Part shown: one piece after another, positions 1 to 64,000 of the stretch
How positions within the stretch are numbered: position 1 is the stretch's first letter
Layout of the letters: each line of letters begins with the position of its first letter
NCBI RefSeq assembly: GCF_027912515.1
Contig: NZ_CP115464.1
Coordinates: 1,116,001 to 1,180,000 of the forward strand
DNA: 64,000 nucleotides
Source of the DNA: Brevundimonas sp. NIBR10
GTDB taxonomy: Bacteria; Pseudomonadota; Alphaproteobacteria; Caulobacterales; Caulobacteraceae
Direction: 5' to 3'
Position numbers and translations under genes: made by a program
The notes under the pieces: generated by a model
The model's database searches: none
Seen by the model: only the letters and a program-made list of their open reading frames with translations
What the model was told of the DNA's origin: nothing

Positions 1-2
1 GC

Positions 3-1001
3 GCCCGGATCGAGGGGGCCCTGCGCGGTCTGGACCGTCGCGCCCGCATGACCCTGCCCGGTTGGCGCTCCATGCTGGCGGCGCTTCAGGACGCGGGCGA
101 CCAGCCCGATCCCGATTTCGTCGACTGGCTGTCGGTCGAGACGGCGTTCGGCCGCATCCACGACGTGGCCCTGCGCCGCCACTGGATCGACCCGACCGTG
201 CCGCTGGAAGCCGCCGTCATCCTGCCCTCGCACGGCGTGCTGGTGACCTCGGCGACCCTGTCCGATCCGCTCGCCGAGGCCGGTGGCGGCGACCTGTTCG
301 ACATGGCGCGGATGCGCACCGGCTCGGCCCGGCTGATCGACCCGCCGCGTACGCTGAAGGTCGAAAGCCCGTTCGACTATGCCTCGAACAGCCGGGTCAT
401 CGTCGTCACCGACGTGGCCAAGGACGATCCGCGCCAGACGGCGGCGGCCATGCGCGAACTGTTCCTGGCGGCCGGCGGCGGGTCGCTGGGCCTGTTCACC
501 GCCATTCGCCGGCTGAAGGCCGTCTATGAACGGCTCGGGCCCGATCTGGCGAAGGCCCAGATCCCCCTCTACGCCCAGCACGTCGATCCGCTGGAGGTCG
601 GTGCCCTGGTCGATATCTTCCGCGCCGAACAGGACAGCTGCCTGTTGGGCACCGATGCGGTCCGCGACGGGGTCGACGTGCCCGGCCGAAGCCTGCGGCT
701 CCTCGCCTTCGACCGCGTCCCCTGGCCCCGCCCCGACCTGCTGCACAAGGCCCGGCGCCTCAAGTTCGGCGGGGAAGCCGCCGCCGGACGCGGCTATGAC
801 GACTCGCTCGCCCGCGCCCGCATCGCCCAGGCGTTCGGCCGCCTGATCCGCCGTGCCGACGACAAGGGGGTCTTCGTCATGCTCGACGCCGCCACCCCCA
901 CCCGCCTGTTCGCCAGCCTGCCCCCCGGCGCCGAGGTCCAGCGCATGGGCCTGGTCGACGCGATCGAGCTGACGAAGGGGTTTCTGGAAGGTCGTGATTA
1001 G
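3..1001 (+). CDS. ATP-dependent DNA helicase, DinG/YoaA-like, C-terminal part (5' end outside window)
   Basis: The reading frame is open from the first full codon at base 3, so this is the C-terminal 332 residues of a longer protein. Superfamily 2 features are visible in order: a GVLVTSATLSD segment, a GTDAVRDGVDVPG segment followed by FDRVPWPRPD, and a final motif VI-like stretch AQAFGRLIRRADD. These fit the second RecA-like domain of the XPD/DinG family, which unwinds DNA in a 5'-3' direction with ATP and often carries an iron-sulfur cluster; the cluster-binding region would lie upstream and cannot be seen. Family assignment is good; the exact subtype (DinG, YoaA or another) is not decided by this half. 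Confidence 0.8.
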   Translation, partial: ARIEGALRGLDRRARMTLPGWRSMLAALQDAGDQPDPDFVDWLSVETAFGRIHDVALRRHWIDPTVPLEAAVILPSHGVLVTSATLSDPLAEAGGGDLFDMARMRTGSARLIDPPRTLKVESPFDYASNSRVIVVTDVAKDDPRQTAAAMRELFLAAGGGSLGLFTAIRRLKAVYERLGPDLAKAQIPLYAQHVDPLEVGALVDIFRAEQDSCLLGTDAVRDGVDVPGRSLRLLAFDRVPWPRPDLLHKARRLKFGGEAAAGRGYDDSLARARIAQAFGRLIRRADDKGVFVMLDAATPTRLFASLPPGAEVQRMGLVDAIELTKGFLEGRD

Positions 1002-1095
1002 TGGCTGGTGGCTTGCGATGAGCATCTCTGAGCGGCTTCTGTTGCGTCCCATGACCGTGGCGTCGAGGACGCGGCGATCACCACCCACCAGCCAC
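1001..1095. repeat. Short inverted repeat downstream of the helicase gene
   Basis: GTGGCTGGTGG at 1001-1011 is the reverse complement of CCACCAGCCAC at 1085-1095. The arms begin at the helicase stop codon and enclose about 73 bases. There is no T-run, so it is not a typical intrinsic terminator. The rest of the 209-base gap up to the protease gene holds a C-rich stretch and nothing else I can name. Confidence 0.35.
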
Positions 1096-1210
1096 CAACC
1101 ACCTCCCAACCCCCACTCCCGCTTGCCTGTGGCCCCATCCTTCCCCACACTGAAGGCCTACCGGACGCTCCAGAGGCTTCGGAATGCCGTTGGATCGCGA
1201 AAGAGACCGA

Positions 1211-2644
1211 ATGCGTAAGAGATTCCTGGCCGGCGGCGTCGTGATTGCGCTCGGCCTGACCGGCATGACCGTGGCGACCCAGACGCCGCGCAACGAAACC
1301 TTCCGCATGCTGCAACTGTTCGGCGACGTCATCGCCGTGGTCGAACAGGCCTATGTCGTGCCCGTCGACAACAAGAAGCTGGTCGAGGCGGCCCTGGCCG
1401 GGATGATGACGGCGCTGGATCCCCACTCCAACTATCTGCCGCCGGACGGCTATGAGGATCTGCAGGAGCGGACGAGCGGCGAATACTCCGGCGTCGGCCT
1501 GACCATCACCGCCGAGGGCGGGCTGGTGAAGGTGATCTCGCCGATGGACAACTCCCCGGCCGGTCGCGCGGGCGTCCAGGCCGGCGACGTGATCTCGGCC
1601 ATCGACGGCCAGAACGCAGCGGGCATGACGGTCTCTCAGGTCTCCGAGAAACTGCGCGGCGCCATGGGTACATCCGTGACCGTGACCTTCCTGCGCGACG
1701 GCGAGGAGGCCCGCGAGGTCGTCCTGACCCGCGAGGTCATCAAGGTCGAGAGCGTCACCGGCCGTCTGGAAGGCGACTTCGGCTATCTGCGCATCTCGAC
1801 CTTCAACGAGAACACCGGCCGCGAACTGACCGAGACCATCACCCGGCTTAAGGCCGAACGTCCCGGCCTCAAGGGCTTCGTGCTGGACCTGCGCAACAAC
1901 GGCGGCGGCCTGCTGACCGCCGCCATCGACGTGTCCGACGCCTTCCTCGAACGCGGCGAGATCGTCAGCCAGCGGGGCCGCAAGCCCGAACAGATCGAAC
2001 GTTATGCCGCCAAGCCCGGCGACCTGAGCGGCGGCCTGCCTCTGGTGGTGCTGGTCAACTACGGCTCGGCCTCGGCGTCCGAGATCGTCGCCGGTGCGCT
2101 GAAGGACCATGAGCGGGCCACGATCGTCGGCCTGACCAGCTTCGGCAAGGGCTCGGTCCAGACGGTGATCCCGCTGGGCGGCGGCCGCGACGGGGCCCTG
2201 TCGATCACCACGGCGCGCTACTACACCCCCTCCGGCGCCTCGATCCAGAAGATCGGCATCGAGCCCGACCTCGAGGTCGCCCGCACGGAAGCCGAGGCGA
2301 AGATCGTCTCGCGCTCCAGCTTCATCTATTCCGAGGCCGCCTATTCCACGGCGCTGGACGCCTCCATCGGGGCCGAACGCAAGGGGCCCCACGTGCCGCG
2401 CGAAGCCCCCGGTCCCGACTTCGACAAGGACAAGGACTATCAGCTGGAACGCGCGCTCGACGTGCTTCGCGCCGGCGGCGACCTGACCCGGCTGGCCGCC
2501 GCGCCCACGGGCGTCGTCGTCACCGATCCGAACGCGGCCCCGGTCGAGACCGCGGAGGCGACCGAAACGCCCCCGGCCTCGCCCCAGCGCGCTCCGGAGA
2601 TCACGCCCGGCAACGTCCCGACTCCCCAGGAACGCCGCCGTTAG
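1211..2644 (+). CDS. ctpA: S41 family C-terminal processing peptidase (CtpA-type)
   Basis: Predicted periplasmic serine protease that cleaves exported proteins near their C-termini. An uncleaved anchor or signal segment (about residues 5-20) is followed by the N-terminal helical region (DPHSNYLPP), a PDZ domain at roughly 85-165 (YSGVGLTI, GRAGVQAGDVI), and the S41 core with the LRNNGGG loop, the nucleophile context NYGSASASE and the general-base lysine in SFGKGSVQT. The C-terminal 60 residues are proline and alanine rich and probably unstructured. The ATG at 1211 follows AAAGAGA at a good distance; an ATG at 1184 would add nine residues. The next gene encodes a polysaccharide deacetylase-like envelope protein, which suggests a cell-wall role for both. 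Confidence 0.88.
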   Translation: MRKRFLAGGVVIALGLTGMTVATQTPRNETFRMLQLFGDVIAVVEQAYVVPVDNKKLVEAALAGMMTALDPHSNYLPPDGYEDLQERTSGEYSGVGLTITAEGGLVKVISPMDNSPAGRAGVQAGDVISAIDGQNAAGMTVSQVSEKLRGAMGTSVTVTFLRDGEEAREVVLTREVIKVESVTGRLEGDFGYLRISTFNENTGRELTETITRLKAERPGLKGFVLDLRNNGGGLLTAAIDVSDAFLERGEIVSQRGRKPEQIERYAAKPGDLSGGLPLVVLVNYGSASASEIVAGALKDHERATIVGLTSFGKGSVQTVIPLGGGRDGALSITTARYYTPSGASIQKIGIEPDLEVARTEAEAKIVSRSSFIYSEAAYSTALDASIGAERKGPHVPREAPGPDFDKDKDYQLERALDVLRAGGDLTRLAAAPTGVVVTDPNAAPVETAEATETPPASPQRAPEITPGNVPTPQERRR

Positions 2645-2760
2645 CCGTCCTTCATGGCTAATGCCCCGTTAGGCTTTCTTAACCGCCGCACGCCACAGTG
2701 AGCCGGAAGGAGCCGTCATCGCGGTTCCGCCAAAGGCCTACCGAGCGTTCGTCCGTGTCC

Positions 2761-3972
2761 ATGTTCGCCAAACGTCAGTCCGCCCTGGCCGCCACCGCCG
2801 GCAGCCCGCCCCAGCCGCGCGGCCCGGGGTTGAACCTCGCCCAGATCGCCGCCGTCCTGAAGCGTCCGCCCGTCGCCGTGGGCGTCGCCGGCCTGTCGCT
2901 GATCGCGGCCGCCGCCCTGTTCCTGACCGTGCTCGGTGATCCCCGCGCCGGAACCCCCACCGCCCGCGCCAGCCTGACCCGCGCCGCCCCGGCCGCCGCT
3001 CCCGCCCCGACCGGCGCAGAGGCCTTCGGCTTCGACGGTTTCGGAGCGTGGCAGGATCTCGGCGGCGACCCCACCATGGACCCGGCCCTGATGGGCGGTG
3101 CGGCCGGCGGCGACGCCCTGATCACCCTGCCCGACGGCGCGACCGTGTCCGGCGGCGGATCGGCGATCAGCGCCCCCGTCCGCCCCGCCTCGCCCCTTCC
3201 GGCCGCCCCCATCGCAGGCCTCAGCCAGCCCGGCCCGGCCGGTCCCCTGCCGGTCATCGCCGCCGACGGCCGCGTCCCGGCCCAGGCCTATGCCCGTCCC
3301 TTCCGTCCCAACGGCAAGCCCCGCGTCGCCCTCATCGTCGGCGGTCTCGGCCTCAATGCCGTGACCACCCGCGCCGCCATCGAACGCCTGCCGGCCGAGG
3401 TCACCCTGAGCTTCGTCCCCTATGCCGAGGGCTTGCAGGGCTGGATCGACCTGGCCCGCGCCCAGGGCCATGAGGTCATGATCGAGATCCCGATGGAGCC
3501 GACCGGCTATCCCGACAACGATCCGGGCCCCCAGACCCTGCTGTCCTCCGGCACGCCCGACGACATCGAGGCGCGGATGGCCTGGCTGCTGGGTCGCGCG
3601 ACCGGCTATTTCGGGGTGACGAACTATCTCGGCGACCGGTTCGTGACCTCCGACACCGGCATGGGGGCCTTCATGGGAATCCTGCGCCAGCGAGGCCTGG
3701 CCTTCCTCGACGACGGATCGGCGCGTCGCCGCCCCGGCGCCTGGGCCCGCGCCAGCGCCGACACCATCATCGACGAGACCCAGACCCCCGCCGCCATCAT
3801 CGGTCGCCTGAATGTGCTGGAGGCCGCCGCCAAGCAACGCGGCGCTGCGCTGGGCACCGGCTTCAGCTATCCCGTCACGGTCGAGGCCGCCGCCCGCTGG
3901 ACCGCAGGCCTCGAATCACGAGGACTCCAGTTGGCCCCCGCTTCATCCATGACCCAGCGCCCCGGCCGCTGA
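2761..3972 (+). CDS. Divergent polysaccharide deacetylase family protein (YibQ/DUF610-like)
   Basis: Membrane-anchored periplasmic protein with a cytoplasmic N-terminus, one transmembrane helix (about residues 40-62, VAVGVAGLSLIAAAALFL) and an alanine/proline-rich linker of about 110 residues. The C-terminal 200 residues form a divergent NodB-like fold beginning PRVALIVGGLGLN and containing EIPMEP, a GYFGVTNYLGDRF segment and LDDGS. This family resembles polysaccharide deacetylases but usually lacks the full metal triad, so enzymatic activity is unproven. It lies 116 bases after the ctpA-type gene and is probably co-transcribed. The start is uncertain: no good ribosome site precedes this ATG, and in-frame GTG codons at 2698 and 2755 would lengthen it. 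Confidence 0.75.
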   Translation: MFAKRQSALAATAGSPPQPRGPGLNLAQIAAVLKRPPVAVGVAGLSLIAAAALFLTVLGDPRAGTPTARASLTRAAPAAAPAPTGAEAFGFDGFGAWQDLGGDPTMDPALMGGAAGGDALITLPDGATVSGGGSAISAPVRPASPLPAAPIAGLSQPGPAGPLPVIAADGRVPAQAYARPFRPNGKPRVALIVGGLGLNAVTTRAAIERLPAEVTLSFVPYAEGLQGWIDLARAQGHEVMIEIPMEPTGYPDNDPGPQTLLSSGTPDDIEARMAWLLGRATGYFGVTNYLGDRFVTSDTGMGAFMGILRQRGLAFLDDGSARRRPGAWARASADTIIDETQTPAAIIGRLNVLEAAAKQRGAALGTGFSYPVTVEAAARWTAGLESRGLQLAPASSMTQRPGR

Positions 3973-3981
3973 GCGGCGTCG

Positions 3982-4980
3982 TCAAACCTGCCTCAGGTCG
4001 TTCCCCGCCGGGGTCCCGGCATAGGCGTCGATTTCGTTGGCCGAGCCCAGGGCGACGGCGCAGCGCTCGTGCAGGTTCCGGGGGATGACGTCGAGGATCG
4101 GGGTCACGCCGTCGGTGGTGGCCTTGCCCCCTGCGCGTTCGATCAACAGGGCCATGGGCGCGCCTTCGTACAGCAGCCGCAGCTTGCCGGGCCGATCGGG
4201 CTCGCGCTGGTCCCACGGATAGAGGAAAACCCCGCCGCGCATCAGGACGCGGTGAACGTCCGCGACCATGGCCGCGACCCACCGCATGTTGAAATCCTTG
4301 CCCCGGGGCCCGGTCTTGCCCGCCAGGCAGTCGTCGATATAGGCGCGCACCGCCGGGGCCCAGTGGCGGCGGTTCGACATGTTGATGGCGAACTCCTTCG
4401 TATCGGCCGGCACGACGATATCGGGGTTGGTCAGATGCCAGCGCCCTTGCGCGTCCAGGGTAAAGCCCGTCACCCCGCCCGACAGGGTCAGCACCAGCAT
4501 GGTCTGTGCCCCATAGACCGCATAGCCGGCCCCGACCTGTTTGCGGCCCCCGATCAGGAAGTCGGCCTCGACGGGCGCGCGACCCTCGGGCGCCGGCAGG
4601 ATGGAGAAGATGGTCCCCACCGGCGCATTGATGTCGATATTGGATGATCCGTCGAGCGGATCGAAGGTGACCAGGTAACCGCCCGTGCGGCCGGTCGGCT
4701 CGATCAGGTCCATCTCCTCGGACCCCACGGCGGCGACGGGCTGACAGGCCTTCAGCCGTTCGGTCAGCATGTCGTTGGTCATGACGTCGAGCTTCTTCTG
4801 CTCCTCGTCCTGCACATTGGCCGTGCCCGCCAGCCCCAGCGCCCCGGCCAGCCCGCCCAGTCGCACGACGCCCGCGATGGCCACGCACTCGGTGGCGATG
4901 GCTGCGACCACGACCTTCAGGGCCTCGGGTACATCCTGTCCGGCCAGGTGATCGTCGAGTGTAGGGTAGGCGGCGGTCAT
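3982..4980 (-). CDS. fbp: Class I fructose-1,6-bisphosphatase
   Basis: Hydrolyses fructose 1,6-bisphosphate to fructose 6-phosphate in gluconeogenesis. The 332-residue product carries the metal and phosphate-site signature [11 protein letters not shown], a preceding GSEEMD motif and the C-terminal [11 protein letters not shown] region, all typical of the class I enzyme. The length matches the family. The ATG at 4980 is preferred; a TTG nine bases upstream is possible. It is convergent with the deacetylase gene and separated from it by only nine bases. No phosphofructokinase-type or Calvin-cycle gene lies near, so a gluconeogenic role is inferred from the family alone. Confidence 0.95.
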
Positions 4981-5065
4981 GGGCGGCAATCCGTGCTGTC
5001 GAACGAGGGTGTCCTATCGCGACCCGCCGCCTTCGTCACCTGAGAAGCCGTCACCCTCTCTGAGG

Positions 5066-5635
5066 CTAGGGGGCGATCAGCACCCACAGCCCGGTCAGGG
5101 CGAACCCCGCCGCCGCCGCCATGCGGATGTATTTCAGCGGCAACCGCTTCGCCGCCGCCTCGCCCATGAAGACGGCGGGCCCGTTGACCAGCATCATCCC
5201 CAGTGTGGATCCGGCGACCACCAGAGGCAGGGTCTCGAACCGGGCGGCCAGGGCGGCGGTGGCGATCTGGGTCTTGTCGCCCATCTCGACCAGGAAGAAG
5301 GCGACCGTGGTGGCCCAGAAGACGGCCAGCGCGGTTTTCTGCGGTTTCACCCCGCCCTCGTCGTCGTCGAGCGTGTCGGGGATCAGGGCCCAGGCGGCGA
5401 ACCCCAGAAAGGCGATCCCGACGATCCACCTCATCCACGGCCCGCTCAGGAAATGCGCGAACAGGGTCCCGGCCAGGGCGGCCAGGGCGTGGTTGGCCAG
5501 GGTGGCGATCAGAATTCCGGCGATGATCGGCACGGGCCGTCGCCATGTCGCGGCGAGCGCAATGGCCAGCAGCATGGTCTTGTCGCCGATCTCGGCGATG
5601 GCGACCAGACCGGTCGAAACAAGGAAAGCTTCCAT
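5066..5635 (-). CDS. TMEM165/GDT1 (UPF0016) family membrane transporter, probable Mn2+ exporter
   Basis: A 189-residue inner-membrane protein with six predicted helices in two homologous halves. Each half carries the family signature E-x-G-D-K-T: EIGDKT near residue 15 and EMGDKT near residue 118, separated by an acidic loop (DTLDDDEGG). Bacterial members include the MneA and Mnx manganese exporters, while yeast Gdt1 moves Ca2+ and Mn2+. The upstream leader holds a yybP-ykoY riboswitch, which senses Mn2+ and commonly precedes such exporters, so manganese efflux is the best reading. The start ATG at 5635 lies about 80 bases after the riboswitch. Confidence 0.9.
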   Translation of the reverse strand: MEAFLVSTGLVAIAEIGDKTMLLAIALAATWRRPVPIIAGILIATLANHALAALAGTLFAHFLSGPWMRWIVGIAFLGFAAWALIPDTLDDDEGGVKPQKTALAVFWATTVAFFLVEMGDKTQIATAALAARFETLPLVVAGSTLGMMLVNGPAVFMGEAAAKRLPLKYIRMAAAAGFALTGLWVLIAP

Positions 5636-5717
5636 TCGGGCACGTCATGCGCGGGGCGTCGGCGGACAGACCAAGGCGTTCGCAACCGAGGCCCCGCGTG
5701 AAGCACCCTTGCGAAAA

Positions 5718-5845
5718 CCAGCGGTCTTGCCGTGACGACCTCGATCGAGCGATCGAAGTCTCCTTCCCGCGCCATCCTCTCCGGGGAGAGGAAGTATGTT
5801 GACGCGGGCCCCGCTGAGAACTGCGGGCGGCTACTCCCCGATGAC
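5718..5845 (-). promoter_or_regulatory. yybP-ykoY manganese riboswitch
   Basis: Read on the minus strand, the leader of the GDT1-family gene contains the three conserved blocks of this aptamer in the right order: GGGGAGTAGCC (5839-5829), GTCAACATACTT (5803-5792) and GGCAAGACC (5731-5723). These match the L1, L3 and 3' closing segments that I recall from known Mn2+ riboswitches such as that of E. coli mntP. Between the last two blocks are helices (for example CTCTCC/GGAGAG and GATCGCTCGATC). The outer P1 helix was not resolved by eye. The ligand is inferred to be Mn2+ from the family and from the gene it controls. Confidence 0.85.
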
Positions 5846-5907
5846 AGGTCGCGGCTTTAGCGGCGTCGGTGCCGTCGGGGCAAGCGAGAGCGACTCGCAA
5901 AGTCCCG

Positions 5908-7170
5908 TCAGCGCGGCTGCGATATCAACCAGTCCAGCGCCCCATTCGCCGCCACCAGCCCAGACGCCAGCGAGGCCTGGAGCAGATAGCCCCCGGTCGG
6001 AGCCTCCCAGTCCAGCATTTCTCCGGCGATGAAGACCCCCGGCCGCGAGGCCAGCATCAGCCGTTCATCCAGACTTTCGAACTGCACTCCGCCGGCGGTG
6101 GAGATGGCCCGGTCCAGCCCCTGCATTCCCGTCAGGGTCAGGCGCACGGCCTTGATCCGGCGCGCCAGCTTGTCGGACCCCGTCGGGATTGCTCCGGGGA
6201 TCTCGCGCAGCACGGCGATGGCCGCGGGCGACAGGCCGCCGGCCTTGCGCAACAGGTTGTTCATACTGTCCTTGGACCGCGCGTCGTCCAGCCGCGCGGC
6301 CAGGGCCTCGACGCTCAGGTCCGGTCTCAGGTCGATCGTCAGCACCGCCGACCCGTCCCGCGCGATCGCCTCGCGCAACGGCCCCGACAGGGCATAGACC
6401 GCGCCCCCCTCCAGCCCATAGCGGGTCAACATCACCTCGCCTTTCACTGGGCCTACCGCGCCTTGCGCTGCTTGAGGCCGGGGGTCCGCGATGCTGAGAG
6501 AGACCGCCTTCAACGGCTGTCCCGCCGCCCGCTCGATCAGGATCGGCGACCAGGCCACGTCGAACCCGGCGTTGGCGGGCCGGAGCGGCGAAACCTCCGC
6601 CCCCGCCCCCTCGAGATCGCCGACCCAGGCCCCGTCCGACCCGAGCCGGGGCCAGCTCGCGCCGCCCAGCGCCAGCACGACCGCGTCGGGCCGCTCGACC
6701 ACCGGGCCTTCGGCCGTGTCGAACGTCACGCCGTCCTCGGCCCAGCCCGTCCAGCGCGACCGGGTCCGAAGTGTGACCCCCAGCTCCCCGAGCCGCGCCA
6801 GCCAGGCCCGGACCAGGGGCGAGGCCTTCATCGCGCGCGGAAACACCCGGCCGCTCGACCCCACGAAGGTCGGCTGGCCCAGCCCCTCGGCCCAGGCCGT
6901 CAGGTCGTCCGGCGAAAAGGCGTCGAGCCAGTCCGACACCACCCCCGCCCGCTCGCCGTATCGGCTCAGAAACGCGGTCTGTTCCTCGGTATGGGTCAGG
7001 TTCAGCCCCCCGCGCCCGGCCAGCAACAGCTTACGCGCCGGCGACGGCATCCGCTCGTGCACGGTCACCACGGCCCCGGCCCGGGCCAGGACCTCGGCGG
7101 CCATCAGCCCGGCGGGGCCCGCCCCGATGACGGTGACGGACGGGGCGGAGGCGGTGGGAATGTCGGACAT
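5908..7170 (-). CDS. NAD(P)/FAD-dependent oxidoreductase, HI0933/BaiN-like (TIGR03862-type flavoprotein)
   Basis: A 420-residue flavoprotein. The N-terminal Rossmann motif VTVIGAGPAGLMAAEVLARAG binds FAD, then KLLLAGRGGLNLTH is the family-specific second motif, an ALGGASWPRLGSDG segment follows, and the C-terminal FAD motif is FIAGEMLDWEAPTGGYLLQ. These features define the HI0933-like family, whose substrates are largely unknown. The start ATG at 7170 is directly preceded by a strong Shine-Dalgarno AGGAGGGCCC. It is divergent from the GreA/GreB-like gene, with 58 bases between the two starts. The metabolic role cannot be deduced from the neighbours. Confidence 0.85.
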   Translation of the reverse strand: MSDIPTASAPSVTVIGAGPAGLMAAEVLARAGAVVTVHERMPSPARKLLLAGRGGLNLTHTEEQTAFLSRYGERAGVVSDWLDAFSPDDLTAWAEGLGQPTFVGSSGRVFPRAMKASPLVRAWLARLGELGVTLRTRSRWTGWAEDGVTFDTAEGPVVERPDAVVLALGGASWPRLGSDGAWVGDLEGAGAEVSPLRPANAGFDVAWSPILIERAAGQPLKAVSLSIADPRPQAAQGAVGPVKGEVMLTRYGLEGGAVYALSGPLREAIARDGSAVLTIDLRPDLSVEALAARLDDARSKDSMNNLLRKAGGLSPAAIAVLREIPGAIPTGSDKLARRIKAVRLTLTGMQGLDRAISTAGGVQFESLDERLMLASRPGVFIAGEMLDWEAPTGGYLLQASLASGLVAANGALDWLISQPR

Positions 7171-7228
7171 GGGCCCTCCTAGCCGATCCGCTGGGAACTT
7201 GCAGGGCCTACAGGCTATACACTGGGTC

Positions 7229-7705
7229 ATGAGCGTCGCCTTCACCCGTGAGGAAGACCTGGAGGCCACGGCCGCCGATCTTCCCGACCGTCCGATTTCC
7301 CCCCACGCCAACCTCGTCACCCCTGACGGTCTGGCGGCGATCGAACGCGAACTGGCCTCGGCCCGCGCGGCCTACAGCGGTGCTCAGGCCCACGGCTCGA
7401 TCGAGGCCGACCGCACCGCCATGGCCCGCGCGACCCGCGACCTCCGCTACTGGTCCGCCCGCCGCGCCAATGCCCAGCTGGTCGAGACCACGGCCGACGG
7501 CACGGTCCGCTTCGGCGGCTCGGTCACCATCGAACGCGAGGACGGCCGCACCCAGACCTGGGCCATCGTCGGCGAGGACGAGGCCGATCCCGCCACCGGC
7601 TCCGTCAGCCACGTCTCCCCCCTCGCCCGCGCCCTCACCGGCAAGCGGGTCGGCGACGAGGCGGTGGTGGCGGGTCAGTCGGTCGAGGTCGTCGCGGTGG
7701 ACTGA
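7229..7705 (+). CDS. GreA/GreB-family transcription elongation factor-like protein
   Basis: A 158-residue protein with the two-part Gre layout: an N-terminal helical segment (LVTPDGLAAIERELASARAAY, about residues 29-90) like the Gre coiled coil that enters the RNA polymerase secondary channel, and a C-terminal FKBP-like domain with WAIVGEDEADPATGSVSHVSPLARALTGKRVGDEA, the hallmark of GreA/GreB C-domains. It probably acts on RNA polymerase, either in transcript cleavage or as a Gre-like regulator. The coiled coil seems shorter than in canonical GreA, so cleavage activity is uncertain. The true housekeeping GreA could be encoded elsewhere. Confidence 0.8.
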   Translation: MSVAFTREEDLEATAADLPDRPISPHANLVTPDGLAAIERELASARAAYSGAQAHGSIEADRTAMARATRDLRYWSARRANAQLVETTADGTVRFGGSVTIEREDGRTQTWAIVGEDEADPATGSVSHVSPLARALTGKRVGDEAVVAGQSVEVVAVD

Positions 7706-7711
7706 CCGGGG

Positions 7712-8965
7712 TCAGACCACCTCGCCCCGCAGCAGCCTCGGCAGATCGCCCGTCGCGCCGCCGGCTTCGCGCATGAAGGCGCGGCGCAGCGGGCCGATGC
7801 GATTCACGGCGGCCATGCCGAGGTCGCGGGCCAGCCGGATCGGGGCGTGGTCGTTGGAGAACAGCCGCACGAAGCCGTCGAACCCGGCGGCCAGCGCCGC
7901 ATTGTCGAACCGGCGCCAGCGGGCGTACTGCTCCAGCACCCCGACCGAGCCGATATCGAGCCCCAGCCGCATCGCCTCGATCAGCACCTCGGCCAGGGCG
8001 GCGGCGTCCTTCAGGCCCATGTTCAGCCCTTGGCCCGCGACCGGATGCACCCCGTGGGCCGCGTCGCCGATCAGGGCGGTACGCGGCGCGGTCAGGGCCT
8101 CGGCCAGGTCGAGCGCCAGCGGATAGACGAAGCGGGGCCCCTCAGGCGTCGCGCCGTCCAGGAACTCGCCGAAGCGCCGCATCAGGTGCGACTGAAAGGC
8201 CTCGTCCGAGCAGTCGCGCAGGGCCTCGGCCGCCCGGGTCGTCTCGGTCCAGACCAGGCTGGCGCGCTGGTCGGTCAGCGGCAGGATGGCGAACGGGCCC
8301 GAGGGCAGGAAATACTCGTGGGCGACCCCGCCGTGGGGGCGACCCAGCCGGACCGTGGCCACGACCCCGCTCTGGCCATAGGCCCAGCCGACCGTGCCGA
8401 TGCCGGCGGCCTTGCGCACGACCGAACCCCGCCCCTCGGCCCCGACGACCAGGGGTGCGCGCAGGACCGCGCCGTCCGCCAGACCCACGCTCGCCCCGAA
8501 GCCGTCGGTGGCGACCGACGCGACCGACGCAGGCGCCCGCACCTCGATCCCGGCATCCGTCACGCCCTGCGCCAGGGCGGCGCGGATGTGGCGGTTCTCG
8601 ACCATGTATCCGAGGGGTTCCCCCCCGTTGGCGTCACCGATCTCGGCCGCGTCGAATCGCAGATAGGCCGGGGACATGGCTTTCGACGCCGCGCCGGGCC
8701 TGCGTCCGTCGGTGACCAGGATGTGATCCATGCGACAGGCGTTCGGTCGCAAGGCCTCGCCGACCCCCAGCGCATCCAGCATCCGGAAGGTCGAATAGGC
8801 CACCGCCGTCGATCGCCCGTCGAAGGTCGGCGCGAGCTGGGCGGAGAAGGGCTGGGGGTCGATCAGCACGACCTTCAGCCCGCCTTGCGCGGCGGCGAGG
8901 GCGAATGTCGCGCCGGCCATTCCGGCGCCGGCGATGATGACGTCATGGGTGAAGGGCGAGGCCAT
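7712..8965 (-). CDS. FAD-dependent monooxygenase, UbiH/UbiF/COQ6 type (ubiquinone biosynthesis)
   Basis: A 417-residue class A flavin hydroxylase. It shows the N-terminal GxGxxG motif (VIIAGAGMAGATFALAAA), the central segment with a DG-type motif (VVGAEGRGSVVRKAAGI) and the C-terminal ALIGDAAHGVHPVAGQGLNMGLKDAAAL signature, which is diagnostic of UbiH/UbiF/VisC/COQ6 enzymes hydroxylating the ubiquinone ring. Which ring position it modifies cannot be told. The ATG at 8965 places the FAD motif about ten residues from the N-terminus, as usual; an upstream extension would add 31 atypical residues. It is convergent with the Gre-like gene, with six bases between the stops. Confidence 0.88.
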   Translation of the reverse strand: MASPFTHDVIIAGAGMAGATFALAAAQGGLKVVLIDPQPFSAQLAPTFDGRSTAVAYSTFRMLDALGVGEALRPNACRMDHILVTDGRRPGAASKAMSPAYLRFDAAEIGDANGGEPLGYMVENRHIRAALAQGVTDAGIEVRAPASVASVATDGFGASVGLADGAVLRAPLVVGAEGRGSVVRKAAGIGTVGWAYGQSGVVATVRLGRPHGGVAHEYFLPSGPFAILPLTDQRASLVWTETTRAAEALRDCSDEAFQSHLMRRFGEFLDGATPEGPRFVYPLALDLAEALTAPRTALIGDAAHGVHPVAGQGLNMGLKDAAALAEVLIEAMRLGLDIGSVGVLEQYARWRRFDNAALAAGFDGFVRLFSNDHAPIRLARDLGMAAVNRIGPLRRAFMREAGGATGDLPRLLRGEVV

Positions 8966-9110
8966 GGCCGCTTGTCGCGCCGCAGCAGCCCGACGTCCAG
9001 TGGCGGGAGGTCGCAGACCCTGAAAGCCGTTCACCTTCGCTTCACCCTTTCCGCACACCGGGCGTCAAGACGGCCGTGCCTAGGGTGCCGGTTGATATCG
9101 GAGGGCCAGA

Positions 9111-9680
9111 ATGGCGCGCGCACAGTTTCAAAAGGGCCAGAAGGTCTGGGTCGAATGCGTCGGCGCATGGGCCAGTATCGAAAAGGTCCAGCCGGTCTGG
9201 GCCAAGGGTTTCGACGAACCGGTGCGTGTCACCTACGACATCGGCCTGGGCCGGGAGTTCATGGCCAATGAGCTGATGCTGCCGGTCGAGGACGAGGCGG
9301 GGTCGGACTTGGGCGACTGGCGGCTGCTGCGGGCCAGGAACAAGTGGCAACAGGCGGACGACGTGCCGCATCATCCCGTGCCGGGCACCTATCCCGTCGT
9401 GGTCACCGATCCGGCCGACTGGGGCGGCTGGCGGGTGCCGGGAGCCGAATACGACCGCGATCCCGAGCGGATCGAGTTTCAGGCCCGGCTGATCGCGGCC
9501 GCGCCGCGCCTGATGGCCCTGGCTCAGGCCCTGGTCGACAGCGTCGCCGAAAGCCCCGACGACGCCCCGCCCGAGACCCTGGCCCTGGCCCGCAGGGCCC
9601 GCGACGTGCTCAAGACCGTCACCGACGTCCTGGCCCCGCCGCCCGAACAGGCCGCGTCGAGGCCCCGCGTCGCCGCCTGA
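9111..9680 (+). CDS. Conserved hypothetical protein
   Basis: A 189-residue soluble protein with no recognised catalytic motif. The N-terminal 60 residues (FQKGQKVWVECVGAWASIEKVQPVWAKG and on through VTYDIGLGREFMANEL) look like a small beta-barrel with tryptophans, reminiscent of SH3-like or KOW-type folds. A middle segment carries DDVPHHPVPGTYPVVVTDPADWGGWR, and the end is helical and acidic (LIAAAPRLMALAQALVDSV, ETLALARRARDVLKTV). A good ribosome site, GGAGGG, precedes the ATG. It is divergent from the UbiH-type gene and may share a promoter region with it. I recognise it only as conserved in Caulobacterales; function unknown. Confidence 0.65.
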   Translation: MARAQFQKGQKVWVECVGAWASIEKVQPVWAKGFDEPVRVTYDIGLGREFMANELMLPVEDEAGSDLGDWRLLRARNKWQQADDVPHHPVPGTYPVVVTDPADWGGWRVPGAEYDRDPERIEFQARLIAAAPRLMALAQALVDSVAESPDDAPPETLALARRARDVLKTVTDVLAPPPEQAASRPRVAA

Positions 9681-9814
9681 ATCGTCCAAAGGTTTGGTTA
9701 ACCAAGCCTCGACAGGATTCCGCGACGCAGCCTAGATTCCAGGCTTCAGCGAATCGTGCGCGCCCGAAGGTCCGCATCGGCCTGTAATGCGTCTGGACGA
9801 ACGGGGAGAAGGCC

Positions 9815-12262
9815 TTGCGGGGCACGGAGCGCCGCTATCAGGGAGCAGGCCGCCGGGCTTCGGACGCCGGTGGCGGAACGCTGGCCGGATGGATCCGCGT
9901 CGGTGTCCTGACCCTGGCCCTGTGCGTCGCTGCCTATGTCCTGCTGGTCGCGCGAGAGACGGCCCGGCCCGAGCGTGAGCTGGAGACGTTGCGCGCCCGC
10001 GTCATCGCCGACGACGCCCGGCTGTTCGCCGCCGAGATGGACGCCCGGCTTCGGGCGACCGATGCGGCGATGACGGCCGGGGCCGTGGCTCTGCGCGCCC
10101 GTCCGACCCGCCCGCTGGACGCCATCGAGGCGGCCCGCGTGCTGGCCCCCGAAACCGCCTTCGCCGTCATGTCCCCGACCGGCGAGACCCTGGCCGCCGC
10201 GGGCGCACCGGGCGGGGCCTTTGTCCAGACCGGCACCACACCGGCATCGGCACCGCCCGCACTCGGCGTCGCGACCGACGGCAAAGCCCTGGTGCAGCGC
10301 TCGGCGGGCAACGGCAACCGGATGGCCGCGCGGATTCCCTTGACCGCTCCGGCCGGATCTGGGGGCGAGGACGGGGTCTCCCTGTCGCTGGCCCTGGCCG
10401 GAGGTCAGGTCGTCCCGGTCGCCGGGGTCGATCATCCCGCGATCGATGGCTCGACCCTGTCCGCAGCCACCGGGTCGATCGATACGCGCAGTCCGAACGG
10501 CCTCGCCCTGCACACCGTCGCCGCTCCGCTCGGGTCCAGCGGTCTTCACGCCCTGGCCTCGCGTCGTGCCGGAGGGGCCACCAGCCTGCTGGGCGACGTC
10601 TGGGTCCTGGCCGCCCCCATCGCCCTCGGCCTACTGGTGATCGTCCTTCTGCTGTTGCAACGCTGGCGACAGAAGCGCGCCGGTCGCGACTGGGCCGAGA
10701 CCGAGCACCGGTTTCGCGTCGCCGTCGAGGCGGCGCGTTGCGGCGTATGGGAATGGGATCTCGAGCTCGAGGAGGTGGTGATCTCCGACTATATGGCGAC
10801 CCTGCTGGGCCTGCCCCAGGGCGGGGTGGTCGCGGCCGAGGATGTGTTCGCCCAGGTCCATCCCAAATACCGCGAGATCGTCCAGCATGCCCTGAGCCAG
10901 GCCGCGACCTTCGGCGCCTTCGAGACCACCTTCCCCGTCACCGGCCCCGACGGGACCGTGCGCTGGATCGACGCCCGGGGCCAGGCGCGCGGGGCCCGCA
11001 CCGAGGAAGGGTTCGCATCGATCCTGGGCGTCGCCCTCGACATCACCGAGGCCCGCCGCGCCAAGGCCCATGCCCAGGCCGCCGAGAGCCGGCTGCGCGA
11101 CGGGATCGAGAGCGTGTCCGACGCCTTTGCCCTGTTCGACCGCCAGGGCCGGCTGATCCTGTGCAACCAGGCCTTCAAGGACGCCTTCGGCCTCCAGCCC
11201 GAGATGACCCGGCGCGGCGCCTCCAAGGACGAGCTGAACCGGATCGCGGCCCTGGCCATCAAATGCGAACACCCGGCCTCCAGCGACCGGGCCGGGGTGC
11301 ATGAGGTCGAGCTGCACGACGGCCGCTGGCTTCAGCTGTCGGAGCGGTTCACCTCGGACGGCGGGGCGGTGGTCACCGCCACCGACCTGACCACCATCAA
11401 GCGCCAGGAGGCCGAAACCCAGCGCGCCGCCGCCTCCCTGCGCGCCACGGTCGACCAGCTGGAATCGAGCCAGGAAAAACTCAGCCTGCTGGCCCGCAAA
11501 TACGAGATCGCCATGACCCGCGCCGAGGCCGCCAACCAGGCCAAGTCCGAGTTCCTGGCCAATATGAGCCACGAGTTGCGCACCCCCCTGAACGCCATCA
11601 ACGGCTTCTCGGAGATCATGGCCGGCGAGATGTTCGGCCCCGTCGGCGACGCCCGCTACAAGGGCTATGCGGGCGACATCCTGAAGTCGGGCCAGCATCT
11701 GCTCAGCCTGATCAACGACATCCTCGACATGGCCAAGATCGAGGCCGGCAAGATGACCCTGCACTACGAAAAGGTGTCGCTGAAGGAGGTCTGCGAGGAC
11801 GCGCTCAGGCTGATGCGCGGCAAGGCCGAGGAAGCGGGCCTGACCCTGGTGCTGGACGCGCCCGACCTGCCCGACATCGACGCCGACCAGCGCGGGATGA
11901 AGCAGGTGATGCTGAACCTGATCTCCAACGCCATCAAATTCACGCCCGAGGGCGGGTCGGTCACCGTCTCGGTGCGCGAGATCGAACGCGGCCGCCAGAA
12001 GGTCTCGGTCGCCGACACCGGCATCGGCATCGCCGCCGAGGACCTGGGCCGGCTGGCCCGCCCGTTCGAACAGGTCGAGGGCCAGCATTCCAAGACCACC
12101 CAGGGCACCGGACTGGGCCTGGCCCTGACCAAGTCCCTGATCGAGATGCACCACGGCCTGATGACCATGGACAGCGAACCCGGCAGCGGCACGGTGGTCA
12201 GCTTCGACCTGCCGGTGATGCGCCCCGCCGAGCTCACGATCGACCAGGCCCGCGCGGCGTAA
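9815..12262 (+). CDS. PleC-like PAS-domain hybrid-free sensor histidine kinase
   Basis: An 815-residue membrane histidine kinase. A first transmembrane helix (about 25-46) and a second (about 268-290) enclose a periplasmic sensor region. Two PAS domains follow (about 300-415, with VEAARCGVWEWDLE, and 425-530, with SVSDAFALFDRQGR), then a coiled coil. The HisKA domain has the phospho-acceptor His586 in NMSHELRTPLNAINGFSEIM, and the ATPase domain has NLISNAIKFTPEGG, VADTGIGI and TTQGTGLGLALT. No receiver domain is present. The kinase core closely resembles Caulobacter PleC and DivJ, which act on DivK/PleD in asymmetric division; length and layout favour PleC. The TTG start follows GGGGAGAAGG. 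Identity with PleC is an inference. Confidence 0.85.
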   Translation: MRGTERRYQGAGRRASDAGGGTLAGWIRVGVLTLALCVAAYVLLVARETARPERELETLRARVIADDARLFAAEMDARLRATDAAMTAGAVALRARPTRPLDAIEAARVLAPETAFAVMSPTGETLAAAGAPGGAFVQTGTTPASAPPALGVATDGKALVQRSAGNGNRMAARIPLTAPAGSGGEDGVSLSLALAGGQVVPVAGVDHPAIDGSTLSAATGSIDTRSPNGLALHTVAAPLGSSGLHALASRRAGGATSLLGDVWVLAAPIALGLLVIVLLLLQRWRQKRAGRDWAETEHRFRVAVEAARCGVWEWDLELEEVVISDYMATLLGLPQGGVVAAEDVFAQVHPKYREIVQHALSQAATFGAFETTFPVTGPDGTVRWIDARGQARGARTEEGFASILGVALDITEARRAKAHAQAAESRLRDGIESVSDAFALFDRQGRLILCNQAFKDAFGLQPEMTRRGASKDELNRIAALAIKCEHPASSDRAGVHEVELHDGRWLQLSERFTSDGGAVVTATDLTTIKRQEAETQRAAASLRATVDQLESSQEKLSLLARKYEIAMTRAEAANQAKSEFLANMSHELRTPLNAINGFSEIMAGEMFGPVGDARYKGYAGDILKSGQHLLSLINDILDMAKIEAGKMTLHYEKVSLKEVCEDALRLMRGKAEEAGLTLVLDAPDLPDIDADQRGMKQVMLNLISNAIKFTPEGGSVTVSVREIERGRQKVSVADTGIGIAAEDLGRLARPFEQVEGQHSKTTQGTGLGLALTKSLIEMHHGLMTMDSEPGSGTVVSFDLPVMRPAELTIDQARAA

Positions 12263-12285
12263 GGGGGGTCGGACAAGCGAGATTT

Positions 12286-12444
12286 CCTTCTCCCCTTGCG
12301 GGAGAAGGTGGCTGAGCGAAGCGAAGTCGGATGAGGGGTCACGCAGACCTTCGGAATCGGCGCTCGCTCAACCCACTCCATTCAACCGTGCGACCCCTCA
12401 TCCGTCAGCCTTCGGCTGCCACCTTCTCCCGCAAGGGGAGAAGG
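12286..12444. repeat. Long inverted repeat (dispersed palindromic element)
   Basis: The 312-base gap between the kinase and the hydrolase is filled mainly by this element. The left arm (12286-12340) starts CCTTCTCCCCTTGCGGGAGA and ends GGATGAGGGGTC; the right arm (12392-12444) is its near-perfect reverse complement, about 53 bases, with a different central 15 bases. The outer ends are themselves palindromic. Elements of this kind occur in many copies in related genomes and contain no gene. Its transcript would fold into a long hairpin after the kinase gene. Confidence 0.85.
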
Positions 12445-12574
12445 ATGCCCGGGGAGCAGGCCGAGTCCTTTACCGGTGAGACCGCGTCCCTCATCCTGAC
12501 CGCTTCGCGAACGGAGAGGTAGACGGCCCTCTGGCTTCTCGACCCGACGGCCGAGAACAGCTTAGGATCACCCC

Positions 12575-13315
12575 ATGGACACCCTCTCCCAACGCTGGGC
12601 CAAGCTCTTGCCCAACACCATCGTCGTCGGGCCCGACGACGCCCGCCCTCGACCGGCGGTGATCCTGTTCCACGGCTGCGGCGGGATGCGGCCGCATCTG
12701 CCGCTCTATGCGGCGGCGGCCAAGGCGGCCGGGTGGCGGGCCTTCATCGTCGACAGCTACGCGCCGCGCGGCTGGGGCCGCATGTTCGCCCTGTCCATGG
12801 TCTGCACCGGCGCGACCCTGAGGGGCCATGACCGGGGCGGCGATGTGCTGGCGGCGATCCAGGGCGTCTCGGCCCGCGCGGACGTCGATGCGAGCAAGAT
12901 CGCCGTCGCGGGCTGGAGCCACGGCGGCTGGGGCATCATGGAACTGTTGGCCGCCCCCCGGACCCGGCCCGGCGAACTGGGCGTCGCCGACACCGGGTCG
13001 GCCTCGCTGGCGGGACTGAAGGGGGCCTGGCTGGCCTACCCCTATGTGGGCTTCATGGCGACGGCCCGCGCCCGGCCGTGGCGGCACAAGCCCCGCACCG
13101 AGGTGGTCATCGCGCGCAGCGACCACCTGACCACGGTGCGCAACGCCGAACGCATCTTCGCCGATCACCGCAATCAGGGTGCCCGTATCGAAACCTGGAT
13201 CGCCGAGGGCACCCACTCCTTCGACGAACCGACCGGGGCCATGCCCATGCGCCATGACCCCGCCCTGACCCAGGTTGCGGTGGGCCGGTTCGAGGCCTTC
13301 CTGCGGGGGCTCTAG
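12575..13315 (+). CDS. Alpha/beta hydrolase, dienelactone hydrolase-like
   Basis: A 246-residue cytoplasmic protein with an alpha/beta-hydrolase fold. An oxyanion-hole segment VILFHGCGG sits near residue 29, the nucleophile elbow is AGWSHGGWG with the serine near residue 113, and a late His occurs in EGTHSFDEPTGAMPMRH. The placement resembles the dienelactone hydrolase family, which often uses a Cys; here the nucleophile is Ser. No leader peptide is present. The substrate is unknown. It stands alone between a repeat element and an oppositely oriented acetyltransferase gene. Confidence 0.75.
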   Translation: MDTLSQRWAKLLPNTIVVGPDDARPRPAVILFHGCGGMRPHLPLYAAAAKAAGWRAFIVDSYAPRGWGRMFALSMVCTGATLRGHDRGGDVLAAIQGVSARADVDASKIAVAGWSHGGWGIMELLAAPRTRPGELGVADTGSASLAGLKGAWLAYPYVGFMATARARPWRHKPRTEVVIARSDHLTTVRNAERIFADHRNQGARIETWIAEGTHSFDEPTGAMPMRHDPALTQVAVGRFEAFLRGL

Positions 13316-13346
13316 CCGCGGTTTCAGGTCCTGTGGACGCCGTCGC

Positions 13347-14042
13347 CTACTTCAGGATCGTATAGGTCATCTCGGCCCGGACTTCGAAGCCCAGCGAGCG
13401 GTAGAAGGCGATGGTGGCATGGTGTTCGGCGAAGGCGTGCAGGAAGACGCCTTCTCCGGTGGCCAGGATTTCACCGGCCACCACCCGCGACAGGCCGGCG
13501 GCATAGCCGCGCCCCCGCCAGTCGGGATGGGTGCAGACACCGCTCAGTTCGGTGAATCCGTCGACCCTCAACCGCCGCCCGGCCATGGCGACCAGCCGCC
13601 CGCCCTGCTTGACCCCGATGAACGGTCCCAGCCGCCGCGTGGCCGAGCGGAAGGGACCCGGCCGGGTCAGGGTGGCCAGCGCCAGCATCTCGGGCGCGTC
13701 CGTCTCAGTCAGGGTCTCGAACGCGATATCCGGACCACCGGGCGTCAGGGCCGAGGCGACCATCTGGACCAGGGGAACGCGGCTGACGACCTCGACGCCT
13801 GCCAGGTCGATCCCGGCCATCGGCCCGTCCGCCTTCTCGACCATCCCCGCACCCGGGTGACGTCGGGCCAGGTCGGCCATGACCGCCAGGGTCTCGGGTT
13901 CGGCGTCCGCGCCCGACAGGAAGACCCCGACCTCCGGATCGATGCGGACTGCCCGGGGGCCGGAGTCCGACGTGGCGAATCCTGCCAGCCGGCTCGTCAG
14001 GCCGTTCCAGACAGCGCGGTCGAGAGGATGGTCCAGGGTCAT
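13347..14042 (-). CDS. GNAT family N-acetyltransferase
   Basis: A 231-residue protein whose C-terminal half has the GNAT acetyl-CoA motif: GVCTHPDWRGRGYAAGLSRVV supplies the R/Q-x-x-G-x-G/A loop, followed by LHAFAEHHATIAFYRSLGFE, the typical motif B. The N-terminal half is divergent, as in two-domain GNATs such as those related to FR47. It should transfer an acetyl group from acetyl-CoA to an unknown amine. The ATG at 14042 begins MTLDHPLDRAVW; an upstream in-frame start is less likely because the added residues are low quality. The 143 bases before it hold no other recognisable feature. Confidence 0.8.
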   Translation of the reverse strand: MTLDHPLDRAVWNGLTSRLAGFATSDSGPRAVRIDPEVGVFLSGADAEPETLAVMADLARRHPGAGMVEKADGPMAGIDLAGVEVVSRVPLVQMVASALTPGGPDIAFETLTETDAPEMLALATLTRPGPFRSATRRLGPFIGVKQGGRLVAMAGRRLRVDGFTELSGVCTHPDWRGRGYAAGLSRVVAGEILATGEGVFLHAFAEHHATIAFYRSLGFEVRAEMTYTILK

Positions 14043-14185
14043 GGGCGCAGAATGCCGGGGTCGAGAGACGGCGACCAGTCGCCGGCGAACGTCAGGTCCG
14101 AAAGCCGCTGACGACGAACACAATCACCGCTCCGTCGGGGTGATGAACCTTCCCAAGGCACGACCCAACTCAGCTTGCGAAGGCC

Positions 14186-15229
14186 CTAGCGCCAGAAGCC
14201 GACAATGGACTTCACCTCGTCCACCACCGGGTCGGCGATGGCGGCGGCCCGCTCGGCACCGTCCTTCAGGACGCGGTCGATCTCGGCGGGGTCAGCCATC
14301 AGGCGTCGCATCTGTTCGGTAACGGGCGCGAGCGAGGCGACGGCGAGGTCGGCCAGGCGGGGCTTGAAGGCGCCGAAGCCCTGGCCAGCGAACTCGGCGG
14401 TGACGGCCTCCTTCGTCTGGTCCGACAGGGCGGCATAGATGGCGATCAGGTTCCTGACCTCGGGCCGGTCGTCCAGGGCTTCGCCGACCTCGGGCATCAC
14501 CCCCATGTCGGTCTTGGACTTCCGGATCTTGCCGGCGATGGTGTCGGCGTCGTCGGTCAGGTTGATGCGGCTCTGGTCCGACGGATCGGACTTGCTCATC
14601 TTGGCCGCCCCGTCGCGCAGGCTCATGACGCGGGGCGCGGGCCCCTGGGTCAGGGGTTCGGGCAGGGGGAAGAAGCCGGGCACGCCGAAGTCGGTGTTGA
14701 ACTTGGCGGCGATGTCACGGGTCAGTTCCAGATGCTGTTTCTGGTCCTCGCCGGTCGGCACCTCGGTCGCCTTGTACAGCAGGATGTCGGCCGCCTGGAG
14801 CACCGGATAGGTATAGAGGCCGACGCTCGACCGTTCCTTGTGCTTGCCCGACTTCTCCTTGAACTGGGTCATCCGGTCCAGCCAGCCGAGGCGGGCGACG
14901 CAGTTGAGCACCCAGGCCAGCTCCGAATGGGCGCGCACCGCCGACTGCGGCCAGATGATCGAACGGGCCGGGTCGAGGCCGCTGGCCAGATAGGCGGCGG
15001 CGATCTCGCGCGTCTGGGCGGCCAGTTTGGCGGGGTCCTGCCAGACGGTGATGGCATGCAGGTCGGCGACGAACAGGAAACAGGGGGCGCCCGCGTCCTG
15101 AAGCTCGGTGAACCGCTTCAGCGCACCCAGATAGTTGCCGAGGTGAAGCGCACCCGAGGCCTGGATGCCGGACAGCACCCGGCGCGGGCCGGTGTAGGCG
15201 GGAACGGCTGGGGGAGCAGCATCAGACAT
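14186..15229 (-). CDS. trpS: Tryptophan--tRNA ligase
   Basis: Charges tRNA-Trp with tryptophan. The 347-residue class I synthetase shows the HIGH-type motif in [14 protein letters not shown], the substrate segment [10 protein letters not shown], the [15 protein letters not shown] motif characteristic of TrpRS and the KMSKS loop ([16 protein letters not shown]). The length matches bacterial TrpRS. In many alphaproteobacteria trpS follows murJ; here an aldo/keto reductase-like gene lies upstream on the same strand, with a repeat element in the 160-base gap. Confidence 0.96.
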
Positions 15230-15276
15230 GGGGCGGCAGATGCCCTAGCGAGGCCGGAAGGGCAAGCGTCGCGCAT

Positions 15277-15350
15277 CTCCTCCCCGTCGGCGCTTGGCCG
15301 ATGGGGAGGTGGATCCGAGCCGCTTGGCGAGGAGACGGAGGGGGCGAGGG
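15277..15350. repeat. Dispersed palindromic repeat between trpS and the reductase-like gene
   Basis: CTCCTCCCCGTCGGC and GCCGATGGGGAGGTGG form a short inverted repeat, followed by GGATCCGAGCCGCTTGGCGAGG and ACGGAGGGGGCGAGG. This pattern of a small G/C hairpin followed by a purine-rich tail is typical of interspersed repeats in Caulobacterales. It does not encode a protein and has no T-run. Confidence 0.6.
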
Positions 15351-15391
15351 AACCTGGCCGGTGAGGGCGGCGGGTCGCGCCGACGTCGGGT

Positions 15392-16312
15392 TCAGGCCGC
15401 CCGGCTGGCGGGCACGCGCACCGACCGGCTCAGCGAACAGGCGGCGGGTTCGGTCAGGGCCAGGGCGTCCCAGTCCAGGTCGGGCCGGGGGGCGTGGGCG
15501 GCGGCGAGGATGGCGCGCAGTTCGGCGGCCGAGGCCACCGAGGCGATGGCGGCGCTGACCGGCGGCAGGCCCAGCGCAAAGGCCAGGGCCGCCTGCATCG
15601 GATCGACCCGCGCCTCGGCCAGCCGACGTCGCGTCCGCGACAGGGCCGCGCCGTGCTCGGCCAGGTGATCGGGCAGATGCTCGCGCGCGGCGAACAGCAG
15701 GCCGCGCGCAAAGATCGAGGAGATGTGGACGTCGACGCCCATTCCGGCCAGGTCGGAAATGACCCCTTCGGAAACCGGTCGCTGGTCCAGCAGGTTGCAG
15801 GGCATCTGGACGATGTCGGGCTGGAACCGGCGCGCCAGCAGGGTCGGGCCGTCCTCCATGGTGGCGCAGAAGCCGATCCGCTTGAACAGGCCGCGATCCT
15901 TGAGCGCCCTCAGCCGGTCCCACAGGGCGCGGCCGTCGGCACCGGCCAGGTCATGGGCGCTGGACACCAGGACGGCGTCCCCGCGCGGCAGACCCAGACG
16001 CTCCAGCGAGCGCCTTGCCCGGGCCTCGACCCGGTCGATCCCTTCGGACAGGGGCACGGTGCGCACGGTGACGCGAAACGGGGAGGGGAAGGGCCAGGCC
16101 TGGCCCAGCAGGCGTTCGGTGTCGGCCTCGGGCCGGGTGGCGACGATGCCGACGCCCGCGTCCGCCCCCGTCGACAGCAGCAGCCGCATCGCCTCCTCGC
16201 GCGCACCGACGGGCGCAGGTGTCGCGCGCTCGGGCTCGGTCACCACGGCGAGGGCCAGCCGGGCGACGGGCGAATGGGAAGGGTTCAGCAGCACCAGCCT
16301 ACCCTGCCCCAT
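15392..16312 (-). CDS. Aldo/keto reductase family protein (divergent)
   Basis: A 306-residue protein resembling aldo/keto reductases: SLERLGLPRGDAVLVSSAHDL corresponds to the strand leading to the active-site barrel, then LKDRGLFKRIGFCATMED matches the family's G-x-S region, DIVQMPCNLLDQRPVSEGVI matches the Q-x-x-Y-N-L segment, and ALAFALGLPPVSAAIASVASAAELR matches the C-terminal cofactor loop. The catalytic Tyr and Lys positions are not obvious and the N-terminus is short, so it may be a non-catalytic or narrowed relative. It is upstream of trpS on the same strand. No partner gene suggests a substrate. Confidence 0.65.
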   Translation of the reverse strand: MGQGRLVLLNPSHSPVARLALAVVTEPERATPAPVGAREEAMRLLLSTGADAGVGIVATRPEADTERLLGQAWPFPSPFRVTVRTVPLSEGIDRVEARARRSLERLGLPRGDAVLVSSAHDLAGADGRALWDRLRALKDRGLFKRIGFCATMEDGPTLLARRFQPDIVQMPCNLLDQRPVSEGVISDLAGMGVDVHISSIFARGLLFAAREHLPDHLAEHGAALSRTRRRLAEARVDPMQAALAFALGLPPVSAAIASVASAAELRAILAAAHAPRPDLDWDALALTEPAACSLSRSVRVPASRAA

Positions 16313-16420
16313 AAAGTTTAAGGGAGGCTGACCCGGAAGTTCCCAAGACCTTACTGGAATAGCAGCGTTGTGGGTGTGTCCCTGCCGGGGGCGATGCGGC
16401 CTTATCCATGCTGCGATGCG

Positions 16421-16445
16421 GGAACCGTGGCGCAGGAGTGGCGTT
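16421..16445 (+). promoter_or_regulatory. Candidate EcfG (general stress sigma factor) promoter for the DUF883 gene
   Basis: GGAAC at 16421-16425, exactly 16 bases, then CGTT at 16442-16445. This matches the known alphaproteobacterial EcfG/SigT consensus GGAAC-N16/17-CGTT. It lies 52 bases before the ATG at 16498. A second perfect match stands before the DUF1328 gene in the same cluster. Confidence 0.7.
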
Positions 16446-16497
16446 CAGGGCGCAAGACCTCTATTTACGGTCAAGCTGAAACCCCGGAGCGCGCACC

Positions 16498-16875
16498 ATG
16501 GCAACCACCAAGGCTCGAGAAGACATCAAGAACGACCTCAAGACCCTGAAGGACGATCTGAAGACCGGCGCCCGCGAGGAAACCGCGCGCCTGAAGGAAA
16601 AGGCCGCCGAGGCCAAGGCCCGCCTGACCGAAAAGGCCTCCGAGAGCGAAGCCGTCCTGCGCGCCCGCGCCGAGGAGGTCCGCGAACAGGCCCGCGGCTA
16701 TTACGACCAGGCCCGCGTGCGCGGCCGCGAATACTATGACGACGCCTCCGAGCGGTTCGACGAAGCCCAGCGCTACATCACCGAACGGGTCCAGGAGCGC
16801 CCCGTGCAGTCGACCGCCATCGCGCTCGGCGTCGGCGTCGTGCTGGGCCTGCTGCTCGCCGGTCGTCGCCGCTGA
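16498..16875 (+). CDS. DUF883-family (YqjD/ElaB-like) membrane-anchored protein
   Basis: A 125-residue protein made of a long charged amphipathic helix or coiled coil (KAREDIKNDLKTLKDDLKTG and onward, about residues 5-95) ending in one transmembrane helix (VQSTAIALGVGVVLGLLLAG) and a GRRR tail. This is the layout of the YqjD/ElaB family, which in E. coli is membrane anchored by the C-terminus, ribosome associated and stationary-phase induced. Its stop codon overlaps the next start (TGATG), so the two are translationally coupled. The EcfG-type promoter 52 bases upstream fits stress control. Confidence 0.8.
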   Translation: MATTKAREDIKNDLKTLKDDLKTGAREETARLKEKAAEAKARLTEKASESEAVLRARAEEVREQARGYYDQARVRGREYYDDASERFDEAQRYITERVQERPVQSTAIALGVGVVLGLLLAGRRR

Positions 16876-17285
16876 TGCTGAAGGGCGTGGTCTCAAAGGT
16901 CGTCGCCGGTCTCGCGGCCGGCGCCAGCCTGTTCGTGGCGATCGTGGCGCTGGGGGCCACGCTGTTCTTCGCGCTGGATCTGGTGCTTCCGGCCCTGGGC
17001 GCGGCGGCGATCACCTTCGGGGTGTTCGCCCTCGTCGCGCTCGTGATCGCCCTGGTCTTCCTCAAGGGCGACGGCTTCGGCCATGCCGAGGAGGAGGAAG
17101 AACCCGAAACCTTCGTCCAGAAGGCCGTTCACATGGTCCGCGAACGCCCCATCCTGGGCGCTGTCGGGGGGCTGGGCGCGCTCTTCCTGCTGCTGCGCAA
17201 TCCGGCCCTGGCCGCCATCGCCGCCAGCATGATCACCGAAAAGCGGATGGAGAGCCGGGGCTACGGTCGCAAGCGCCGCCGTTAA
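16875..17285 (+). CDS. Holin-like small membrane protein (YqjE-type position)
   Basis: A 136-residue membrane protein. Two long hydrophobic helices at about residues 8-60 are followed by an acidic loop (EEEEEPETFVQKAVHMVRERP), a third hydrophobic segment (ILGAVGGLGALFLLL) and a basic tail (GYGRKRRR). Its start overlaps the stop of the DUF883 gene. In enterobacteria yqjD is followed by yqjE, a holin-like membrane protein, and this pair has the same order. The family assignment is by context and topology rather than by a clear motif; function is probably envelope related. Confidence 0.6.
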   Translation: MLKGVVSKVVAGLAAGASLFVAIVALGATLFFALDLVLPALGAAAITFGVFALVALVIALVFLKGDGFGHAEEEEEPETFVQKAVHMVRERPILGAVGGLGALFLLLRNPALAAIAASMITEKRMESRGYGRKRRR

Positions 17286-17298
17286 TAACGGCGACCAT

Positions 17299-17323
17299 GG
17301 AACGGTGCGTGAGGCGCTGCGTT
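17299..17323 (+). promoter_or_regulatory. Candidate EcfG promoter for the DUF1328 gene
   Basis: GGAAC at 17299-17303, 16 bases, then CGTT at 17320-17323: a second perfect match to the EcfG consensus within 900 bases of the first. It starts 14 bases after the holin-like gene's stop and lies 77 bases before the DUF1328 ATG. Confidence 0.7.
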
Positions 17324-17400
17324 GAATCGTCGCGGTGCCGAGAGACGGCGGCGCCAAATGTTCGTCGCATCTTTCATTCACCGATTACTTGGAGGCTATC

Positions 17401-17577
17401 ATGCTTCGCTGGGCTATATTCTTCTTCGTCGTCGCACTGATCGCGGCAGTTCTGGGCTTCGGCGGCATCGCCGGCATGTCCTTCGAGATCGCCAAGTTCG
17501 TGGCCATCATCGCCGTGATCCTGTTCGTGGTATCGCTCGTCATGAACGGCATGCGCGGTCGCGGCACTCGAATCTAG
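17401..17577 (+). CDS. DUF1328 (UPF0391) small membrane protein
   Basis: A 58-residue protein that is almost entirely two transmembrane helices: MLRWAIFFFVVALIAAVLGF, the loop GGIAGMSFEIAKFV, then AIIAVILFVVSLVM and a short basic end. The sequence fits the DUF1328/UPF0391 family (E. coli YtjA), which is abundant in stress regulons of alphaproteobacteria. The ATG at 17401 follows TTGGAGG with suitable spacing. It has its own EcfG-type promoter and is followed by an intrinsic terminator. Confidence 0.88.
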   Translation: MLRWAIFFFVVALIAAVLGFGGIAGMSFEIAKFVAIIAVILFVVSLVMNGMRGRGTRI

Positions 17578-17602
17578 CGACTCCTGCGGGTCGAAACGCT
17601 CA

Positions 17603-17635
17603 AGGCCGCCGCCCGACAGGGCGGCGGCCTTTTTC
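17603..17635 (+). terminator. Intrinsic terminator after the DUF1328 gene
   Basis: GGCCGCCGCCC, loop GACA, GGGCGGCGGCC followed by TTTTTC: a strong G/C stem with a T-run, 26 bases after the stop codon. Confidence 0.9.
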
Positions 17636-17726
17636 ATTGGGTGCTGCTCGAGAACTCACGCAGCAGAAAGGGCGGGGCCCGTCGCCGGACCCGCCCTCCC
17701 TGTTTCGGGCGTCTGAGTGACGTGGA

Positions 17727-17820
17727 CTAGAAGTCCATACCGCTCATGCCGCCGCCCTTCTTGGGGGGGTCGGCCACGGCCGCCCGAGTGGTGATCAGGA
17801 TCGAGGCCACCGAGGCGGCG
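17727..17820 (-). pseudogene. Truncated duplicate of the groEL 3' end, with its stop codon and terminator hairpin
   Basis: On the minus strand these bases encode [19 protein letters not shown] followed by KKGGGMSGMDF and a stop. The intact groEL at 22870-24516 ends [24 protein letters not shown] and the longer GGM tail. The DNA match continues past the stop: the 31 bases from the end of the coding region into the 3' flank are identical in both copies, and the downstream hairpin (17669-17697 here, 22813-22838 there) is similar. Homology stops abruptly at 17820. There is no start codon or remaining gene body, so this is a remnant: either one end of an insertion that duplicated the groEL tail, or the last trace of a second groEL. 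Most of the 300-base gap 17578-17877 is taken up by this. Confidence 0.88.
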
Positions 17821-17834
17821 ACGCCCAGGCCGTC

Positions 17835-17864
17835 GCTCCCCTCGCGGCCTCTGGCGAGGGGAGC
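17835..17864 (-). terminator. Hairpin downstream of the ferritin-like gene
   Basis: GCTCCCCTCG (17835-17844) and CGAGGGGAGC (17855-17864) form a 10-base-pair stem 14 bases after the ferritin-like stop. No clear T-run follows on the minus strand, so it may act as a weak terminator or mRNA end protector. It sits exactly next to the groEL remnant, close to the presumed insertion junction. Confidence 0.45.
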
Positions 17865-17877
17865 GAAGGAAAAGAGG

Positions 17878-18345
17878 CTAGCGAGATTGACGGAGGAGTT
17901 CGGCGGCCGCGCGATAGCGCTCGTAATGATCGCCCTCGTCGGACGCGATCTGGCGGAACATCGCGGCGGCGCGGGTGTCGCCCACGGCTTCGGCCTGGTC
18001 CGCAAAGCCGATATACATGGTCACGTTCTCGTATTGCTCGCCAGCCATCGCATCCACCAGATTGGCGTCGTTCGTGCCATCCAGCTTCAGGGCGTCGGCT
18101 TCGCGCGCGAAATGTTCGTTGGCCTCCACGTTAGCCGAGCTTTCGAACAGCTGGGCCAGTTCGACGTTGCCGCTCTCTCGTGCGACCTCGGCGTAGCGAA
18201 GATATTTCAGGTTGGCGAAGGCCTCGCCGTGCATGGCGGCTTCCAGATTGGCCCGCGTGTGCGGATTCAGGTCCTGGGCGGATGCCGCCCCGGCCGACAG
18301 GGCGATGGCGGTGAAGGCTGTGGTCAGAAGGCTCTTGAGGGTCAC
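17878..18345 (-). CDS. Exported ferritin-like (rubrerythrin-type diiron) protein
   Basis: A 155-residue protein with a signal peptide (MTLKSLLTTAFTAIALSAGA, cleavage after ASA) and a four-helix bundle. Likely diiron ligands are visible: E in HGEAFANLKY, E and H in EANEHF, E in AGEQYENVT, and D/E and H in SDEGDHY. This is the spacing of rubrerythrin-like ferritin domains. No rubredoxin domain is present. It is thus predicted to bind iron or react with peroxide in the periplasm. It is divergent from the PepSY gene, and its promoter region has a GTCAG-N6-GTCAG repeat shared with the other promoters of this block. Confidence 0.75.
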   Translation of the reverse strand: MTLKSLLTTAFTAIALSAGAASAQDLNPHTRANLEAAMHGEAFANLKYLRYAEVARESGNVELAQLFESSANVEANEHFAREADALKLDGTNDANLVDAMAGEQYENVTMYIGFADQAEAVGDTRAAAMFRQIASDEGDHYERYRAAAELLRQSR

Positions 18346-18401
18346 GAGAAGGTTCCGGTGTCTGGGGTGCGCCCGATGCGCCGGTGCCGTCTGGGCGCGA
18401 A

Positions 18402-18419
18402 GCCTGACCGGAGCCTGAC
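18402..18419 (-). promoter_or_regulatory. Direct-repeat operator upstream of the ferritin-like gene
   Basis: GCCTGAC at 18402-18408 and GCCTGAC at 18413-18419, an 11-base period. On the coding strand of the ferritin-like gene this reads GTCAGGC-N4-GTCAGGC, ending 58 bases before its ATG. Tandem half-sites one helical turn apart are the usual binding sites of OmpR/PhoB-family regulators; one such regulator is encoded 1 kb away. Confidence 0.6.
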
Positions 18420-18465
18420 GACGCCATTGTATCGGGCATTCGCGCTCGGCGCGGTGTCGATCGAG

Positions 18466-18507
18466 CCGTCAGGTGGCCGTCAGCTTCGGACGTCAGGTCG
18501 GCGTCAC
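18466..18507 (+). promoter_or_regulatory. Double direct-repeat operator upstream of the PepSY operon
   Basis: GTCAG occurs at 18468, 18479 and 18492, and GTCAC at 18503, giving two pairs with an 11-base period separated by 13 bases. The orientation is toward the PepSY gene, 46 bases before its ATG. The same GTCAG-N6-GTCAG pair precedes the ferritin-like and second cytochrome genes. Binding by the response regulator of the operon (autoregulation) is inferred. Confidence 0.6.
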
Positions 18508-18553
18508 CGGGCGATGTCGTCCGGCGACACATCCATCTTTCTCGAGGCTCCTC

Positions 18554-18856
18554 ATGAAGAAGTTCCTGATCCCTTCGGCCATCGCCTTGTCCCTGGCCGC
18601 AACCGTCGGCGTGGCCATGACCGGCTTTGCGACCTCGGCCTCGGCCGGTCCGGTCTGCACCACCGCCCCCCGCGCCCAATGGCTCACCGAAGCCCAGATG
18701 CGGGAGCGCATCGCACGACTGGGCTACACCAGCATTCGCGTCTTTCAGGTCAGCGGCAGCTGCTACGAAATCTATGCTCGTGCCGCGAACGGCCGTCGCG
18801 CCGAGGTGTATTTCAACCCGGTGACCGGTGCGGTCGTCCAGAACAACGAGGACTGA
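18554..18856 (+). CDS. Small exported PepSY-like protein
   Basis: A 100-residue protein. The signal peptide (MKKFLIPSAIALSLAATVGV, cleavage near SASA) is followed by about 68 residues with WLTEAQMRERIARLGYTSIR, a VSGSCYEIYARAANGRRAEVY strand and FNPVTGAVVQ, the alpha-beta pattern of a PepSY domain. Two cysteines (in GPVCTT and GSCYE) could form a disulfide. Such single-domain PepSY proteins are often encoded with a cytochrome b561 and a QseBC-type two-component system and are thought to act as periplasmic partners or inhibitors. It is the first gene of a five-gene operon. Confidence 0.75.
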   Translation: MKKFLIPSAIALSLAATVGVAMTGFATSASAGPVCTTAPRAQWLTEAQMRERIARLGYTSIRVFQVSGSCYEIYARAANGRRAEVYFNPVTGAVVQNNED

Positions 18857-18861
18857 GTCCT

Positions 18862-19476
18862 GTGACCAAGGCAACCGTGGTTCTGGGGGATGGGACGGTC
18901 GTCCCATCCCCTGCATTGGTGCCAAGGCGAACCAAGGTCTGGGATCCGGTCGTGCGCCTGTTTCACTGGACCCTCGTTCTGGGCATCGTCGCCAATCTGA
19001 CCGTGTTTCGCGAACTGAAGTCGGTTCACCGCTATGTCGGCTATGTCATCGTCGCAGCCATCACCATCCGGCTGGTGTGGGGATTCATCGGCCCGCGCCA
19101 CGCCCGGTTCGCCGATTTCGTGGCTCGGCCGCGTCGCCTGATCGGATATCTCAAGGCCATGATCCAGCGGCGTGAGCCACGCTACATCGGCCACAACCCG
19201 GCGGGCGGCCTGATGATGCTGGCGCTGATCCTGCTGTCGCTTTTCTGCGGCGTGACAGGCTGGATGATGGGTCTGGACGCCTTCTGGGGCGCGCCATGGC
19301 TGGAAGCCACGCACGAGACGGCCGCAAAAACCATCATGGCCCTCGCGATCCTGCATGTGCTTGCGGCCCTCGTGGAAAGCTGGCGTCACCGCGAAAATCT
19401 GGTCATGTCGATGGTGACCGGCTGGAAGCGTTCCGCCAGCGGAACGGATGTCGATCATGCGTCTCCTCCTCGTTGA
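18862..19476 (+). CDS. Cytochrome b561-type membrane protein
   Basis: A 204-residue inner-membrane protein with four predicted helices and conserved histidines: WDPVVRLFHWTLVLG in helix 1, ELKSVHRYVGY before helix 2, YIGHNPAGGLMML before helix 3, and THETAAK and LHVLAALVESWRHRENL around helix 4. This is the prokaryotic cytochrome b561 / Ni-Fe-hydrogenase b-type cytochrome pattern, binding two b haems and passing electrons across the membrane. The start is GTG at 18862, five bases after the PepSY stop; the open frame further upstream runs through non-coding DNA. The response regulator gene begins inside its last 29 bases. Confidence 0.82.
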   Translation: MTKATVVLGDGTVVPSPALVPRRTKVWDPVVRLFHWTLVLGIVANLTVFRELKSVHRYVGYVIVAAITIRLVWGFIGPRHARFADFVARPRRLIGYLKAMIQRREPRYIGHNPAGGLMMLALILLSLFCGVTGWMMGLDAFWGAPWLEATHETAAKTIMALAILHVLAALVESWRHRENLVMSMVTGWKRSASGTDVDHASPPR

Positions 19477-20134
19477 AGACACTATCCGACTGGGCGAGCT
19501 CCTCAGCGAAGGGCTCGGCCGCGATGGCTTCGTCGTCGACTGGCGTCAGGACATCGAGGGTGCGGCGGAGGCGGTCGCCAGCGCGACCTACGATCTGATC
19601 CTTCTGGACCTCGGACTGCCGGATGGCGACGGGCTCGACTGGGTGAGGACCCTGCGACGCGCGACCGACCTGACGCCCATTCTGGTGCTCACCGCGCGCG
19701 GTGGGCTCGACGATCGGGTTACGGGGCTGGACGCCGGCGCAGACGACTATCTGGTCAAGCCGTTCGAGGCTTCGGAGCTTTCGGCGCGGTGTCGCGCGAT
19801 CCTGCGTCGGCCCGGTCAGCGGATGACTCCGGTGCTTCGTGTGGGACCACTCGCGTTCGACGTCGCGTCGCGCCAGGCGGTGCACGGTGATCTGCCGATC
19901 GAACTGTCCCGCCGCGAAGGCGACCTTCTGGAGACGCTGATGCGCCGCGCGGGTTCGGTGGTGACCCGCGGGTCATTGGAAGAGTCTCTCTATGCGTTCA
20001 ACGAACCGGTCACACCCAATGCGGTTGAAGTGGCTGTCTCCCGACTTCGTCGCAAGCTCGACGAGGCGGGCTGCACGGGGATGCTGCACACGGTTCGAGG
20101 CCTTGGCTATCTGATGCGGGATGCCGTCGCGTGA
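19448..20134 (+). CDS. OmpR/PhoB-family response regulator (QseB/PmrA-like)
   Basis: A 228-residue transcription factor. The receiver domain (1-115) has the acidic pair E10-D11, the phospho-acceptor Asp54 in LILLDLGLPDGDG, the Thr in VLTARGG and the Lys in DDYLVKPF. The winged-helix domain (about 130-225) shows the usual ELSRREGDLLETLMRRAG segment, the recognition-helix stretch VTPNAVEVAVSRLRRKLD and the wing HTVRGLGYLM. ATG codons at 19448 and 19457 are both possible. It overlaps the cytochrome gene upstream and the kinase start downstream (GTGA), so it is translated as part of one operon. It is the natural candidate to bind the GTCAG repeats near this block. Confidence 0.92.
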   Translation: MSIMRLLLVEDTIRLGELLSEGLGRDGFVVDWRQDIEGAAEAVASATYDLILLDLGLPDGDGLDWVRTLRRATDLTPILVLTARGGLDDRVTGLDAGADDYLVKPFEASELSARCRAILRRPGQRMTPVLRVGPLAFDVASRQAVHGDLPIELSRREGDLLETLMRRAGSVVTRGSLEESLYAFNEPVTPNAVEVAVSRLRRKLDEAGCTGMLHTVRGLGYLMRDAVA

Positions 20135-21168
20135 CCCGTACGCCCTCCATTTTCCAGCGCCTGATGCTGGGGTTCGCCCTGATGAGCGTCATCGGCGGCT
20201 TCATCCTGCTTCTGTTCGTCGGCGTCGAATACGGCCTGTCCTCCCGCGCGAGGCGGGACGAGATCCAGTTCGCGGGGATCGCGAACGAGGTCGCCGACCA
20301 TGTCGTCGTGCCGCTGCTGGTGCTCATCATACCCATGACCCTGGCCGCGCTCTGGGTCATCCGCTCATCCCTTCGGCCGTTGAGCCTCGCCGGTGCGCGG
20401 ATCGAGGCCGCCCAGGCCGCTGACAAGGGTTTCCGGGTCGATCTGCAAGACTTTCCCATCGAGGCGACCGGCTTCGCTGACGCCGTGAATGGATTGCTGG
20501 CGCGCCTCGATGAGGCCGCGACCCGCCAGGAAGCGTTCGCCGCCGACGTTGCGCATGAGTTGAGAACGCCTCTTGCAGTTCTGGGGCTTGAGCTGGACCG
20601 GCTGGATTCGCCCGAGGCACACAGGCTGAAGCGGGATGTCTCGGCGATGTCGCGGCTGGTCGATCAGCTTCTGGTGCTGGCTCAACTGGATGCCCAGGCA
20701 GCGGCGCCGGTGACGGCGACCTCGGTCGATCTGGCGGGCATCGCCACGGAAATCGTCTCGCAGTACGCCCCCCTCGCGGTCGCAGAAAACAAGTCCTTGG
20801 CGCTCGAGCTGGACGGCGGAGTCCGGATTGGAGGCAGACGTGAAGCCATCGCCGCCGCGCTTCGGAACCTCGTCGAGAACGGGCTTCGAGTGACGCCGCC
20901 GGGAGGGACGGTGACGGTGACGGCTGGTTCCGGCGCAAGGCTTTCGGTGATCGATGGCGGGGGCGGACTTACGCCGGAGCGCCTCGCAGAACTCTCCCAG
21001 CGCTATCGCCGTGGAGATCACGCCAGCACAAGTGGAGCCGGTCTGGGATTGGCCATCGTCTCGCGAATCATGGCGGCGCATGGTGGACGGATCGAGACCC
21101 GGCCGGATCGGTCCGAACTGATCCTCGTCTTTGCCCCTTTATCGAGAACCGACCATGAGCCGACTTGA
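20131..21168 (+). CDS. Sensor histidine kinase of the iron/redox block
   Basis: A 345-residue membrane kinase of the QseC type: helix 1 (about 10-32), a very short periplasmic loop of about 25 residues, helix 2 (about 55-75), a HAMP-like region, then the HisKA domain with His142 in DVAHELRTPLAVLGLELD. The ATPase domain has NLVENGLRVTPPGG, VIDGGGGLTPERL and STSGAGLGLAIVSRIM. The N-box and G1-box are slightly off consensus (NGLRVTP instead of NALRHTP, DGGGG instead of D-x-G-P-G). The small periplasmic loop suggests sensing through the membrane or a partner such as the PepSY protein. It starts with GTG overlapping the regulator stop. Confidence 0.9.
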   Translation: MTRTPSIFQRLMLGFALMSVIGGFILLLFVGVEYGLSSRARRDEIQFAGIANEVADHVVVPLLVLIIPMTLAALWVIRSSLRPLSLAGARIEAAQAADKGFRVDLQDFPIEATGFADAVNGLLARLDEAATRQEAFAADVAHELRTPLAVLGLELDRLDSPEAHRLKRDVSAMSRLVDQLLVLAQLDAQAAAPVTATSVDLAGIATEIVSQYAPLAVAENKSLALELDGGVRIGGRREAIAAALRNLVENGLRVTPPGGTVTVTAGSGARLSVIDGGGGLTPERLAELSQRYRRGDHASTSGAGLGLAIVSRIMAAHGGRIETRPDRSELILVFAPLSRTDHEPT

Positions 21169-21856
21169 GCGCCATCCCGAACGCCACCTGGTCTCCCGGA
21201 TCGGCTGGCTACGCGCTGCGGTGCTGGGGGCCAACGATGGGCTGGTGTCGACCGCCAGTCTGATTGTCGGTGTGGCGGCTGCGCAGACGGACAAGACAGG
21301 CATCCTGATCGCCGGCGTCGCGGGGCTGGTCGCCGGTGCCATGTCCATGGCGGCGGGCGAATACGTCTCGGTCAGCTCCCAGGGTGATACCGAGGCCGCC
21401 GATATGGCGCGTGAGCGCGCCGAGCTTGACGCCGATCCCGAGGCCGAGACCCGCGAGCTGGCCGCGATCTATCGCAGCCGGGGCGTCGATGCGCAGGTGT
21501 CGCTGGAGGTCGCGCGCCAGTTGATGATCCATGATGCGCTGGGCGCGCACGCGCGTGACGAACTCGGTCTCTCGGAGCATACAGCCGCGCGTCCGATCCA
21601 GGCGGCCCTGACCTCGGCCGCGACCTTCGCGGTGGGAGCGGTCCTGCCGCTGGCGGTGGTGGTTGTGGCGCCCGGATCGCTGCTCGTCGTGCTGGTGTCG
21701 GGCTCGGCCCTCATCGGACTGGCCCTGCTGGGCGGCATCGGCGCCAGGGTCGGCGGGGCCGGTATCGCCAAGGCCGTCCTGCGGGTCACCTTCTGGGGGG
21801 CGTTCGCCATGGGGCTGACCGCCGGCATCGGTCACCTGTTCGGGACCTTCATCTAG
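21155..21856 (+). CDS. VIT/CCC1-family metal ion transporter
   Basis: A 233-residue membrane protein of the vacuolar iron transporter family, which moves Fe2+ or Mn2+ out of the cytoplasm. Family signatures are GWLRAAVLGANDGLVSTASLIVG in the first helix, VAGAMSMAAGEYVSVSSQGDTE (the conserved metal-path region) and a cytoplasmic acidic helix hairpin (ERAELDADPEAETRELAAIY). Three more helices follow. The ATG at 21155 lies inside the last 14 bases of the kinase gene in another frame, which marks it as the last gene of the PepSY operon. Export of iron would fit with the ferritin-like protein encoded nearby. Confidence 0.9.
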   Translation: MSRLERHPERHLVSRIGWLRAAVLGANDGLVSTASLIVGVAAAQTDKTGILIAGVAGLVAGAMSMAAGEYVSVSSQGDTEAADMARERAELDADPEAETRELAAIYRSRGVDAQVSLEVARQLMIHDALGAHARDELGLSEHTAARPIQAALTSAATFAVGAVLPLAVVVVAPGSLLVVLVSGSALIGLALLGGIGARVGGAGIAKAVLRVTFWGAFAMGLTAGIGHLFGTFI

Positions 21857-21875
21857 CCCGACCGTGTAAGGCGGT

Positions 21876-22595
21876 TCAGTCCTCGTCCGCTTCCCCGGCC
21901 TCGCCGCCCTCGCCAGCCTCGCCGCCCTCACCCCCTTCGCCGGCTTCCCCGTGTGCGCCCGGTGTGAAGGCCAGCGGATCGACACGCGTCGCTGCATAGG
22001 CGGCGCCCGCGACGACCAGGACGGCCAGGGGAATGGCCACGCGCGCCGGCGGAGCGGCGTCCTGGGCATTGGGGAAATGCGTCGTCTTCTTGCGGCCGGT
22101 GATCATGGCCCCGATCAGATTGTCTCGCGTCAGGAATGACATCGCCGCCACAGCGACGACATGCAGCGCGATCATCGCCAGGAGGATGTAGGCGATGGCT
22201 TCGTGCCCGCCCTCGCCGCCCGTGATCCCGGTGAAGGTCGTCGCGGCGACGAGGGCCAGAAGCGCCAGCACGGCTATCCCGCCTAGCGGGTTGTGGCCGA
22301 GCGAAGCATGAACGCGGCCCGCGAACAGTCCCCTCACGTGGCCCGCCATCCGCGACGGACGGATCAGATTCACAAAGCGGGCATGTTCTCCTCCCACAAA
22401 GCCCCAGACCAGCCTGAAGGCGATCAGGATCGCCGCCACCCAGCCCGCCGGCACATGCCAGGGCGACAGGGCGCTGCCCTCTTCCGAGGACAGGAAGGCG
22501 ACCGCGATGGCGGCTACGAGGAACCAGTGGAACAGGCGGATGCCCCAGTCCCAGGTCTTGATAGTTCTGATCGCCTGGGGAGCCGTGCTGGTCAT
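21876..22595 (-). CDS. Second cytochrome b561-type protein with acidic glycine-rich tail
   Basis: A 239-residue membrane protein with the same four-helix b-type cytochrome pattern as the gene at 18862: TWDWGIRLFHWFLVAAIAV, FVGGEHARFVNL, LGHNPLGGIAVLAL, GGEGGHEAIAYILL and IALHVVAVAAMSFLTRDNL. It then adds a fifth hydrophobic segment (VAIPLAVLVVAGAAYAATRV) and a periplasm-facing tail rich in Gly and Glu (GEAGEGGEGGEAGEGGEAGE) ending in ADED. Such a tail could bind metal ions loosely. The ATG at 22595 follows GGAGG. It is convergent with the VIT gene, 19 bases apart, and has its own GTCAG-N6-GTCAG operator. Confidence 0.8.
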   Translation of the reverse strand: MTSTAPQAIRTIKTWDWGIRLFHWFLVAAIAVAFLSSEEGSALSPWHVPAGWVAAILIAFRLVWGFVGGEHARFVNLIRPSRMAGHVRGLFAGRVHASLGHNPLGGIAVLALLALVAATTFTGITGGEGGHEAIAYILLAMIALHVVAVAAMSFLTRDNLIGAMITGRKKTTHFPNAQDAAPPARVAIPLAVLVVAGAAYAATRVDPLAFTPGAHGEAGEGGEGGEAGEGGEAGEADED

Positions 22596-22630
22596 TGAAA
22601 CCTCCGTTTGAAGGGAGACTGGTCGCAGAA

Positions 22631-22647
22631 CCTGACGACAGCCTGAC
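22631..22647 (-). promoter_or_regulatory. Direct-repeat operator upstream of the second cytochrome gene
   Basis: CCTGAC at 22631-22636 and CCTGAC at 22642-22647, an 11-base period; on the coding strand GTCAGG-N5-GTCAGG, about 36 bases before the ATG at 22595. It matches the repeats before the ferritin-like and PepSY genes in sequence, period and orientation. The remainder of the gap to the groEL terminator (22648-22803) holds nothing I can name. Confidence 0.6.
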
Positions 22648-22803
22648 ATCGAGCGGGTCGTACGTTGGCTCAGTTCAAGAGTTGCTTGCAGGCGGCTGGG
22701 GCCGTGGAAGGTAGATGTTCTGGAAGAGCGCGAACGCGCCCTCACACAGGCGGTCGCAGCCGGAAAGCCGGAGTTCCAAAAACTGCCTTGTGCAGCAACT
22801 GAC

Positions 22804-22838
22804 CAAAGAAAAGGGCGGGCCCGTCGCCGGACCCGCCC
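22804..22838 (-). terminator. Intrinsic terminator of groES-groEL
   Basis: On the minus strand GGGCGGGTCCG, loop GCGA, CGGGCCCGCCC, then TTTTCTTTGG. It begins 32 bases after the groEL stop codon. A degraded copy is found with the groEL remnant near 17670-17697. Confidence 0.88.
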
Positions 22839-22869
22839 TCCCTTTTTTCTGGCGTCTGAGTGACGTGGA

Positions 22870-24528
<1,659 letters not shown>

Positions 24529-24571
24529 CTAAATATTGATTTCGTTGAAGAAGGTCGAAGCGTCGGGGTGC

Positions 24572-24856
24572 TTACAGCACGCCCAGGACGTCGGATTCCT
24601 TCATGATGATCAGGTCTTCGCCTTCCAGCTTGACCTCGGTGCCCGACCATTTGCCGAACAGGATGCGGTCGCCGGCCTTCAGTTCGAGGGCATTGACGAC
24701 GCCCTTGTCGTCACGGACGCCGGGGCCGACGGCGATGACTTCGCCTTCCTGAGGCTTTTCCTTGGCCGTGTCGGGGATGATGATCCCGCCCTTGGTCTTG
24801 GACTCTTCTTCCACGCGCTTGACCAGCACGCGATCGCCGAGAGGACGAAACGCCAT
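24572..24856 (-). CDS. groS: Co-chaperonin GroES (10 kDa)
   Basis: The 94-residue lid of the GroEL chamber. It has the conserved start [18 protein letters not shown], the mobile-loop segment [20 protein letters not shown] and the end [14 protein letters not shown]. The ATG at 24856 is fixed by family length; the frame extends upstream without support. It is the first gene of the groES-groEL operon; a heat-shock-type promoter and a CIRCE operator precede it. Confidence 0.97.
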
Positions 24857-24913
24857 CTGTGTATTCTCCGATGTGACTTCTAAAAGTTTCCTCGTAACGC
24901 TCGGGGCCAGCTT

Positions 24914-24940
24914 TTGGCAGCCGGGCCTCACGAGTGCTAA
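24914..24940 (-). promoter_or_regulatory. CIRCE operator (HrcA binding site) of groES-groEL
   Basis: On the minus strand TTAGCACTC, nine bases, then GGCTGCCAA. The left half is identical to the CIRCE consensus TTAGCACTC-N9-GAGTGCTAA; the right half keeps 6 of 9 bases. The position 58 bases before the groES start and just after the promoter is as in related bacteria, where HrcA represses the operon. Confidence 0.8.
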
Positions 24941-24951
24941 CGCGAGGTGCA

Positions 24952-24979
24952 AGTAGGGGGGTGACACCCCAGCGTCAAG
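24952..24979 (-). promoter_or_regulatory. Candidate sigma-32 heat-shock promoter of groES-groEL
   Basis: On the minus strand CTTGAC (24979-24974), 12 or 13 bases, then CCCCCCTACT (24961-24952), resembling the RpoH consensus CTTGAA-N13/14-CCCCATNT. It places the transcription start just before the CIRCE element, as in the dual RpoH/HrcA control known for Caulobacter groESL. Confidence 0.6.
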
Positions 24980-25042
24980 ACGAGCGGATCGGCCGGGCTT
25001 GCGAATTTTCGGTGACGCGGAGCGGCCGCGACCGCGAAAACG

Positions 25043-26401
25043 TCAGTGGGCGAAGACGGTCGCGGCCCCGGCGGAAGGGGCTTGCGCCGCCAGCCGCCAG
25101 CTGGCCTCGACCCGCCGTTCGAACAGGGGGCCGGCGCCGCGGACGCTGGTGCGCCAGTCGCGGCCGCCACCTTCGCGCCCGATCAGCGCTGCGAGGGAGG
25201 TGCGGAGCTCGCCGAGAGCGTCCCCGGGCCGGTCGCGGGTCAGCAGGAAGCGGGCATAGCGGCTGGATTCGCCCAGGGTGTCGGGGTGGTCCGGGGCCAG
25301 GCGGCTGGTGGTGATGGCCCGGACGCGGCGATACAGGGTCTCGGCCTCATCCGACCGGTCGAGCGCGGCCAGAACGTCGGCGTGGCCCGCGAGGGTGTCG
25401 ACGATGTCGGGACTGTCGGCACCCAGGCCTGCCTCCAGCAGCCGCTGCCCTTCGGCGAAGGCGACTTCGGCCTCGGCGTATCTGCCCTGATCGGCCAGGG
25501 CATAGCCGATGTTGGCGCGAACGACCCCCGTGAAGGGATGGTCGGGGCCGACGATGTCGAGCGCCAAGGCCAGGGCACGCTGGAACATGGCCTCCGACTT
25601 TCGACCATCCCCTTGCGTATGCAGATACCAGCCGTAGTTGGTCAGGCACTGGGCCAGCAGCACCTTGTCCCCCGACACCTCGGCGACCGAGACCGCACGG
25701 CGATACAGGGGATTGGCCTGCCGCCCCCGGCCCGTTCGACGCAGGGAGTTGCCGAGGTTGGACAGGACGATGGCCAAGTGGAAATCCTTGGGGCCATACA
25801 GGACCTCGTACATCCCCAACACCTGGCGATAGGCGGGGTCGGCCTCGGCATGCCGCCCTTGGGCCGACAGGGCATTGGCGTACAGGTTCAGGGCGTCGGC
25901 GGTCTTTTCATGGACCTGTCCGATGTTGATCCGGCGCAGGTCGTAGCTGGCGCGGGCCGCGACCTCGGCCTCCTCGTTGCGACCCAAGGAATCGTAGGCC
26001 TTGGCCTGGTCGTAGCGAAGCTGGCCCTCCTGCACTGGATCACCGTCGGCGATGGCCAGGGCTCGGTCGAGCAGGGCCCGCGCGTCGTCGTACCGGCCCT
26101 GGTCCTGACGCAGCCGGGCCAGGGCCCCGAGCGGCACCACGGTTTGCGACAAGGCGATCGCCGCCTCCACTGCGGTGGCGGCCTCGTCGAACTTGTCGGC
26201 GTCGCGAAGCGTGGTCGCGGCCGCCAGATAGGCGTCGACCGCGCCCTTGACGTCGCCAGCGTCGGCCAGGGCCCGGGCGGCGGCGATGCCATCGTCGGTC
26301 TGAACGGCGGATTCCTGAACGACGGCGGCCCGGGCCGGCATCGACGACAGGACGGCGCAGGCCAGTCCGGCTCCGATCAGGATGGCGGGAAGTCGCGTCA
26401 T
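25043..26401 (-). CDS. Exported tetratricopeptide-repeat protein
   Basis: A 452-residue protein with a signal peptide (MTRLPAILIGAGLACAVL, cleavage after ARA) and about ten tandem TPR-like helical hairpins in kinesin-light-chain style, for instance LNLYANALSAQGRHAEADPAYRQVL and IGYALADQGRYAEAEVAFAEG. TPR arrays mediate protein contacts; no enzymatic domain is visible. The end (SWRLAAQAPSAGAATVFAH) is unstructured. The ATG at 26401 is preferred; a GTG at 26416 would add five residues. It is upstream of groES on the same strand, but the 186-base gap with its own promoter shows the two are separate. Confidence 0.8.
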   Translation of the reverse strand: MTRLPAILIGAGLACAVLSSMPARAAVVQESAVQTDDGIAAARALADAGDVKGAVDAYLAAATTLRDADKFDEAATAVEAAIALSQTVVPLGALARLRQDQGRYDDARALLDRALAIADGDPVQEGQLRYDQAKAYDSLGRNEEAEVAARASYDLRRINIGQVHEKTADALNLYANALSAQGRHAEADPAYRQVLGMYEVLYGPKDFHLAIVLSNLGNSLRRTGRGRQANPLYRRAVSVAEVSGDKVLLAQCLTNYGWYLHTQGDGRKSEAMFQRALALALDIVGPDHPFTGVVRANIGYALADQGRYAEAEVAFAEGQRLLEAGLGADSPDIVDTLAGHADVLAALDRSDEAETLYRRVRAITTSRLAPDHPDTLGESSRYARFLLTRDRPGDALGELRTSLAALIGREGGGRDWRTSVRGAGPLFERRVEASWRLAAQAPSAGAATVFAH

Positions 26402-26576
26402 TTCAGAGCCTTTCACCCTGACGGTAGGGTGAGGCTAAGGTGCCGACAAGACCCGATCGACCGCCGCTCGATGAACGCCAGATGAACGGCATTCTGCAAA
26501 GGCGTTCAGACTGGCCAAGCTAGACCTTATGCAACACCATCGGCGGGCGCCGACGGGCTCTTGGAGGAGACCAGAA

Positions 26577-27119
26577 ATGAAGATGTTCGCCAAACTCGCT
26601 GCCGTCGCCGCGCCGGCCCTGGCCCTGACCCTGCTGGCCGCCGCGCCCGCCGATGCCCAGAGCCGCCATCGCGACCGCAACGACAACACTGCCGAGAACG
26701 CGCTTCTGGGTGCCGTGGTCGGCGGGGTCGCCGGGGCCATCATCGGCAACGGCGACGGTTCGTATGTCGCGGGCGGTGCCCTGGCCGGGGCGGCGCTGGG
26801 CGCTGTGGCATCCAGCGACAACCGTTCCTATCGCGGCGGATCCTACAGCTACGGCTATGCGCCCGGCTATTACGGCAGCGGCTACGGCAGCAACTACGGC
26901 TACGGCAACGGCTATTATGGTTCGGGCTACCGCGATGACTGCGGATATCGCCGCGACGGCCGCTGCTGGCGCAACCAGGGTCACTGGGAGCGTGAGCACG
27001 GCATCAACAGCCGCGACGGCTATGACCGCTACGAGCGTCGCCAGCTGCGTGACGACCGCCGTGACCGCCGGGGCGACCGTCGGGACGACCGCCGGGACCG
27101 TCGCGACCGTCGCTGGTAG
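26577..27119 (+). CDS. Exported glycine-zipper protein with Tyr/Gly-rich and Arg/Asp-rich regions
   Basis: A 180-residue protein with a signal peptide (MKMFAKLAAVAAPALALTLL, cleavage after ADA). The section ENALLGAVVGGVAGAIIGNG and YVAGGALAGAALGAVAS is a glycine-zipper transmembrane hairpin. Then comes a Tyr/Gly-rich stretch (SYGYAPGYYGSGYGSNYGYG), two cysteines (DDCGYRRDGRCWRNQGHW) and an Arg/Asp repeat tail of RRD units. This resembles outer-membrane 17 kDa antigen/RcnB-like surface proteins. The ATG at 26577 follows GGAGGAG. It is divergent from the TPR gene. The exact role is unknown. Confidence 0.75.
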   Translation: MKMFAKLAAVAAPALALTLLAAAPADAQSRHRDRNDNTAENALLGAVVGGVAGAIIGNGDGSYVAGGALAGAALGAVASSDNRSYRGGSYSYGYAPGYYGSGYGSNYGYGNGYYGSGYRDDCGYRRDGRCWRNQGHWEREHGINSRDGYDRYERRQLRDDRRDRRGDRRDDRRDRRDRRW

Positions 27120-27144
27120 GCGGGCCTCTAGCGTCAGGATCGGG

Positions 27145-27169
27145 AAACGGGCGCTTCGGCGCCCGTTTT
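27145..27169. terminator. Bidirectional intrinsic terminator
   Basis: AAACGGGCGC, loop TTCG, GCGCCCGTTT: a perfect stem with A- and T-runs on both sides. It serves both the glycine-zipper gene and the convergent pgi gene. Confidence 0.9.
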
Positions 27170-27177
27170 CATGTCGG

Positions 27178-28794
27178 TCAGCCCAGCAACCGCGTCAGCA
27201 GCCCGGCCGTCGAGGGATCGAGCGCCGCCGAAGGCCCGCCCGCGTCGACGTCCTTCAGGATCGCCTTGGCCAAGACCTTGCCCAGTTCGACGCCCCACTG
27301 GTCGAAGCTGTTGATGTCCCAGATCACGCCCTCGACGAAGGTCTTGTGCTCATAGAGGGCCAGCAGCGCCCCCAGGGTCCGGGGTGTCAGCCGGTCCATG
27401 ACGATTGCGGTCGAGGGGCGGTTGCCGGGGAAGGTCTTGTGCGTGGCCAGCCGGTCGGCCTCGACCGCTTCGGCCCCGGAGGCCAGCAACTCGGCGCGCG
27501 CTTCTTCGGTGCTCTTGCCCAGCATCAGGGCCTGGCCCTGGGCCAGGGCGTTGGACCAGAGTGGCGATTCCGGAGCGTCCTCGTGCGTCTTCGCCACGAT
27601 CACGAACTCGGCGGGCACGACCTGCGGTCCCTGGTGGATCTGCTGGAAGAAGGCGTGCTGGCCGTTGGTGCCGGGTTCGCCGAAGACGACCGGACAGGTC
27701 TGGCGCGTGACCGGCGATCCGTCGCGAAACACCCGCTTGCCGTTCGACTCCATCTCGAGTTGCTGCAGGAAGGCCGGCAGGCGGCGCAGGGCGTGGGCAT
27801 AGGGGGCGACCGTCCGGGCGGGGCGGTTCAGACCGTCCACGTTCCAGACCTGGGCCAGGGCCAGCAGAACGGGCGCGTTGCGGTCCAGCGGTGCGGCGAC
27901 AAAATGGTCGTCCATCTCGGCCGCGCCGGCCAGCAGGGCCTCGAACACCTCGGGGCCCAGGGCGATGACGCAGCTCAGGGACACCGCCGACCATAGCGAA
28001 TACCGCCCCCCGACCCAGTCGCGGAAGGCGAAGGTGCGTCCGCAGCCGAAGGCCTGGGCGCGCTCGGGGGCCGCCGTGACCCCGATGAAATGCCGCTCGC
28101 GGCCGGTCTCGGGCAGCGCCGCCGCCAGCCAGGCCTTGGCGACCTCGGCATTGGCCAATGTCTCTTGCGTGGTGAAGGTCTTGGACACGACGATGACCAG
28201 GGTGGTCTCGGGATCGAGCCCGGTCAGGGCCTCGGCCATGTCGCGCGGGTCGATGTTGGCGACGAACCGGAGGTCGATCGCAGGCTGCAAGGGGCGCAGG
28301 GCGTCCCAGACCACGCGAGGCCCCAGGTCCGAGCCGCCGATGCCGACGTGGACGATGGCGGTGAAGGGGCGTCCGGTCGCGCCGGACTCGGACCCCGACC
28401 GCACGGCATTGGCATAGTCGGCCATGGCGCGGCGCACGTCATCCACCTCGGCTGACACCGGTTCGCCCAGGGCCTTGTAATCCGAACCGATCCGGGCCCG
28501 CAGCGCCGGATGCAGCACGGCCCGGCCCTCGGTCGAGTTGATCGCCTCGCCGCCGAACAGCCGGTCGCGCGCCGCCTCGACCCCGGCCGTGCGCGCCAGT
28601 TCCAAACAGGCCTCGAACGCCGACGTCGTCCAGCTTTGCTTCGACAGGTCCAGATACAGGCCCGCCGCCTCGACGCTCATCCGCTCCAGCCGGGCGGGGT
28701 CTGCCGCGAACTGATCGACGATTCGGGCATCGGCGTCGCGTGCGGCAGCGGCGTCGAAGGCGGTCCAGTCGGCGTGGGAGGTGGCTGCGGGCAT
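27178..28794 (-). CDS. pgi: Glucose-6-phosphate isomerase
   Basis: Interconverts glucose 6-phosphate and fructose 6-phosphate. The 538-residue protein has the family signatures VHVGIGGSDLGPRVVWDAL, VVSKTFTTQETLANA, GRYSLWSAV and the C-terminal INSFDQWGVELGKVLA. The length is close to the E. coli enzyme. It is monocistronic as far as can be seen, with a terminator directly after its stop. With fbp at 4 kb it completes part of the gluconeogenic/Entner-Doudoroff hexose cycle. Confidence 0.97.
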   Translation of the reverse strand: MPAATSHADWTAFDAAAARDADARIVDQFAADPARLERMSVEAAGLYLDLSKQSWTTSAFEACLELARTAGVEAARDRLFGGEAINSTEGRAVLHPALRARIGSDYKALGEPVSAEVDDVRRAMADYANAVRSGSESGATGRPFTAIVHVGIGGSDLGPRVVWDALRPLQPAIDLRFVANIDPRDMAEALTGLDPETTLVIVVSKTFTTQETLANAEVAKAWLAAALPETGRERHFIGVTAAPERAQAFGCGRTFAFRDWVGGRYSLWSAVSLSCVIALGPEVFEALLAGAAEMDDHFVAAPLDRNAPVLLALAQVWNVDGLNRPARTVAPYAHALRRLPAFLQQLEMESNGKRVFRDGSPVTRQTCPVVFGEPGTNGQHAFFQQIHQGPQVVPAEFVIVAKTHEDAPESPLWSNALAQGQALMLGKSTEEARAELLASGAEAVEADRLATHKTFPGNRPSTAIVMDRLTPRTLGALLALYEHKTFVEGVIWDINSFDQWGVELGKVLAKAILKDVDAGGPSAALDPSTAGLLTRLLG

Positions 28795-28899
28795 CGCGTA
28801 TCCTTAACGGTTCTCAAGGTCTCGTTTACGGGTCAGGCGTAAGTCGGTTCAATCGCTTTGTCCCTGTCGACTCCCGAAGTGATCGCGAAGGAGACCTCC

Positions 28900-29394
28900 A
28901 TGTCCTGCGGCATCGCACTCAGCCTGGCCCTGATGATGGGCGACCCCAATGTTGTCCTGGCCGCCGCCCAGCCCCCCGCCGTCCTCGGTGCCCCCGTCTC
29001 AGTCGCGAACGAGCCCCTGTTCATGGACATCGTGACCCGGTCCAGCGGGCTGAAGGCCGTGGTCGATGCCTGGAAGGCCGACGGTTCGGCGGATGCCTCC
29101 GGCTTCTTCGCCGGGCCCGACTATGCCGCGTTCAAGACCCGCGCCGTCGCCCTGTCGACCACCGACATGCAGGCCCATCTGATCCTCAAGGAGCGGGGAA
29201 CCGACGGCGACCTGAAATGCATCCTGCGCGGCATTTCCGAGGATATTCCGAAAAAGCTCCAAGCCGTCGAGACCGCCGCCACCCCGGCCGCCCGTGCCGT
29301 GGCGCTGGAGGAGCTGTCCTATCTGCTGAACGACAATGTCGAGGTCATCACCACCCCGCCCCAGCCCGACGCCCAGTCCGGCGTCCCGGGCTAG
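28900..29394 (+). CDS. Hypothetical protein, possibly exported
   Basis: A 164-residue protein. The start MSCGIALSLALMMGDPNVVL AAAQPP could be a short, weak signal peptide. The rest is soluble and mixed: FMDIVTRSSGLKAVVDAWKADG, FAGPDYAAFKTRAVALSTTD, DLKCILRGISEDIPKKLQAV and LEELSYLLNDNVEVIT, ending in a proline-rich tail. No known domain was recognised. The ATG at 28900 is chosen because GAAGGAG precedes it. It is divergent from pgi and followed 50 bases later by the rRNA methyltransferase-like gene. Confidence 0.6.
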   Translation: MSCGIALSLALMMGDPNVVLAAAQPPAVLGAPVSVANEPLFMDIVTRSSGLKAVVDAWKADGSADASGFFAGPDYAAFKTRAVALSTTDMQAHLILKERGTDGDLKCILRGISEDIPKKLQAVETAATPAARAVALEELSYLLNDNVEVITTPPQPDAQSGVPG

Positions 29395-29444
29395 GTTCAA
29401 GCATCGAGGGTGACGCGGGCGCGCCGGACGGTTAAGTCCGGGCG

Positions 29445-30356
29445 ATGACCACAATCCTTTATGGCCGGCCCCCGCTGGTGTTCGATCCGCCCGCCACCGG
29501 TGAGGGCGGCGCGACCCAGACCTCCCCCCTGATCCCCGGATCGACCGCGCTGGAGAGCCTGGAGACCGGGTCGCTCGACGAGGCCATGATCTATGCGCCT
29601 CCGGGCGTGCTCGAGCGGCGATACACATTGGCGCTGGCGCTGCGGGCCCTGAAGGCCGGCGGGCGGCTGGACGTCATGGCGCCCAAGGACAAGGGCGGAT
29701 CGCGGCTCAAGAAGGAACTGACGGCGTTCGGCGTCGAGGTCGGCGAGACAGCCAAGGCTCACCACCGGCGCTGTGTCGTGATCCGGCCGGAGATCATGAC
29801 GGGTATCGATGAGGCGATCGCGGCAGGGGCGATGCAGCGGGTGGACGGGCTGGACGCCTGGTCGCAACCGGGCGTGTTCGCCTGGGATCGTATCGACGCC
29901 GGATCGGCCCTGCTGGCGCAGACGATGCCACCGCTGAAGGGGGCGGGTGCCGATCTGGGTTGCGGCTACGGCGCGCTGGCGACGGTGGTGCTGAGGTCGG
30001 CGGCGGTGACCTCGCTGCGGCTGGTCGATGTGGATCGGCGGGCGGTCGAGGCGGCCCGGCGCAATGTCGAGGATCAGCGGGCTGGGTTCGACTGGGCGGA
30101 TGCGCGGACGCTCGAAGCGACCGGCGATCTGGATTTCATCGTGATGAACCCGCCCTTCCATGACGGCGGGGCCGAGGACCGTCGTCTGGGCCAGGCCTTC
30201 ATCAAGAAGGCGGCCGAGATGCTGGGCAAGGGCGGCGTCCTGTGGCTCGTGGCCAACCGGCACCTGCCTTATGAGGCGGAACTGAAGGCGTCGTTCAAGC
30301 GGGTCACCCCGGCCGGCGACGGCGGGCCCTACAAGCTGTTCGAGTGCGTAAAGTGA
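29445..30356 (+). CDS. RsmC-like class I SAM-dependent methyltransferase (16S rRNA m2G1207 type)
   Basis: A 303-residue protein with two halves, as in RsmC: an N-terminal degenerate domain (ALRALKAGGRLDVMAPKDKG) and a C-terminal catalytic Rossmann domain with the SAM motif GADLGCGYGALATVVL and the guanine N2-methyltransferase motif FIVMNPPFHDGG. The family modifies G1207 of 16S rRNA or similar sites. It is followed, 25 bases later, by an RsuA-like pseudouridine synthase, another small-subunit rRNA modifier, which supports a ribosome role. Assignment to RsmC itself rather than RlmG is likely but not certain. Confidence 0.82.
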   Translation: MTTILYGRPPLVFDPPATGEGGATQTSPLIPGSTALESLETGSLDEAMIYAPPGVLERRYTLALALRALKAGGRLDVMAPKDKGGSRLKKELTAFGVEVGETAKAHHRRCVVIRPEIMTGIDEAIAAGAMQRVDGLDAWSQPGVFAWDRIDAGSALLAQTMPPLKGAGADLGCGYGALATVVLRSAAVTSLRLVDVDRRAVEAARRNVEDQRAGFDWADARTLEATGDLDFIVMNPPFHDGGAEDRRLGQAFIKKAAEMLGKGGVLWLVANRHLPYEAELKASFKRVTPAGDGGPYKLFECVK

Positions 30357-30381
30357 CCCCCCTGTGGCCGCAAGCAGCGCG

Positions 30382-31134
30382 ATGACGAAAACCCCGACAT
30401 CCCGCGTCGATAAACTCCTCGGCTCCATGGGCTATGGCTCGCGGACCGAGATCGCGCGGCTGGGCAAGGTCGGGGGGATCGTGCTGGACGGCGCGGATCT
30501 GACCGATGTGTCCCAGCGGATCGCGGTGACGCCGGACCTGTCGAAGCGGATGGAGATCGACGGCGAGGCGCTCGACCCCGTGCCCGGCCTGGTCATGATG
30601 CTGAACAAGCCACTGGGGATGACCTGTTCGAGGAAGGAGGACGGGGCCCTGGTCTATGACGTCCTGCCGGATCGGTGGCGTCGGCGCGATCCGGCGATCT
30701 CGACCATCGGGCGGCTGGACAAGCAGACCTCGGGACTGCTGCTGCTGACCGACGACGGCGACCTGCTGCACCGGGTCATCAGTCCAAAGAAGCATGTGGC
30801 CAAGGTCTATCGCGCGACGCTGGCGCGGCCGCTGGCCGGGACCGAGGGCGATCTGTTCGCGGCGGGCGGGCTGGTGCTGGAGGGTGAGGACAAGCCGCTG
30901 GCGCCCGCGTCGCTGGAGGTGATCTCGCCGACCGAGGCGCGGCTGACGGTCACCGAGGGGCGCTATCACATGGTGCGGCGGATGTTCGCGGCCGTCGGCA
31001 ATCACGTCGAGGCCCTGCACCGCGAGCGGATGGGCGGGCTGGTCCTGCCCGACGATCTGGCGCCGGGGGAATGGCGGCTGCTGGATGCGGCGCAGATCGA
31101 TCTGATCTTCGCGGCGGAACCGATCGCACGCTGA
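30382..31134 (+). CDS. RsuA/RluB/RluE-family pseudouridine synthase
   Basis: A 250-residue protein. An N-terminal S4-like RNA-binding domain (SRVDKLLGSMGYGSRTEIARL) is followed by the catalytic domain with VMMLNKPLGMTCSR, the active-site motif STIGRLDKQTSGLLLLTDDG containing the catalytic Asp, and the C-terminal EGRYHMVRRMFAAVGNHV. It isomerises a uridine in rRNA, most probably U516 of 16S rRNA if it is a true RsuA. It forms a pair with the preceding methyltransferase gene. The ATG at 30382 begins MTKTPTSRVDKL. Confidence 0.85.
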   Translation: MTKTPTSRVDKLLGSMGYGSRTEIARLGKVGGIVLDGADLTDVSQRIAVTPDLSKRMEIDGEALDPVPGLVMMLNKPLGMTCSRKEDGALVYDVLPDRWRRRDPAISTIGRLDKQTSGLLLLTDDGDLLHRVISPKKHVAKVYRATLARPLAGTEGDLFAAGGLVLEGEDKPLAPASLEVISPTEARLTVTEGRYHMVRRMFAAVGNHVEALHRERMGGLVLPDDLAPGEWRLLDAAQIDLIFAAEPIAR

Positions 31135-31166
31135 ACGGCTAAGGCTCCGCTTGATCGGAGACTTCC

Positions 31167-32381
31167 ATGACCGGTGCCACCCTCAAACGCGATCTCAGGA
31201 CCGGCCGGTCGCTGTGGGCGGATAGTCCCGGCCTGGGCGTGCCTGTGCGGCCGCTGGCTCGGGCCATCAGCGTCGATGTCGCCATCATCGGGGCGGGGAT
31301 CAGCGGGGCCTTCATGGCCTATGAGCTGTCGAAGGACGGGTCGGTCGCCGTGCTGGACCGCAGGCCGCCGCTGATGGGATCGACCGTGGCCTCGACCGCC
31401 CTGCTGCAATGGGAGATCGACCTGCCGCTGACCGCCCTGGCCGAGAAGATCGGCATGGCCAGTGCGAAGCGGGCCTATCTGCGGTCGCGCTCGGCGGTGG
31501 ATGCGCTGAAGACGATCGTGGCGGAGGAACGGATCGTCTGCGGCCTGAAGGACAAGTCGTCACTCTATCTGGCGGGCGACGAATACGGACATCGCGCGCT
31601 GGAGGCCGAGGCCGAGGCGCGGGCCGGGATCGGGCTGGAGAGCGAATACGTCGGCCCGGCGGCCTTGCGCGAACAGTTCGGGATCGAGCGGACGGGTGCC
31701 ATCGTCTCGGCGGGCTCGGCGAGCGGCGATCCGGCCCGGCTGGCGGCCGGTCTGCTGCGGCGGGCGCAGGCGCGGGGGGCAAAAGTCTATTCGCAGGTCG
31801 AAGTGCTGGAGGCGGCCAGTGATCCCGACGGCGTCACCCTGTTGACCGACGCGGGCCATGCGGTGCGGGCGAAGTCGGTGATCTTCTGCTGCGGCTATGA
31901 GTTCCCCAAGGGGGTGCCGACGCCGGGTGCGAAGGTTATCTCGACCTGGGCCATGGCGTCCAAACCGCGCCAGCGGTGCCCGGCTTGGCTGCGCGACATG
32001 CTGGTCTGGGAGGCGTCGGATCCGTATCTGTATTTCCGCATGGGTGGGGACGGCCGGCTGATCGTCGGCGGCGAGGACGAGGCCTCCCCGACCGCCCACG
32101 AGGACGAGGCCAAGGGCCGCCGGAAATGCGCGACCATCGCCGACAAGCTGAAACGGCTGCTGCCGCAGGTCGAGTTCGAGGTCGACTACAGCTGGGCCGG
32201 GGCCTTCGGCGAGAGTGCTACCGGCCTGCCCTCGATCGGCCCGGTCGAGGGCATGGACCACGCCTGGGCGGTCATGGGCTTCGGCGGCAACGGCATCACC
32301 TATTCGGTCATCGCCTCCCAGATCGTGGCGGCGGAGGTGCGCGGCGGGAGTGATCCGGATGCGGGACTTTATCGGGCTTGA
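31167..32381 (+). CDS. FAD-dependent oxidoreductase (DadA/glycine oxidase-like)
   Basis: A 404-residue flavoprotein of the DAO family. The FAD motif is VDVAIIGAGISGAFMAYELS near residue 37, a SASGDPARLAAGLLRRA segment matches the second conserved block, and the C-terminal part has WAGAFGESATGLPSIGPV and FGGNGITYSVIASQI, typical of deaminating amino-acid oxidases such as DadA. The substrate is not evident. The trpF gene starts 33 bases after its stop, so it may be co-transcribed with the trp genes. Its ribosome site GGAG lies 12 bases before the ATG. Confidence 0.82.
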   Translation: MTGATLKRDLRTGRSLWADSPGLGVPVRPLARAISVDVAIIGAGISGAFMAYELSKDGSVAVLDRRPPLMGSTVASTALLQWEIDLPLTALAEKIGMASAKRAYLRSRSAVDALKTIVAEERIVCGLKDKSSLYLAGDEYGHRALEAEAEARAGIGLESEYVGPAALREQFGIERTGAIVSAGSASGDPARLAAGLLRRAQARGAKVYSQVEVLEAASDPDGVTLLTDAGHAVRAKSVIFCCGYEFPKGVPTPGAKVISTWAMASKPRQRCPAWLRDMLVWEASDPYLYFRMGGDGRLIVGGEDEASPTAHEDEAKGRRKCATIADKLKRLLPQVEFEVDYSWAGAFGESATGLPSIGPVEGMDHAWAVMGFGGNGITYSVIASQIVAAEVRGGSDPDAGLYRA

Positions 32382-32414
32382 CGGGCAGCGTGGGGCCACG
32401 CACCTCCCACATCC

Positions 32415-33056
32415 ATGACGACCCGTGCCAAAATTTGCGGCCTGACCGCGCCTGAAACCCTTGATGCGGCGCTCGACCACGGGGCGGCGTTCGTCGGCGC
32501 GGTGATTTTCGAGAAGAGCCCGCGTCATCTCGAGCCGCTGCACGCTGCGACCCTGTTCGAGCGGGCGCGGGGGCGGGCGAAGGTGGTGGCGGTGGTGGTC
32601 GATCCGGGCGACATGCTGCTGACCGAGATCGGGCTGATCCTGAGGCCGGACTTCATCCAGTTGCACGGGTCGGAAACGCCTGAGCGAGCAGCGGAGATCC
32701 GGCGGCTGACGGGGGCGGGGATCATCAAGGCCCTGCCGATCAGGACCGAGGCGGATTTCGCGAGCGTGGCGGACTGGGAGCCGGTCGCCGATCACCTGAT
32801 GTTCGACGCGAAGCCGCTGGAGGGATCGGCCCTGCCCGGCGGGGTCGGGGCGCGGTTCGACTGGGGGCTGCTGGCCGGACGGACGTTCCAGAAGCCCTGG
32901 TTCCTGGCGGGGGGGCTCAACCCCGACAATGTGGCCGAAGCCGTGCGGGTTTCGGGCGCACCGCTGGTCGATGTGTCCTCTGGCGTCGAAAGCGCGCCGG
33001 GTGTTAAGGACGCCGGCCGGATCGCGGCCTTTCTGAAGGCTGTGGCCCGGTCCTAA
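32415..33056 (+). CDS. trpF: Phosphoribosylanthranilate isomerase
   Basis: Third step of tryptophan synthesis: isomerises N-(5-phosphoribosyl)anthranilate. The 213-residue TIM barrel has the conserved start [15 protein letters not shown] with the catalytic Cys, the segment [11 protein letters not shown], the catalytic-Asp strand MFDAKP and the phosphate-binding end [14 protein letters not shown] followed by VDVSSGVE. It begins the trpF-trpB-trpA-accD cluster, separated from trpB by only 32 bases. Confidence 0.96.
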
Positions 33057-33088
33057 TTCCGACGCCTCCCCGCGTGAAGGTCCTGCCC

Positions 33089-34303
<1,215 letters not shown>

Positions 34304-34310
34304 GGCTCGA

Positions 34311-34808
34311 ATGTTGCTTATGAAGACAGTGATCGCAGCTCTCGCCGCCACCCTCGCGGTCTGCGGCGTGGCCCAGGCCCAGGCACCGGTTCAGGATGGC
34401 GTGCAGACCACCGCGCCCGCGCCCATCGTGCCCCAGCCGATCGGGCCCCAGGGCGGGCCTGCGACGGACATACCCCTGCTTCCGGGTGCGGAACTCGCGC
34501 CGGATTGCGGCAATCTGTACGGCCTGAACGGCAAGGCCTTCTGCGTCGCCGCCCTGATGGCCAATGTCGGGACGGTCGCCGAGGCCTATATCGCCGATCT
34601 GGAGACCAGGGGCTGGCTGGCGGCCGGCGGCGACGACAACCGGGTCGTCTTCGTGCGTCGTCGTGACGGCGGCGGCTGCGACGGCATGCAGATGCAGGCC
34701 TTCTACGACACCACGCGTCCGGCTTCACCCACCAGCCTGGGCTATCTCGGCTTCGCGACCATTCCGGGCAATGTCTGCGCGGCTCCCCCCGGATCGACCG
34801 CCCAATGA
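34311..34808 (+). CDS. Small exported cysteine-containing protein, paralogue 1 (between trpB and trpA)
   Basis: A 165-residue protein with a clear signal peptide (MKTVIAALAATLAVCGVAQA), a proline-rich linker and a folded domain of about 110 residues. Domain landmarks are PDCGNLYGLNGKAFC, EAYIADLETRGWLAAGGDDN, RRRDGGGCDGMQMQAFYD and a late NVCAAPP. The four cysteines and the R-G-W, A-G-G and D-G-G-C motifs recur in the next gene, so the two are tandem paralogues. I know no named family. The start may be ATG 34311 or 34320. It overlaps the next start by ATGA. Confidence 0.7.
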   Translation: MLLMKTVIAALAATLAVCGVAQAQAPVQDGVQTTAPAPIVPQPIGPQGGPATDIPLLPGAELAPDCGNLYGLNGKAFCVAALMANVGTVAEAYIADLETRGWLAAGGDDNRVVFVRRRDGGGCDGMQMQAFYDTTRPASPTSLGYLGFATIPGNVCAAPPGSTAQ

Positions 34809-35254
34809 GCGTCCTGGCCCTGATGGCTGCGTTGGCGGTGCAGACCACGCCCGCCGTGGTTTTGCCCGAAGCCCTGGGACTGCCGATGCTCGACGGGACG
34901 ACGCGATCTGCGGAATGCATGGGCCTGCGCGAGCGGTTCGAGGGCCTGGGCAAGCCGTTCGACTGTCTGGCCACGACCGTCGCCCTCGGCAACGAACGGG
35001 CCTTTCAATATATCGAGGCTGCCAAGGCGCGGGGCTGGCAGGACGCCGGAGGGGCCGCCAACGCCCTGATGATGATCCGTCCGCTGGACGACGGCGGCTG
35101 CCAGCGCCTGTCGATCGCCGCCTTCCCCGGCACCGAGGCCATGGCACCCGGCGACCCCGCCTATCTGCTGTTTGCGGTCGACCCGGCGGGGACCTGCCCC
35201 CCGCCCCGCCCTGCCGCTTCCCTAAGCCCGACGCCTCCGAGACCCGCCGAATGA
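34805..35254 (+). CDS. Small exported cysteine-containing protein, paralogue 2 (between trpB and trpA)
   Basis: A 149-residue protein with a short hydrophobic N-terminus (MSVLALMAALAVQTTPAVVL) that may act as a signal peptide. Its folded part aligns with the preceding protein: SAECMGLRERFEGLGKPFDC, FQYIEAAKARGWQDAGGAAN, RPLDDGGCQRLSIAAFPG and a late GTCPPP. The four cysteines are in equivalent places. Stop and start overlap on both sides (ATGA with the first paralogue and with trpA), so translation of trpA is probably coupled to it. Function unknown. Confidence 0.7.
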   Translation: MSVLALMAALAVQTTPAVVLPEALGLPMLDGTTRSAECMGLRERFEGLGKPFDCLATTVALGNERAFQYIEAAKARGWQDAGGAANALMMIRPLDDGGCQRLSIAAFPGTEAMAPGDPAYLLFAVDPAGTCPPPRPAASLSPTPPRPAE

Positions 35255-36081
35255 CCACCGCCCGTATCGACGCCCGTTTCGCTGCTCTGAAGGCCGAGGG
35301 CCGGGCCGGGTTCGTGGCCTATGTGATGGCCGGCGATCCCACGCGCGACGAGGCGCTGGAGATCCTACGCGGCCTGCCTGCAGCCGGGGCCGACATCATC
35401 GAACTGGGCTTTCCGTTCAGCGATCCGATGGCCGAGGGGCCGCCGATCCAGCGGGCGGCGCTGCGCGGGCTTAAGGCCGGGCTGACGCTTCGCGGCACGC
35501 TCGATCTGGCGAAGGCGTTCCGCGAGGGCGACGCCGAGACCCCCCTGATCCTGATGGGCTATCTCAATCCGATCGAATCCTATGGATACGACGCCTTCGC
35601 GCGCGATGCGGCGGCGGCGGGGGTGGACGGCTGCATCGTCGTGGATTGCCCACCGGAGGAGGCCGATCCCCTGTCGGACGCGCTGGATGCGGCCCAGGTC
35701 TCGCTGATCCGGCTGGCCACGCCGACGTCGGACGATGCGCGGCTGAAGATCATCGCACGGCGTACCTCGGGCTTTGTCTACTATGTCTCGGTCGCGGGCG
35801 TGACGGGGGTCAAGGAGGCGCAGGCCGTGTCGGTCGCGCCGGCGGTCGAGCGGGTGCGGGCGGCGTCGGGCCTGCCAGTCGCGGTCGGCTTCGGGGTCAA
35901 GACGCCGGAACGGGCCGCCGAGATCGCTCGTGTCGCCGATGCCGTGGTCGTCGGCTCGGTCCTGGTCGAGGAGGTCGCGGGCGCGCTGTCGGCCGGAACC
36001 TCGGCGGTGGATGCCGTGCTGGCCAAGGTCAAGGTTCTGGGCGATGCGGTCCGAGGTGCGCGCGTGGCGGAAACCGTCTAA
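35251..36081 (+). CDS. trpA: Tryptophan synthase alpha chain
   Basis: Cleaves indole-3-glycerol phosphate to indole, which passes through a tunnel to TrpB. The 276-residue TIM barrel has the signature IIELGFPFSDPMAEGPPIQ with the catalytic Glu, the catalytic Asp in VDGCIVVDCPPEEA, and the phosphate loop SGLPVAVGFGVKTPE, with a GFVYYVSVAGVTG segment before it. Its ATG overlaps the stop of the small exported protein gene, an unusual neighbour. accD follows 10 bases after its stop. Confidence 0.96.
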   Translation: MTTARIDARFAALKAEGRAGFVAYVMAGDPTRDEALEILRGLPAAGADIIELGFPFSDPMAEGPPIQRAALRGLKAGLTLRGTLDLAKAFREGDAETPLILMGYLNPIESYGYDAFARDAAAAGVDGCIVVDCPPEEADPLSDALDAAQVSLIRLATPTSDDARLKIIARRTSGFVYYVSVAGVTGVKEAQAVSVAPAVERVRAASGLPVAVGFGVKTPERAAEIARVADAVVVGSVLVEEVAGALSAGTSAVDAVLAKVKVLGDAVRGARVAETV

Positions 36082-36091
36082 AGGCACGACC

Positions 36092-36988
36092 ATGCCCGAC
36101 AACAAATCGACAGAACCCAAACGTGGCGGATGGCTCAGCCGTTTCGCTCCCGGCGTGCGCAAGATCGTCAGCCGCCGCAGCAACGACACCCCCGACAACC
36201 TGTGGGTCAAGGATCCGGATTCGGGCGACATGCTCTACCGGCCGGATCTGGAGACGGCCTTGTGGGTCACGCCGTCCGGCCGCCACATGCGGATCAATGC
36301 CGAGACGCGGCTGCGCTTCACCTTCGACGACGGCCGCTATGAGGCCATCGCCACGCCCGACGTGCCCGAGGACCCGCTGAAATTCTCGGACGGCAAGTCC
36401 TACAAGGACCGGCTGAGCGCGGCGCGGAAAGCCGCCGGACGCAAGGACACGATGATGATCGGGGCGGGCGAGATTGCCGGAACCCCCGCCGTCGCCATCG
36501 TCCAGGACTTCAGCTTCATGGGCGGGTCGCTGGGCACCGCTGCGGGCGAGGCCTTCATCGCCGCCGCCCACGCCGCGATCGAACGCGGCGTGCCCCTGGT
36601 CTGTTTCACCGCCGCCGGTGGGGCCCGGATGCAGGAGGGCGCGCTCAGCCTGATGCAGATGGCCCGCTCCACCCTGGCGGTGCAGGAGCTGAAGGACGCG
36701 CAGCTGCCCTACGTCGTCGTCCTGACCGACCCGACTACCGGCGGGGTGACGGCCAGCTATGCCATGCTGGGCGACGTTCACCTGGCCGAGCCGGGGGCCC
36801 TGATCGGGTTCGCAGGCGCGCGGGTGATCGAAAGCACGATCCGCGAGAAACTGCCCCCCGGCTTCCAGCGCGCCGAATATCTTCAGGAAAAGGGCATGGT
36901 CGACCGCGTCGTCAGCCGCCCCGAGATGGCGGCCGTGCTGGGCGGAGTTCTGTCCATGCTGATGGATGGGCGTCGGCGCGCCGCCTAG
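36092..36988 (+). CDS. accD: Acetyl-CoA carboxylase carboxyltransferase beta subunit, zinc-ribbon cysteines missing
   Basis: With AccA it transfers the carboxyl group from biotin to acetyl-CoA, giving malonyl-CoA for fatty acid synthesis. The 298-residue protein has the crotonase-like core with DFSFMGGSLGTAAGEA, FTAAGGARMQEGALSLMQMA and VLTDPTTGGVTASYAMLGD. The N-terminal region that holds the four-cysteine zinc ribbon in E. coli is present in outline (NLWVKDPDSGDMLYRPDL, WVTPSGRHMRI) but all four cysteines are replaced. I recall the same in Caulobacter, so it is probably a lineage trait and not damage. It ends in a 4-base overlap with the convergent mnmC. Confidence 0.95.
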   Translation: MPDNKSTEPKRGGWLSRFAPGVRKIVSRRSNDTPDNLWVKDPDSGDMLYRPDLETALWVTPSGRHMRINAETRLRFTFDDGRYEAIATPDVPEDPLKFSDGKSYKDRLSAARKAAGRKDTMMIGAGEIAGTPAVAIVQDFSFMGGSLGTAAGEAFIAAAHAAIERGVPLVCFTAAGGARMQEGALSLMQMARSTLAVQELKDAQLPYVVVLTDPTTGGVTASYAMLGDVHLAEPGALIGFAGARVIESTIREKLPPGFQRAEYLQEKGMVDRVVSRPEMAAVLGGVLSMLMDGRRRAA

Positions 36989-38769
36989 GGGCGCCTTCCA
37001 GCGAACCGGCCAGGCGCGAGACGTTCGGCCATATCGTCCGCCATGGGGGATGCCACCCCCGTGACCACGGCCGCGATGTGCTCGCCCAGCAGCGGTGCGA
37101 CGCAGAATCCGCGTGAGCCGAGGCCGCCGAGCACGTACAGGCCCGGCTGATCGGACAGGGCACCACAGACCGGCAGGCGATCGCGGGTCGTGGCGCGGAC
37201 GGCGGCGCGCGCCTGAATCGGCCCGGCCGTCCCAACCACCTGCGCCAGACGGGGCAGGCGGGCGGCCAGGGTCTGGAGATTGCGCTCGGTATCGGCGGGG
37301 CGAACATCCGTCCCGACGTCGTCGCGATCGTGGGTGGCACCGAACAACAGGCCGTCCGTGGTCGGCACGGCGTAACCGCCCCAGGCGACGGCGGGCGTCG
37401 TGCCCCCTTCGACCCAGCTCGCCTGACCGCGCACGGGGCGCAGATCGAGATCGGGCGCGAGGGCGGCTGCGCCCCATCCCGCCGTGATGACGACGCTGTC
37501 GACCTCGGCGATGACGACGCCGTCGGGGTCGGTCAGGGACCGGCCGCCGCTCTCGCCGGGCGTGATTGCGGCGACGGTGCCGGTCATGCGGCGAGCGCCC
37601 TCGATCCAGGCGGACAGGATGGGGGCGGGGGCCACCGCGAGGGCCCCGGCCATCAGCAGGCCGCCCGTGTTTGTCTCTTCGCCCAGACGGGCCGTGGCCC
37701 CGGCGACGTCGATGACGGTCATGGCCCCGGGTGACCACCAGGACTGGGCGGCGATCCTGTCGAAACGGGCGGCGTCGCGGTCGGTCTGATGGAGCTGGAC
37801 CACCCCCTCGCCGACAATGGCGTCCGGGACGGTGGCATACAGTTCGCGGGCGCGGTCCAGCGCCTGGGCGTGGAAGGACGCGATACCGACGTCGCCGGCA
37901 TCGAGACGGGGTGTGACGAGGGCGGCGGGGAAGCCCGAACCTCCCGCGCCCGGCCGGTCGGCCTCGACCACGGTGACGATGCAGCCGGCCGCGATCAGGG
38001 CGCGGGCGACCGAGGCCCCGGCGATGCCTGCGCCGATGACGGCGACGGTGGGACGCAAGGTCGCCTCCAGCCGCTCGCGCTTGCGGCCGTGGCCGGGGCG
38101 TTTGTCGACCTGGAAGCCGCGCTGCGTCAGGCCACGCCGGACGAACCCGGCGACGGTGAAGGTGGCCAGGCGGGCACCGGGCGCGGACCGGGCGGCGATC
38201 AGGTCGAGCACGGGCTCGGACCACATCCCGGGGTTCAGGGCGGGGGAGAATCCGTCGAGGAACCAGGCGTCGGCGCGGCCGGTCCAGGCGGACAGGACAT
38301 CGACGACCTCGCCGACCGCGACGTCGATCACGGCGTTGAACCCGGGCAGGTCGATCCGGTGGACACCGGGATCGCCGGCGGGCCAGCGATCCAGCAGGAC
38401 GCCCGAAATCTCGGCCAGTTCGGGCCAGGCGGCGAGGGCGCGGGCCGCCTCGTCGCGGCTCAGGGGAAAGCCCTCGACGGTGAAGACGTGCAGGCGGGCG
38501 TTCGCCGGCCCCTCGCGCCGCCACAGGTCGAGCAGGGACAGTATGTTTAGCCCCGTGCCGAATCCCAGCTCGGCGACGGTGAAGGTCGCGCGCCCCGCCC
38601 AGGCCTGGGGCAGGCCACAGCCTTGGAGGAAAACCGCCCGGCTCTCGGCCAGGCCGTCGTCGGCCGAGAAATAGACGTCGCCGAACCGGCCTGAACGCGG
38701 TGCCCCGTCCTCGGCCCAGGTCAGGCGGGGGGAGGCGTCGTCGTCGGCGGTGTCGGGAGGAGGGGGCAC
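36985..38769 (-). CDS. mnmC: Bifunctional tRNA 5-methylaminomethyl-2-thiouridine biosynthesis protein MnmC
   Basis: Completes the mnm5s2U modification at tRNA wobble position 34. The 594-residue fusion has an N-terminal SAM methyltransferase domain (FTVAELGFGTGLNILSLLDL, then AWFLDGFSPALNPGMWSE, roughly residues 1-235) and a C-terminal FAD oxidase domain (VAVIGAGIAGASVARALIAAG from about 243, ending with YVLGGLGSRGFCVAPLLGEHIA). Both halves look intact. The start is a GTG at 38769. It runs against accD, their stop codons overlapping by four bases. The 5' neighbour is a lipoprotein gene whose terminator lies just before it. Confidence 0.92.
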   Translation of the reverse strand: MPPPPDTADDDASPRLTWAEDGAPRSGRFGDVYFSADDGLAESRAVFLQGCGLPQAWAGRATFTVAELGFGTGLNILSLLDLWRREGPANARLHVFTVEGFPLSRDEAARALAAWPELAEISGVLLDRWPAGDPGVHRIDLPGFNAVIDVAVGEVVDVLSAWTGRADAWFLDGFSPALNPGMWSEPVLDLIAARSAPGARLATFTVAGFVRRGLTQRGFQVDKRPGHGRKRERLEATLRPTVAVIGAGIAGASVARALIAAGCIVTVVEADRPGAGGSGFPAALVTPRLDAGDVGIASFHAQALDRARELYATVPDAIVGEGVVQLHQTDRDAARFDRIAAQSWWSPGAMTVIDVAGATARLGEETNTGGLLMAGALAVAPAPILSAWIEGARRMTGTVAAITPGESGGRSLTDPDGVVIAEVDSVVITAGWGAAALAPDLDLRPVRGQASWVEGGTTPAVAWGGYAVPTTDGLLFGATHDRDDVGTDVRPADTERNLQTLAARLPRLAQVVGTAGPIQARAAVRATTRDRLPVCGALSDQPGLYVLGGLGSRGFCVAPLLGEHIAAVVTGVASPMADDMAERLAPGRFAGRRP

Positions 38770-38793
38770 GGCGCTCGCTTAGCATTTTCACAC

Positions 38794-38822
38794 GAAAAAG
38801 GGGCCGCACGACGTGCGACCCC
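38794..38822 (-). terminator. Intrinsic terminator after the first small lipoprotein gene
   Basis: On the minus strand GGGGTCGCAC, loop GTC, GTGCGGCCCC then TTTTTCGTG. The 10-pair stem has one G-U pair. It lies 43 bases after the stop at 38866 and before mnmC. Confidence 0.88.
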
Positions 38823-38865
38823 CGATCCGTCAGAGCACCCGAAAGGATGCGCCGGACGATGCCTT

Positions 38866-39168
38866 CTAGTGCTTCTCGGCGGCCGGGGCTGCGGCGGTCG
38901 GGGCCATGGCCCCCGTGGCCGGCGCCATGGCCGAGTCGGCGGCGGCGGGTGCAGCGGCGGCAGCGGCCGATGCAGCCTCACCGGCGGCGGCGGCGGCGTC
39001 GGTGGCAGCGGCGTCGGCGGTAGCCGCGGCGTCAGCGGCGGTGTCGGCGGCGGCAGCCGAATCGGCGGCGGCGTCGGCGGCCTTTTCCTCGGCCTTGGGC
39101 GTGCAGGCCGCCAGGGCGACTGCGGCGAGACCGGCGGCCGAAACGGCCAGCAGTTGGCGAATGGTCAT
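38866..39168 (-). CDS. Small alanine-rich lipoprotein
   Basis: A 100-residue protein with a lipoprotein signal peptide (MTIRQLLAVSAAGLAAVALA with lipobox LAAC) and a mature part that is over 50% alanine with regularly placed Asp, Glu and Ser (KAADAAADSAAAADTAADAA). It should form one long charged helix anchored by lipid. It resembles other low-complexity envelope lipoproteins of Caulobacterales. The ATG at 39168 follows AGGAA. It is one of four such genes in a row here. The function is unknown. Confidence 0.65.
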   Translation of the reverse strand: MTIRQLLAVSAAGLAAVALAACTPKAEEKAADAAADSAAAADTAADAAATADAAATDAAAAAGEAASAAAAAAPAAADSAMAPATGAMAPTAAAPAAEKH

Positions 39169-39301
39169 CGTGGAATTCCTTCCTATGTCACGGGATCTTG
39201 AAGCCCCGCGAGGGGAGGATAGGGACGGGTCGCGACAAATCGCAAGTGAATTTCTCACGCGCCCGTGATCGCCTGTGATCATCCGTGATCGGCACGTCAG
39301 G

Positions 39302-39499
39302 TCAGTGCGGCTTCTTGTCGGGCGGCAGAACGGCGGCGTTGTCGTCGGAATCCGCGCCGATGGCCTCTGCCGCCTGGGTGCCGGGGGCGGGTGCAGCCGG
39401 GTCCGGGGCCGTCGCGGCCGGCGCAGGCGGTTCCGGCTTGCGGTCGCAGCCGGCCGCCGCAAGGGCGAGCCCGGCCAGCAGGATCAGGGACACACGCAT
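39302..39499 (-). CDS. Very small proline/alanine-rich lipoprotein
   Basis: A 65-residue protein: signal peptide MRVSLILLAGLALAA, lipobox AAGC, then a Pro/Ala-rich mature part of about 48 residues (PEPPAPAATAPDPAAPAPG) with an acidic patch and a PPDKKPH end. A good GGAGG lies six bases before the ATG at 39499; the GTG three bases upstream would be too close to it. It follows the next upstream lipoprotein gene by 13 bases, so they form an operon. Function unknown. Confidence 0.6.
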   Translation of the reverse strand: MRVSLILLAGLALAAAGCDRKPEPPAPAATAPDPAAPAPGTQAAEAIGADSDDNAAVLPPDKKPH

Positions 39500-39512
39500 C
39501 ACGGGCCTCCGG

Positions 39513-39923
39513 TCAGAAATTCAGGACGGGTTTTTCCGGCTCGCTCTTTTCAGGCGGCGGAGGCGAGGCGTCCCTCGGAGCAGGCACGGGCGCGACACGG
39601 GGGCGAGGCGCAGGCTCTGCGTTCATGGCGGCTGTGGTCGACGCCGTTTCGGGTTCGGTTGCCGTGGTCGGAGCGGCGGCTTCCGCCGTCGCGGCCTCGG
39701 GCTTGTCGTCGCTCTTCGCCTCGGCCCTGGGCTGCTCGACCATAGGCGACGGGGTCAGGGGATTGTCGTCGAGCGGCAGGGGCACAGCGTCGATCGGCTC
39801 GAGCGAGGATTCCGCAGTCTGGCCAGGTGCACCCGGCACCGAGGCCTGCTGACCGCAACCGACCAGAACCAGGGCTGCAAAAGCCAGAACGCTCGTTGCC
39901 GTCGCCGTTGTGCGGTTCATCAT
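39513..39923 (-). CDS. Proline/alanine/glutamate-rich lipoprotein
   Basis: A 136-residue protein with signal peptide MNRTTATATSVLAFAALVLV, lipobox VGCG and a disordered mature part rich in Pro, Ala, Thr and Glu (KSDDKPEAATAEAAAPTTAT), ending PEKPVLNF. No domain is visible. It is transcribed together with the 65-residue lipoprotein gene downstream. A terminal aromatic residue after a disordered region is seen in some outer-membrane targeting signals, but this is only a remark. Function unknown. Confidence 0.6.
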   Translation of the reverse strand: MMNRTTATATSVLAFAALVLVGCGQQASVPGAPGQTAESSLEPIDAVPLPLDDNPLTPSPMVEQPRAEAKSDDKPEAATAEAAAPTTATEPETASTTAAMNAEPAPRPRVAPVPAPRDASPPPPEKSEPEKPVLNF

Positions 39924-40016
39924 GGTTGCGCCCCCGTCCCGGCGCGGACAATCCTCCGGCCGGGCGCGCGAGGCAAGAGCGGAGCGGCGCGAAATCGGAC
40001 GCGCCGCTCCTTGTCG

Positions 40017-40412
40017 TCAGTTGGCCGGGGGGGGTGCCGTCGGGCCGCTTGAGGCGCCGCCGGGCGACAGGGTCGGCTTGGTGGCCGCGATCGTCTCCTG
40101 GGCGTTCGGCACCGTCGAGGCCATGGGCTGGCCCGACATCGCGCCCGACCCGGCGGGACGCATCGTCTCCTGGCCCGAGCCGGCGTTCCCGGTCGAAGGC
40201 GCGCGGGCGGACATCGGGCCTGCTGGATCTGCGCCAGACGCGGCGGAACCCGACGCCATCGCGCCGTCGGCGGGAGCCATCGCACTGTCGGAGGGGGTGG
40301 CCTCGGCGGGCACGACGGAGGTGGAGGTGTCGGCGGTTTCCTCGGCGGGCTTGTTGCAGGCGGCCAGGGTCAGGGCGGCGGCAGCGGCGGCGATCAGCAT
40401 GGCGGTCTTCAT
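40017..40412 (-). CDS. Alanine/serine-rich lipoprotein
   Basis: A 131-residue protein with signal peptide MKTAMLIAAAAAALTLA, lipobox LAAC and a mature part with no predicted fold (SDSAMAPADGAMASGSAASG, SGAMSGQPMASTVPNAQE), ending in a proline run. It is the most upstream of the four small lipoprotein genes and shares the M-A-P/A-M-A motif with the one at 38866, so the set probably arose by duplication and drift. Upstream, on the same strand, is motA, 123 bases away. Confidence 0.6.
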   Translation of the reverse strand: MKTAMLIAAAAAALTLAACNKPAEETADTSTSVVPAEATPSDSAMAPADGAMASGSAASGADPAGPMSARAPSTGNAGSGQETMRPAGSGAMSGQPMASTVPNAQETIAATKPTLSPGGASSGPTAPPPAN

Positions 40413-40535
40413 GGCACGGTCTCCTTCGCGACCTCGCGGTCGCTGGTGGAGACGAAACGGCCGTCGGCGAGCTCTGTTCCCGCAACGCTTCAGCGCGGGG
40501 TGGTTCAGGCGTCGGTTGGAGCCGCCGGCATTCTG

Positions 40536-41405
40536 CTACGCGTCGGTCGGAGCCGCCGCGAGGGCCTCTTCCATCTCACTGAACGAGGGCTGGGCCGAGG
40601 ACGGGATGTCGCCCCGTCCGATCTCGACCGAGATCTGGGCGGCGTTGCCGTGCAGGTGGGCGACCAGGACCGACTGGATGATCTTGTAGAAGGCGGCTTC
40701 CTCATCGACGATGGCCTGCAGGCGCGCAGCCAGGGGGCCGACGATGCCATAGGCCATGAACACCCCCATGAAGGTGCCGACCAGGGCGCCGCCGATCATG
40801 CCGCCCAGGACTTCCGGCGGCTCGGTGATCGAGCCCATGGTCTTGATGACGCCCAGCACGGCCGCGACGATGCCCAGGGCCGGCAAGGCGTCGGCCAGGT
40901 TCTGGATGGCGTGGGGGGCGGCGGCGGCCTCGTGGTGGTGTTTCTCGAGCTGCTTTTCCATCGCGTCCTCGATCTGGTGAGGATCCTCGAGGTTCATCGT
41001 CATCATCCGCAGGGTGTCGCAGATGAAGTCGATGGCGAAATGGTCCTTCATGACCTTGGGGTATTTCTGGAAGATCGCGCTCTCGCCCGGCTTTTCGATG
41101 TGGCTTTCCAAGGCGATGACGCCCTTGGACTTCATCGTCTTGGTCAGTTGGAACAGCAGCGACAGCAGGTCCTTGTAGTCTTGCTTCTTCCATTTCGGGC
41201 CCGCGAAGGCCTTGCCGAAGCCGGCCAGCGAGGACTTGAGCACCGGCACGCCGTTGGAGATCAGGAAGGCCGCAAAGCCCGCGCCGCCGATGGCCATCAG
41301 TTCGTGCGGGGCCGCGTGGGTGATCACGTCGAACTTGCCGCCCGAGATCGCATAGCTGCCGAACACGAGGCCGAACAGCAGGACGAGGCCGATGATCTGA
41401 AACAT
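40536..41405 (-). CDS. motA: Flagellar motor stator protein MotA
   Basis: Proton-channel subunit of the flagellar stator. The 289-residue protein has the MotA layout: two N-terminal helices (FQIIGLVLLFGLVFGSYAI and ELMAIGGAGFAAFLI), a cytoplasmic domain of about 100 residues with FQKYPKVMKDHFAIDFICDT, and two C-terminal helices (LADALPALGIVAAVLGVIKT and GGMIGGALVGTFMGVFMAYG) forming the channel. The TM3 proline in LPALGIVAAVLG is conserved. No motB is adjacent, as in Caulobacter, where motB lies elsewhere. The ATG at 41405 begins MFQIIGL. Its 3' end shows a small tandem duplication. Confidence 0.95.
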   Translation of the reverse strand: MFQIIGLVLLFGLVFGSYAISGGKFDVITHAAPHELMAIGGAGFAAFLISNGVPVLKSSLAGFGKAFAGPKWKKQDYKDLLSLLFQLTKTMKSKGVIALESHIEKPGESAIFQKYPKVMKDHFAIDFICDTLRMMTMNLEDPHQIEDAMEKQLEKHHHEAAAAPHAIQNLADALPALGIVAAVLGVIKTMGSITEPPEVLGGMIGGALVGTFMGVFMAYGIVGPLAARLQAIVDEEAAFYKIIQSVLVAHLHGNAAQISVEIGRGDIPSSAQPSFSEMEEALAAAPTDA

Positions 41406-41491
41406 ATTGGGTCCGGGGCGCGCGGGAAGTGCGCCGACCATGACCGTTAATGCTTAAGGGGCTGTTAGCTGTACGGGACGGCTGCTCTGTT

Positions 41492-41647
41492 CTTCCCCCG
41501 CTTGCGGGGGAAGTGTCGCGTCGATCGCGAAGCGATCCAGCGACGATGGGGGCAGTGGCGCGCAGGGCGAAGAAGGAAGACTTCCCCCATCGGTCCTGGT
41601 CTCGCTTCGCTCGACGACGGACCGCTTTCCCCCGCAAGCGGGGGAAG
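41492..41647. repeat. Dispersed palindromic element upstream of motA
   Basis: A 156-base element whose two ends, CTTCCCCCGCTTGCGGGGGA and TTTCCCCCGCAAGCGGGGGA, are reverse complements and each self-complementary. The inner part has further inverted segments (CTTCCCCCATCGGTCC with CGATGGGGGCAG). It is analogous in build to the element at 12286 but with a different sequence. It lies between motA and the acyl-CoA synthetase gene, ending 10 bases from the latter's stop, and so may serve as its transcript end. Confidence 0.85.
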
Positions 41648-41657
41648 AATGCTGGCT

Positions 41658-43460
41658 CTACAGCCGGAACGCGCCCGAGATGATTTCCTCGTACCCGGCG
41701 GGCGTCAGCTTCTGATAGCCGGCCTTGCCGCCGCGAACATAGACCGACCCATCGACCTTGGCCGGATCGAAGCCGTCGGCGACCAGATCAACCTTGCGGT
41801 ATTTGAAGGTGCCGGTGGTCTCCAGCGTCTTGGCGATGCGCACGAACACAGGCCGGGCATAGGCGGGCAGGTGTTCGGCGGCATAGGCGTTGAAGCTGGT
41901 GGCGTTGAAGCGGCTGCCGTCCAGCACCAGGGTGACCATCCCCGCCTTGCCCTCCTGACCCGGGACGGGGACGCCGTAAGCGATGACCTCCTTGACGCCC
42001 GGTGCCTCGGTCAGGCGTTGCTCGACCTCGGAGGTCGAGACGTTCTCGCCCTTCCAGCGGAAGGTGTCGCCGATCCGGTCGATGAAGTAGAAATACCCCT
42101 CCGAATCCTGGCGCATCAGGTCGCCGGTGCGGAACCAGCGGTCGCCGCGCGCGAAGACGTCGGTCAGGATCTTCTTTTCCGACGCCGCCTTGTCGGCATA
42201 GCCGGAGAAGTCGTGACGGATGTCGTTGGCGATGGCGCCGATGGCCTCGCCGATCTCGCCGACGCGGGCCTCCTGGACCAGGCCGTTGTTGCCGCGCACG
42301 ACCTCGTCGGTGTCGACGTCGAAGCGGGCCAGACGGATGTTGATCTGCTTCTTGAGGAATTTGGGCACCCGCCCGATGGCCCCCGCCTTGCCGTCGAAAT
42401 TGAACAGCGAGACATTGCCCTCGGTCGAGCCGTAGAATTCCAGGATGCGGGGAATGGCGAACCGCGACTGGAAGTCGGTCCAGACGTCGGGGCGCAGGCC
42501 GTTGCCGTAGGCGAGGGTCAGTTTGTGCGCGCGCTCGTCGTCGTGGGGCGGGCAGTTGACCAGGTAGCGGCACAGTTCGCCGATATAGACGAACATCGTC
42601 GCCTGGGAGGTCTTCACGTCGCTCCAGAAATGGGTCGCGGAAAACCGCTTGCGCAGGATCAGCCGGCCGCCGTTCAGCAGGGCGGGGCCTACCCCGACCA
42701 GACCGCCGGTCGAGTGATACAGCGGCAGGACGTTGTAGATCCGGTCCTCCGGCCCCGACTTCGTGCAGCCGGCGAAGGCGCGCATATAGGTGCGGGCGCG
42801 CGAATGCGGGATGCGCGCGGCCTTGGGCAGGCCGGTGGTTCCCGACGTGTAGATATACAGGGCCGTGTCGCGGTTGGTCAGGCCGGCGCGCACGGTCTTG
42901 GGCGGGCGCACCGACGAGCCGCTGCGTACCGCATTATCGAGATTGCGCCGCTCCGACGCCTCGTCCTCGGTCTTCAGGCCGACGACCCAGAGCAGCACGG
43001 TGCGGTTCACATGGGCGCGGGCGGTCTCGACCTGTTTCCAGGTGTCCTCGTCGGCGACCACCTGGGCGACATTGACGATGTTCAGGCAGTGGGCCAGCGC
43101 CTGACCCGACAGATTGGTGTTGATCAGGGCCGTGGCGATTCCGACCTTGGAGAAGCCGATCCAGGCGGCGAGATATTCGGCGCGGTTGGTCATGACCAGA
43201 CCGATCACGTCCGAGCGGCGCAGGTTCCGGCCCCGCGCCCAGGTCGCATAGCGGTTGGCCAGGGCGTCCAGCTCGCGATAGGTCAGGGAGCGATGCTCGT
43301 CCTCGACCGCGACATTGTCGCCGAATTTGTCGACCGCCTCCTCGAAGTCGTCACAGACCAGGACGTCGCTGTCGAGCTGGATCGGCTTGATGCGGTTGAG
43401 CAGCGCACGCAGGCCGAGGGCGAACTTGAGGTCGCGCCGAATGTTCGCTGCGAGACCCAT
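41658..43460 (-). CDS. Long-chain acyl-CoA synthetase (FadD6/FATP-like)
   Basis: Activates fatty acids to acyl-CoA with ATP. The 600-residue ANL-superfamily protein has the P-loop-like motif YIYTSGTTGLPKAARIPHSR, the segment EFYGSTEGNVSLFNFDG matching the A5 motif of the FATP/very-long-chain group, the hinge motif WFRTGDLMRQDSEGYFYFIDRIGDTFRWKGEN (A7-A8) and the catalytic lysine in TGTFKYRKVDL. The substrate is likely a long-chain fatty acid. The ATG at 43460 is chosen because AGGAG lies 11 bases upstream; a GTG at 43472 overlaps that site. Confidence 0.88.
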   Translation of the reverse strand: MGLAANIRRDLKFALGLRALLNRIKPIQLDSDVLVCDDFEEAVDKFGDNVAVEDEHRSLTYRELDALANRYATWARGRNLRRSDVIGLVMTNRAEYLAAWIGFSKVGIATALINTNLSGQALAHCLNIVNVAQVVADEDTWKQVETARAHVNRTVLLWVVGLKTEDEASERRNLDNAVRSGSSVRPPKTVRAGLTNRDTALYIYTSGTTGLPKAARIPHSRARTYMRAFAGCTKSGPEDRIYNVLPLYHSTGGLVGVGPALLNGGRLILRKRFSATHFWSDVKTSQATMFVYIGELCRYLVNCPPHDDERAHKLTLAYGNGLRPDVWTDFQSRFAIPRILEFYGSTEGNVSLFNFDGKAGAIGRVPKFLKKQINIRLARFDVDTDEVVRGNNGLVQEARVGEIGEAIGAIANDIRHDFSGYADKAASEKKILTDVFARGDRWFRTGDLMRQDSEGYFYFIDRIGDTFRWKGENVSTSEVEQRLTEAPGVKEVIAYGVPVPGQEGKAGMVTLVLDGSRFNATSFNAYAAEHLPAYARPVFVRIAKTLETTGTFKYRKVDLVADGFDPAKVDGSVYVRGGKAGYQKLTPAGYEEIISGAFRL

Positions 43461-43695
43461 GGTTGTCGTCACTCCTGATACGTCGCCTTGAGGCTGTGAT
43501 GGGACATCCGCCGGGTCCGGGTCAACTCGCGTAGTAGGGACTTGCCGTCACAGGACGGTTTTCAGCCCCGCCGTGGCGCCGTTGCGCCGGTGACGCCGCG
43601 TCAGGAAGCGTGGCCTTGAAGGAGACGGTGCGGCGCGCATAGGATCGCCGCCAACCGTCGTTCGGGCTGGCCGACGCGGATGGGGACCCGAAACG

Positions 43696-44172
43696 ATGCG
43701 AAACCTGATCCTGAGCGCCCTTGTCGCGGGCATGACCGTATTGGGAGCCGGTGGCGTCTCGGCCCAGGACTATGACAGCGACACCAACTACGGCGAGCTC
43801 AATCTGTCGGCCGGCTTCACCCCCGACCCCGCCCTGCTCAGCCTGCTGGCGGGTGGCAGTGTCGACGCCGACGACCGGTTCGACGGCTGCACCGGCTATA
43901 TCACCGAAAGCCCCGACGTCCGTCTGTTCTGGAGCGGCAGCTCAAAGGGCGCGCCGAACATCAAGATCTCGGCCATCTCGAATGCGGACACGACCCTCAT
44001 CGTCAACGGCCCGGACGGGCGGTGGTATTGCGATGACGATTCGGGCGAGGATTCCAACCCGGTCGTGGAACTGTCGCCGATGAACGGCCGCTATGAAATC
44101 TGGGTCGGCACCTATTCCGAAGGCGAGACCAAGCGCGCCGTTCTGTCGATCTCGGAAGTGACCAGCTTCTAA
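43696..44172 (+). CDS. Exported beta-sandwich-like protein
   Basis: A 158-residue periplasmic or secreted protein. The signal peptide is MRNLILSALVAGMTVLGAGG, cleaved after VSA. The mature part repeats short strands with aromatic and acidic residues: GCTGYITESPDVRLFWSGSS, TTLIVNGPDGRWYCDDDSG and GRYEIWVGTYSEGE. The D-x-D-D-S-G-E-D patch could bind calcium, and the strands resemble a pre-peptidase C-terminal fold. Two cysteines (GCTGY, WYCDD) may pair. No enzyme motif is present. The ATG follows GGGGACC. Confidence 0.65.
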   Translation: MRNLILSALVAGMTVLGAGGVSAQDYDSDTNYGELNLSAGFTPDPALLSLLAGGSVDADDRFDGCTGYITESPDVRLFWSGSSKGAPNIKISAISNADTTLIVNGPDGRWYCDDDSGEDSNPVVELSPMNGRYEIWVGTYSEGETKRAVLSISEVTSF

Positions 44173-44203
44173 GGTGAGACGGCCGTCTTCTTGAGTATAG
44201 GCT

Positions 44204-44233
44204 GCCACAATCGCCAAGTGTCACGATTGTGGC
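44204..44233. promoter_or_regulatory. Perfect inverted repeat upstream of the 44324 gene
   Basis: GCCACAATCG at 44204-44213 and CGATTGTGGC at 44224-44233, with a 10-base spacer. It lies about 90 bases before the next gene and 32 bases after the previous stop, without a T-run. A dyad operator for a dimeric repressor is as likely as an mRNA hairpin. Confidence 0.5.
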
Positions 44234-44269
44234 GCGAATGGTGTTTCTTCGCGTCATGGTCGATTTGGC

Positions 44270-44294
44270 GGAACCTCGATCGATCGGGTTGGTT
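44270..44294 (+). promoter_or_regulatory. Weak candidate EcfG promoter for the 44324 gene
   Basis: GGAAC at 44270-44274, 17 bases, then GTT at 44292-44294 preceded by G rather than C. It is close to but not a full match to the EcfG consensus seen twice near 16.4-17.3 kb, and lies 30 bases before the ATG. Confidence 0.4.
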
Positions 44295-44323
44295 TTTGTG
44301 GTCCAAGTTTCTGGAGGATCACG

Positions 44324-44866
44324 ATGACCTACACCTATACTCAAGACACTCTGGCTCCTGTTGCCGCAGAACAGGACGCCGTCTTCACGCCGTCCTATGC
44401 GCGTCGCCCGACCAAGCAGAAGAAGCTGAAGACCTGGATGGTGCTGGCCCCCATCGGTGCCTTGGCCCTGATCGGTGGAGCCGCGACGATGCTGCTGAGC
44501 GGCGGTGACGAAGCCCAGCCCTTGGCTGAGCCCGCCCCGACCGCCGTGGCCTCGACGCCACTAGCTCCGGCGACCGTCAGCCCGCCGCTGAGCTCGACGC
44601 CCGTGGCCACGACGCCTGCTCCGGTTGCCGTCGCCCCGGCCCCGGCGGCGCGTGAAGCGGCGCCGGTCCGCCGCGCCGCGCCCGTGACCCGTTCCGCACC
44701 GGCGGCTGAGGCCACTCCCGCTCCGCGCGTTCAGGCCCCGGCCGAACCGACCGGCCCGCAGGCCTGGTCGCCCTCGGTCGCGGCCCCGACCTCCAGCCCC
44801 ACGGTCCCGACCCCCGCTCCCGTGACCCCGCCCGCCCCGGCGATCACGGTCCAGCCCCTGACCTAA
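44324..44866 (+). CDS. Proline/alanine-rich single-pass membrane protein
   Basis: A 180-residue protein with a cytoplasmic N-terminus of about 38 residues (ending TKQKKLKT), one transmembrane helix (WMVLAPIGALALIGGAATML) and a periplasmic Pro/Ala/Thr-rich tail of about 115 residues with a few arginines (REAAPVRRAAPVTRSAPA). The build is the same as in the protein at 50001-51032, including the ending Q-P-L-T against Q-P-L-D. A cell-wall or envelope spacer role is possible but unproven. GGAGG lies before the ATG. A strong terminator follows. Confidence 0.65.
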   Translation: MTYTYTQDTLAPVAAEQDAVFTPSYARRPTKQKKLKTWMVLAPIGALALIGGAATMLLSGGDEAQPLAEPAPTAVASTPLAPATVSPPLSSTPVATTPAPVAVAPAPAAREAAPVRRAAPVTRSAPAAEATPAPRVQAPAEPTGPQAWSPSVAAPTSSPTVPTPAPVTPPAPAITVQPLT

Positions 44867-44884
44867 GGGTTCTATAGAGACAAA

Positions 44885-44918
44885 AAAGGCCCCGGCGGAT
44901 CGCTCCGCCGGGGCCTTT
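44885..44918. terminator. Bidirectional intrinsic terminator
   Basis: AAAGGCCCCGGCGGA, loop TCGC, TCCGCCGGGGCCTTT: a perfect 15-pair stem between the convergent genes ending at 44866 and 44940. Confidence 0.92.
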
Positions 44919-44939
44919 CTGCGTCCCACTGACGCCGCG

Positions 44940-46256
44940 TCAGGCGGCGGGGCTGACCCGCCAGATGACGTTGCCGACGTCATCGGCGACCAGAAGCGCG
45001 CCGGTCCGGTCGGACTGGACTCCGACCGGGCGACCCTGGGCCTGGCTCTGCGCATTCAGGAAGCCGGTCAGGACGTCCTGGGGCGGGCCAGAAGGCTTTC
45101 CGCCTGCGAACGGCACGAAGATGACCTTGTAGCCGCTGGGCTCGCTGCGGTTCCACGAGCCGTGCTGGCCGATGAAGGCCCCGTTCCTGAACCGGGGCAT
45201 GGTCGTGCCGTCATAGAAGGTCAGGCCCAGCGACGCCGTGTGCGCCCCCAGCGCATAGTCCGGACGGATGGCAGACGCTACCATCGCGGGATTGGCGGGC
45301 TTGACCCGCTCATCGACGGTCTGGCCGTAATAGCTCCAGGGCCAGCCATAGAAGGCCCCCGGTGTCACCGAGGTCATGTAATCGGGGACCAGGTCATCCC
45401 CCAGTTCGTCACGCTCGTTGACAGCAACCCACAGCATCCCGCTTTCGGGGTTCCAGGCCATGCCGACCGGGTTGCGCAGGCCCCCGGCATGGATGCGGCT
45501 GACGCCCGTCATCCGGTCGATTTCCAGGATGGCGGCGCGGTTCGTCTCTTCCGCCATGCCGTGGTCGGCGATGTTGGAGTTGGACCCCACCCCGACATAG
45601 AGTTTGGATCCGTCCGCACTGGCGACCAGGCTCTTGGTCCAGTGGTGGTTGCGCTGGGCCGGCAGGTCGGTGAGCCGGGTCGGGGGCTCCGAGGCCTCGG
45701 TCTGGCCGTCCTGATAGGGGACGCTGACCACGGAATCGGCGTTGGCGACGTACAGCCGTCCCCCCGCGAGGGCCATGCCGAAGGGCGAGGTCAGGCCCGA
45801 GAGGAAGACGGATTTCATCTCGGCGATCCCGTCGCCGTCGGCGTCGCGCAGCAGGCTGATCCGGTTGGCGCTGGGCGTGACCGACCCGGCCTTCTTCATG
45901 AACAGGGTCTGGAAGAAGCCCTTGATGCCCTCGTCCTTCTTGAGACCCTCGGGCTTGGGCGGGGCGGCGCTTTCGGCGACCAGGATGTCGCCGTTGGGCA
46001 GGCGGTAGATCCAGCGCGGATGGTCCAGCCCGCTTGCAAAGGCCTGCACCCTCAGCCCCGGTGCCGCGATCGGCGTGGCACCCGCCGGCCAGCCCACCGC
46101 GTCGGCGACCTTCACGGTCGGGAACAGCCCTCTGTGCGGCTCGGGCAGGGTCGGATTGCTTCCGAACCCGGCCGAGGGGGGCAGGGGCGCGGGCCCTCCA
46201 CAGGCCGCCAGGGCCAGGGCGGCGGTCGAGACCAGGATCAGGGCGTGTCGGGACAT
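44940..46256 (-). CDS. PQQ-dependent sugar dehydrogenase-like lipoprotein (sorbosone dehydrogenase family)
   Basis: A 438-residue protein with a lipobox (LALAACGG) and a six-bladed beta-propeller of the glucose/sorbosone dehydrogenase family. Landmarks are FASGLDHPRWIYRLPNGDIL, NRISLLRDADGDGIAE, NHHWTKSLVASADGSKLYVG, AAILEIDRMTGVSRIHAGGLRNPVGMAWNPESG and FIGQHGSWNRSEPSGYKV. It would oxidise a sugar or aldose outside the inner membrane with PQQ as cofactor; no pqq genes lie near, and not all family members bind PQQ. It lies 15 bases downstream of the lipocalin gene's stop region on the same strand. Confidence 0.82.
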   Translation of the reverse strand: MSRHALILVSTAALALAACGGPAPLPPSAGFGSNPTLPEPHRGLFPTVKVADAVGWPAGATPIAAPGLRVQAFASGLDHPRWIYRLPNGDILVAESAAPPKPEGLKKDEGIKGFFQTLFMKKAGSVTPSANRISLLRDADGDGIAEMKSVFLSGLTSPFGMALAGGRLYVANADSVVSVPYQDGQTEASEPPTRLTDLPAQRNHHWTKSLVASADGSKLYVGVGSNSNIADHGMAEETNRAAILEIDRMTGVSRIHAGGLRNPVGMAWNPESGMLWVAVNERDELGDDLVPDYMTSVTPGAFYGWPWSYYGQTVDERVKPANPAMVASAIRPDYALGAHTASLGLTFYDGTTMPRFRNGAFIGQHGSWNRSEPSGYKVIFVPFAGGKPSGPPQDVLTGFLNAQSQAQGRPVGVQSDRTGALLVADDVGNVIWRVSPAA

Positions 46257-46271
46257 GGTCGGGCTTTCGGG

Positions 46272-46820
46272 TCAGTTCGGAAGCGGAGCGGGAAACTCGA
46301 GACGGTCGGTATCATAGCCCAAGGCGCGGGCCCGCTGGACCAGCCGCTCCAGCTCCGCCGGCGAGGGCGCGGTGCGGGTATAGATCCACAGCCGATCGAA
46401 GGTCGGATCCGCCGAGATGAACCAGCTGTAGGCCTCGTCGTGATCCAGGATCCAGAAGTCCCAGGTCACCAGGCCCCCGAAATAGCGGGCACGGAATTTG
46501 GTGTTGGCCCCGGGGTCCAGGATGGTGGCGCGGGCCCCGATGGCCTTCTCCTTGCCGGTCGGGGTCTTGTCCTGACAGGTGTCGCGCAGGGTCAGGCTGT
46601 CGGGACCGGTCAGGCTGTAGCTGGTCGTGCCGGCGACGCAGCCGTCGGTCAGCCGCATCGGGGTGCGCCCGATCTCGAGCCAGCGGCCACTGTACAGGCG
46701 CTCGGCGTCCACCGCCTTGGCCGGCTGGGGCGCGCGGTAGGCGGACATGGGCGGGGCGGTCACGCAGGCCGACAGGGCCATCGCGGCGGTCGCCGCGACC
46801 AGAAGGGTTCTCAGGGACAT
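46272..46820 (-). CDS. Lipocalin-family outer membrane lipoprotein (Blc-like)
   Basis: A 182-residue protein with lipoprotein signal (MSLRTLLVAATAAMALSAC). The mature part has lipocalin landmarks: RLYSGRWLEIGRTPMRL is the G-x-W motif of the first strand, FRARYFGGLVTWDFWILDHD fits strands F-G, and YSWFISADPTFDRLWIYTRT contains the conserved T-D-x-x-x-x-W-I/L-x-x-R-like region. Blc-type lipocalins bind fatty acids or lysophospholipids in the outer membrane. The ATG at 46820 follows GGAGCGG. It is likely co-transcribed with the dehydrogenase-like gene. Confidence 0.82.
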   Translation of the reverse strand: MSLRTLLVAATAAMALSACVTAPPMSAYRAPQPAKAVDAERLYSGRWLEIGRTPMRLTDGCVAGTTSYSLTGPDSLTLRDTCQDKTPTGKEKAIGARATILDPGANTKFRARYFGGLVTWDFWILDHDEAYSWFISADPTFDRLWIYTRTAPSPAELERLVQRARALGYDTDRLEFPAPLPN

Positions 46821-46885
46821 GGTCCGCTCCATAAGCGCATCTGCAATCCCGCAGCTACGTCGAGGTTCCGCCGACGGACGCGGCC

Positions 46886-47791
46886 TCAGCCGACGCTCAG
46901 ATCGCGGGGCGGGCTGATCCGGCGAAAGCGCGCCTCGATGAAGGAAAACAGCCCGAAGGCGATGAAGCCCAGGGCCACGCATCCCAGCACCCAGGGCCCC
47001 GCCGGCTGGGCCGCCAGTCCGTCCAGGGCGTCGCCGAAGGTGCGGACCTCGGACGCGCGTGAGCTCAGGCCGCCCAGCACCACGAACACGCCGAGCGGCA
47101 ACAGGGACACCCCCTTGGCGACATTGCCGGCCTTGGCCAGGGGCGACAGCCGTCGGCACAGGGTCTCCGAACAGGTCAGCCTGCCGGTGAAGTCGGCGCG
47201 CAGACCGTTGACGACGTTGCCGATCCCGATCCCGATGATGATCAGTCCAACCCCGATCAGCAGCAGGTCGCCCGACGGAAAGGCCAGGACCCGCGCGGCG
47301 GCGTCATGGGTCGCGACGGCGCCCTCGATCCGGGCCTCGGCCGGGCGGTCGATCCACAGCAGGCGAAGGGCCGTCAGCGCCAGCGCCAGGTGGACCAGGC
47401 CGTTGGCGCCCTGTCCCGCCCGCTTCATCAGTCCGTCGCGAGAGCGGCCTTCGTGGTCGGCGTCGAAGACGGATTGCAGCACGCACCACTGGACGAACGC
47501 CAGAAGCCCAAGCCCCAGAAGAAGCAACCAGACCCGGCCCAGCGGCTGGGCGGCCAGCCAGAGGGTGGTCTCCTGCGATCCTGCCGCATCGTCGAGCACC
47601 CCCAGGGCGGCCAGCAGGGTCAGGACACCGGCCGACAGATAGACGAAGCCGAGCGCCCCATAGCCGATGCGGGCCGCCGTCTCGATCGCGTGGTGGACGG
47701 GGCGGCGTCTGGCCGGGATCAGGGTCTTCACCAGAGGCAGGCGGTGGACCCAGCGGTCGAGGCGGGTCCGCGCGGTGTCGATGATTCTCAC
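46886..47791 (-). CDS. DUF1206 family membrane protein
   Basis: A 301-residue inner-membrane protein with six predicted helices in three similar pairs, each preceded by an R-x-G or K-x-G-like turn: [39 protein letters not shown] and [20 protein letters not shown]. This threefold repeat is characteristic of DUF1206. A long cytoplasmic N-terminus precedes helix 1. The start is set at GTG 47791, eight bases after GGGAGG; an ATG at 47842 would add 17 residues with no ribosome site. Function is unknown for the whole family. It is divergent from the ABC transporter gene. Confidence 0.8.
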
Positions 47792-47949
47792 GTGGCGCGC
47801 CTCCCGACCGGCATGAACACCTCCGGTGCCCAAAGGCTCCATGCAGCGGCGTGGAGGGCAAAGGCGCGCCTTGCGTCTTGAGCGGCGAGCGAACGTCGCC
47901 ATATTGCGCGGGCGGGCCGGACGACAACGTCGGGCACCGGGGAGCCTCC

Positions 47950-48906
47950 ATGCCGTCCGCCATCACCATCACGGGTCTGACCAAGACCTACAAGTCGGGT
48001 CTGCAGGCCCTGAAACAGGTCGATCTGACCATCGAACGCGGCGAGATCTTCGCCCTGCTGGGTCCGAACGGGGCAGGCAAGACGACCCTGATCTCGATCG
48101 TCTGCGGCATCGTCTCGCCCTCGACCGGCACGGTCATCGCCGACGGGCACGACATCCAGAAGGACTATCGGCTGGCGCGGTCGAAGATCGGCCTGGTGCC
48201 GCAGGAACTGACCACCGACGCCTTCGAGACCGTGCTGGCGACCGTGACCTTCTCGCGCGGTCTGTTCGGAAAGTCGCCGAACCCGGCCTTCATCGAGCAG
48301 GTGCTCAAGGACCTGTCGCTGTGGGACAAGAAGGACTCAAAGATCATGACGCTGTCGGGCGGCATGAAGCGGCGGGTGATGATCGCCAAGGCCCTGTCTC
48401 ACGAGCCCGATATCCTGTTCCTGGACGAGCCGACCGCTGGCGTCGATGTCGAGCTGCGCCGTGACATGTGGGGGCTGGTCCGAAAGCTGCGCGATCGCGG
48501 CGTCACCATCATCCTGACCACCCACTATATCGAGGAGGCCGAGGAAATGGCCGATCGGGTGGGGGTGATCCTGAAGGGCGAACTGATCCTCGTCGAACAG
48601 ACCGCCACCCTGATGAAGAAGCTGGGCAGGAAGACCCTGACGCTGAACCTGACCGAGACGCTGGCCGCCGTGCCGCCCGAACTGGCGCGCTGGAACGTCA
48701 GCCTGAACGCCGAGGCCCACGAGCTGGTCTATGAGTTCGACGCCAATGCCGAGGACACCGGGGTGCCGTCCCTGATCCGCGCGCTGGAAGAGCTGGGTAT
48801 CGGCTTCAAGGACCTGAACACCAAACAGAGCTCGCTGGAGGACATCTTCGTCAGCCTCGTGCATCGCGACAAGACGCCCACCCTCTCGGCAGGAGCGGCC
48901 GCATGA
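47950..48906 (+). CDS. ABC-2 type transporter, ATP-binding protein
   Basis: A 318-residue ATPase with Walker [20 protein letters not shown]-loop VPQELTT, signature [16 protein letters not shown], Walker [14 protein letters not shown] and the switch His in [18 protein letters not shown]. The 80-residue C-terminal extension is typical of DrrA/NodI-like exporters. The ATG at 47950 follows GGGGAG. The permease gene starts in the last four bases, so the pair forms one exporter. Substrates of this group include drugs, polysaccharides and lipids; nothing here identifies which. Confidence 0.92.
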
Positions 48907-49670
48907 CTTTCAACGCATACGGCGTCTGGGCGATCTACCGGTTCGAGATGGCGCGGGCCCTGCGTACCCTGTGGCAGTCGGTGGTCACGCCGGTGATCAC
49001 CACGGCGCTCTATTTCGTCGTCTTCGGCTCGGCCATCGGCGGGCGGATGACCGAGGTGGACGGCGTGGCCTACGGCGCCTTCATCGTGCCGGGCCTGATC
49101 ATGCTGAGCCTGTTCACCCAGTCGATCTTCAACGCCTCGTTCGGCATCTATTTTCCCAAGTTTACCGGCACGATCTACGAGATCCTGTCGGCGCCCGTGT
49201 CGCCCATGGAGATCGTCATCGCCTATGTCGGGGCGGCGGCGACCAAGTCGGCGGTGCTGGGGCTGATCATCCTGGCCACGGCGGCCTTCTTCGTGCCCTT
49301 GCAGGTGCTGCATCCGGTGGCGATGTTCGCCATGCTGGTGCTGATCTCGGTCACCTTCAGCCTGTTCGGCTTCATCATCGGCATCTGGGCGGACGGGTTC
49401 GAACAGCTGCAGATGATCCCCATGCTGGTGGTGACACCCCTGACGTTTCTGGGCGGGTCCTTCTATTCGATCGACATGCTGCCGCCGGTGTGGCGGACCA
49501 TCACCCTGTTCAACCCGGTGGTCTATCTGATCTCGGGCTTCCGCTGGACCTTTTACGGCTCGGGGGACGTTGCGGTGGGGTGGAGCGTTCTGGCGACCCT
49601 GGGTTTCCTCGGGGTCTGTCTGCTGATCGTCGGCTGGATGTTCAAGACCGGCTACCGCCTGAAGGCGTAG
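48903..49670 (+). CDS. ABC-2 type transporter, permease protein
   Basis: A 255-residue membrane protein of the ABC-2 (DrrB/NodJ-like) permease family with six helices. Typical segments are [20 protein letters not shown], a [20 protein letters not shown] coupling region and [23 protein letters not shown], the conserved end of ABC-2 domains, followed by [13 protein letters not shown]. It overlaps the ATPase gene by ATGA and should dimerise to form the export channel. A DUF427 gene follows 12 bases later but is probably unrelated. Confidence 0.92.
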
Positions 49671-49682
49671 GGAGACATCGTC

Positions 49683-49964
49683 ATGGTCGAAGCCGTCTGG
49701 AACGGGGCCGTCATCGCGCGGTCTGACGACACCGTCGTGGTCGAGGGCAACCACTATTTCCCGCGCGCGGCCGTGGACGCCGCCGTGCTGAAACCCAGCG
49801 CGACGACCAGCGTCTGTGGCTGGAAGGGGACCGCGTCCTATCACTCGATCGAGGTGGACGGGAAAACCAACACCGACGCCGCCTGGTACTATCCCGAACC
49901 CAAGTCGGCGGCGGCCGAGATCGCCGACCGCATCGCCTTCTGGAAGGGCGTTCAGGTCCGCTGA
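49683..49964 (+). CDS. DUF427 domain protein
   Basis: A 93-residue protein matching the DUF427 family: VEAVWNGAVIARSDDTVVVEGNHYFP, VLKPSATTSVCGWKGTASYHS and WYYPEPKSAAAEIADRIAFW are its three conserved stretches. The fold is a small beta-sandwich; the biochemical role is unknown. It follows the ABC transporter genes on the same strand with a short gap and the ribosome site GGGAGA. Confidence 0.88.
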   Translation: MVEAVWNGAVIARSDDTVVVEGNHYFPRAAVDAAVLKPSATTSVCGWKGTASYHSIEVDGKTNTDAAWYYPEPKSAAAEIADRIAFWKGVQVR

Positions 49965-50000
49965 CCGGCGGGCCGCGACAGTCGCCCCGGGGAGCGGGTC

Positions 50001-51032
50001 ATGAATCCGACCCGGTTCGAGGGCAAGCCTTCCGGCCCCGTACGAAGACCCCCGCGTGAGCCCGCCATGACCGATCGAGACGACGCGACCGAAGACACCC
50101 CCCAGACCCCGTCCCAGATCGCGCACCAGCCCTTCGTGCGCCGTCAGGCCCAGTGGGGTCGGCCGCCGTCGCAGATCTTCCAGGTCGGGCCCCTGCCGAA
50201 GGCGACGCCGCTTCCGCCCCTGCCCGAGCCCCCGCCGATGCGGGCACCGGTCGCCGCCCCGCGCCCGTCGGGTTCGGCCTCGTCCATTCTCAGCGGATCG
50301 ATGATCCCCCGCGCGGCTCCGGCCCGGCCCGCCGCTCCGGCGGCCGCTCCGACCACGCCCCAACCGGTTGCCCCCACGGCGGCGTCCACGCACGTCGCTG
50401 CACCCGCGAGGCTCGCCATCGACGCAGAGGTCCGCCCCCTGCCGCCCGCGCCCCGGATATCGCCCGTACCCCTGGCGCCCACGGTGACGCCCCCGTCGGC
50501 GCCGGAAACGGTCGCCCCATCCGCCGCGATCGGTGTGCGACCCCGGCCCGCGCCGAAGTCCAGGATGCCCCTCTATGCCGGTGGCGCGGTGGCGGTTCTG
50601 CTGCTGGCCGCAGGCGGGGTCTGGCTCGCCACCCGCACGGTTCCGATCGAGACCCCCGTGGCGGCCGAGGTCACGGCCCCGGTGTCTGCGCCGGCATCCG
50701 TGCCGGTGACACCGGTCGCGCCGCCCGAGGTCGCCTCAGCGCTCGAGGCTGCTGTGACCACGCCCACGCCCACGTCCACGCCCGCGCTTGCGCCCCGCGC
50801 GGTTCCACCAATGCCGACCACCTCTCCGACCAGGGCCGCCTCCCAACCCGCGCCGTCCCGCTCATCCGCGCCCACGCGAGCGCCTGTCGCCTCGACGCCG
50901 GAGCCCGTCGCCCCTCCCGCGATCGAGACCCAGCCCCTGATCGTCCCCGCGCCGCCGCCACCGACCGCCGCGAGGCCGTCGCAGGCCGATCCCGACGCCC
51001 CGATCTCGACCCGGCCCCAGCCGCTGGACTGA
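50001..51032 (+). CDS. Large proline/alanine-rich single-pass membrane protein
   Basis: A 343-residue protein. The cytoplasmic N-terminal 190 residues are Pro/Ala-rich but include a conserved-looking patch (QIAHQPFVRRQAQWGRPPSQ). One transmembrane helix (about 193-210, PLYAGGAVAVLLLAAGGVWLAT) is followed by a periplasmic tail of about 130 residues of Pro, Ala, Thr and Val, ending RPQPLD. Topology and ending match the shorter protein at 44324-44866. GGGGAG lies before the ATG at 50001; a second ATG at 50067 is possible. Composition this skewed could mislead, but the TM helix and ribosome site support a real gene. Confidence 0.6.
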   Translation: MNPTRFEGKPSGPVRRPPREPAMTDRDDATEDTPQTPSQIAHQPFVRRQAQWGRPPSQIFQVGPLPKATPLPPLPEPPPMRAPVAAPRPSGSASSILSGSMIPRAAPARPAAPAAAPTTPQPVAPTAASTHVAAPARLAIDAEVRPLPPAPRISPVPLAPTVTPPSAPETVAPSAAIGVRPRPAPKSRMPLYAGGAVAVLLLAAGGVWLATRTVPIETPVAAEVTAPVSAPASVPVTPVAPPEVASALEAAVTTPTPTSTPALAPRAVPPMPTTSPTRAASQPAPSRSSAPTRAPVASTPEPVAPPAIETQPLIVPAPPPPTAARPSQADPDAPISTRPQPLD

Positions 51033-51054
51033 GGCGAACGCAGGGCGACGCCAT

Positions 51055-51168
51055 GCGGAAGGAATTTATTCCTTCCGCCTCCTTGCGCATGGGCCGGCAG
51101 CAGCTATGTGGGGTGGATAGCGACCGTCGCCGTCGGCTTTCAAACGGTTGAAACGGTTGAAACGATCG
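51055..51168. repeat. Palindrome and tandem 9-base repeats between convergent genes
   Basis: GCGGAAGGAA-TTTA-TTCCTTCCGC at 51055-51078 is a perfect 10-base inverted repeat. Three tandem 9-mers follow at 51142-51168: AAACGGTTG twice, then AAACGATCG. They lie downstream of both flanking genes. The palindrome could work as a terminator hairpin although no T-run follows; the repeats have no known role. Confidence 0.55.
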
Positions 51169-51198
51169 ACGCTTTTTATCGGCCGTTCGGATCAGCGC

Positions 51199-51594
51199 TC
51201 AGGCCGTACGCAGGGTCAGGTAGCCGCGCTCGACCATGCGGCGCAGGCCCTCATAGGCCTCCGACAGTTCCTCATAGGCGCTGCGGAAGGCGGTGAGGCG
51301 GGCGGTCTGGTCGGGGGTGACGGGTGAGCCGGATTCGGATAGGCGCAGGGCCTCCGAGACCCATTTCGTGCGGGCCGTGGCGACCGAGACGGCCAGGCGC
51401 TGGAACATGGCCGCGTCGATCACCGACAGGGAGGCGGCGATGACCTCGCGGTTGGAGATGAAGGCGGTGTAGTCGATCTGCTCCAGCAGGCCGCGCAGGC
51501 GGCGCTGCTCGTGCGGATCGGAATCCTGCGGCTCGAAATGGTCGCGCGAGCGGCGGGTGGAACCGGTGAGGATACTCGACATCGTCAGACCCAT
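51199..51594 (-). CDS. Hypothetical helical protein
   Basis: A roughly 131-residue soluble protein that is nearly all alpha-helical: RRLRGLLEQIDYTAFISNRE, SLSVIDAAMFQRLAVSVATARTKWVSEAL and LTAFRSAYEELSEAYEGLRRMVERG. No known domain was recognised. The beginning could be ATG 51594 or 51582; neither has a clear ribosome site. Its upstream neighbour on the same strand ends 59 bases away and may be in the same transcript. Confidence 0.6.
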   Translation of the reverse strand: MGLTMSSILTGSTRRSRDHFEPQDSDPHEQRRLRGLLEQIDYTAFISNREVIAASLSVIDAAMFQRLAVSVATARTKWVSEALRLSESGSPVTPDQTARLTAFRSAYEELSEAYEGLRRMVERGYLTLRTA

Positions 51595-51653
51595 GGGGCG
51601 GGGAGCGGGGGGCGGAAACGGGGGCGTCAGGGCCTGAGGGTGCGCCTCGCCGG

Positions 51654-52178
51654 TTAACGATCTGTTCCAGTGGCCACCGGCCGGGGCCGGTCCGGCGCGG
51701 TCCACCCGGGTGGCAGGGGTTCGCCCCAGCCCTCGGGCAGGTCGGCCGGGTCGTGGTTGAAATAGCCGGTGGGTGAGCGGAACCCCAGCACATACCAGAC
51801 CTCGATCATCCGGCCCCAGGCCAGGGCCGTCATCGGCGCGGGGGCCGTCTTCAGGGCGGCCAGGCCCAGGCCCAGCCGACCCGCGACGTCGGCGGCCTCC
51901 AGCGGGCCGTCCGGTTCGGACAGGATGTCGTCGATCAGGGTGTTCAGGGCGGTCTCGACCCGGCGCACGACCTTGGGCGAGGCGGCGTCGGGGCCCAGGG
52001 TCCAGTCGCGCGCTTCGGCACGCAGGGCCGTCAGGCGAGTGCGGATCTCCGGGGTGAGCCGGGCAGTCTCGTCGTCGGGCGCGGGTTCAGGCTTGCGCTC
52101 CTGCAACAGGCGCACGGCCAGGGCACCCCCGGCGACGAGGACCAGGGCGATGGCCTGGATGGCGCGGGCGTTACTCAT
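51654..52178 (-). CDS. Hypothetical membrane-anchored protein
   Basis: A 174-residue protein with an N-terminal transmembrane helix (IQAIALVLVAGGALAVRLL) and a soluble part with acidic helices (TARLTPEIRTRLTALRAEAR and VVRRVETALNTLIDDILSE), a middle helix pair and a proline- and tryptophan-rich end (FNHDPADLPEGWGEPLPPGW). I do not recognise the family. It is on the minus strand between two other small unknown genes. A 227-base region upstream holds no clear gene. Confidence 0.6.
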   Translation of the reverse strand: MSNARAIQAIALVLVAGGALAVRLLQERKPEPAPDDETARLTPEIRTRLTALRAEARDWTLGPDAASPKVVRRVETALNTLIDDILSEPDGPLEAADVAGRLGLGLAALKTAPAPMTALAWGRMIEVWYVLGFRSPTGYFNHDPADLPEGWGEPLPPGWTAPDRPRPVATGTDR

Positions 52179-52405
52179 GACGGGGCGTGGGCGCGGGACA
52201 TGGACCGGATCTCCGCCCGGCCCGTGCCCGCGTCAAGTCAGAGCAGGGCGGCGAACAGGACGGCGACCACCATGACGTCGAAGGCGCGAAAGGCGGAAGG
52301 GAGGAATGACATGGGCTGGGACCGCTGGATCGGGACAGAGGCCCCGTTCGCTGCAAGCCCCAGGCCAGATCGCGCATCAGGCGAAACGGCGCGTGGGTCG
52401 GTGGA

Positions 52406-52780
52406 TCAGACCTCGGTCTTGCCGGTCTTGCCGACGGGGGGGCGGCGCTCCTTCTCGCCCGAATACTCGGCCCCCAGATAGGTCGATCGGGCCGCATCCA
52501 TGACCGGCGGGCCGCCCCGAATGCCGGTGCGCTGCCCGCCCTGGCCGATCAACTGGGCTGCGAAGGCGGCTGCGGGGGCGGCACTGACGTCGCGGATCAG
52601 GGTGGCGCGCTGGGCAGGCTCTGCCGGGCCATCCTGTGCAGGGTCGGGCTCGATGTCTGTCGGAACGAGGGCGCGAGAGGCGGGGCCTTCGCCGGGCCTG
52701 CGCCGCTGGGACGCGCGACGATCGCCGGAGCGACGCTCATTGCCCGCGATCGGGGGAATGGGTCGGACGCCGTCGGTCAT
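52406..52780 (-). CDS. Hypothetical protein next to phaR
   Basis: A 124-residue protein with an Arg-rich N-terminal half (NERRSGDRRASQRRRPGE) and a more conserved-looking C-terminal part (AAAFAAQLIGQGGQRTGIRGG, then DAARSTYLGAEYSGEKERRPPVGKTGKTEV). The phrase ARSTYLGAEYSG recurs, as I recall, in short alphaproteobacterial proteins of unknown role. It lies 13 bases downstream of phaR in the same orientation, so co-expression with it is likely. There is no signal peptide or membrane segment. Confidence 0.65.
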   Translation of the reverse strand: MTDGVRPIPPIAGNERRSGDRRASQRRRPGEGPASRALVPTDIEPDPAQDGPAEPAQRATLIRDVSAAPAAAFAAQLIGQGGQRTGIRGGPPVMDAARSTYLGAEYSGEKERRPPVGKTGKTEV

Positions 52781-52793
52781 CGCCCGGCGGTCC

Positions 52794-53420
52794 TCACGGC
52801 TTGGGGGTTGAGGCGATGCGCTCGATCTGGGCCCGCATCTCTTCCATCTGACGGCGCATCTCGTCCAGCGGATCGGGGCCGGAGGGGGCTGCCGGCGCGG
52901 CCTCCTGAGGGGCCTCGGGCTCGGGACGGGCGGCGGTGTAGGTCGAGAAGGCCGGGAACATCTTCATGGCGTTCTGGAAGATGGCCATGTTCTGCTTGAC
53001 GGCCTCCTCCATCAGATTGCCGGTCGGACCGCTGGAGAAGGCCTTGGCGACCTGGGTGCGGTACTGCTCCTGCTGGCGCGAGAAGCTCTCCAGCGACATC
53101 TCCAGATACGAGGGCAGCACCCCCTGCATCTGGCCGCCGTAGAAGCCGATCAGCTGGCGCAGGAACTGGACCGGCAACAGGGCCTCGCCCCGGCTCTCTT
53201 CCTCGAAGATGATCTGGGTCAGGATCTGGCGGGTCAGCTCCTCGTTGGTCTTGGCGTCGAAGACCACGAAGTCGGTGCCCTCGCGGACCATCTTGGCGAG
53301 GTCTTCCAGGGTGACGTAGGCGCTAGTGCGAGTGTTGTAGAGGCGGCGGTTGGCGTATTTCTTGATGACGACGACGTCGCCGTCCTTGGCCTTGCCAGTG
53401 TTGGGTTTGTCGTCAGCCAC
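52794..53420 (-). CDS. phaR: Polyhydroxyalkanoate synthesis repressor PhaR
   Basis: A 208-residue transcription repressor that binds DNA and polyhydroxybutyrate granules and controls phasin genes. The N-terminal PhaR domain is clear (VVVIKKYANRRLYNTRTSAYVTLEDLAKMVREG), followed by the accumulation-regulator domain (LTQIIFEEESRGEALLPVQFLRQLIGFYGGQMQGVLPSYLE) and a C-terminal part with Ala/Pro linker and helix. An acetyl-CoA acetyltransferase gene, the first enzyme of PHB synthesis, lies 950 bases away, which agrees with a role in carbon storage. Confidence 0.95.
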   Translation of the reverse strand: MADDKPNTGKAKDGDVVVIKKYANRRLYNTRTSAYVTLEDLAKMVREGTDFVVFDAKTNEELTRQILTQIIFEEESRGEALLPVQFLRQLIGFYGGQMQGVLPSYLEMSLESFSRQQEQYRTQVAKAFSSGPTGNLMEEAVKQNMAIFQNAMKMFPAFSTYTAARPEPEAPQEAAPAAPSGPDPLDEMRRQMEEMRAQIERIASTPKP

Positions 53421-53512
53421 GCCGATCCAGCTCCCTGTCGATTTTGATCAGTATCCCGCAGTGCGAAGACGGACGCCAGAGGCTTGTTGCACCGCGTTCC
53501 GGGACCCCGACA

Positions 53513-54217
53513 TCAGGCCAGCTGTGGGGCCAGGACGACCCCGACGAGGACTGCGACCCAGTGAACGGCGGCACCCGCCACCACGAACCCGTGCCAGATG
53601 GCACGGCGGAACTTCACCCGGGGACTGATGAAGACGAACACGCCGGTGGTGTAGATCAGCCCGCCCAGCACCAGCAGGGCCAGGGCGATGGGATGAACCG
53701 TCTCCAGCATGGGCTTCATCGCCACCACCGCCAGCCAGCCGAACAGGATATAGACCCCGCTCCAGAAGGCGTCGGAGATGCGGGGCGCGACCAGCTTGAC
53801 CGCCACGCCCGCCGCAGCGATGGCCCAGACCACCAGGGTGAAGCCGATGGCCCACATCCCCTCGAATCTCTGGGTCGTAAAGGGGGTATAGCTGCCCGCG
53901 ATCATCAGAAAGATCGCCGCCTCGTCCATCCGCCTCAGCACGGGCCGGGCGGCGCATGGGTTGGTCCAGTTGTAGATGGTCGAAGTGGTCAGCATGGCGA
54001 TCAGGCAGATCGCATAGACCGCCGTGGCGATGACCGCTCCGGGTCCGCCGTAGATCGCCGCCAGCACCGCCAGGACGATGCCGCCGACGCTGGCCAGGGA
54101 CAGGCCGGTGATATGGACCCACAGATCGGCCAGGCGCTCGGCCCGGGTCTGGTAGTGATCGATCATGTCCAGCGCGTCGGGCGTGCAGACATGGGTAAAC
54201 AATGACTTCAGGCGCAT
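53513..54217 (-). CDS. Hemolysin III (PAQR) family membrane protein
   Basis: A 234-residue membrane protein with seven predicted helices. Signatures of the YqfA/HlyIII family are HITGLSLASVGGIVLAVLAA, STIYNWTNPCAARPVLRRMDEAAIFLMIAGSYTPF, with the conserved Asp and S-x-x-x-H/N metal-site motif, and a late FRRAIWHGFVVAGAAVHWVAVL containing the His pair. Family members may be metal-dependent hydrolases of membrane lipids; haemolytic action is not general. The start at 54217 is favoured by GGAG eight bases upstream; ATG 54223 or 54286 are alternatives. It is divergent from the thiolase gene. Confidence 0.85.
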   Translation of the reverse strand: MRLKSLFTHVCTPDALDMIDHYQTRAERLADLWVHITGLSLASVGGIVLAVLAAIYGGPGAVIATAVYAICLIAMLTTSTIYNWTNPCAARPVLRRMDEAAIFLMIAGSYTPFTTQRFEGMWAIGFTLVVWAIAAAGVAVKLVAPRISDAFWSGVYILFGWLAVVAMKPMLETVHPIALALLVLGGLIYTTGVFVFISPRVKFRRAIWHGFVVAGAAVHWVAVLVGVVLAPQLA

Positions 54218-54366
54218 CCTCATGGCTCCATCAAGCCGCCGACCGTTCGGTTCGTTCCCTCCATCTGGACGCAAGCCGATGACCATCTGCTGAATCCGGC
54301 GTATGGGGCGTGACGAAAGCCGTCCTATGCGGCAGAAACGCCACGCAATATTTCAGCTCCGGATGA

Positions 54367-55548
<1,182 letters not shown>

Positions 55549-55599
55549 GGCCCGTGAGCGGCCGGATCGGGCGGGCGAGCCGCCCGTCCGGTCAACCGA

Positions 55600-56604
55600 T
55601 CAGAGGCGCGGATTGATCCACAGCTGGGCGCCGTCCATGTAGGTGCGGCCGACCAGGGTCGGGGCCTCCGACATCGGATAGAACTGGCAGGGCCGCTCGC
55701 GGAACAGGTGCCAGCCGCGGTCGCCCAGCATCTGGATGAAGTCGCCCTCGATCTTGCGGCTGTGGGTGCCCAGGAACAGCACACGGACCTTGGTCTCAAG
55801 GTCGTCGATGATGCGGGGCAGCAGGTCTTCCTCGCCGCCCTGGATGTCGATGTGCATGAAATCGATGATGTCGAGGTGAGACAGGGCGCGGGTCACGCTG
55901 ACGGCCTTGACCTCGATGGTGGCGATCGGCTGGCCGCGATAGTCGTTGGTCGCGTCGGGGTCGGTGATCGCGGCCATGCCGGCGTCCAGCACATTCGACT
56001 CGGCGGGCCAATACAGGACACTGTCTTCCCAGTGGGCGGCGGCGTGATGCAGCTTCCACTGATAGCCGTTCCCCTCGCCCTCGGCGGGGGCGTCGGCCGG
56101 GACGATGTTGTTGAGCGCCAGATGCTGGCGCAGGGCGTTGTATCGGTCGCCGTCGGCCTCGAAGGCGACGATGCGGGCGTTGGGGAAGCCCAGCCGGTGC
56201 GCATTCACCGAGCCCAGCGACACCCACGGACCCCAGCCGGCGCCCAGTTCGACGACCGTCAGGGTGTCACGGCCGGTGGCTCTCTCAACCGCGACGGCAA
56301 AGCCGACATACTCGATCGCCTCGCCCAGGTAGGTGTCGGTCGGGATCGGAATGCGGGTCTCGACGACGCCCGTGCGGTCCCAGATCCAGGGGCAGTAGTC
56401 GAGCGACACCTTCACGCCCATGGCGTCGGTGAAGCAGGTGGGATCGACCGGGGTGTCGGTCGGCATGATGGCGCGGATCCGCTCGGGGTCGTCACCCAGA
56501 TAGCCGCGGAAGACGTCGGTCTCCAGGGCGGGCAGGGCCTCTTCGATCGTCGAAGGGTGCATTTCGTGCAGGGCGGCCATCGGAAAATCGACTCCGGAAA
56601 TCAT
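55600..56604 (-). CDS. FkbM-family SAM-dependent methyltransferase-like protein
   Basis: A 334-residue protein with a Rossmann methyltransferase core: TVVELGAGWGPWVSLGSVNA is the SAM motif, ARIVAFEADGDRYNALRQHL the following acidic strand, and the FkbM hallmark LDIIDFMHIDIQGGEEDLLP appears later, with LFLGTHSRKIEG. The N-terminal 90 residues are additional (PALETDVFRGYLGDDPERIR). FkbM enzymes methylate hydroxyls of polyketides or sugars; some act on surface glycans. The substrate here is unknown. It may belong with the surface-sugar functions suggested further on at 63.6 kb. Confidence 0.8.
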   Translation of the reverse strand: MISGVDFPMAALHEMHPSTIEEALPALETDVFRGYLGDDPERIRAIMPTDTPVDPTCFTDAMGVKVSLDYCPWIWDRTGVVETRIPIPTDTYLGEAIEYVGFAVAVERATGRDTLTVVELGAGWGPWVSLGSVNAHRLGFPNARIVAFEADGDRYNALRQHLALNNIVPADAPAEGEGNGYQWKLHHAAAHWEDSVLYWPAESNVLDAGMAAITDPDATNDYRGQPIATIEVKAVSVTRALSHLDIIDFMHIDIQGGEEDLLPRIIDDLETKVRVLFLGTHSRKIEGDFIQMLGDRGWHLFRERPCQFYPMSEAPTLVGRTYMDGAQLWINPRL

Positions 56605-56693
56605 TAGGAAGGCCTCGGTGGAGGCCGGATGCAGTCCTGTTGCGGGGCGGTTGTCGCGTCAAGCCCAAAACGCCCGCAAGCTGTGGGGCGGAA

Positions 56694-57547
<854 letters not shown>

Positions 57548-57551
<4 letters not shown>

Positions 57552-58210
57552 GCGGCGGCCTTGAGCGAATAGGGGGTCAGGAAGTCGAGCAGGTCGGGGG
57601 CCGTTGCATCGACCCACGGGCCGATCTCGTGGCCATGACCGTCGCCGATCAGGACGGTGGCCATGCCGAGCGACCTGGCGGGCTGGAGATTGCGGGGCGT
57701 GTCCTCGAAGAAGACGGCGCGGTGGGTATCGATGTCGAACCGCTCGACGAAATGGCGATAGGTCGAGGGGGCGGGCTTGGGCGTCAGGTCCATGTCCTCG
57801 ATGGCGAAGACGCCGTCGAACAGATCGGTGAGCCCGATCCGCTCCATGACGCGGGCGGCATGGAAGCGCGCGCCGTTGGTCAGGACGAATTTGCGGCCCG
57901 GCAGTCCGGCCAGAACATCGGCCAGACGCGGGTTGGGTTCCAGACTGTCCAGGGGCACGTCATGCACCTCGCGCAGGAATTTGGCCGGATCGACCGCATA
58001 GTTGGCCATCAGCCCGGCCAGTGAGGTGCCGTATTCGGTCAGGAACTGCTTCTGAAGCACCTTCGCCTCGTCGGCGGGCAACCCGACCGCGTCCACCATG
58101 AAGGCGTTGATCCGGGCCTGGACCAGACCCATCACCCCCTGCTCGCGCGGATACAGGGTGTCGTCCAGATCGAAGACCCAGGTGTCGATGTGCGACAGAT
58201 CCAGCGTCAC
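57548..58210 (-). CDS. HAD-superfamily pyrimidine 5'-nucleotidase-like phosphatase
   Basis: A 220-residue haloacid dehalogenase-type hydrolase. Motif I is [11 protein letters not shown] with both catalytic aspartates, motif II is [11 protein letters not shown], motif III the lysine in [13 protein letters not shown], and motif [15 protein letters not shown]. This matches the SDT1/PpdC-like group that dephosphorylates pyrimidine nucleotides or pyridoxal phosphate. Its GTG start overlaps the argB stop and its stop overlaps the dapD start. Its part in arginine or lysine synthesis is not known. Confidence 0.86.
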
Positions 58211-59148
58211 GCCGTCACCAGTGTCCCGGCCCCGTGTTCGGTGAACAGCTCGACCAGCATGGCGTGGGGGCGGCGGCCGTCCAGGATGACGACAGCCTCG
58301 ACGCCGGAGCGCACGGCGTCCATGGCCGTCAGCAGCTTGGGGATCATGCCGCCGGTGGCGACGCCGGTGTCGATCAGCCCTTGCGCCTCGGCCACCGACA
58401 TCTGGCGGATAAGGTTGCCGTCGCCGTCCAGCACGCCCTTCACGTCGGTCAGCAGCAGCATCCGCTTGGCGTTCAGCGAGCCGGCCACGGCGCCCGCGAC
58501 GGTATCGGCGTTGACGTTATAGGTCTGGCCGTCCTCGGCGACCCCGATCGGGGCGATGACCGGCACCCAGTCGTCAGTCTCCGAAGCGATCAGGCCGGCG
58601 ATCAGCTTGGGATCGACCCGGGTCGGTTCGCCCACGAAGCCCAGATCGACCTCGTGCTCGATCAGGCTGTCAGGGTCGCGGCGGGTGCGGGTGGTCTTTT
58701 CGACCGTCAGTAGTCCGGCGTCCTTGCCCGACAGGCCGACGCCGCGCACGTCCGCCTCCTTGCCCGCGACGCTGATCCAGTGGGCGATCTCCTTGTTGAC
58801 GGCACCCGACAGGACCATCTCGGCGACGGCCATCGTGTCGCGATCGGTGACCCGCAGGCCGTCGATGAAGTTCGACTTGACGCCCGCTCTTTCCAGCATG
58901 GCGCTGATCTGGGGCCCGCCACCATGCACCACGACGGGATTGACGCCCATCAGCTTCAACAGGACGACGTCGGCGGCGAACTGTCTGGCCACGGCGGTCT
59001 CGCCCATGGCATGGCCGCCGTATTTGATGACGACCGTCTCGCGGTCATAGATCTGGATATAGGGCAGGGCCTCGGCCAGGGTCTTGGCCGTCGCCCAGGC
59101 CTGGGCGTCGCGCGCCTGATCTTCGGATTGCCGGTCGTTGTCTTCCAT
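58207..59148 (-). CDS. argB: Acetylglutamate kinase
   Basis: Phosphorylates N-acetylglutamate in arginine synthesis. The 313-residue kinase has [10 protein letters not shown], the substrate loop [45 protein letters not shown] and the C-terminal [14 protein letters not shown], all AAK-family signatures. It has an N-terminal extension with helix [20 protein letters not shown], common in arginine-feedback-inhibited hexameric forms. The ATG at 59148 is chosen, but no clear ribosome site is seen and GTG codons upstream (59187) are possible. It heads the operon with the HAD gene and dapD. Confidence 0.95.
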
Positions 59149-59315
59149 CACGCGCGGGCTGATAGCGGTGGGAGGCGTGTCTGTCACGGTCAATCGGGTC
59201 CGGGCCGCTCCCGCGACGTTAACCCTCTGTGTCAAGCTGTGCCGTCCTTTGCGCCTTGCCGAACTCGGTGCGCTTGATAAGCTGACCTCCGGGGCGTTTC
59301 AGAGTAGGAAATCAG

Positions 59316-62300
59316 ATGTTCGGCTTCGCAACGGCAGAGGGCGGAACATCGCTCGATTTCGCAACGCCTGTCGGCAGCGGCGGCGTGTCTGACGGACCTT
59401 CGACACGGGTGTTCGGCGACATCGCCAGCTATCAGACCTGTGCCTGCTGCGGGGGATTCCATACCGTTCTCGACACGACGGCGGACGATCCCCTGTCCTT
59501 CCTGAACGCCGACGATCGCGGCGGACTGGTGGGGTCGAGGCCGTCTCTGACCACCGATGCCGCCGGGGTCCAGATCACGCGCAACAACCTGCACTGGGGC
59601 TCTGGTGCCCTCGGAACCGCCGCGACCGTGACCTATGCGTTCCGCGCCACGGACCCGGCGACCATGCCCAGCGACACCTCGATCTTCAGCCAGTTCAACG
59701 CGGCCCAGATCGCCGCGACCCTGGTGGCGCTGGCCGCCTGGTCCGACGTGGCCAACATCACCTTCGTGCGCCAGGACACCGGGACGGGCTACTCGGACAG
59801 CGCCTCGATCCTGTTCGGCAACTATGGGGCGGGCTCGGCGGGTTCCGCCGCCTTCGCCTATGGCCCCGGAGATACCCGGAACACGTCGAACGCCGGCGAC
59901 GTCTGGGTCAATATCTCGCTCACGGCCAATATAAACCCCGTCGGGCTCAACTATGGCCAGCACACCCTGACGCACGAGATCGGCCACGCCATCGGCCTGC
60001 ACCACCCGGCCGACTATAACGCCTCGGACGGGGTATCGATCACCTATGCCAACGACGCGACCTATTACGAGGACTCTCGCCAATACACGGTGATGAGCTA
60101 CTTCAGCGAATCGAACACGGGCGGGTCTTTCGGAACCAGCACCTATGCGTCCGCGCCGCTGATGGACGACATCGCAGCGGCCCAGCGGCTGTACGGCGCG
60201 AACATGACGACGCGGACGGGCGATACCGTCTATGGCTTCAACTCCAACTCCGGCCGGGCCTACTATTCGGCGACGTCGGGCGCGAGCCGGGTCGTGTTCT
60301 GCGTCTGGGATGCGGGCGGGACCGATACGCTCGACTTCTCGGGCTATGGCGAGACCCAGATCATCGACCTGCGCCAGGGCAGTTTTTCCAACGTCGGCGG
60401 CCAGACGGGCAATGTTTCCATCGCCGTGGGAGCTTCGATCGAGATCGCCATCGGCGGGTCCGGGGCCGACACCATCTTCGGCAACGCGGGTGACAACCTG
60501 CTGACCGGTGGCGAAGGAAACGACGTCATTGACGGCGGTCTGGGCAATGACACCGCAGTCTTCAGCGGCCTGCGCTCGGCCTATACGATCACCTGGAACG
60601 GCACCACCGCGACGGTCGTGGGGCCGGAGGGCACCGACACGATCTCGAACGTCGAGGCGTTGCGTTTCTCGGACCAGACGGTCGCGGCACCGGCACCGAC
60701 CGGTGGCATCACGGCCGTCGGCGACATCACCGCCAACTCCATCGTCGGCACGGCGTTCGCAGACACCCTGCGGGGACTGGGCGGCAACGACGCCATCGTG
60801 GGTGGGGACGGCAACGACACCATTGAGGGCGGTCTGGGCAACGACGCCCTGGCAGGCGTCAACGGCAACGACACAATCTTCGGCGGGTTGGGCAACGATA
60901 CGATTGACGGCGGCGCGGGAACGGACACGGCTTCCTACGCCGGAGCCAGCGGTGGCGTGGTGGTCAGTCTGACGACCAATACCTCCAGCGGCACGGAAGG
61001 GGCCGATACCCTGATCTCGATCGAGAACCTGACAGGCTCGACCTTCAACGACACCCTGACCGGCGACGGCGTGGCCAACACCATTCAGGGCGGCGGCGGG
61101 ATCGATACGATCTTCGGCCTGGGCGGCAACGACGTCCTGACCGCCGGAGCGCCGGGCACCAGCGGCGGCGCGCCCGACATCGTCAAGACTGCCAGTGAGG
61201 CCAACAACACCATCGCGACAGCCGTGTCGCTGGACGGCGGCTTCGACCTGCTGGCGCGCGACGGCGTGACCAATCCCACGACCATTCCCCACGCCACGGT
61301 CGTCGCCACGGCGCATGCGGGCGTCGAATACTATGCGGTGACCGTGGGAGCCGGGCAGACGGTGCGGTTCGACATCGACGGGGCCTCGTTCGATTCGACC
61401 CTGCGGCTGTTCGACGGGGGCGGCACCGAACTGGCCCAGAACGACGACGCCGCCGACGTCGGCGAGGAGTCGACGAACTCGGCGCTCAGCTACACCTTCA
61501 CCACGGCCGGTACCTATTACATCCAGGTCGCCCTGTGGCTGACCAACGCCAACAACACCTTCACCAGCGGTGCCATGGTGGCGGGATCGACCTATGCGCT
61601 GCACGTGTCCGTGCCGGGCCATGCCGTGGTCACGCCGACCTCGGGCGGATCGACCCTGGATGGCGGCGACGGCAATGACGCCTTGACCGGCGGAGCGGGC
61701 ACTGACTGGTTGATCGGCGGAGCCGGCGACGACACTGTGATCGGCGGCGGGGGCAACGACCTGCTGACCGGGGGCGCGGGTGCCGACACCTTCCGCTTCA
61801 ACTCACGAGCGGATTCCTACATCGACACAGGCGTCGCCGACGACGTCATCAGCGATTTCCAGACGGGCGTCGACAGGATCGACCTGATCGCGCTGAACCT
61901 GACCAGCGTGGCGATCACCGCCTCGGGCATCTACAACATCGTCACCGGCACGACGGCGGCCGGGCTGTTCTCGGTGCGGGTCCAGGGAGCGGTGAGCCAG
62001 TCCGATATCCTGCTGGTGACGCCGGGCTCCACGCCGACCAATCTGTTTGGCACGGCTGCCGGCGAAACCCTCACAGGCACTTCGGGCGTCAACTACATCA
62101 CCGGCCGTGGCGGCGCCGACACCCTGATCGGCGGCGGCGGCGTCGACTACTTCGTCTACGAAGCCACCAGCGATTCCACGGCCGCCGCCCAGGACAATCT
62201 CGCGGACTTCCAGACCGGTATCGACCGGATCGATCTCAACGCCCTGAACACCACCTCGGTCAGCATCGCCCGCATCAATGGCTCCAGCGTGTTGTTCGCC

Positions 62301-63419
62301 GAGACCCCGGCGGGGGCCTTCCAGCTTGCGGCCATCGGACGCGAGATCAACGGGTCGGATTTGAACTACGCGACCACGCACGGCGTCTTCATGATCGGCT
62401 CCGAGGCCGGCGAGACCATGGTCGGGACGGGCTTCGCCGATCCCCTGGTCGGTAACGGGGGCAACGACATCCTGATCGGCGGCCGCGGTGCCGATGCCAT
62501 CTCGGGCGGGGCGGGCGCGGATATCTTCGAGTATCGCCTCGCCTCGGACTCCAACCAGACGACCGGCTTCGACAACCTTTACGACTTCCTGACCGGCACG
62601 GACTTCATCGACCTGAGGGAGCTGGGCACCACCTCCATCAGCCTGATCCGCACCGACAACGGCTCGACCTTCGTCTTCGCCGAGACCCCGACAGGGGCGT
62701 TCCTGACGACGGCCGCCAACCTGGCCGTGAACGGCCGTGATATCCTGTACGGCAACACCCACGGTATCTACATGATCGGCTCGGGCAACGCCGACGTTCT
62801 GGTCGGATCCAGTCTGGCGGATCCGATCTATGGCGGGGCCGGGAACGACATCCTGGTCGGCGGCGGCGGTGCGGATGTGTTGTTCGGCGAGGCGGGGGCC
62901 GACACCTTCCTGTATTTCGCCGCGTCGGACTCCAGCGTATCGGCCGCCGATACCCTGTTCGGCTTCACGGTCGGTACGGACAAGATCGACCTCAAGTCGG
63001 TTCGCGCCAGCAGCACGGACGTCTTCAGCATCGCCTACACCGGCGGCAGCTCGTTCATCTTCGTGGACATCGGCGGCAACGGCACCAACGACATGCTGAT
63101 CCAGGTCGCGGGGGCCACGGTCACCGCCAGCGACATCCTGTGGACGGCCGGGGCCGGCGCGCTGGAGCCGGTCGCCAAGTCCGTGGTCGAGACCCTGCCC
63201 CAGGCGGATGTCTTCGTCTGGCCGACCGAGCTCGACCTGGGCGCAGATGCCTCGCCGATGGCCTTCGACGCCTTCGACACGGACCCAATGGATGCCGCCT
63301 CGCTGAAGGGGGCCTACTGGACATCGTCGGCCCTGACCCTGCCCAGCGATCCGGACGTCGTCCTGATCGATCCGGCCTTCCACCCGGTCCTAGGTCAGCC
63401 CAGCGACTGGCTGTTGTAG
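59316..63419 (+). CDS. RTX metalloprotease of the serralysin (M10) type
   Basis: A 1367-residue secreted zinc protease. The N-terminal catalytic domain (about 60-300) has the zinc motif HEIGHAIGLHHP with His220, Glu221, His224 and His230, and the Met-turn YTVMSYF at Met260. From about 370 follow several clusters of calcium-binding G-G-x-G-x-D nonapeptides; a pre-peptidase-C-like beta domain (about 640-770) lies between them, and three M10_C-type modules fill the C-terminal third. There is no signal peptide; export by a type I system through the C-terminus is expected. The first 50 residues hold a cysteine group (C42, C44, C45) before a GGFHT motif, unusual for RTX proteins. The ATG follows AGGAA. 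Confidence 0.92.
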   Translation: MFGFATAEGGTSLDFATPVGSGGVSDGPSTRVFGDIASYQTCACCGGFHTVLDTTADDPLSFLNADDRGGLVGSRPSLTTDAAGVQITRNNLHWGSGALGTAATVTYAFRATDPATMPSDTSIFSQFNAAQIAATLVALAAWSDVANITFVRQDTGTGYSDSASILFGNYGAGSAGSAAFAYGPGDTRNTSNAGDVWVNISLTANINPVGLNYGQHTLTHEIGHAIGLHHPADYNASDGVSITYANDATYYEDSRQYTVMSYFSESNTGGSFGTSTYASAPLMDDIAAAQRLYGANMTTRTGDTVYGFNSNSGRAYYSATSGASRVVFCVWDAGGTDTLDFSGYGETQIIDLRQGSFSNVGGQTGNVSIAVGASIEIAIGGSGADTIFGNAGDNLLTGGEGNDVIDGGLGNDTAVFSGLRSAYTITWNGTTATVVGPEGTDTISNVEALRFSDQTVAAPAPTGGITAVGDITANSIVGTAFADTLRGLGGNDAIVGGDGNDTIEGGLGNDALAGVNGNDTIFGGLGNDTIDGGAGTDTASYAGASGGVVVSLTTNTSSGTEGADTLISIENLTGSTFNDTLTGDGVANTIQGGGGIDTIFGLGGNDVLTAGAPGTSGGAPDIVKTASEANNTIATAVSLDGGFDLLARDGVTNPTTIPHATVVATAHAGVEYYAVTVGAGQTVRFDIDGASFDSTLRLFDGGGTELAQNDDAADVGEESTNSALSYTFTTAGTYYIQVALWLTNANNTFTSGAMVAGSTYALHVSVPGHAVVTPTSGGSTLDGGDGNDALTGGAGTDWLIGGAGDDTVIGGGGNDLLTGGAGADTFRFNSRADSYIDTGVADDVISDFQTGVDRIDLIALNLTSVAITASGIYNIVTGTTAAGLFSVRVQGAVSQSDILLVTPGSTPTNLFGTAAGETLTGTSGVNYITGRGGADTLIGGGGVDYFVYEATSDSTAAAQDNLADFQTGIDRIDLNALNTTSVSIARINGSSVLFAETPAGAFQLAAIGREINGSDLNYATTHGVFMIGSEAGETMVGTGFADPLVGNGGNDILIGGRGADAISGGAGADIFEYRLASDSNQTTGFDNLYDFLTGTDFIDLRELGTTSISLIRTDNGSTFVFAETPTGAFLTTAANLAVNGRDILYGNTHGIYMIGSGNADVLVGSSLADPIYGGAGNDILVGGGGADVLFGEAGADTFLYFAASDSSVSAADTLFGFTVGTDKIDLKSVRASSTDVFSIAYTGGSSFIFVDIGGNGTNDMLIQVAGATVTASDILWTAGAGALEPVAKSVVETLPQADVFVWPTELDLGADASPMAFDAFDTDPMDAASLKGAYWTSSALTLPSDPDVVLIDPAFHPVLGQPSDWLL

Positions 63420-63493
63420 CTTCTGGGCAACGCGATCCGATGTCGGCTGTCGTCGGCAGTGATTGCCAGCAAGGTCATTGATCGTTAGGCATG

Positions 63494-63538
63494 AAGCGCG
63501 GGCCGGCCGGGGGGATTGCCGTCGCTACGCCCGCGCTT
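63494..63538 (+). terminator. Probable terminator after the RTX protease gene
   Basis: AAGCGCGGGC at 63494-63503 and GCCCGCGCTT at 63529-63538, 10-base arms with a 25-base loop; a short CTTTC tail follows. It lies 75 bases after the stop. Confidence 0.55.
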
Positions 63539-63574
63539 TCACATGACCGACGACCGATGGTGTCCGCTCCCGCG

Positions 63575-64000
63575 ATGACGACGATCTATTTCGACATCAC
63601 GACCTCCATTTCATGGGGCGGCGCGCCGGTCGGCATCACGCGGGTCGAGCGAGAGATCGCTCGCCGTGCCCAGGGCCGCTGCGCCTCGCCGGTCCGGTAC
63701 TGTTTCTTCCACCAGGCGACCCAGCGCTACTATGTGATCCAGCCGGCCTTCGCCGAGCGGGTCCTTGCCGGCGAATGCTGGATCGCCCTGGACGACATGC
63801 GTGGCCTGCGCCTTGATCGGTCGATCTCGGAACGCGGCAATGTCCTCGATGACATGCCGACGGACATGACGGGAGCCGAGGCGGTTCTGGCGCTGCGGTC
63901 GCGACTGGCCGATCTACCCTTGGCCGATCTGTTGCAACTGCGCGAAGAGAACCGCTTCGTAAACGTCAACGCCGACGGTCGCCGCAGCCTGGTCAGTGTC
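63575..64000 (+). CDS. Probable glycosyltransferase, N-terminal part (cut by window end)
   Basis: The frame is open from ATG 63575 to the window end, giving 142 residues. The beginning TIYFDITTSISWGGAPVGIT and RVEREIARRA resembles the N-termini of a group of family 1/4 glycosyltransferases of Caulobacterales and Rhizobiales, which open with a Y-F-D-I/V-T strand and the P-V/T-G-I-x-R-V-E/Q turn. The next part (VRYCFFHQATQRYYVIQPAF) fits too. The catalytic part would be outside. An ATG at 63557 in the same frame is possible. It would act on surface polysaccharide; neighbour evidence is limited to the secreted protease upstream. Confidence 0.55.
   Translation, partial: MTTIYFDITTSISWGGAPVGITRVEREIARRAQGRCASPVRYCFFHQATQRYYVIQPAFAERVLAGECWIALDDMRGLRLDRSISERGNVLDDMPTDMTGAEAVLALRSRLADLPLADLLQLREENRFVNVNADGRRSLVSV

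Follow-up and report, generated by a model that had tools for sequence, protein, structure and literature searches.

The direct repeat GTCAG-N6-GTCAG is very probably the binding site of a response regulator encoded in a 4.2-kb block of the window (the whole stretch of 64,000 nucleotides analysed here), and this regulator is the predicted activator of the block's three transcription units, its own operon among them. Since the repeats stand before each unit and alongside close relatives of the regulator elsewhere and on plasmids, the cassette is likely to switch itself on, and sequence comparison lends good support to a self-activating regulon. The trigger is probably metals or oxidants that stress the cell envelope. 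The block consists of the following genes:

17878..18345, minus strand: rubrerythrin-like protein, 155 aa (Pfam Rubrerythrin 5.7e-15; PDB rubrerythrins), GTG start, N-terminus signal-like by eye
18554..18856, plus strand: PepSY_2 protein, 100 aa (Pfam 2.1e-21), N-terminus signal-like by eye
18862..19476, plus strand: cytochrome b561-type protein (Ni_hydr_CYTB, Pfam 2.6e-26)
19448..20134, plus strand: response regulator of the OmpR family, PmrA/QseB/BqsR-like, recognition helix with A196 and S198
20131..21168, plus strand: histidine kinase with short periplasmic loop; E53-V-A-D56-H57 (20287-20301) precedes presumed TM2
21155..21856, plus strand: VIT family transporter, predicted Fe/Mn (Pfam VIT1 1.5e-64)
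21876..22595, minus strand: second cytochrome b561-type protein (Pfam 3.7e-16), tail Glu/Gly-rich in sequence

The repeats found ahead of these genes are:

18404..18419, minus strand: GTCAGGCTCCGGTCAG, operator ahead of the rubrerythrin gene, with the conserved A at 18392; same site in genomes G035 and G030
18468..18483, plus strand: GTCAGGTGGCCGTCAG, operator ahead of the PepSY-cytochrome-regulator-kinase-VIT operon, with the conserved A at 18495; present at the same place in G035 and G030
18492..18507, plus strand: imperfect second pair GTCAGGTCGGCGTCAC of the PepSY-led operon; G at +27; kept in G035, absent in G030
22632..22647, minus strand: GTCAGGCTGTCGTCAG, operator ahead of the second cytochrome gene, with the conserved A at 22620

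The initial annotation had described paired GTCAG repeats ahead of all three units, reading GTCAG on the coding strand of the gene they precede. Both points are confirmed by the three exact sites (18404-18419, 18468-18483 and 22632-22647). Its distance of 35-60 bases before the ATG is roughly right, the gaps being 58 bases to the GTG of the rubrerythrin gene, 70 and 46 to the ATG of the PepSY gene and 36 to the ATG of the second cytochrome gene. Of the two pairs assigned to the PepSY operon, the first is exact; the second is imperfect and starts 24 bases on, which is not a multiple of 11. Orthologous blocks, proposed as a check, carry operators at corresponding places in G035 and G030, and the second cytochrome gene is also preceded by a site in these two genomes, in G020 and in G033. 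The regulator has the OmpR/PhoB domain architecture of receiver and winged helix (Pfam Response_reg 6.9e-24 and Trans_reg_C 4.8e-20), and a direct repeat with 11-base period is present before its own operon and the neighbouring units, where binding is predicted. The suggestion of an OmpR/PhoB-type operator to which the regulator of the block itself likely binds is supported by co-occurrence of site and regulator across families and plasmids.

In its exact form the motif occurs 12 times in the host genome (4,006,378 bases), and three of these sites, one per unit, lie in the 4.2-kb block, where 0.013 are expected by chance (P for at least three about 3e-7). The motif is common once one mismatch is allowed: nine matches in the window compare with a shuffle mean of 4.4, and nine were reached in three of 100 shuffles, a weak excess. 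A chance cluster of the three sites is nevertheless extremely improbable and was rejected, given the P value of the exact form and conservation across families and plasmids. The genome count, likewise proposed as a check, cuts both ways. Exact sites cluster in the block, but in 54 of 61 genomes the bare pattern is commoner than its reversed control, regulator present or not, so that genome count alone is not decisive. The deciding evidence is linkage to the regulator and a downstream A.

Motif occurrence was scored within 1.5 kb of the regulator gene. Among the matches listed, 45 of 163 response-regulator loci carry it, and none of the 163 carries the reversed control. When loci are binned by identity to the window's regulator, the motif is present, among the matches listed, in 18 of 18 loci at 55% identity or above, 22 of 36 at 50-55%, 3 of 31 at 47-50%, 0 of 37 at 44-47% and 2 of 41 below 44%, one of the latter inside the regulator ORF. 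Spacing is narrow as well, with 81 sites at N6 and 18 at N3-N5 and N7-N9 together (among the matches listed). One clade with the window's regulator (support 0.79) comprises 35 of the 45 motif-positive loci among the matches listed; it was picked as the largest all-positive clade around this regulator, so its 35 of 35 is descriptive and no test, and owing to shared ancestry of loci the counts are not independent.

VIT and cytochrome genes were surveyed in 30 of 33 VIT matches and 15 of 19 cytochrome matches. The motif accompanies all six regulator-linked VIT loci and none of the 24 unlinked ones, and VIT genes set apart from the kinase gene have their own site (L053, L207-L210). No site was found in L214, a VIT-PepSY-cytochrome cluster on a plasmid whose record was absent from the regulator search and on which no regulator is annotated, or at VIT and cytochrome genes distant from the regulator in f2 genomes. 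Three f3 genomes have GTCAG pairs that lack the A and lie close to cytochrome genes but not in a block of this kind. These pairs, like the excess of bare pattern irrespective of the regulator, would suit an operator of some other regulator (a global factor or alternative sigma factor), with the linked regulator as a bystander. We regard this as very unlikely: sites follow the regulator's relatives, including the regulator's own promoters, onto plasmids and into rearranged blocks, and unlinked VIT loci lack the motif.

The second argument for binding by the block's regulator comes from the A. In most sites, the second half-site ends 10 bases ahead of a [TC]A step. An A at +27 from site start is present in 44 of 51 non-redundant clade sites, the training set of this rule, and in all 13 sites from loci that do not belong to the clade, one of these sites being the in-ORF site of L112 (both among the matches listed). 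On plasmids it is found in 21 of 22 sites; after near-copies are dropped, 9 of 10 sites independent of the training set have it. In the host genome all three block sites possess it and none of the nine other sites does. Exact motifs followed by pyrimidine-A number three in this genome, all inside the block, which partly supports the "closed" regulon suggested in the initial annotation; allowing up to one mismatch raises the number to 45 (the three included) versus 26 for the reversed control, so weaker targets may exist outside the block. Across genomes, too, the motif with pyrimidine-A discriminates better than the bare pattern: 35 sites fall in the 11 genomes in which the motif lies near the best regulator homologue, and 35 are spread over the remaining 50.

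We read the A at +27 as part of a -10 element, of which it is the single strongly conserved base. A consensus search of 17500-23000 yielded no consensus sigma-70-type promoter. A phosphorylated regulator dimer would read both half-sites head to tail and recruit RNA polymerase where the -35 is weak or absent, i.e. by class II activation. The output (rubrerythrin, two b-type cytochromes and VIT transporter) would rid the envelope of reactive oxygen and of metal in excess. Autoregulation can be negative and repressors, too, can bind upstream of a -10, which would allow the regulator to repress these promoters instead. Such repression is unlikely in view of the 10-base distance to the presumed -10 and the lack of a consensus -35/-10 pair; moreover, BqsR, whose pentamers are arranged in the same geometry, is described as activating its targets, with an overlap between the downstream pentamer and the -35 (PMC4682146).

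Further, nine plasmid modules contain 22 sites, all intergenic as judged from annotated genes near each module; no omitted gene overlaps a site. The module appears mobile. An empty insertion site was sought at groEL; in the five loci compared, of 12 relatives' groEL loci, the left flank is unmatched except for the groEL tail. The shared operator predicts which plasmid genes of alphaproteobacteria for rubrerythrin, VIT, b-type cytochromes and RND proteins are co-induced.

The regulator is a member of the PmrA/QseB/BqsR branch. Its best NCBIfam match is PmrA (NF007928; 191 bits, below the curated cut-off of 330), and it scores 190.5 bits with cztR_silR_copR heavy-metal regulators (TIGR01387), below the curated cut-off of 279.2. 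In the published accounts, the BqsR operator is a TTAAG pair (PMC4682146), and PmrA-type half-sites are CTTAA-type with period 11, contacted by His193 and His195 (PMC3973317). The window's regulator has A196 and S198 at the places of these histidines, and clade loci carry a GTCAG pair in 35 of 35 cases and a TTAAG pair in 0 of 35 (among the matches listed). Relatives that lack the motif have TTAAG, repeated with the same period. The change to a GTCAG half-site tracks Ser at the position of PmrA's base-contacting His195. Among the matches listed, 71 loci have S198 and 44 of them carry GTCAG, which none of the 92 remaining loci does; 63 loci have H198 and 14 of them carry TTAAG, which none of the 100 remaining loci does. 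Outside the clade, GTCAG accompanies only 9 of the 36 S198 loci. As S198 also occurs in 27 of 118 motif-negative regulators among the matches listed, the residue is not sufficient.

A tentative joint reading, to which we give somewhat less than an even chance, is that the recognition helix dictates the operator in this branch and that its GTCAG form drives a mobile, self-wired defence cassette. His at PmrA position 195 would specify A at base 3 of the half-site and Ser would specify C, base 1 would be influenced by position 193 (His, Tyr or other), and TTAAG, GTAAG and GTCAG operators would be steps of one code. The cassette for envelope metal and oxidant defence would travel between chromosomes and plasmids together with its operators. 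How OmpR-family regulators change DNA specificity would become a two-residue experiment. No published description of this regulator clade was found in open PMC papers; its operator is assigned by comparison alone, with held-out tests.

The targets of PmrAB/BasRS differ from those of the block. As far as the cited extracts describe this system, it shares the half-site period of 11 (PMC3973317) and has an iron-sensing kinase (PMC12666569), the PmrA match of the regulator being a further likeness; its CTTAA-type half-site with two contacting histidines contrasts with Ala196 and Ser198 here (PMC3973317). BqsRS/CarRS of Pseudomonas aeruginosa is, by the passages cited, a two-component activator with two pentamers 6 bases apart and with pentamers in clusters (PMC4682146), has a metal theme, being Fe2+-responsive (PMC12666569), and is adjoined by PepSY genes (PMC12714742). 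It differs in TTAAG instead of GTCAG, in its regulon and in its kinase, BqsS using RExxEN in the periplasmic domain for sensing whereas kinases of this clade have ExxxH before presumed TM2. The PepSY_2 gene of the block lies two genes upstream of the regulator, within the four genes from kinase or regulator taken as DbfQRS-like. DbfQRS and similar PepSY-TCS modules also encode a small periplasmic PepSY protein with regulator and kinase, but b561, rubrerythrin and VIT genes and an operator are unmentioned in the cited part of that account (PMC12714742). UzcRS of the alphaproteobacterium Caulobacter crescentus is likewise described as a metal-responsive two-component activator of envelope genes, with a global regulon and a CATTAC-N6-TTAA motif (PMC8963506). 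UzcR was rejected as regulator of the block because this motif differs from GTCAG-N6-GTCAG at the block's sites.

Kinases of the clade share E-x-x-x-H-[VIL]-x-x-P, looked for in a fixed stretch before the H-box: among the matches listed it is present in 35 of 35 clade kinases and in one of 87 motif-negative loci, counts that leave out 27 loci without recognised H-box (25 motif-negative, two motif-positive) and six without kinase match. As fourth residue of the motif, 13 of the 35 clade kinases have E, 19 have D, two have Q and one has Y (among the matches listed). The strict ExxE that known iron sensors (PmrB, BqsS) have in their periplasmic part is absent from the window kinase, which has ExxD-H. 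Metal acting at or close to the E-x-x-D-H motif would drive this kinase, and the co-transcribed PepSY protein may assist it.

The signal put forward initially, periplasmic stress from iron or redox imbalance, would fit the gene content: by their family functions, VIT and rubrerythrin point to iron or manganese and to peroxide, which speaks against a signal other than iron. Since the same operator stands ahead of RND efflux genes elsewhere, another metal is possible, and we see a nearly even chance that the signal is instead Cu, Zn, Cd or Mn, an oxidant, or damage to the envelope of which the PepSY protein informs the kinase. On two plasmids the operator stands before RND adaptor genes, with a CusA/CzcA-type gene adjoining on one, and in L049 before an HlyD-RND pair; gene calls at RND loci are crude and used for orientation only, with Pfam run on ten genes and other f2/f5 RND pairs judged by gene size. 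One plasmid copy of the module is found beside a heavy-metal P-type ATPase gene. The PepSY protein DbfQ is described as acting on DbfS in V. cholerae, in a pathway that answers membrane changes (PMC12714742). In favour of iron, BqsRS, which has the same operator geometry, is reported to be Fe2+-responsive (PMC12666569).

The iron/redox block encodes a rubrerythrin-like protein, a PepSY_2 protein, a b561-type cytochrome, an OmpR-family regulator, a kinase, a VIT transporter and a second b561-type cytochrome. The initial annotation proposed a GTCAG pair, on the coding strand, in front of each of the three transcription units, and exact GTCAG-N6-GTCAG sites are indeed present at all three:

18404-18419, minus strand: exact GTCAG-N6-GTCAG, 58 bases 5' of the rubrerythrin gene start codon
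18468-18483, plus strand: exact GTCAG-N6-GTCAG, 70 bases 5' of the PepSY gene start codon
22632-22647, minus strand: exact GTCAG-N6-GTCAG, 36 bases 5' of the second cytochrome gene start codon

Of two pairs assigned to the PepSY operon, that at 18468-18483 is exact, whereas the other (18492-18507) departs from the motif and lies out of phase. A genome-wide count, suggested at the same time, gave 12 exact sites in the single contig of 4,006,378 bases; three lie in the 4.2-kb block, where 0.013 would be expected at genome density. NCBIfam neighbours of the regulator are PmrA and cztR/silR/copR, with scores well under both cut-offs. At window 21876-21970, the C-terminus of the second cytochrome is an acidic stretch rich in Glu and Gly, EAGEGGEGGEAGEGGEAGEADED, which may be periplasmic and bind metal.

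The motif was searched within 1.5 kb on each side of the regulator in 163 loci among the matches listed (30 including the window's own, at least 80, and the best 53). Among these matches, it is found in 18/18 loci at 55% or higher identity to the window regulator, 22/36 at 50-55%, 3/31 at 47-50%, 0/37 at 44-47% and 2/41 below 44%, one of the last two (locus L112) lying within the regulator ORF. The reversed motif, taken as control, occurs at none of the 163 listed loci; N6 spacing is seen in 81 of their sites, N3-N5 and N7-N9 in 18 in total. In a FastTree tree of the listed regulators, 35 positives make up the largest clade that contains the window regulator and only positives (support 0.79), with 10 positives and all 118 negatives outside; since this clade was chosen as all-positive, 35/35 is descriptive and no test. 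Some promoters carry motif arrays, with four pairs at locus L161 and seven overlapping or adjacent pairs at L165. The seven pairs of L165 / L197 (5504-5607), mostly of 11-base period, lie 5' of a small ORF that codes for 85 aa, matches no Pfam family and is itself upstream of the regulator; array and small ORF of L193 resemble these. Bare GTCAG-N6-GTCAG outnumbers the reversed control in 54/61 genomes, regulator-free ones included, a surplus possibly due to codon usage.

Alignment of clade sites on the motif reveals one strongly conserved downstream position, A at +27 from the site start (49/56 sites; 44/51 with stricter redundancy removal). The same A is found in 13/13 sites outside the clade, the in-ORF site of L112 counted, and in 21/22 plasmid sites, which include nine near-copies of clade sites and three of other plasmid sites; without near-copies it is 9/10. 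Of the 12 exact sites of the own genome, the three in the block possess it and the nine others do not. [TC]A at +26/+27 occurs in 38/51 clade sites. By analogy with PhoB and BqsR, [TC]A would mark where a -10 element begins, 10 bases past the second half-site. BqsR is described in PMC4682146 as an activator whose downstream pentamer overlaps -35. A consensus sigma-70 promoter was not found at the block.

In the orthologous blocks of relatives' genomes G035 and G030, a comparison that had also been proposed, the site precedes all three units. Sites follow the genes elsewhere too. Sphingomonas locus L053 and Sphingomonas plasmids L207-L210 have a VIT gene about 105-175 bases 3' of the kinase gene, with its own site; L049 has one site each for the regulator-kinase pair and an HlyD-RND efflux pair, and further loci of groups f2 and f5 resemble it, judged by gene size. 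The plasmid sample comprises ten stretches (all eight regulator-search records and two from a second search). The nine with a regulator contain 22 sites, all intergenic, 21 of which precede an annotated VIT, cytochrome, PepSY, rubrerythrin-type, RND adaptor or regulator gene. The remaining one, with no annotated gene behind, is the divergent rubrerythrin-side site retained in L209 (Sphingomonas sp. NIC1 plasmid), where the kinase is annotated as two pieces. No site was found at the VIT-PepSY-cytochrome cluster of a Paracoccus plasmid, which has no annotated regulator and no record in the regulator search. A site within 1.5 kb accompanies 6/6 regulator-linked and 0/24 unlinked VIT loci of relatives; sites are found at rubrerythrin loci in 3/3 cases in the block and 0/3 elsewhere, and at examined cytochrome loci in 5/5 and 3/10, respectively, the latter three all without downstream A. 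Sequence comparison strongly supports a self-controlled regulon; its proposed closed character holds for exact sites with downstream A and may not extend to weak sites. GTCAG pairs or triples near a b561 gene in three f3 genomes (L241, 995-1021; L242, 1013-1039; L236, 1015-1030) all lack A at +27, and in one of these genomes, G054, a further regulator homologue is encoded nearby; perhaps a second GTCAG-reading system exists there.

Upstream of the 118 motif-negative regulators among the matches listed, the commonest 11-period word is CTTAA/TTAAG (9/118). It matches the BqsR operator TTAAG-N6-TTAAG and PmrA half-sites, as given in PMC4682146 and PMC3973317, respectively. GACAG (5) and GTAAG (4), seen at the same listed loci, are possible further operator variants. 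Base-specific contacts of PmrA include His193 and His195 (PMC3973317); the window regulator has A196 and S198 at the aligned positions. Among the matches listed and with the regulator ORF excluded, GTCAG pairs occur at 44/71 S198 loci and 0/92 others, TTAAG pairs at 14/63 H198 loci and 0/100 others. Outside the clade, listed loci with GTCAG number 9/36 for S198 versus 1/92 (L112; Fisher p 4e-5), in loci that share ancestry. S198 is not sufficient, since 27 listed S198 regulators have no exact GTCAG pair. The GTCAG half-site would be new to a known regulator branch.

Similarity to G035 spans 17824-22647 and stops at the block edges, and none of the five loci of relatives under comparison matches at a flank. 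Three plasmids carry the module next to recombinase and transposase genes. In the window, groEL is the block's neighbour on one side, and a diverged copy of this gene's 3' end lies on the other. Comparison of 17667-17832 with 22810-23008 places this diverged 3' end and downstream sequence left of the block and intact groEL right of it. The copy is likely a recombination scar from arrival of the cassette, and the block as a whole is likely to be a self-controlled, apparently mobile regulon.

Judged by their family functions, VIT, rubrerythrin, cytochromes and PepSY suggest iron or manganese, and oxidants at the envelope, as possible signal and output. Heavy-metal efflux genes partner the module elsewhere (plasmid stretches), which widens the choice of signal metals. 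The block PepSY protein may be a modulator, because DbfQ, a small PepSY protein of V. cholerae, acts on its kinase (PMC12714742). Exx(x)E is the motif of known iron-sensing kinases (PMC12666569); its strict form is not present in the window kinase. Before presumed TM2, clade kinases carry E-x-x-x-H-[VIL]-x-x-P in 35/35 cases, the fourth residue being E in 13, D in 19, Q in 2 and Y in 1. Outside the clade, this kinase signature is found in 0/8 motif-positive and 1/87 motif-negative kinases among the matches listed, counts that omit 27 loci without recognised H-box and 6 without kinase match. The window kinase has E53-V-A-D56-H57 within a short periplasmic loop, where it may sense metal.
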